Origin: a virus
Direction: 5' to 3' (one strand)
DNA length: 21,159 nucleotides
IMG/VR virus record: IMGVR_UViG_3300021376_000426
Coordinates: 1-21,159 of that record
The notes beneath the pieces were generated by a model. That model was not told where the DNA came from. It was given only the letters and a program-made list of their open reading frames with translations, and searched no databases. Position 1 is the stretch's first letter. Every line of letters starts with the position of its first letter. Positions 1-21,159 of this stretch are shown piece by piece. A program made the position numbers and the translations under genes.

Positions 1-1619
1 CCCAAGCCACTTAAAGCGCCCTGCGCGGCCGCCATGCCCTGCTGGAACACGCCCCCGATCCAGGTGGTGAAGCGCCCCCAGGTGGCCACCACGGCCCCCC
101 AGGCGCTGGCCATTGCGGCCTTCACCTTGTCCCAGTTCTTGACGAGCAGGTAGACGCCGACGCCGATACCGGCAATCAGTGCAATCCAGGGCAGCAAGGG
201 CAGCATCGCCGCGCCAATGGTGCTGCCCAGCACCGCGAACACGGTGCCGATGCCAGCGAGGATAGGCGTGGCAGCCGCCACAGCGGCGCCGATGGTGCCG
301 ATGGCGCTAATCACGCCGGCAATAATTGGCAGCGCAATGATCAGGCCTGCCAGCGCACCGCCGATCAAGACGATGCCTGTAACAAGGCCTTGATTTTTCT
401 GTGCAAATTCGCCAAGGCCCACCAGCACGGGTGTCACGGCCTTCATAATTGCGTTCAGGCTCGGCAGCAGGGCAGTCCCGATGCTGATACCCATTGCCTG
501 CAGGCCGTTCTGGAAAATCTTGGCCTGCGCCCCAGATGTTGCCATCTGGTTCTTGAACTCCTTTTGCATGGAGCCCGCAAAAGCGGACTTATCTGCAACC
601 AAATCAAAAGCCTGATCAAGGAGCTTTGTGTTGGTGAGCAGCGGCATGATCGCCGCTTTGCTTTCTTCGCCAAACAACGCGCCAGCAATGCTCACCCGCT
701 TTTCGGGGGAGAGGTTGGCCATTGCCTTCATCACCGACTTGATGGTGCCTTCGGCGTCGGTCTGCATCCCTTTGGCCAGCTTGCTCGAGACATCGCTCCC
801 GAACATGGTTTCCAGGGCTTCGACCTGTTTCTTCGTGGCCTGTTCGCCCTTGGTTAGGGCGTTGAGGAAATTCTTCAGGCCAGTGCTGGCGACATCAACA
901 GGCGTGCCAGAAGCAAGGAACGCGGCACCCAGGCCCGCGATTTCTTCTTTCGCCAAGCCAGCTGATTTCCCAATAGCACCGATCCTGGTGGTAAGGCTTA
1001 CAAGATCGGCAGCGTTAACCGTGCCCTGGAACTTGTCGGACAGGTAATTGATTGCATCGCCAAGCTCAATGACCTCGGGCTGCGTGATGCCAAGCTGCGC
1101 CCGCATGGCGACCATCGCTTCGCCAGCAGCCTCGGCCGTCATCTGGAAGGCCACGCCCATCGCGGCGGCGGTCTTCGTGAAGGGGATTATGTCTTTCTCG
1201 GCATAGCCCGCAAAGCCAGCGGCGGCGGCAATCTTGGTGAGCTGCTCTGCGGTGTATGGCAACTCCCCGCTCAGTTTGATTAGCTGGTTCCCAAACCGTG
1301 TGACACCAGCTGCGCCGTCCTCAAAGTCAATGGCCTTGCGAATGTCCGCCATGGCGGCGTCAAACTTCATGGCCTCGCGCACGCTCAGGCCAACAGCCCC
1401 GGCAAACGCGGTCGCGCCGATTGTGGCCTGCTGCCACAAATCGTTACTAAAAATGTTCTTGAAGCTTTTCTTGCCGCTGGTGGCGGCGTCGTTCATCGTC
1501 CGTGAGACGTTGCGCCCAAACGACGAAACCTGGCTCTGGGCCGTTTGGAGCGACGAGCGAAGTGAGGCGGCAATTTTGCCGCCGATCTCAACCGTAATCT
1601 TGCTGAGCCCGCCGGTCAT
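1..1619 (-). CDS. Tail tape measure protein, C-terminal part cut by window edge
   Basis: The reading frame starts at the ATG at 1617-1619 and stays open to the window edge, giving about 539 visible residues. It sets tail length and is packed inside the tail tube. I read the N-terminus as MTGGLSKITVEIGGKIA. From about residue 84 the stretch AMKFDAAMADIRKAIDF matches the signature region of the PhageMin_Tail (TP901/P2 gpT-like) family, followed by a helical segment containing ELPYTAEQLTKIAAAAGFAG. Residues from about 410 to 500 are strongly hydrophobic (Gly, Ala, Ile, Leu and Val rich), as usual for the membrane-active part of tape measure proteins. The start codon overlaps the stop of the frameshifted chaperone extension as ATGA, a coupling that supports this start. 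Gene order (tube, chaperone, tape measure) is that of P2. The family call is firm; full length is unknown. Confidence 0.93.
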   Translation of the reverse strand, partial: MTGGLSKITVEIGGKIAASLRSSLQTAQSQVSSFGRNVSRTMNDAATSGKKSFKNIFSNDLWQQATIGATAFAGAVGLSVREAMKFDAAMADIRKAIDFEDGAAGVTRFGNQLIKLSGELPYTAEQLTKIAAAAGFAGYAEKDIIPFTKTAAAMGVAFQMTAEAAGEAMVAMRAQLGITQPEVIELGDAINYLSDKFQGTVNAADLVSLTTRIGAIGKSAGLAKEEIAGLGAAFLASGTPVDVASTGLKNFLNALTKGEQATKKQVEALETMFGSDVSSKLAKGMQTDAEGTIKSVMKAMANLSPEKRVSIAGALFGEESKAAIMPLLTNTKLLDQAFDLVADKSAFAGSMQKEFKNQMATSGAQAKIFQNGLQAMGISIGTALLPSLNAIMKAVTPVLVGLGEFAQKNQGLVTGIVLIGGALAGLIIALPIIAGVISAIGTIGAAVAAATPILAGIGTVFAVLGSTIGAAMLPLLPWIALIAGIGVGVYLLVKNWDKVKAAMASAWGAVVATWGRFTTWIGGVFQQGMAAAQGALSGL

Positions 1620-1787
1620 CGCTTTGCCTTCATTTGCTTGGCAATCTCATTCTCGATGGACTGGGCGCTTTTTAGCCAGGCCCAGAACTCATCAGCATCA
1701 AGATCAAGGATGTCGGCCAAGCCCCAACCGGTCAGCTTGGAGAGCACGATGACCCCCCTGCGCCAATCGTCCTCTAGGGCTTGGCCC
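1616..1787 (-). CDS. -1 frameshift extension of the tail assembly chaperone (gpE'-like)
   Basis: After the 0-frame codons AAG GGG GCC AAG CCC TAG, the -1 frame is open for about 56 codons. It reads GQALEDDWRRGVIVLSKL and then GWGLADILDLDADEFWAWL, ending in KQMKAKR before a TGA at 1616-1618. That stop overlaps the tape measure ATG as ATGA. Slippage on the GGG codon within the five-G run (plus-strand C run at 1785-1789) would fuse the first 84 residues of the E-like protein to this segment, about 140 residues in all, close to the P2 E+E' fusion. The alternative +1 frame hits a stop within about 35 codons. The segment has no convincing separate start, although GTG codons exist. The frameshift is inferred from arrangement, not demonstrated. 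Confidence 0.72.
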
Positions 1788-2037
1788 CCTTGAAATCCAG
1801 AAGCTGCGCTTCCAGCTTGGCAAAATCAGCCGAGTCCAGCTCCATGAGTTCATCGGGCGCAACCTCGCAAAGGCTGGCCATCAAGTGCAGGGCCTTGTCG
1901 GCGTCATCAGCCTTGCTTTTAGCGAAGGCCATTTCGTCCCGCACTTTGGGGCGGCGCATAGTAAGGCTTTTAACCTCCACGCCGCTGATGGAAAGGGGAA
2001 AGTCGAGGGCGACTTTTGCTGTTGGGCGCTTGTCCAT
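1774..2037 (-). CDS. Tail assembly chaperone, gpE-like (0-frame product)
   Basis: This 87-residue protein starts with MDKRPTAKVALDFPLSISG and ends in LDFKGAKP. It sits between the tail tube and tape measure genes, where P2 FII and T are separated by E/E'. The sequence fits the short acidic, helical tail assembly chaperones of contractile phages (Mu gp41/P2 gpE type), which coat the tape measure before tube polymerisation. It begins 6 bases after the tube gene stop with no strong Shine-Dalgarno sequence, suggesting coupled translation. Near its 3' end a run of five G residues allows a -1 frameshift into a second open segment (see the entry at 1616-1787). Function rests on position, size and frameshift architecture more than on a catalytic motif. 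Confidence 0.8.
   Translation of the reverse strand: MDKRPTAKVALDFPLSISGVEVKSLTMRRPKVRDEMAFAKSKADDADKALHLMASLCEVAPDELMELDSADFAKLEAQLLDFKGAKP
1784..1794 (-). promoter_or_regulatory. Putative -1 programmed frameshift site
   Basis: On the coding strand the sequence is TTC AAG GGG GCC AAG CCC TAG, with five consecutive G bases. The P-site GGG can re-pair perfectly one base back. The A-site codon GCC would re-pair only partly as GGC, so this is not a canonical X XXY YYZ heptamer. The nearby 0-frame stop and the conserved-looking -1 segment make this the best candidate slip site. I did not find a clear downstream stem-loop by eye. Confidence 0.5.
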
Positions 2038-2043
2038 GCAGGA

Positions 2044-2550
2044 TTAGATTCCGATGGCTGTGCGGATGGACTCAAGCTGATCCGCACCGTTGATTTTTCG
2101 GATCATGTTCACTTTGTCAATCTCCACTGCCACAGTGCCACCGATGGTGATTTTGAGGTAGCGGAGCGCGATGCTGCATGTCATCGTGGTCTGCTCGCCG
2201 GCTTCCCAGTCGCCGGGGTCCATTTCTTTAATTACGCCGGTCATGTTGACCACCATGGATACGGCAGGCTCACCATCGCGACGCAAAGCGCCACGGGCTG
2301 TCAACTGCGTGGCAGCGCCGTCAGCCAGGCCGTAAAGGCCAAGAATGTTCTCGTCGTAATCAAACAGCTCAAAGGTGGATTCGAGCTTTTCCATACCCAT
2401 GTCGATTTCGACAGGGGCATCCATGCCGCCACCACGAAACTCCTCCATCTTTGTGGTGAGTGTGGGCAGCGTCAGCGTGGAGACGGTGCCGGCCAAGCCG
2501 CGACCGTCAACGAACAAGCTGAAGTTCTTTAGAACGCGGGGGATAGCCAT
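2044..2550 (-). CDS. Major tail tube protein (P2 FII family)
   Basis: This 168-residue protein begins MAIPRVLKNFSLFVDGRG, the hallmark N-terminus of the P2 FII/Phage_tube family (MxIPRVLKNFNxFVDG). FII forms the inner non-contractile tube through which DNA passes. The length is normal for the family (about 170). Other family features are the TLPTLTTKMEEFRGGGMDAP segment near residues 27-46 and the closing NMIRKINGADQLESIRTAIG. It begins 10 bases after the sheath stop, with TGAGGA seven bases before the ATG. The following gene is the chaperone and the preceding one the sheath, exactly the P2 order FI-FII-E. I see nothing odd in the gene. Confidence 0.96.
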   Translation of the reverse strand: MAIPRVLKNFSLFVDGRGLAGTVSTLTLPTLTTKMEEFRGGGMDAPVEIDMGMEKLESTFELFDYDENILGLYGLADGAATQLTARGALRRDGEPAVSMVVNMTGVIKEMDPGDWEAGEQTTMTCSIALRYLKITIGGTVAVEIDKVNMIRKINGADQLESIRTAIGI

Positions 2551-2560
2551 GGGTCAGTCC

Positions 2561-3973
2561 TCAACGGAAAAGGTCAACAACGTAAGAGTTGACAAGGTGG
2601 GAGCGGAACGTGACCCGCTCAGCCGGGTAAGGGGGAGTGAACTCAAAATCGAAGAATACTTGCCCGTTGGCAATGTTTTCGGGGCTGTTGAGTTCCGGGT
2701 CCACCCACACGTCAGCGCCCAGCAGGGCGCCGCGTGCCTTCAGATTGCGCAGGTAGGCACGCACCGACTCTTGGACTTCTTCCAGGTAAGTCGCTGTGAT
2801 GCAGCGGTCCACGGCCCACAGGTGGCCGCGCAGGATGCTTTCGTTGATCATGTCGGCGGTGCGCCGCACGCTTAAGAAGGCATAGAGGGGGTCCATTGCC
2901 AGGGTGCGGTTCCCCCACAGACGGAAACCCTGCTCACGAACGATAGTGGCAATCTTGGCTTCGTTCAGCAGGTTGGCCCGGCTGGTGTAATCGCCCAGGG
3001 TGAAATCAATGGCGCGGGCAGTGCCCTCAATGCCATTGATTTCGTTGTTGCTCGGGCTCCACCAGAAACCGCGCTCGTTATCCATTTTGTTGATCAAGCC
3101 GGCCACAGCAGGCGAAGCGGGGAAGGCTTCACCGTTGCGGATGATCCAGGGATCAATGACGTAGATGCGGTCGCTGCCAAAGTCGTCAGCGATTTGGATG
3201 GCGGCTGCGTCGTTGCTGTTGGGGCCGTCAACAATGATCACAGCGCGGAGGCGCTGTGCAATGCCCAGCATCTCAGCAACTACCTCGCTTCTGACGGCGC
3301 CACGTTGCACGGTGCCGGCTACCGCCTGTGTGCCACCGGCGGGCGGCGCTGCGATGGTGATGGTGGGGCTGCTGTTGTAGCCGCTGCCAGGGCTGTCAAC
3401 AATAAACTCAACGACCTTGCCACTGTTTGCGCCAGTGCCCAAGCGAGCGCGGATCACAGCGCCGCTACCGCCGCCACCAGTCACGGTCACTGCGGGGACA
3501 GTGGTGTAGCCCGCGCCTTGGTTGCTGACCGCGATTGACAGAATGCCGTTGCTGGCCCGCTGATGGGTGAACTCCGGCGCGATCAGGATGCGGGGCGCAA
3601 AGCCCACGGCGTTTTCCGCTGCCAGAAAAGCGTGAACACCCTCGTACTCGCCAGTGGTTTCATTGATTCCGCCGACCACGTTGTTGATCGTGGCGTAATC
3701 GGTAGACGCCTCTTCAACGCGGACGACAATAACAACGGCGCCAGCCTGGTCGTAGATCAGGTCAAGGGCCTTAAACAAAGTGCCCTCTTCGCCTAGGCCG
3801 ACCATTTCTGAGCGGCGAGCCAGCAGGACCGGCGTGTTAATAGGAAACTTTTCGGCGTCGGCGTCAGGCGCAGTGCCGATCAACCCGACGACGCTGCTGC
3901 GGACGGTTTGAATCGGGCGAGTCCCAGAGTCAATCTGGAGGACTTCAACGCCGTGAAGAAAGGTTGTGGTCAT
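2561..3973 (-). CDS. Contractile tail sheath protein (P2 FI family) with an inserted repeat domain
   Basis: This 470-residue protein starts MTTTFLHGVEVLQIDSGTRP, typical of P2 FI-type sheaths, and continues through SSVVGLIGTAPDADAEKFPI. The C-terminal half holds the conserved core, including DRIYVIDPWI, GFWWSPSNNEINGIEGTAR and the ending RSHLVNSYVVDLFR. It would polymerise around the tube and contract during infection. P2 FI is about 396 residues; the extra length is explained by an insertion at about residues 141-228 made of two related units, GAGYTTVPAVTVTGGGGSG and GSGYNSSPTITIAAPPAGG. The insert lies between the segment ILIAPEFTHQR and the following core segment AQRLRAVIIVDGPNSND, a region likely to face outward. 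A strong AAGGAGG site lies 10 bases upstream of the ATG. Family call firm; the insert's role is unknown. Confidence 0.96.
   Translation of the reverse strand: MTTTFLHGVEVLQIDSGTRPIQTVRSSVVGLIGTAPDADAEKFPINTPVLLARRSEMVGLGEEGTLFKALDLIYDQAGAVVIVVRVEEASTDYATINNVVGGINETTGEYEGVHAFLAAENAVGFAPRILIAPEFTHQRASNGILSIAVSNQGAGYTTVPAVTVTGGGGSGAVIRARLGTGANSGKVVEFIVDSPGSGYNSSPTITIAAPPAGGTQAVAGTVQRGAVRSEVVAEMLGIAQRLRAVIIVDGPNSNDAAAIQIADDFGSDRIYVIDPWIIRNGEAFPASPAVAGLINKMDNERGFWWSPSNNEINGIEGTARAIDFTLGDYTSRANLLNEAKIATIVREQGFRLWGNRTLAMDPLYAFLSVRRTADMINESILRGHLWAVDRCITATYLEEVQESVRAYLRNLKARGALLGADVWVDPELNSPENIANGQVFFDFEFTPPYPAERVTFRSHLVNSYVVDLFR
3290..3553 (-). repeat. Two-unit GxGY repeat domain inserted in the sheath gene
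   Basis: Within the sheath, residues about 144-179 and 187-224 follow the same pattern: a hydrophobic strand, then GxGY, then a V/I-rich strand (PAVTVTGGGG or SPTITIAAPP) and a Gly/Ala/Thr-rich stretch. This looks like a beta-strand repeat used in phage surface proteins. It is not part of the usual P2 FI sheath core. The boundaries are estimated from where the sheath-like sequence breaks and resumes. Confidence 0.7.
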
Positions 3974-3983
3974 CGCGAAGGGG

Positions 3984-3990
3984 CCTCCTT
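3984..3990 (-). promoter_or_regulatory. Strong ribosome binding site of the sheath gene
   Basis: The coding strand reads AAGGAGG, a full anti-Shine-Dalgarno match, 10 bases before the sheath ATG at 3971-3973. It lies in the 28-base gap after the 42-residue basic protein. Such a strong independent site fits the high amount of sheath needed. Confidence 0.8.
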
Positions 3991-4001
3991 ACAAAATGAG
4001 T

Positions 4002-4130
4002 TTAGCGGCCCTGGCCCCTGAGCTTCTTGCGCCCGTGCGAGGGCTTTGAATGTTGTCCAGAGCCCTGGCGCGTGCGCTTAGGCTTGTGCTGGATTTTCAG
4101 GGCCTCCGGGCTGACCTTTGGCCGTGCCAT
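4002..4130 (-). CDS. 42-residue highly basic protein of unknown function
   Basis: A short frame opens with ATG at 4128-4130 and ends with TAA at 4002-4004. It begins MARPKVSPEALKIQHKPKR and ends SHGRKKLRGQGR, with TRQGSGQHSKP between. Roughly a third of the residues are Lys, Arg or His and there are almost no acidic ones, so it could bind DNA, RNA or an acidic partner. The start overlaps the upstream stop as TGATG, a tight coupling that supports it being real. It sits immediately before the sheath gene. I recall similar small KRTRQG...RGQG peptides from cyanophage genomes but cannot check this here. No function can be assigned; an unusually short virion or assembly factor is one possibility. 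Confidence 0.65.
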   Translation of the reverse strand: MARPKVSPEALKIQHKPKRTRQGSGQHSKPSHGRKKLRGQGR

Positions 4131-4369
4131 CAGGGTTCAGGGGCAGACCAGCCTTCAGGCAAGCCAAGCTCAAGGCAAGCTGCCGCAAGGGCGTCGTCCG
4201 CTAATTGGACAATGGCGACCGTCGGGTTTTTTACTTCCTTCAGGGCCACGCCGGGGCGCAATGCAAAGTAGCAATCGCCAGGGAAGCGATAAACCTTTTC
4301 AGCGGCTAGGAAGCCCTGTCCCCAGGGCTCAATCTTGCCAGTCAGCTCAAAGGAATACAGAACAGACAT
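4130..4369 (-). CDS. Small hypothetical protein next to the tail fibre gene
   Basis: This 79-residue protein starts MSVLYSFELTGKIEPWGQGF and ends GLPEGWSAPEP. I chose the ATG at 4367-4369 because it lies 2 bases after the tail fibre stop; a longer reading upstream would overlap the fibre gene heavily. The stop overlaps the start of the next small gene as TGATG. The protein is soluble and mildly acidic, with a predicted mix of strands (FELTGKI, YFALRPGVAL, TVAIVQL) and a helix (DDALAAACLEL). I do not recognise a family. Its place directly after the fibre suggests a fibre-associated or fibre-assembly role, in the way P2 gpG follows gpH, but there is no sequence evidence for that. Confidence 0.75.
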   Translation of the reverse strand: MSVLYSFELTGKIEPWGQGFLAAEKVYRFPGDCYFALRPGVALKEVKNPTVAIVQLADDALAAACLELGLPEGWSAPEP

Positions 4370-4371
4370 GA

Positions 4372-6642
4372 TTAGTAACCAGAAATGGGCAGGGGATGGA
4401 ACTGGCCCCTGAGCGTGAAGGAGATGCTGGTTTGCCCCCAGGTGTTGTTTCCGCCCACGTAAACCGTGCCGGACTGGCCAATGGCTGCCCAGCAAGATTC
4501 GCCAACATGTGGGCTGATGTGCGTGAAATCCACAAAGGGTTCAGGCTGGGTCCAGACAGGTGTGAAAACTGCGTGCTGGGTGTTTGCTGAAGCAGAGTTG
4601 TTGATGTTGCTGAACTGCGTAAATACAAGTGGGCTTGTACTCCAAGTGCCAGCGATGTAAATCTGGCCACGGTCGTCCAGCAGTGTGACCGAGGCGTTTG
4701 TCGAGCTTTGGTAACCGTTGCAGAAAACCGCAACAGGCTTACCGAAGCGGAACTGTGTGGTGCCCCAAGTAGATGAATACTGAGTGGCGAGAATTTCCCC
4801 AGGGAACACAGATGCAGAGCCGGCGGCCTGCAGTGGATCACCGTAATCGCGGAAAAGGATTTCGCCTGGGAACCAGTTGCCAATCACCGTCGCGCTTGAG
4901 TCGCTGCTGGTGGACACGTTACGGCCAAGCTGCCCGCCGGCATTGTTGCCCCAGGAGTAAACCTTTGGCTGCACAGCAGTTCCGCCGTCAGTGATGACGT
5001 AAATGCTGGGGTATCGGCCGCCACATACCCACATGGAAACCACTTTCTGGCCGCCGGAATTGAAGGTTGTAGAAGCGTTAGTAATTTCCACCGGCATGGA
5101 ATTATTTGCGCTGGTGGAGCTGTAAACACCGGTATAGATACCAAAGGCATCGTTCCTGCCACAGGCATAAACGCGGCCTTCAGAAGTCAGCAAGAAGGTG
5201 CGGCCGTGATTTGAGTCGCCGTCTGTGGCCACAACGTGGACGATTTTCTTGCCGTTGATTGCCGAGTTGGCAATGGCGGTAATTTCAACCGGACGATTCT
5301 GGTTGGTCGTGTTGTTAATGCCTAACTGGCCATGAGCGTTGTAGCCCCATGCGAAGCATTTGCCAGTTGCTGTGATTGCGAAAACATGTGCGTATTGCCC
5401 ACCGCTAACGGTGATGTACTCAACGTTTTCATTATTGAAAAAGCTGCGAGCTATACGACGTGCAAAGTAGTTATTAGTGGTTGTGCCATCACCAATTTGG
5501 CCATAAGCGTTGTAACCAAAGGCGTACACGTTGCCATCAGTGTCTAACGCATAATGTGCGCCGAGAGTGGTATTGGCGTCACTCGTTGCAGAGCTGCAGA
5601 AATGTTTGATTTTAGGCCGCGCAGCGTCCACAAGAATCGAATTAGATTCGCTGTAAAACTGCACGGGGACGGCAGCATCCATTTGAGTTGGCGTGGTCCC
5701 GTTGCCAACTAGGCCTGAAGCTGCATAACCAGCGCCATACAGGATCCCGTTTTCGCTCAGGTGGAAACTGTTGAAAAAGCCAGAATGGGTGCGGATGATC
5801 TTTGGCTGACGGGCAATCGTGTCAGTGATCGGCAGGCCATCCAGCGTCGTGGCAAACTTTGCGTGATTGGTGTCACCAGCCAAAGCCTTCCAGTGGAAGT
5901 TCGGCACGCGGAACACCGTTGGGAACGATGGGACGTTGATTGCGTTGTAGTCGGTGCCTATGCCACCAGCGTTGTAATAATTGCCGTTGGTTGAGTCGTT
6001 GTAGTTGTTGCCCCATGTGAAATGCCGTCCGGAACGGCTGATATACCCGCCACGGCGGTAGCCGATCCAGCTGGACGGGGCTTGCTTGCCACGGCCGTAC
6101 TTGGTATGCGGCAGCGCGGCATGGCCAGCCCCTGTGAGGTTGTAGTTGCTGTTTGGAAAGGCAAAGCCGAGGGCGCCTTTTGTGGCTTCCACGGCGGCCA
6201 GGGCGGCGGCTTGACTGTTGGCAACTGACGCAACGGCGCTTTGAGCGGTGGTTTGCGCAGTGGTGGCCGTGGCGAGAGCCGTGTTGGCGGTGGTTTGGGC
6301 AGCGCCTGCGGCAGTTTGCGCAGTCCCGGCTAAGTTGTTTGCAGCGGTCAGGGCGTTTGTAACCGTGACCGAGAACGCCTCGTCATTGTTCAGCGCAAGG
6401 GCCAACTCGCCCAAGGTGTTCAAGGCGCCAGGGGCCCCGGCCATCAGGCTGTCTACAGCCTGCTGAACCAGTGCCTGAACCTGCGCTTGGTTCAGCTTTG
6501 TAGCCAGCGCAGTGAACAGCGCGTCTACGTCCACGTCAAGGGCTTGCAGGGCGTCACGGAGACGCACAACATCCTCGGCCAGGAGGTTGGAAGGGAACGG
6601 GAGCGGATAATTCCGCTGAGCGGTGCGGGTGTCAGTAGGCAT
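4372..6642 (-). CDS. Tail fibre with RCC1-type beta-propeller domain
   Basis: This 756-residue protein has three parts. Residues 1-95 look like a phage tail fibre attachment region, including MAGAPGALNTLGELALALNN, the PGALxTLxELAxAL motif common in tail fibres. Residues about 95-155 are an Ala/Thr/Gln-rich stretch likely to form a trimeric coiled coil. The rest contains RCC1-like blades: GILYGAGYAASGLVGNGTT (about 299), GNVYAFGYNAYGQIGDGTTT (370), GKCFAWGYNAHGQLGINNTT (426), GRVYACGRNDAFG (489), KVYSWGNNAGGQLG (560), a weak GQIYIAGTWS (659) and GTVYVGGNNTWGQTS (725). About seven blades fits a closed propeller. It probably binds a receptor on the host surface. It starts 4 bases after the DUF4815 gene. 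The propeller region is visibly richer in A and T than its neighbours, which suggests a separate origin. The fibre role is inferred from motif and position. Confidence 0.85.
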   Translation of the reverse strand: MPTDTRTAQRNYPLPFPSNLLAEDVVRLRDALQALDVDVDALFTALATKLNQAQVQALVQQAVDSLMAGAPGALNTLGELALALNNDEAFSVTVTNALTAANNLAGTAQTAAGAAQTTANTALATATTAQTTAQSAVASVANSQAAALAAVEATKGALGFAFPNSNYNLTGAGHAALPHTKYGRGKQAPSSWIGYRRGGYISRSGRHFTWGNNYNDSTNGNYYNAGGIGTDYNAINVPSFPTVFRVPNFHWKALAGDTNHAKFATTLDGLPITDTIARQPKIIRTHSGFFNSFHLSENGILYGAGYAASGLVGNGTTPTQMDAAVPVQFYSESNSILVDAARPKIKHFCSSATSDANTTLGAHYALDTDGNVYAFGYNAYGQIGDGTTTNNYFARRIARSFFNNENVEYITVSGGQYAHVFAITATGKCFAWGYNAHGQLGINNTTNQNRPVEITAIANSAINGKKIVHVVATDGDSNHGRTFLLTSEGRVYACGRNDAFGIYTGVYSSTSANNSMPVEITNASTTFNSGGQKVVSMWVCGGRYPSIYVITDGGTAVQPKVYSWGNNAGGQLGRNVSTSSDSSATVIGNWFPGEILFRDYGDPLQAAGSASVFPGEILATQYSSTWGTTQFRFGKPVAVFCNGYQSSTNASVTLLDDRGQIYIAGTWSTSPLVFTQFSNINNSASANTQHAVFTPVWTQPEPFVDFTHISPHVGESCWAAIGQSGTVYVGGNNTWGQTSISFTLRGQFHPLPISGY
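4380..5760 (-). repeat. RCC1-like blade repeats in the tail fibre
   Basis: At least six divergent copies of the pattern G-x-hydrophobic-Y/F-x-x-G-x-N-x-x-G-Q-L/I-G occur, spaced about 57-100 codons apart. The copies are diverged at the DNA level, so this is an old protein repeat rather than a recent DNA duplication. Confidence 0.75.
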
Positions 6643-6646
6643 TGGT

Positions 6647-9600
6647 TCAGACCATCACTGCGCGGATGTTGCGGACCTTTGGCCTGTGGGCCGCCGTTCC
6701 GGTGAGGTTTAGCTTCACCTTGGAAGCCGACAGGCCCACAATACCGGTGTCCTGATAAACGTACTCGACGTAGCCATCCCCGATGGGGGTGGCCTTGAGC
6801 AACGTCATGTTCTGGAAACCGTTCTTGTCGTACTGAGGCACCACGGTTGAGGAGCCGGGGACAAGCGCATCGAAAATGACGCGCATGGTGTTTCCGCCGG
6901 AGCCGACCAGGAACTGACGGCTCTGGTAGAAGCCGCTTGTATCCAGGCTGCCAACCACCGACTGGACGCCGGTGTAAAGCACTGGGCTTTCTGTGGCTGT
7001 TCCTCGCAGAATCGCCTGCACCTGCATAGTGTCGTTGATTGATGCGGCGAACTGGACGCCTTGGCCTGCAGCCAGCGTAAAGGTTTCTCCAGTGGTCCGG
7101 GTGTAGCGGAAGAAGAGGTCGGTGTTTTCGCTGGGCAGTTCCACAGCAGCCACCACCAGCAAGTCGGTCATGCCGCTTACCGTAAGGCTGCCCAGGTTGA
7201 ACACCTGTTCAGTGGCCGTGAAGTTGGCCCCAACGAGGCGGAAAGTTAAATCCTTTTCTTGGTGAGCTGTCCAGGTAACGTTATTTGAACTGCTAAGCAA
7301 CACGCCAATCGTGTAAGGCTGCGCAGTCACCCAGCGTGCCGCTGTGGAGTCGTACTTGCCAAGCTCTGCCACGCGTACCGCATGGTTTGCGTCGTCGGTG
7401 AGCAGCACGATGAAATACTCAACGCCGCCAACCAAGTACACAGGGGCGCTGAAGCTAGCCCGAACGTAAGTGTTCGTTGTGACAATTTCGTTAGGTTGGA
7501 TTATTGTTTGAGCAATGACGGTTTCAGTTGGGAAGCCGTTGCTGCTCTCACGGATTTGCACCTGGACAGGCTTGTTTGCACCCTTCACAGCAAACTTCAG
7601 GTCAATAGCCTTGATGTGGCGTGATTGCTGGAGGGTAAAACTCTGCGCCAGCGGGTCAGGACCACGAGGGGCAGGCGGCGGTGGATTCCAGCGAGTAGTT
7701 GTGGTTGTGGTGGTTTGCCTGAAGTTGCGAATGAGCAGGGTGCCTTGGCCCGTGTAGACCGCAGAGCCGAAGCTGCCCTGCACGCCAATGAACTCGACCA
7801 GCTTGCTGCCAGCGGGAACGTTGGGTGGAACTGTAAAGGAGCCGCTGAACGAACCAGAAAGGTTGGCGACAACCCCGCTGGGGGTAATGTTGCGCCCGTC
7901 AAATCGCAGTATTGAAAGACCTTCGTTTGGCCCGAAACCGCTAACACTGAAATTAACAGTAGTCGCTCGCAGAAACTCGATTGCGCTTCTGCTTTCGCTT
8001 ACAAGGGTTGTAACGGTGCTAGTGCTAGTGCTGCTTTGGCTGCCACTGCCAAAGACAAACGCTTGCGTAGCAAAAGTGGTCGCATTTTCGGTGACTGTGT
8101 AAAGATCGAGCGCCGGGTTTAGAACCACAGCAGCAGGCATCGGATCAAAGCTCTGGTACGGGTTGATTTTCATTTCACCCGTGCGCAGCTCTTGGCCGAT
8201 CAGCACTTCATCAGTTGAAGGCAGCAGTTTCGTTGCCGTGTTGTTCAAGGTTGCCAGGACAGGCGTGCCGCTGATAGCAAGCTGCAGGTCTTGGCCTACA
8301 ATCACAGCGTCTTGTTCTACACCTGCATCGCGCAAATCGTCGTCAAACAGCGGGTCAGTAAATACGCCGTATTTTGCCGTTGGCTCTTTCGAGCTAATGT
8401 CCCGCTGCAAGCGCTCATCGGCTACGAGATTGTATAGCTCAATAACTGATTCCTTGATTTGCCGCTGTTCCTTCATTGAAACAACGCGAGTACCGTCGTT
8501 GAATGTGCGCGGAACTTTTGTGCTTATCCAATCGTGGTAGATGCTGGCAAGTTGCAGCAAAACGTCAGACACGCCGGGCCGAATTGGATTAAACGCCGAA
8601 GGCACACCCTTGACTCGACTCAGCACGCCTTCGCGGTCAAGCACAATCGCGTCGAAGCGAGGCATTTTCCAGCGGTAGTCATTCAGGACCAAAGTGTTCG
8701 CTACGGCGCCCTGGATTTGGAAGGTGCCGGCGTCGGCGTTGATGTTGGTTGGGGTGACGCTTTTGAGGAACCGGTATGTGACTGTATAGGTGCTGCCAGG
8801 GGCAGGCTCTGGACCGTTTGGGCTCCAGTCCACCTGATCAGCTGTGAGGTTGTAGCTAGTGCCTGCCTGGAAGGTGGTGGTTCCTTGCTTCACCTCTTCA
8901 ATGCTGAGCACTGCAGTATTTGGCAGCGCATCCAATGCCCCAGTGAAAGATCCGTGGGTCATAGTCACGGTTTCTTCAGCCGTGATGACCACATCCATAA
9001 TATTGTTGAGCGGCTTACGGTTCAACGAGATTGTCTGGAGCGCCGTGCCGGTGCTTACCTTCGGCTCATTTGTAATGGTTTGTAAATCAGGGTCAATTCC
9101 AAAGCTGAGGGGCGAAGCCTGCGGCTTGTCAATTTTGTTGCCCTCAACGTTTGCAACACCTTCCTGAACACTAAACACGTAGTTCGTCTGGGTGTTGTCT
9201 TTGCCCAGTGCAAACAGGTTCAACCCGTTGACGATGTAGTTGCCGTTGGCGTCGCGGTCATAGCGGGCCAGAAGCTGCTTCACACCATCAAGCTGAGGCG
9301 GCGCTTCCTGGTTCAGCAACACGCCGTCACGTACGGCGTACACGGTGTAGAAATCGCCGGTACCACCGTCGCCATTCCAAGCCCAAGTGACCGTCCGACG
9401 GGTGCGGCCAGCGCCAGATTCTTGGTAGTTGCGTGTGCCCACCGCAGGGTCGCGCAGCGCAGGTGACTCAAGCTCTGTGATGGTTTCCGTTACCACTCTG
9501 ACGCCGATCTGCACGTCACCAGTTGTTGGGATCGTGTAGTTCGAGGCTGCCACCTCACGCACTGCGCCCAGTACATAGACGGCGCCGCTCTCCATTTGCA

Positions 9601-9811
9601 CGTAGCCGGTTTGTGCGTCAATGGCTGCGGATGCGCCGCGCACAACAGAGCCATCGCGGAACAGGACGTTGGCAATTTTCTGCAGGCGATCGCTGAAGAC
9701 CGACTGGATCTCGTTCAGTTCCGCCGACTGAAGGCCTTTGCTGGCACGGAACAGCAGCTCGTCGTAACGATCTGCGGCGCTGAAACGGTTGTAGTAGCCC
9801 TGGAGTGACAT
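6647..9811 (-). CDS. Large DUF4815-type virion/adhesion protein
   Basis: This 1054-residue protein starts MSLQGYYNRFSAADRYDELL, followed by a long conserved-looking N-terminal region (ELNEIQSVFSDRLQKIANVL, FRDGSVVRGASAAID) that I recognise as DUF4815, a family found in phage tail regions. Near residues 694-715 there is a linker of seven threonines followed by WNPPPPAP. A second globular domain then starts with DPLAQSFTLQQSRHIKAID. It is rich in beta-strand pattern and includes a lectin-like stretch (VQVQIRESSNGFPTETVIAQ), a style seen in cyanophage structural proteins. It lies between the gpI/collar genes and the RCC1 fibre, so a baseplate-attached fibre or fibre hub is likely. GAGG precedes the ATG and the stop is 4 bases from the next gene. 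The exact role is unknown and DUF4815 has no defined function that I can state. Confidence 0.8.
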   Translation of the reverse strand: MSLQGYYNRFSAADRYDELLFRASKGLQSAELNEIQSVFSDRLQKIANVLFRDGSVVRGASAAIDAQTGYVQMESGAVYVLGAVREVAASNYTIPTTGDVQIGVRVVTETITELESPALRDPAVGTRNYQESGAGRTRRTVTWAWNGDGGTGDFYTVYAVRDGVLLNQEAPPQLDGVKQLLARYDRDANGNYIVNGLNLFALGKDNTQTNYVFSVQEGVANVEGNKIDKPQASPLSFGIDPDLQTITNEPKVSTGTALQTISLNRKPLNNIMDVVITAEETVTMTHGSFTGALDALPNTAVLSIEEVKQGTTTFQAGTSYNLTADQVDWSPNGPEPAPGSTYTVTYRFLKSVTPTNINADAGTFQIQGAVANTLVLNDYRWKMPRFDAIVLDREGVLSRVKGVPSAFNPIRPGVSDVLLQLASIYHDWISTKVPRTFNDGTRVVSMKEQRQIKESVIELYNLVADERLQRDISSKEPTAKYGVFTDPLFDDDLRDAGVEQDAVIVGQDLQLAISGTPVLATLNNTATKLLPSTDEVLIGQELRTGEMKINPYQSFDPMPAAVVLNPALDLYTVTENATTFATQAFVFGSGSQSSTSTSTVTTLVSESRSAIEFLRATTVNFSVSGFGPNEGLSILRFDGRNITPSGVVANLSGSFSGSFTVPPNVPAGSKLVEFIGVQGSFGSAVYTGQGTLLIRNFRQTTTTTTTRWNPPPPAPRGPDPLAQSFTLQQSRHIKAIDLKFAVKGANKPVQVQIRESSNGFPTETVIAQTIIQPNEIVTTNTYVRASFSAPVYLVGGVEYFIVLLTDDANHAVRVAELGKYDSTAARWVTAQPYTIGVLLSSSNNVTWTAHQEKDLTFRLVGANFTATEQVFNLGSLTVSGMTDLLVVAAVELPSENTDLFFRYTRTTGETFTLAAGQGVQFAASINDTMQVQAILRGTATESPVLYTGVQSVVGSLDTSGFYQSRQFLVGSGGNTMRVIFDALVPGSSTVVPQYDKNGFQNMTLLKATPIGDGYVEYVYQDTGIVGLSASKVKLNLTGTAAHRPKVRNIRAVMV

Positions 9812-9818
9812 GGCAGCC

Positions 9819-10304
9819 TCAGAAAGTCAGAACGAACTCAAAGGTTTCGCGAGTGGCTGGCGTGCGAATAATCGCAGGCACATGCTCTAGCAGGTAGAGC
9901 GTGCCAGGGCTCTGAACCTCCTCGACGTCAAAGAATAACTGTCCTTGAGGGAGCCCGGTTTGAACCACAGTGTCTAGCAAGATGCCAGTTTCACGGATGG
10001 TCGCTGTGCTGGCGTTTTCAAAATCGAGTGTAAACCGCAAGTAAAGGAAGTTTGTCTGGGCAGTGCTGAGGTCGTATCGCCCGCTGGGCAGCACAATCGC
10101 GCCCTCAACTGCTGGGAGCACAAAACTCACCTGAGCAGCCTTGCGAAAACCGATGGCGGAAAGGAGCGCACTGCTGGAAATGCTTTCAGGCGGGGTGCCA
10201 GCATCATCCCAGAGGGGGCTGCCGGCGCCTACGCCGAGGAAGATGTTGCGGGCTGCGACAGAAGCCGCCAAACCGGCGCGGCCTGAGGTCGTGAGGGTTG
10301 CCAT
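9819..10304 (-). CDS. Conserved tail-collar/fibre-associated protein
   Basis: This 161-residue protein starts MATLTTSGRAGLAASVAARN and ends RETFEFVLTF. Key segments are IFLGVGAGSPLWDD, NFLYLRFTLDFENASTATIR and LPQGQLFFDVEEVQSPG. I recognise the pattern as a conserved protein found just after gpI-like genes in Mu- and P2-like contractile-tail phages, sometimes annotated as a tail-collar or fibre-region protein. It is predicted to be largely beta-strand. It may join the baseplate to the fibres, but that is inferred from position only. AGGAGG lies 10 bases before the ATG, in the 42-base gap after the gpI gene, which is the longest gap of the operon. Confidence 0.72.
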   Translation of the reverse strand: MATLTTSGRAGLAASVAARNIFLGVGAGSPLWDDAGTPPESISSSALLSAIGFRKAAQVSFVLPAVEGAIVLPSGRYDLSTAQTNFLYLRFTLDFENASTATIRETGILLDTVVQTGLPQGQLFFDVEEVQSPGTLYLLEHVPAIIRTPATRETFEFVLTF

Positions 10305-10314
10305 TAGGCCATAG

Positions 10315-10320
10315 CCTCCT
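10315..10320 (-). promoter_or_regulatory. Ribosome binding site of the collar-type protein
   Basis: The coding strand reads AGGAGG 10 bases before the ATG at 10302-10304, in the 42-base gap after the gpI-like gene. It fixes the start of the 161-residue protein. Confidence 0.75.
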
Positions 10321-10346
10321 GAGTCGTAGTCATTCTAGGGGTCAGT

Positions 10347-13208
10347 CTAGGTGAGGGTTTGATGGTGGCTCTGAACGAAACGATAAGTTGGGTTCCATGC
10401 TGCGTCATTGTTCGGGTCTGTCGGCAGCCAGGGTTGACCGTATTGATCAATCCATGGCTCCGTTGATGCCCAGCCATTTGCCACGCCAAGCATCCAATCT
10501 GTAGCCGCCCACCCAGCATATGGCCAGGGCTGGCTTCCTTCAGTCCAGGCGTCGGTGTCGTCGCCGGTCCAGTTACCAGCCTGCCAATCTGGCGTGTCGG
10601 CCGTGGTCCAGGCTTCGGTTTCTTCCCATGCAGCGAGCGTGAAGTGGCGGAACGATGTGTGGCTGCTGCGGGTGTGTTGCGAAGTGGCACCTGGCGCGGC
10701 CAGGGCTGCGCTGGCGTGGAAACGGTGGATGCCATCTGCATATCTGGAGTGGGCGCTTGCAATCTGCAGGCTCGTGGGGTTCCAGGCCACACGCTGCGCC
10801 CACAGATTGTCGTTCCAGAAGCCCGCTGCCCCTTGCGACCAGTAGTTTTCGGTCCAAGATGCAGCGCCCCAAACCTCGCCGCCGGTTGCCCAAGCCTCGG
10901 CTCCATCGCCGGCCCAGTTGGCCTGACTCCAGTCCGTGAACAGGAACCGGGCGATTTCTGTCTGGCTTGTGCGGGTGTGCTGTGAGGTTGCGAAGCCCTG
11001 GCGATTTTCGACCGGGCCGGCCGATGCAAAACTCCGCTCGTACCGCTGCTCTTCTGCAAACCCAAGGACAGCATTGCTGGAGCCCAGGGGGTCGCTGTCG
11101 GAGAGATATATACCTGCGCGAAGCTGCCGTCCAGCAAAACTTGAATACAGCGATTGCCAAGGCCCAGCATCTGCCCAGGTGGGGTGATGGTCCCAAACGG
11201 GAACGTCGGCCACATAATCGTTCCAGGCCAGCCCGTTCCATGCGTATGCATCCAGCCAGTGCGGCCGGCGTTGCGCTGCAATGGCCGGATCTGTTGTGCT
11301 GTCCCAGTTGCCGTCCGCCCATGTAATGAGGGTTTGCCAGGCAGGCCGAGCCACATCGTGCGGATATGGCAGCCAATCGATTTGAGACGCCCAAGTATTG
11401 GGGTCCACCGGTGCGCCCAGCAGGTTGAGCGCATGGTTGCGAGACAGCGTTTGCAGGTCCTGCACGACCGGGAACTCGCCCAGCAGGTGGAGGTCCAGGG
11501 TGAAGCTGTCCTGGTAGTCCAGAACCCGCGCAGTTTCGCGGGTGTGTGCTGCCAGGTTGCCGCCAGGCGTGTGCGCCGAGCTGGTGGTTTGGTAGCCGCG
11601 ATCGAACCGTTGCTCTTCCGCAAATCCAAGAACTGCGTTGCTGGAGCCCAGCAAGTCGCTGTCGGACAGGTAAAGCCCAGCGCGGTACTGCCGTTGGGCG
11701 GAACTTGTGTACAGCGACTGCCAAGGGCCAGCATCGCCCCAGGTGGGGTGATGGTCCCAAGCTGGGACAATGGCCTCCAGGTCGCTCCAGGCAAGCTGCC
11801 CCCATGCGTAGGCGTCGGCCCAAAGCGGCCGGCGTCGCGCCACCTGTGCCGGGTCGGTGACTCCATCCCAGTTGCCGTCTTCCCAGGTGATGAACGATTC
11901 CCAAGAAGGCCGGGCAACATCGTTCGGGTACGGCAGCCAATCAATCTGCGAAGCCCAGGTGTCGGGATCAACCGGAGCGCCGAGAAGGTTGAGCGCATGG
12001 TTGCGGGAAAGCGTCTGCAGATCCAGGACCGGCGGGAACTCACCCAGCAGGTGCTGATCCAGCAGGAACTGGTCGTCCAGGCCATCAACAATGCGGCACC
12101 GCTCACGCGAGACGGTGACATGGCTGGCAACGTCGGCCGCCGCAACCCCCACAGCGGAATGATCGCGATCAAAACGCTCCAGCAGCTCGTCATATTCAGT
12201 CCAGCTTTCGTGCTGGCTGAGGATGTTGAATCCAGTGGTGGGGTCGCCTTCGCTGAGCAGGAACGGCCCGGCGCCGTACTCTTCCTCAGTGCGTGCAGAG
12301 AAGCAGGCGTTTGTATCGTCAAGGGTTGCAGCATCGCTGAGGTACAGACCAGCCTTGGCAAACTTGAGCGGCGGCAGCACCGAATTAGTGGTGTTCCAAC
12401 CGAGGACGGAATCCCAGGTGCCGTTTGTCCAGTTAGTGCCAGGACCGGGTAGTGGCCCGTGGGTGATTTCGATCATCCGCGAGCGGACAATGATGCCCAC
12501 ATCGGACAGGTGCCAGAACTCGTCGAGCTGGCTGTTGCTCAGCGTGAAGCGATCTTCGTAGAGGCCGAGCATCCCGTGGATGCGCTCAATGCCAAGCTCG
12601 CCAACGCCGTCGTCGCTGTAGTCGTCGTTGATTAAAAACTTGCGGCCGAAGCTGAGCTGCGGCCAGTCAGGGCGCAAATAGACGCCAGTGTGGTCACACA
12701 ACCATGAGCCGCTACTTAGCCCGTGGTCGTCGAGCAAGAACCGGCGGTGGTCGTAGCCGCTGTAGACCCTGAACAGGTTTGATCGCACTGGCGCCGAAAG
12801 GCGCGACACGCCGATCAGCCCGTTGGTCACATTCAGATCGTCGGGTGCCTGGTCTAGGCCGAGCTGAAACTCGGCCCAGCGCAGCGTCCCAGCTTCAGAC
12901 TCTTCAACAAATGGGGCAAAGCCAATCCATCTGAGTGCGGTTTTGAGGGCTTGCGGTGTGCCCCTGATGCGCTGCCATAGCACGCCTTCAGCCAGGGCCT
13001 GGCGTTGGTTGTTGCCCAGGTAGGGCAGCAGTTCATTCAGACCGTATTCATATATCAGCCACGGAACGACGCTGTCTGGAATGTCTATCCGTTTGGCTGT
13101 GCGGATCTTGCCAACGGGTAGGCCAATACGCTCCAGACTGGATGTAGCACGCGAAAAGTCCCGCTCAAGCGTGGTCGCGTTGGGCGGCAGCAGGTCGTAA
13201 AGGCTCAT
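10347..13208 (-). CDS. Greatly enlarged baseplate protein gpI (P2 I-like N-terminus plus repeats)
   Basis: Residues 1 to about 190 match the P2 tail protein I family: start MSLYDLLPPNATTLERDFSR, then the core IPDSVVPWLIYEYGLNEL and RIRGTPQALKTALRWIGF. P2-type gpI is usually near 180-220 residues, whereas this protein has 953. The extra part holds a degenerate repeat (about 258-370), two close tandem copies of 188 residues (about 372-559 and 560-747) and a tryptophan-rich tail with two 101-residue-spaced units (from 742 and 843). The start overlaps gpJ's stop by 4 bases (ATGA), as expected for the J-I pair of the baseplate wedge. The extension is probably exposed at the baseplate and may bind fibres or host glycans, since the many Trp and Asp residues would suit carbohydrate binding; this is inference. 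I do not recognise the extension's family. Confidence 0.88.
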   Translation of the reverse strand: MSLYDLLPPNATTLERDFSRATSSLERIGLPVGKIRTAKRIDIPDSVVPWLIYEYGLNELLPYLGNNQRQALAEGVLWQRIRGTPQALKTALRWIGFAPFVEESEAGTLRWAEFQLGLDQAPDDLNVTNGLIGVSRLSAPVRSNLFRVYSGYDHRRFLLDDHGLSSGSWLCDHTGVYLRPDWPQLSFGRKFLINDDYSDDGVGELGIERIHGMLGLYEDRFTLSNSQLDEFWHLSDVGIIVRSRMIEITHGPLPGPGTNWTNGTWDSVLGWNTTNSVLPPLKFAKAGLYLSDAATLDDTNACFSARTEEEYGAGPFLLSEGDPTTGFNILSQHESWTEYDELLERFDRDHSAVGVAAADVASHVTVSRERCRIVDGLDDQFLLDQHLLGEFPPVLDLQTLSRNHALNLLGAPVDPDTWASQIDWLPYPNDVARPSWESFITWEDGNWDGVTDPAQVARRRPLWADAYAWGQLAWSDLEAIVPAWDHHPTWGDAGPWQSLYTSSAQRQYRAGLYLSDSDLLGSSNAVLGFAEEQRFDRGYQTTSSAHTPGGNLAAHTRETARVLDYQDSFTLDLHLLGEFPVVQDLQTLSRNHALNLLGAPVDPNTWASQIDWLPYPHDVARPAWQTLITWADGNWDSTTDPAIAAQRRPHWLDAYAWNGLAWNDYVADVPVWDHHPTWADAGPWQSLYSSFAGRQLRAGIYLSDSDPLGSSNAVLGFAEEQRYERSFASAGPVENRQGFATSQHTRTSQTEIARFLFTDWSQANWAGDGAEAWATGGEVWGAASWTENYWSQGAAGFWNDNLWAQRVAWNPTSLQIASAHSRYADGIHRFHASAALAAPGATSQHTRSSHTSFRHFTLAAWEETEAWTTADTPDWQAGNWTGDDTDAWTEGSQPWPYAGWAATDWMLGVANGWASTEPWIDQYGQPWLPTDPNNDAAWNPTYRFVQSHHQTLT
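10365..10985 (-). repeat. Tryptophan-rich C-terminal repeat pair in the gpI-like gene
   Basis: Two diverged units start with SQHTRTSQTEIARF (residue 742) and SQHTRSSHTSFRHF (residue 843), 101 residues apart. Both then carry W-rich segments (NWAGDGAEAWATGGEVWGAA and NWTGDDTDAWTEGSQPWPYA) and a closing AWNP motif. The last unit has 12 tryptophans in about 105 residues. These are unrelated in pattern to the 188-residue copies apart from the shared HTR motif at the junctions. Confidence 0.75.
10968..11531 (-). repeat. Tandem repeat copy B in the gpI-like gene
   Basis: The second copy follows immediately in the same frame, with HLLGEFPVVQDLQTLSRN, GAPVDPNTWASQIDWLPYP, WDHHPTWADAGPWQSLY and GIYLSDSDPLGSSNAVLGFA. 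Over the 150 best-aligned residues about four in five are identical to copy A by eye, so the duplication is fairly recent. Differences cluster in short patches and there is no frameshift. Confidence 0.9.
11532..12095 (-). repeat. Tandem repeat copy A (188 residues, 564 bp) in the gpI-like gene
   Basis: The first complete copy encodes HLLGEFPPVLDLQTLSRN, GAPVDPDTWASQIDWLPYP, WDHHPTWGDAGPWQSLY and GLYLSDSDLLGSSNAVLGFA. Matching DNA landmarks recur exactly 564 bases away (for example GTTGAGCGCATGG at 11988 and 11424 on the plus strand). The outer boundaries are approximate. Confidence 0.9.
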
Positions 13209-14176
13209 CGATCACGACCGGCCAAGCTGAGCGAAATCGTGTCTAGGGCTGGGGCGTCACTTGCTGTGCAGATGATGTTCTGTGCCGGCGTTGTAAGAAC
13301 AACACGTTGAACACCGGCGGGGTGCAGTTGGGCAATCAGCCAGGTGGTCGTTACGTCCCAACCGAGGCCGGCCTGTTCTTCAAAGGCGGTCTTCAGCAGT
13401 GTGCCCAGCCCCTCGAACACTTCTGCCGGCGTGTCCGGGTAAAGGTAAACCTGGGCCACAACATCGACCGGGATGATGTTGGCGGCCTGGACTGCCACGG
13501 TGTCGGTCAACACGCGCACGGCATCCGCCTGTATGGCGGTGTTTACTTTGGCAATCAGGTCGGGACTAGAAGCGCCATAGCCGCCACCGGCCTGGATCAC
13601 AGCAAAGATCCGCAAGCGATAGGCAGCATCAGTTTCCCCGCTGTTGCGCACAACGCCAAATCCAGCGCCCAGCTGGTTAAGATCGGCGCCGGTTGCCTCT
13701 TCAACCTGCTCGGCTTCTTTGCTGAGAATGGCAATGCGCACTTCGCCGGGCGCAGGGCTGCTGACAGCGGCATCTTTTACACGCGAATCAGCAGACAAGG
13801 ACTGGTAGCGATACCATGCAGCGCCGCCGGCGGTGCTGCTGCCCATGATGCGCTCGACCGTGCGCAGCCGCAGTTCATCGTCGCTTTCTTCCGTGCGGCG
13901 TGTCAGGCCGTAAAAAGCTGCCAAGTTATCCAGGTCGCTGCCAAGCGCAAAGCGAAGCAACGTTGCCCGCAAAGCGTCGTTGATGCGCTGGCGAAGCAGC
14001 AGCTCACGGGCGGCGACGACTTCTAAGATTTTGATCCCTGGGTCCGACTCCAGAATCTCGCTGTACTCAGGGTCACGAGAGACCAGATCCGTGATTATGT
14101 CAGCAAGAATCTGCTCATAGTTGAGTTCCTCAATGATCGTTGGATCAGGTATGGAGCTGAATTCGATTGCTGCCAT
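13205..14176 (-). CDS. Baseplate assembly protein J (P2 gpJ family)
   Basis: This 323-residue protein starts MAAIEFSSIPDPTIIEELNY, continues with ESDPGIKILEVVAARELLLR and holds LGSDLDNLAAFYGLTR, the standard N-terminal signature of the Baseplate_J family (related to T4 gp6). It forms the wedge ring of the baseplate with gpI and gpW. The length is typical (P2 J is about 302). Its start overlaps the gpW stop by one base (TGATG) and its stop overlaps the gpI start by four (ATGA), the same W-J-I chain as in P2. The central part, with AYRLRIFAVIQAGGGYGASS, also fits the family. I see nothing unusual. Confidence 0.96.
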   Translation of the reverse strand: MAAIEFSSIPDPTIIEELNYEQILADIITDLVSRDPEYSEILESDPGIKILEVVAARELLLRQRINDALRATLLRFALGSDLDNLAAFYGLTRRTEESDDELRLRTVERIMGSSTAGGAAWYRYQSLSADSRVKDAAVSSPAPGEVRIAILSKEAEQVEEATGADLNQLGAGFGVVRNSGETDAAYRLRIFAVIQAGGGYGASSPDLIAKVNTAIQADAVRVLTDTVAVQAANIIPVDVVAQVYLYPDTPAEVFEGLGTLLKTAFEEQAGLGWDVTTTWLIAQLHPAGVQRVVLTTPAQNIICTASDAPALDTISLSLAGRDR

Positions 14177-14514
14177 CAGATCACCAGCCCCTCGATCTCG
14201 ACCTTGCGGCCATCGAGCAGATAGTAGCCAACAAGGCTCAGGCTGATTTGGCCGGCCTCACCCACAGATTCAATCTTCACTTGCTCCAACCGCAAGCGGG
14301 GCTCCCAGCGGTCCAGGGCTTCAGCAGTTGCAGCCACAAGGTCGGCTACAAGGCTTCTGTTGATCGGACGGTCCACAAGGCGCGGTAAGCGGCTGCCGTA
14401 GTCCCGGCGATGCACCCGAGTCCCGACGGGCGTGGTGAGAATATCCTCGACTGACTGGCGCAGGTGGTCAAAGCCGCCTAAGGCGGTACCGGTGCTGCGG
14501 CTCATCCCGGCCAT
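14176..14514 (-). CDS. Baseplate wedge protein W (gp25-like)
   Basis: This 112-residue protein belongs to the GPW/gp25 family. The conserved block HLRQSVEDILTTPVGTRVHR followed by RDYGSRLPRLVDRPINRSL is diagnostic. It is a lysozyme-fold-like wedge protein that nucleates the sheath on the baseplate. The gene has a strong AGGAGG site overlapping the stop of the spike gene, 6 bases before the chosen ATG. A second Met three codons downstream (MAGMSR) is possible but less well spaced. The product is normal in length and position (V-W-J). Confidence 0.95.
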   Translation of the reverse strand: MAGMSRSTGTALGGFDHLRQSVEDILTTPVGTRVHRRDYGSRLPRLVDRPINRSLVADLVAATAEALDRWEPRLRLEQVKIESVGEAGQISLSLVGYYLLDGRKVEIEGLVI

Positions 14515-14520
14515 GCCGCG

Positions 14521-14526
14521 CCTCCT
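14521..14526 (-). promoter_or_regulatory. Ribosome binding site of baseplate gene W
   Basis: The coding strand reads AGGAGG, partly overlapping the TAG stop of the spike gene at 14525-14527. It lies 6 bases before the ATG at 14512-14514 and favours that ATG over the second Met three codons later. Confidence 0.75.
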
Positions 14527-15028
14527 AAGGGTTCAGGTCAATTCTCGCACCGATGATCTTGACGTTGCCAGACGCGTTGATTTCCACGTCGCCAGACGCC
14601 TTGATTTCCACGTCGCCTTTTACGTCCATTAACAGCTTGTGGGCTTCACGGTCATATTCGATCACAGTGCCATCCTCGAAGGTTTGGCGTTGCACTGTTG
14701 GGCGGTCAGCGTTCTGGTTTTCGTTGCTGAATGCTGCTGGCAAAGCCACAGCATTCGCCAACTCGCCAGAAGGTGCCAGGACCAGCATGACTTCGCCCAC
14801 CTCGGGCGCCCACCAGAACTTATCGTTGCCGGCCCGCAGGGTCATCCACGGAATCCAGTCGGTTGTCAGTTCACCATCCTGCAACTCCACACGAATGACA
14901 GCTTTGGCGTAGTCAGCCTCCTTCACCACGCCATATCGGATGGCGTTGCTGAGCTGGCGGGCGCTTTCTGTGTTTTCGTAGGAGCCAACGCCGGAAGTAG
15001 TTTGGTCGTCGCGGTTAGCTCCGAGCAC
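14525..15028 (-). CDS. Baseplate spike protein V (P2 gpV-like)
   Basis: This 167-residue protein begins at a GTG (15026-15028), the only possible start because an in-frame TAG lies two codons upstream. An OB-fold region (RYGVVKEADYAKAVIRVELQ, then WWAPEVGEVMLVLAPSGEL) identifies it as Phage_base_V. After a short linker (DGTVIEYDREAHKLLMDVKG) the C-terminus has an 8-residue repeat (DVEIKASG, DVEINASG, NVKIIGAR), the pattern of the trimeric beta-helix needle that punctures the host membrane. It ends ARIDLNP, without the HxH iron-binding tip found in P2 gpV and Mu gp45. The start overlaps the upstream gene by 14 bases with no good Shine-Dalgarno sequence, suggesting coupled translation. Confidence 0.92.
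   Translation of the reverse strand: MLGANRDDQTTSGVGSYENTESARQLSNAIRYGVVKEADYAKAVIRVELQDGELTTDWIPWMTLRAGNDKFWWAPEVGEVMLVLAPSGELANAVALPAAFSNENQNADRPTVQRQTFEDGTVIEYDREAHKLLMDVKGDVEIKASGDVEINASGNVKIIGARIDLNP
14561..14624 (-). repeat. 24-bp tandem repeats encoding the spike needle
   Basis: Nearly identical 24-base units, with TTGATTTCCACGTCGCC on the plus strand repeated at the expected spacing, encode successive 8-residue strands of the beta-helix. The two central copies differ by very few bases, indicating recent duplication or pressure to keep the strand pattern. Confidence 0.8.
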
Positions 15029-15374
15029 TGGCTAGCTTCACGAAATAGCGGGCCACGGCTGGCAAGTCGCCGGCCTGCATCGGCTCATCCAGTTTGCCGG
15101 TGAGCAGCAGCTTACTGGCCGCCAGGCGCACAGCTTGAGCTAACTCGTGTGGCAACTCGGCCGGCAGTTCGGCGCCAAACTCCTCACGCACTGCAGCCGA
15201 TGCCAGTTCGACAGCTCTGCTAAGGGCCGGGCTGTCGCCGTCATAGTCAATGTATGCAGCCAGGTCTTGAACTGAGACGCTGGTTTTCCAGGCTTCGTTT
15301 TCTGGCGTGCTGGGGTCATCGGCACGGAACTCACCGTTGGCGGTCCGGGCGCGGGTTTTGCGGGTGGTGGCCAT
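15015..15374 (-). CDS. Head-tail connector, gp6-like (adaptor)
   Basis: This 119-residue protein begins MATTRKTRARTANGEFRADD and has a nearly all-helical body: VQDLAAYIDYDGDSPALSRA, AVREEFGAELP and HELAQAVRLAASKLLLTGKL. The style and size match HK97 gp6-like connector proteins, which form a ring under the portal. I chose the ATG at 15372-15374 because it overlaps the upstream stop as TAATG and an AAGAGGAG element lies 11 bases upstream. A longer 5' extension would overlap the previous gene entirely. A basic, disordered N-terminal tail precedes the helices. Its position after the terminator-like gene rather than directly after the capsid is slightly unusual. A head-completion protein is an alternative call. 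Confidence 0.68.
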   Translation of the reverse strand: MATTRKTRARTANGEFRADDPSTPENEAWKTSVSVQDLAAYIDYDGDSPALSRAVELASAAVREEFGAELPAELPHELAQAVRLAASKLLLTGKLDEPMQAGDLPAVARYFVKLASARS

Positions 15375-15967
15375 TAGTTGATCGGCTCCTCTTGAGAGAA
15401 CAGCTCGGCCTCGCCAATGGGGCAGGCTTCGCCTGTTTGGGTTGCCGGGGACCCGGCATAGATCCGCCCACCAGGATAAGCGCCACTCCGGTAGATGCTG
15501 GATGGATTGGCTTCCACGTATGGATCGCTGCAAGTGTCCCGGTAGCCCTTGCGGTAAATGATTTCGTAACGGAGCTTTGCGCAGCCGGTGCTCAGGCCGC
15601 CCTCCCACTCCACTTCGCTGTTTGTGCTGGCCAAGCGGATCTCGCCGCTTTCAAAACCGGGCATGTCAAAACTGTTGAACCTGCCCTCAACCTGATCTGC
15701 AAAATCGTCCAGGGCGTCGTCCACGTCCTCGTAACTTTGCAGGTAGCACTCGATCATCGCGATGCACTTGCGCCGCGTAAAACCGCCGAAGCCACTTGCA
15801 GAGTAGGTTTCCACGTCCTCTGGCTCGCGGGTGTGGACCACGATTGCAGGCAAATCCTGCTCTTCTAAAGGCGCTGGGCGGCCTGCATACACACGGGGCC
15901 CGGCTGCAGTTGCATCGATCAGCCGGGCCACCATGGCGTTTCTAATTAGCTTGCGCGGGTGGGTCAT
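15374..15967 (-). CDS. Tail terminator-like (lambda gpU-type) protein
   Basis: This 197-residue protein starts MTHPRKLIRNAMVARLIDAT. Features fitting a tail terminator/minor tail U protein are PRVYAGRPAPLEEQDLPAIV, then CIAMIECYLQSYEDVDDALD (a beta-strand followed by a helix), and a second strand region WEGGLSTGCAKLRYEIIYRK. Terminators cap the tube and join it to the head. Lambda gpU is about 131 residues; here a C-terminal extension of about 45 residues (starting CSDPYVEANPSS) adds Gly, Pro, Ser and two Cys residues. The start overlaps the upstream stop by 4 bases (ATGA). The call depends on fold-like pattern and position. Confidence 0.68.
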   Translation of the reverse strand: MTHPRKLIRNAMVARLIDATAAGPRVYAGRPAPLEEQDLPAIVVHTREPEDVETYSASGFGGFTRRKCIAMIECYLQSYEDVDDALDDFADQVEGRFNSFDMPGFESGEIRLASTNSEVEWEGGLSTGCAKLRYEIIYRKGYRDTCSDPYVEANPSSIYRSGAYPGGRIYAGSPATQTGEACPIGEAELFSQEEPIN

Positions 15968-16278
15968 CCAGCGGCTCTGTGCAGCATGAGCAGCCAGCCG
16001 GTGTGTCCGTCGGGCTGCGCATCTCTAACTCGGTAAGTGGTGTTGCGCACCACAACAACATCGCCAGCACGGGGCTCAAAAGAAAGGCTCCACCCATCAA
16101 TCAGAACGATTGGTTGGGTGGAGTTCACTTGCATCCCGGTTTCTGGGTCCAGGCCGACATGACTGGCCTGGTAAACGCCTTTGACCTGGGCTGATTGCTG
16201 ACCACGGGTGTAAGTGACAGGTTCCCCCATCACCCGCACCACGGCAGTCAGCGCACGGTTGGCCAGGTCATTCAGCAT
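15964..16278 (-). CDS. Head-tail joining (head closure) protein
   Basis: This 104-residue beta-rich protein starts MLNDLANRALTAVVRVMGEP and includes VTYTRGQQSAQVKGVYQASH, IVLIDGWSLSFEPRAGDVVV and a C-terminal TGWLLMLHRA. Size, composition and place between a capsid accessory gene and a terminator match lambda gpFII-like head-tail attachment proteins, which close the portal channel and receive the tail. The ATG overlaps the upstream stop as TAATG and its stop overlaps the next start by 4 bases, so the three genes are translationally coupled. Confidence 0.72.
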   Translation of the reverse strand: MLNDLANRALTAVVRVMGEPVTYTRGQQSAQVKGVYQASHVGLDPETGMQVNSTQPIVLIDGWSLSFEPRAGDVVVVRNTTYRVRDAQPDGHTGWLLMLHRAAG

Positions 16279-16607
16279 TAAACGCGGAGGCGCACAGTGG
16301 CAGCAGCGTCAGCAGTGGCGGCAGCTACGAGAAAGTGTCCGATGACGGTGTTGCCTGCGGCAACGCCAGTCACTTTCTTGGCGCTGTTGTCCCAGTAGGC
16401 CACAGCGCCCTGAACACCATCTGTACCGGCGCCGGTGGCCTTAGTCAGGCTGTAAACGCCTTCGGTAGCAATCGCGCCGACCTCGCCATTAGCGATGTCA
16501 GCAACAGCAACCCCAAACAGGGCGCCCACAAGAACGCCGCCGCCACTGCTCACCGCATAGGGGGCAGTGATGTCAACGTTGCAGCCGTTTTGAACGTAGT
16601 TTTTCAT
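16278..16607 (-). CDS. DUF2190-type capsid accessory/decoration protein
   Basis: This 109-residue protein begins MKNYVQNGCNVDITAPYAVS and contains SGGGVLVGALFGVAVADIAN, VGAIATEGVYSLTKATG and VQGAVAYWDNSAKKVTGVAA. This is the pattern of DUF2190, a small beta-sandwich family encoded next to major capsid proteins and thought to be a decoration or capsid-cement protein. It has the family's usual length. GAGGA lies eight bases before the ATG, in the 11-base gap after the capsid gene. The family call is good; the decoration role follows from the family's typical place. Confidence 0.88.
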   Translation of the reverse strand: MKNYVQNGCNVDITAPYAVSSGGGVLVGALFGVAVADIANGEVGAIATEGVYSLTKATGAGTDGVQGAVAYWDNSAKKVTGVAAGNTVIGHFLVAAATADAAATVRLRV

Positions 16608-16618
16608 GGTTCAGGTCC

Positions 16619-18484
16619 TCAGGCGCCGGTGGACTTGTAGAAGCCCCGGTGGTTCAGCAGGGTGCAGCCGAAGTCGAGGCGGGCGTAGATGGTAGTGCCA
16701 TCAGGATCGCGCTCGTTAACGGTTTCAACCTGGGGGCCAGCCTCGCCGTCGAGATAACCGAAGGCGATCATGTCGATTTGGGCTGGGTCAGCGGAGACGT
16801 AGTAGACGACTTCGCTGGCGTCATCGAGGCGGGGCTCAACGATCAACGACATGGAACCGGTGAAGATGTTTACGTCGCCGGTGGTGTTTGGCTGAATGGG
16901 GCTCAGGAATTTCTGAGCCGCAGTTTCCAGGCTGGTGGGCAGGAGCATGTAGCGCGGCCGCAGGTTGATACGGTTGCCGGCAATGTCCTTCTGATTGCGC
17001 AGGGCCTTACGGGCTGCAGAAATTGCAGCTTCACCGATAACACCGGCGCCCTGGTTTGCGTGGTCGGCATGGAATAGCGCCTTGCCGTCGTAAGCCATCT
17101 TGGCGTTGGAAGTGATGAGCTTCCACACTTCGTTTGACTCAAACAGGCTCATGCCCCGGCCGATCATCGAGGGGATGCGGCTGAGAGCATCCAGATCATC
17201 GTTGATGATGAGCTGGCGGGTGACGCTGATTTTCTTGCCGTAGGTGTAGATCCGCCAGGAGCTTTCTTGCTCCTTAACGGTTGCGGCCTTGTATTCACCG
17301 CCTTCGAGCAAGGGCTCAGGGGTGATTTGGCCGGCAATTTCAAGCTCGTACACGGGCTTGAAATCAGGCAAGTTCCGCTGACGTGCAATCGGGCGGAAGG
17401 TTTGCTGCTCCTCGGCGTAAGCGTTTGCCAGGGTCTTGCGAGCAATGTTGCTCAGCAGCTTGGGAAAGTCGCTGGTGGAGTGCATGGCACGGCCGGCGAT
17501 TTCCGACTTGCTCATGCCTACCAGGCTGTGACCAGAGCGCACGAGTGCGTCTTTGGCCATGTCAATCAGGCTGCTGTGACCATAGGCGCGTGCCTGATCG
17601 TCCCACTCACGAAGGCCACAACGGGCCTCCAAAGTGGCGGTCATGCACTCGCTGCGCTTCTGGCCTTCGTCGGCCAGCACCTGCACGTGAGTACGGGTTG
17701 GCGCAGCAGCTTCGCGCTCTGCCATTTTGTCAATGATGCATTTGCGGGCTTCGTCGATGGCAATGCCATCTTCTGCCAGTTTGTCGGCCAGGGAGTCATC
17801 CAGCCCAGCGGCGCGAACGGAACGGCGGATTTCCGCCACCCGACGACGCTCAGCAGCGATGACAGCCTGGATGTCCTCGGGGGAGGCGACGCGGTCCTGG
17901 GCCACAGGGGGCTCAGGAGCAGCGACCTCCAGTTCGCGGGTGTCTTCCATTGGGCTGGTGTCCTTTACAGGCTCGTTGTGAACTGTAGGCGGCTCATCTG
18001 AGCGCACCTGGGCCCCTGCATCTGCAGGGATTGGGACAAGGGAAAGTTCATGGGGTTCCCAGTCCACAGCACGCATCACCGTGGTATCACCCTCAGTGCT
18101 GCGCTCGTATTTCCAGACGCGGTAGCCCACCGAAATGGACCTGATTATGCCGTCACGCACATCCCGGAAGATGGGCTCAACGTCATCGCGGCTGGAAAAC
18201 CGCACTACGGCGCGGCCTTCGTTGCCGTCCAGCCAGGCACGCTCAACCACCCCAACAATGTCGGAGAGCTCGAGTGCGCTATGACTGTTCAGCAGCGGGG
18301 CCCCGGCGTTCAGGCGTTCCATGCGGATCGCCTTCTTGTCCATCGACAGCTCCTCCATGAAGGGGCCGTCGAAGCCGTAGCGTGCCACCCGTGCGCCTGT
18401 GGTCCACACGACCTCGACCGTGCGCTGTTCGGCGTCAACGGTCTCGGGTGCGAACATCGCCCGAGTTTGGAGTAGTTCGCTCAT
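16619..18484 (-). CDS. Fused prohead protease-major capsid protein
   Basis: This 621-residue protein combines three roles. Residues 1 to about 160 are an HK97-type U35 serine protease, with the catalytic His at about 68 (LLNSHSALELSDIVGVVERA), the catalytic Ser at about 118 in IIRSISVGYRVWKYE and the closing motif WEPHELSLVPIPAD. Residues about 190-335 are charged and helical (EDIQAVIAAERRRVAEIRRS), acting as a scaffold/delta domain. Residues about 345-621 are the capsid protein, with TYGKKISVTRQLIINDDLDA, MAYDGKALFHADHANQGAG, RPRYMLLPTSLETAAQKFL and a C-terminus LLNHRGFYKSTGA. The protease would cut itself and the scaffold away during maturation. GGAG precedes the ATG by seven bases. Fusions of this kind are known in some phages and no frameshift separates the parts. 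Confidence 0.94.
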   Translation of the reverse strand: MSELLQTRAMFAPETVDAEQRTVEVVWTTGARVARYGFDGPFMEELSMDKKAIRMERLNAGAPLLNSHSALELSDIVGVVERAWLDGNEGRAVVRFSSRDDVEPIFRDVRDGIIRSISVGYRVWKYERSTEGDTTVMRAVDWEPHELSLVPIPADAGAQVRSDEPPTVHNEPVKDTSPMEDTRELEVAAPEPPVAQDRVASPEDIQAVIAAERRRVAEIRRSVRAAGLDDSLADKLAEDGIAIDEARKCIIDKMAEREAAAPTRTHVQVLADEGQKRSECMTATLEARCGLREWDDQARAYGHSSLIDMAKDALVRSGHSLVGMSKSEIAGRAMHSTSDFPKLLSNIARKTLANAYAEEQQTFRPIARQRNLPDFKPVYELEIAGQITPEPLLEGGEYKAATVKEQESSWRIYTYGKKISVTRQLIINDDLDALSRIPSMIGRGMSLFESNEVWKLITSNAKMAYDGKALFHADHANQGAGVIGEAAISAARKALRNQKDIAGNRINLRPRYMLLPTSLETAAQKFLSPIQPNTTGDVNIFTGSMSLIVEPRLDDASEVVYYVSADPAQIDMIAFGYLDGEAGPQVETVNERDPDGTTIYARLDFGCTLLNHRGFYKSTGA

Positions 18485-18514
18485 TGCGACTCCACTGGCG
18501 GTTTGATTCTAAGG

Positions 18515-20008
18515 TTACTCATCTTCAGGCTCGTCAGCCGCCGGCGCTGCAGTGTTGGCCTGGGCTGCGCTGTTTAACTGGCCGCTGCCGCTGACCTGCC
18601 GGGGGTCGCTGTCCAGGATAAGGCCTAGGCGGTCCAGGGCTTCGTTGTCCTCAGCCATTTCGTCGAAGACTTCTTCAGGATCATAACCAAACTCACGGAT
18701 AGCTTCGCTAAGCGACAAGAAACCGGCACGTACTGCCTTTTTCGTTGCTTCAATTTCTTTGGCCGGGTCAATCAATTCGCGGCGCGGGGGCGTCCAGTGT
18801 GCAACGATGCCCTCCAACCGCACGCCGTTAACGCTGCCAGCTTGCACAAACCAGTTCCAAATCGGGCTGAGCATTTGGGGAACCAGCATTTGCCATCGCC
18901 AGGCTTCAATATTGCGGTGGAACTCCAGCCAGCCCATGCGGCCGCTACTAAAACTGGTGTTACTCAAATCGCCGGTTAGTGCTTCGTATGTGACACCGTA
19001 ACCTGCTGCGATTTGCAGCAAGTATTCGCGTGTAATTTTGTCAAACTCGCCAACGCTGGGCGGCGATGCAAAACGAATATCTTTGCCAGGGGGCAGGATT
19101 TCAAGCGCACCGGGCTCCAGCTTGTCAATCAGTTCGGCGCCCATGCCTGCGTCGGGCGCTTCGGTGTCCACCAGGAATCCGGCAAAGCAAGCAGAAATCT
19201 TTTGCTTAAGCAACTGCGCATCACTGTAGTCATCAAAATCACGCAAACGAATGATCACCGGGGATGCCCAGGGAACCCCTCTGGTTTGATGTGGGCGGTC
19301 CTGCCGGAATACATGAATGATCTGGTCAGTGCCTACAAAGCTGCTACCAAAGCCGCGCACCCTTACATGATTTTCACCAGGGTGTTCGTCATACAGCCAA
19401 TAGCCAAGGCGGCGGCCGTTGGCGTCATGCTTTATGCCCTCCCGCGTGAAGCTGCCGTCATCACCAGCGCCGTCGTGGGAGTCATCCAACATGTCTGGCT
19501 CCATGATCTGCAGCTGCAGGGGCACCCGCTGATTACTGCTGCTGATGGGGGTTCGCCGGCGGATCAGGACTTCACCAGATTCCACCACGCAACGCATCGC
19601 CAGGGCTTGCAAGCCAGCAAAGTCCATACGCCCGTGGTAGTCGCACTGTTGCGGGTCGTTGGCCCAGCTGCTCAGTAAATCAGTGAGCTGCTGACTGCGA
19701 CGCCGACTGCGCACGGCGCGGGCCTGCCCGATGATGCCCGTGCCGACAGTGTTGCTGACAATCACTGCGACCGCTTTGGCAGCGTATGGGTTGTTGCGCA
19801 CAAGGTCGCGGCTGCGGTCGCGCAAGGTTTTCAAGGCTGGGCCGGCGGCTGCGTCGGCACTTGTGCCCTGCGTCAGCCAGCCTTCGGTACGGCGGCCCCG
19901 GCTGGCGCCGTCATAGCGGCGCAAGGCGTCAAGCTGCAGGCGGGCACGCTGCCGGCGGAGTGCAGCTTGCGGGTTGACGCTGGCAATGATCTGATCCAGC
20001 GCGTTCAT
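18515..20008 (-). CDS. Portal protein (lambda gpB family)
   Basis: This 497-residue protein is a lambda-type portal, the dodecameric ring through which DNA enters and leaves the capsid. Diagnostic segments are RDRSRDLVRNNPYAAKAVAV followed by NTVGTGIIGQA, AMRCVVESGEVLIRRRTPIS and SSFVGTDQIIHVFRQDRPHQ with TRGVPWASPVI. The adjoining YEALTGDLSNTSFSSGRMGW is strongly conserved in the family. The start overlaps the gpW stop by 4 bases (ATGA). The C-terminal tail is acidic and Ala-rich (AAPAADEPEDE). Length is near the usual 500-530. Neighbours are gpW and the protease-capsid, matching lambda order W-B-C/E. Confidence 0.96.
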   Translation of the reverse strand: MNALDQIIASVNPQAALRRQRARLQLDALRRYDGASRGRRTEGWLTQGTSADAAAGPALKTLRDRSRDLVRNNPYAAKAVAVIVSNTVGTGIIGQARAVRSRRRSQQLTDLLSSWANDPQQCDYHGRMDFAGLQALAMRCVVESGEVLIRRRTPISSSNQRVPLQLQIMEPDMLDDSHDGAGDDGSFTREGIKHDANGRRLGYWLYDEHPGENHVRVRGFGSSFVGTDQIIHVFRQDRPHQTRGVPWASPVIIRLRDFDDYSDAQLLKQKISACFAGFLVDTEAPDAGMGAELIDKLEPGALEILPPGKDIRFASPPSVGEFDKITREYLLQIAAGYGVTYEALTGDLSNTSFSSGRMGWLEFHRNIEAWRWQMLVPQMLSPIWNWFVQAGSVNGVRLEGIVAHWTPPRRELIDPAKEIEATKKAVRAGFLSLSEAIREFGYDPEEVFDEMAEDNEALDRLGLILDSDPRQVSGSGQLNSAAQANTAAPAADEPEDE

Positions 20009-20205
20009 TTGTAGTCCCTCTGCGTGCTGAAGTATTTGCGGCTGCGGGTGCCTTGCCCAAGGCGTGCGCGGATCATGTCGCGCACCTTGAACAGTTCATC
20101 CAGGCTGCGGTATTGGACCTCTTTGTCGTCGTAGCGGACCCTGAGGTAGCCGCTTGCAATGGCTTCTTCGATCGCGGCGAGGCCGGCTTGGCTGAACATG
20201 GACAT
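20005..20205 (-). CDS. Head-tail joining protein gpW-like
   Basis: This 66-residue protein begins MSMFSQAGLAAIEEAIASGY and has the typical continuation LRVRYDDKEVQYRSLDELFK, the consensus of the small gpW family (lambda gpW, 68 residues). It would bind the portal after packaging to stop DNA leaking and to complete the head. Its place between terminase large subunit and portal is exactly that of lambda W. An AAGGAGG site lies 8 bases upstream of the ATG, in a 30-base gap after the terminase. Confidence 0.93.
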   Translation of the reverse strand: MSMFSQAGLAAIEEAIASGYLRVRYDDKEVQYRSLDELFKVRDMIRARLGQGTRSRKYFSTQRDYK

Positions 20206-20213
20206 TCGATCAA

Positions 20214-20220
20214 CCTCCTT
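20214..20220 (-). promoter_or_regulatory. Strong ribosome binding site of the gpW-like gene
   Basis: The coding strand reads AAGGAGG 8 bases upstream of the ATG at 20203-20205. It lies in the short terminase-gpW gap and confirms the gpW start. Confidence 0.8.
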
Positions 20221-20235
20221 GAGTCATGTTATCGG

Positions 20236-21159
20236 CTAAAGGAAGGTGCTTTTGCGCCGTTTGACCGTGGTTTCGCCTGGTTTGCTGCTGGTTTGCGCTG
20301 GTTTGGCAGAGCTGCCTGACGTTAGCCCACGCTCATGCTCCCATCGCGTCGCGTCCCAACGGTCAGCACCGACAGCCATTGCAGCGGCCCTGGCGTATAC
20401 GCGGCAATCAAGGGCTTCATTGCGGTCGCGGGTTTTTTCCCACTGGTATTTCTGGTAGCCGCGCACCACTCGGCTTATCAGGGCCTCGGCTGTCAGTTGC
20501 TTGAACCACTCTTCCGGGTGCTGCGGAAAGTGACACCAGCCGAAAGGCAACCCGTCATCCAGGTTTTCAGGCAGTTTCCGGCGGAGCCAGCCGTACAACT
20601 CAGACTTAGCCACGCTCACGCCCACGGGCCAAACTTTCACGCCGCCCCTAATGCGCTTGCCACGGATCGTCACTTCAACTGGCGTCGGCGGGCTAATGAT
20701 CGTGGCCTGCTGTTCACGGCCTTTTACGGCCATCACCCGCATGGCGCTCTGGCGATGCACCCAGCGATAAACCTCTTGCGTGCGGAATCCGCTGTCAATG
20801 GCCGCCATGCGTATAGCCACAGTCATGCCGTCTTCACGGGTGTATTCGCGCTGCACCTGCCGGCTCAAGTCTTCCCAAACAGCGTCGTCGGCCGTATCGC
20901 CATGTAAAACCACAAAATCGACAGACCAGCTTTCAAGGTTTGGGCCCCAGGCCACGACTTCCATTTCCAAGCGATCTTTCTGTACGTCAATACCTGCGGT
21001 GAGGAACGCAGCGGCATCCGCCACTTGACCTAAGGGGTAATTCTCACGGCGGCCATACAACACTTCCCAGTCAGGGGCTTCGCCAGTGTCCGCATAAGTA
21101 AGGCCGAGCACCGTGTTTTGAAACACGCGCATCGCCTCGTCAGATTTCTGCGCCTGCAT
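20236..21159 (-). CDS. Terminase large subunit (lambda gpA-like), C-terminal nuclease half, cut by window edge
   Basis: The 307 visible residues are the C-terminal part of a GpA-family terminase, which packages DNA and cuts concatemers. The visible part opens near FQNTVLGLTYADTGEAPDW, a boundary segment of the family, then shows the nuclease acidic residues: D58 in AGIDVQKDRLEME, D122 in AAIDSGFRTQEVY and D251 in RNEALDCRVYARAA. Lambda gpA is about 641 residues, so roughly half is missing beyond the right edge; the first ATG in view is probably an internal methionine. The C-terminal tail is basic (VKRRKSTFL). It is followed 30 bases on by gpW. The ATPase half is not visible. Confidence 0.95.
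   Translation of the reverse strand: MQAQKSDEAMRVFQNTVLGLTYADTGEAPDWEVLYGRRENYPLGQVADAAAFLTAGIDVQKDRLEMEVVAWGPNLESWSVDFVVLHGDTADDAVWEDLSRQVQREYTREDGMTVAIRMAAIDSGFRTQEVYRWVHRQSAMRVMAVKGREQQATIISPPTPVEVTIRGKRIRGGVKVWPVGVSVAKSELYGWLRRKLPENLDDGLPFGWCHFPQHPEEWFKQLTAEALISRVVRGYQKYQWEKTRDRNEALDCRVYARAAAMAVGADRWDATRWEHERGLTSGSSAKPAQTSSKPGETTVKRRKSTFL

Follow-up and report, generated by a model that had tools for sequence, protein, structure and literature searches.

A P2-type baseplate wedge protein gpI with a repeat-built C-terminal arm that varies in unit number among related phages

Introduction

Baseplate wedges have the composition (BW2)2-BW3, with a single BW3 chain per wedge, and RBPs attach to the BW3 proteins, a class that includes P2 gpI, pyocin PA0619 and T4 gp7 (Sonani et al., PMC10811340). 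In Listeria phage A511, the extended BW3 chain crosses each of three BW3TFN dimers like beads on a string (PMC10811340). The A511 genes gp104, gp105 and gp106 encode BW3, BW3TFN and a DUF4815 protein, in that order; the BW3 is 1309 aa long, has no Tail_P2_I match, and has been extended by Ig and F5/8 type C domains. A long BW3 followed by BW3TFN is also found in phage TmpF/ORF63 with ORF64 (PDB 9euf, 9tic). In the PDB, chains of ORF64 (BW3TFN) are about four times as numerous as those of ORF63 (BW3) in a count pooled over entries, a ratio that agrees with several connectors per BW3. Both systems come from phages of Gram-positive hosts, and neither A511 gp104 nor TmpF/ORF63 has tandem Trp-rich units. 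In Vp4, a protein of the wedge periphery, Gp119, is enlarged by added modules extending to the host (PMC11406892); these are recognisable carbohydrate-binding modules, and the conserved domain of Gp119 resembles A511 gp105 rather than gpI.

Here we describe a gpI protein from a viral contig, IMG/VR record IMGVR_UViG_3300021376_000426. The window, 21,159 bp, is the entire record and part of the genome of a contractile-tail phage. Its gpI has the position and wedge role of the BW3 proteins named above and shares the Tail_P2_I domain with P2-type gpIs, but the P2-type gpIs that we found are about 180–215 aa long and have neither arm nor Trp triplet. Among its closest described counterparts are the gpIs of Acidithiobacillus phage AcaML1 (523 aa, 38% identical) and Wolbachia phage WO (386 aa, 32% identical), which belong to the same baseplate cassette. 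Both align over residues 6–346; the alignment stops at about residue 346, and tandem units of the window type are absent from both.

Results

The window carries an A511-like baseplate cassette

The window encodes terminase, a lambda-family portal, capsid, gpV, gpJ, gpI, BW3TFN, a DUF4815 protein, an RCC1-bearing fibre-like protein and sheath. The order gpV-gpW-gpJ-gpI, typical of Tail_P2_I/BW3 wedge proteins, is present, with gpV and gpJ assigned by Pfam and the 112-aa gene between them called gpW from its position. Four genes are central to this work:

10347–13208, minus strand: gpI/BW3 wedge protein gene, 953 aa
13205–14176, minus strand: gpJ/BW2 wedge protein (Baseplate_J, Pfam)
9819–10304, minus strand: BW3TFN connector (PF25691, E 3e-43; PDB relatives 9tic, 9fko, 9euf and 6hhk), putative binding partner of gpI
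6647–9811, minus strand: DUF4815 protein, homologue of A511 gp106 and third member of the cassette

The window has the gene arrangement of an A511-type BW3 rail, a long BW3 gene followed by BW3TFN and DUF4815 genes in the A511 order. The order gpI-BW3TFN-DUF4815 is found in nearly all relatives (46 and 45 of 48 records). A genome scan gave weak host hints only, with identities over the wedge domain of 63% for a Synechococcaceae MAG and 48% for Cyanobium.

Several other features of the window were recorded. The fibre-like protein (4372–6642, minus strand) combines a tail-fibre-type N-terminal part with RCC1 propeller repeats and is possibly the receptor-binding tip. Residues ~144–234 of the tail sheath (2561–3973, minus strand) match parts of large virion/fibre proteins (phrog_701, phrog_5342) and probably form an inserted surface domain. 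At the 3' end of gpV, a 24-bp tandem repeat (14562–14617) codes for repeated DVEI-type motifs, as expected of a spike. The N-terminal stretch of the capsid protein (16619–18484, minus strand) is weakly similar to prohead protease S78 (E 0.06), and this protein is possibly a protease-capsid fusion.

gpI is a conserved wedge domain followed by repeated units

The N-terminal part of gpI is a normal P2-type wedge domain, as an earlier sequence-only reading of the window had proposed, and is followed by ~760 extra residues, here called the arm. Tail_P2_I (PF09684) matches residues 7–114 with an E-value of 2e-15 and 57.3 bits, against a curated cut-off of 20.6; the narrower NCBIfam equivalog TIGR01634 scores 22.5, under its cut-off of 30.05. 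A further family, phrog_17612, matches residues 6–352. The parts of the protein are:

12639–13208, minus strand: conserved P2-type wedge domain, residues 1–190 (Tail_P2_I at 7–114; many invariant columns)
12081–12560, minus strand: ancestral unit U0, residues 217–376, homologous to U1 and U2, with one Trp triplet (260–271)
11517–12080, minus strand: tandem unit U1, residues 377–564, from self-alignment
10953–11516, minus strand: tandem unit U2, residues 565–752, from self-alignment
10749–10988, minus strand: Trp-rich tail repeat T1, residues 741–820
10362–10685, minus strand: Trp-rich tail repeat T2, residues 842–949

Off-diagonal self-alignment of gpI scored 832, compared with 45–53 in four whole-protein shuffles, and bore out the predicted in-frame tandem duplication, with a period of exactly 188 aa (564 bp). 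Residues 377–536 and 565–724 are identical at 123 of 160 positions (77%) in protein and 75% identical in DNA, with dN 0.17 and dS 1.09. Because the alignable identity ends near residue 540/728, each unit appears as a repeat of ~163 aa plus a variable linker of ~25 aa. A second duplication lies in the last 200 residues (~741–820 and 842–949; score 144, shuffle maximum 71), which the sequence-only reading had missed. That reading had also placed a third, decayed copy before the tandem pair. A homologous preceding unit does exist, U0, but on sequence grounds it is the ancestral copy and not a decayed one: it persists in relatives that lack the tandem pair, and between the window and its relative L003 it is better conserved (80% identical) than the tandem units (73%). 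The wedge domain is 90% identical between the same two phages, with an omega of 0.055. The arm is likewise under purifying selection, with an omega of about 0.14 in each unit.

The contig comes from a metagenome assembly, and we therefore considered whether the duplication is an artefact. With the two copies 25% apart in DNA (dS about 1.1), it is very unlikely that a single unit was duplicated falsely. In addition, a second contig (L002), which may represent the same population as the window phage, has a single mismatch in 12,230 bp (99.99% identity) and shows the same structure at an unchanged copy number, and tandem units also occur in relatives of another group. With copy divergence and the matching second contig taken together, we rejected an artefact, which we regard as extremely improbable.

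Tryptophan positions are fixed between units and orthologues

After residue 377, gpI contains no Lys and no Cys, Trp makes up about 6.5–10%, and the composition is acidic and of low complexity. The arm holds 13 triplets of the form W-x4-6-W-x4-9-W, a pattern absent from the sequence-only account; the shuffle mean was 2.0, and none of 1000 shuffles reached 13. Between U1 and U2, all 11 Trp residues are kept with unchanged spacing, compared with 112 of 149 other residues, and the window gpI shares 37 of 38 aligned Trp columns with that of L003.

Residues 377–953 had no Pfam or PHROG family match at E<=5, and none of the known adhesion domains sought (LamG, Ig, CBM) was matched there in the same searches. 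Neither gpI nor profile A1 had a credible sequence match in the PDB. With the arm alone as query, the sole match among viral contigs was the same phage. Judged by domain matches, the arm showed no homology to A511 gp104. AlphaFold2 modelled full gpI with a pLDDT of 39 (31 alignment rows), reaching moderate confidence only in parts of residues 50–150, and unit U2 alone with a pLDDT of 46 and a pTM of 0.20 (39 alignment rows), which gave no usable arm fold. The low confidence for the arm may reflect merely thin alignments.

Unit number varies among relatives and modules are exchanged

We collected relatives through gpI and, separately, through BW3TFN. The shortest of their gpIs has about 280 aa and the longest 1031 aa, and the A511 BW3 is longer still, so the enlargement is not peculiar to this protein. 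The anticipated difference in copy number between related phages was present. The gpI of L003 (764 aa) lacks exactly one unit's worth of sequence as one contiguous block, residues 351–539 (189 aa), and by a module-A profile the relatives bear 0–3 units beyond U0, with diverged U0 copies and zero-unit forms assigned by reading alignments. Through BW3TFN we also found a sister group (contigs L111–L133), whose gpIs are 757–1031 aa long with 2–3 tandem units. On a wedge-domain tree of 21 rows, a quick tree with several weak forks, at least nine changes in unit number were needed.

U1 and U2 are slightly more identical to each other (77%) than either is to L003 (74% for U1, 73% for U2), and their dS is slightly lower, which suggests that the duplication happened at about the time of the split between the window phage and L003, or a little later. 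We also observed exchange within the arm. Two contigs, L007 and L008, are 98–99% identical on both flanks of the following block, but inside the arm one has 136 nt where the other has an unrelated 97 nt:

gpI nt 1195–1330 in L007, 1195–1291 in L008: swapped block in the gpI arm

From the range of unit counts, the L003 difference and this swap, we conclude that the arm evolves by gain and loss of units together with module exchange. In the window gpI, a BW3 wedge protein, the C-terminal arm is built from repeats; relatives differ in the number of units, and modules are exchanged. DUF4815 length was also considered as a correlate of copy number and dropped: in freshwater-type relatives it stays near 1050 aa whatever the number of extra units (0 to 3).

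Arm features are associated with connector and fibre genes

A Trp triplet in the C-terminal region of gpI was compared with the presence of BW3TFN. Both were present in 49 cases, BW3TFN alone in 5, the triplet alone in 0, and neither in 20. This association follows ancestry, which confounds it, and the cases may not be independent. A second association involves an EDG-type hairpin. All six gpIs that have it (one of them recognised by eye, not by pattern) are accompanied by an extra fibre-like gene at the gpI stop codon, compared with 0 of 46 others. These extra genes, which start at that codon in contigs L019, L024, L028, L038, L040 and L058, have a common LPIVDVSEP N-terminus and variable C-terminal parts. 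Some relatives have LamG or Ig-like domains at the end of gpI, at the site of the window's arm.

Discussion

What is the arm for? The gene order shared with A511, together with the associations of Trp triplets with BW3TFN and of hairpins with fibre genes, the amplified triplets with their conserved Trp, and the varying unit number and swapped modules, suggests that the arm is a docking rail to which connectors and fibres attach, with duplication having lengthened it and module swaps having rearranged it. We put the chance that this reading, drawn from sequence and from analogy with A511, is right at about one half. One gpI chain would leave each wedge, and the Trp-rich segments and short hairpins of its arm would bind BW3TFN connector dimers; these in turn would be joined to the DUF4815 protein and to the tail fibres, as in the A511 beads-on-a-string arrangement. 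Duplication of a unit would then add docking sites and lengthen the arm, and whole units could be lost, gained or exchanged through recombination between their conserved parts. The duplicated Trp-rich module of the window gpI probably serves BW3TFN; that each unit binds one BW3TFN dimer is a further and weaker step. Against a rail, the A511 BW3 sequence has no such Trp repeats, AlphaFold gave no confident arm fold, and the LamG and Ig ends of relatives show that the arm can also terminate in binding domains.

Those ends, which occupy the same place in gpI, also favour a serious and plausible rival, to which we give a clearly smaller though substantial chance: the arm may itself be an adhesin, its repeats binding the host surface directly and its duplication raising avidity or reach. 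This was the sequence-only view, a growing adhesin built onto the baseplate, and the repeat-built, changing extension that it described is real. Trp is frequent in sugar-binding sites, and modules of the arm are swapped between near-identical phages, as is often the case for receptor-facing parts. Vp4 Gp119, a wedge-periphery protein that has carbohydrate-binding modules, binds cells (PMC11406892). However, the lack of an adhesion-domain match in residues 377–953, the lack of a confidently predicted autonomous fold, the purifying selection on each unit and the separate fibre-like protein encoded by the phage all speak against a direct adhesin, and the trimeric form suggested for it is not expected, since each wedge has one BW3 chain. 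The wide range of gpI lengths across the family and the low-complexity, acidic, Lys-free composition would also suit a structural spacer or strap without specific ligand, for example one that ties adjacent wedges together or fixes how far the fibres stand off; since the positions and spacing of Trp are fixed between units and orthologues beyond what a passive spacer needs, we consider this improbable. Gene neighbourhood and the associations between modules and fibre genes fit the docking rail better than the adhesin.

Long BW3 proteins and the BW3 rail were already known. Neither the family libraries nor the open-access papers searched contained a wedge arm of tandem Trp-rich units that varies in copy number, and this arm appears to be new: a previously undescribed Trp-rich repeat family whose likely partner is encoded next door. 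How the number of RBPs per baseplate is set in contractile phages is known from few structures, and the gpI family, with its range of 0–3 extra units, offers a natural series for comparing valency, reach and adsorption. It is conceivable, though we think it rather unlikely, that repeat number acts as a genetic dial for connector dimers and hence fibres per wedge, each tandem unit recruiting its own BW3TFN dimer and inter-unit recombination shifting valency between near-identical phages. If the arm is indeed a docking rail, the number of its repeats may set the amount of host-binding hardware that each virus carries.
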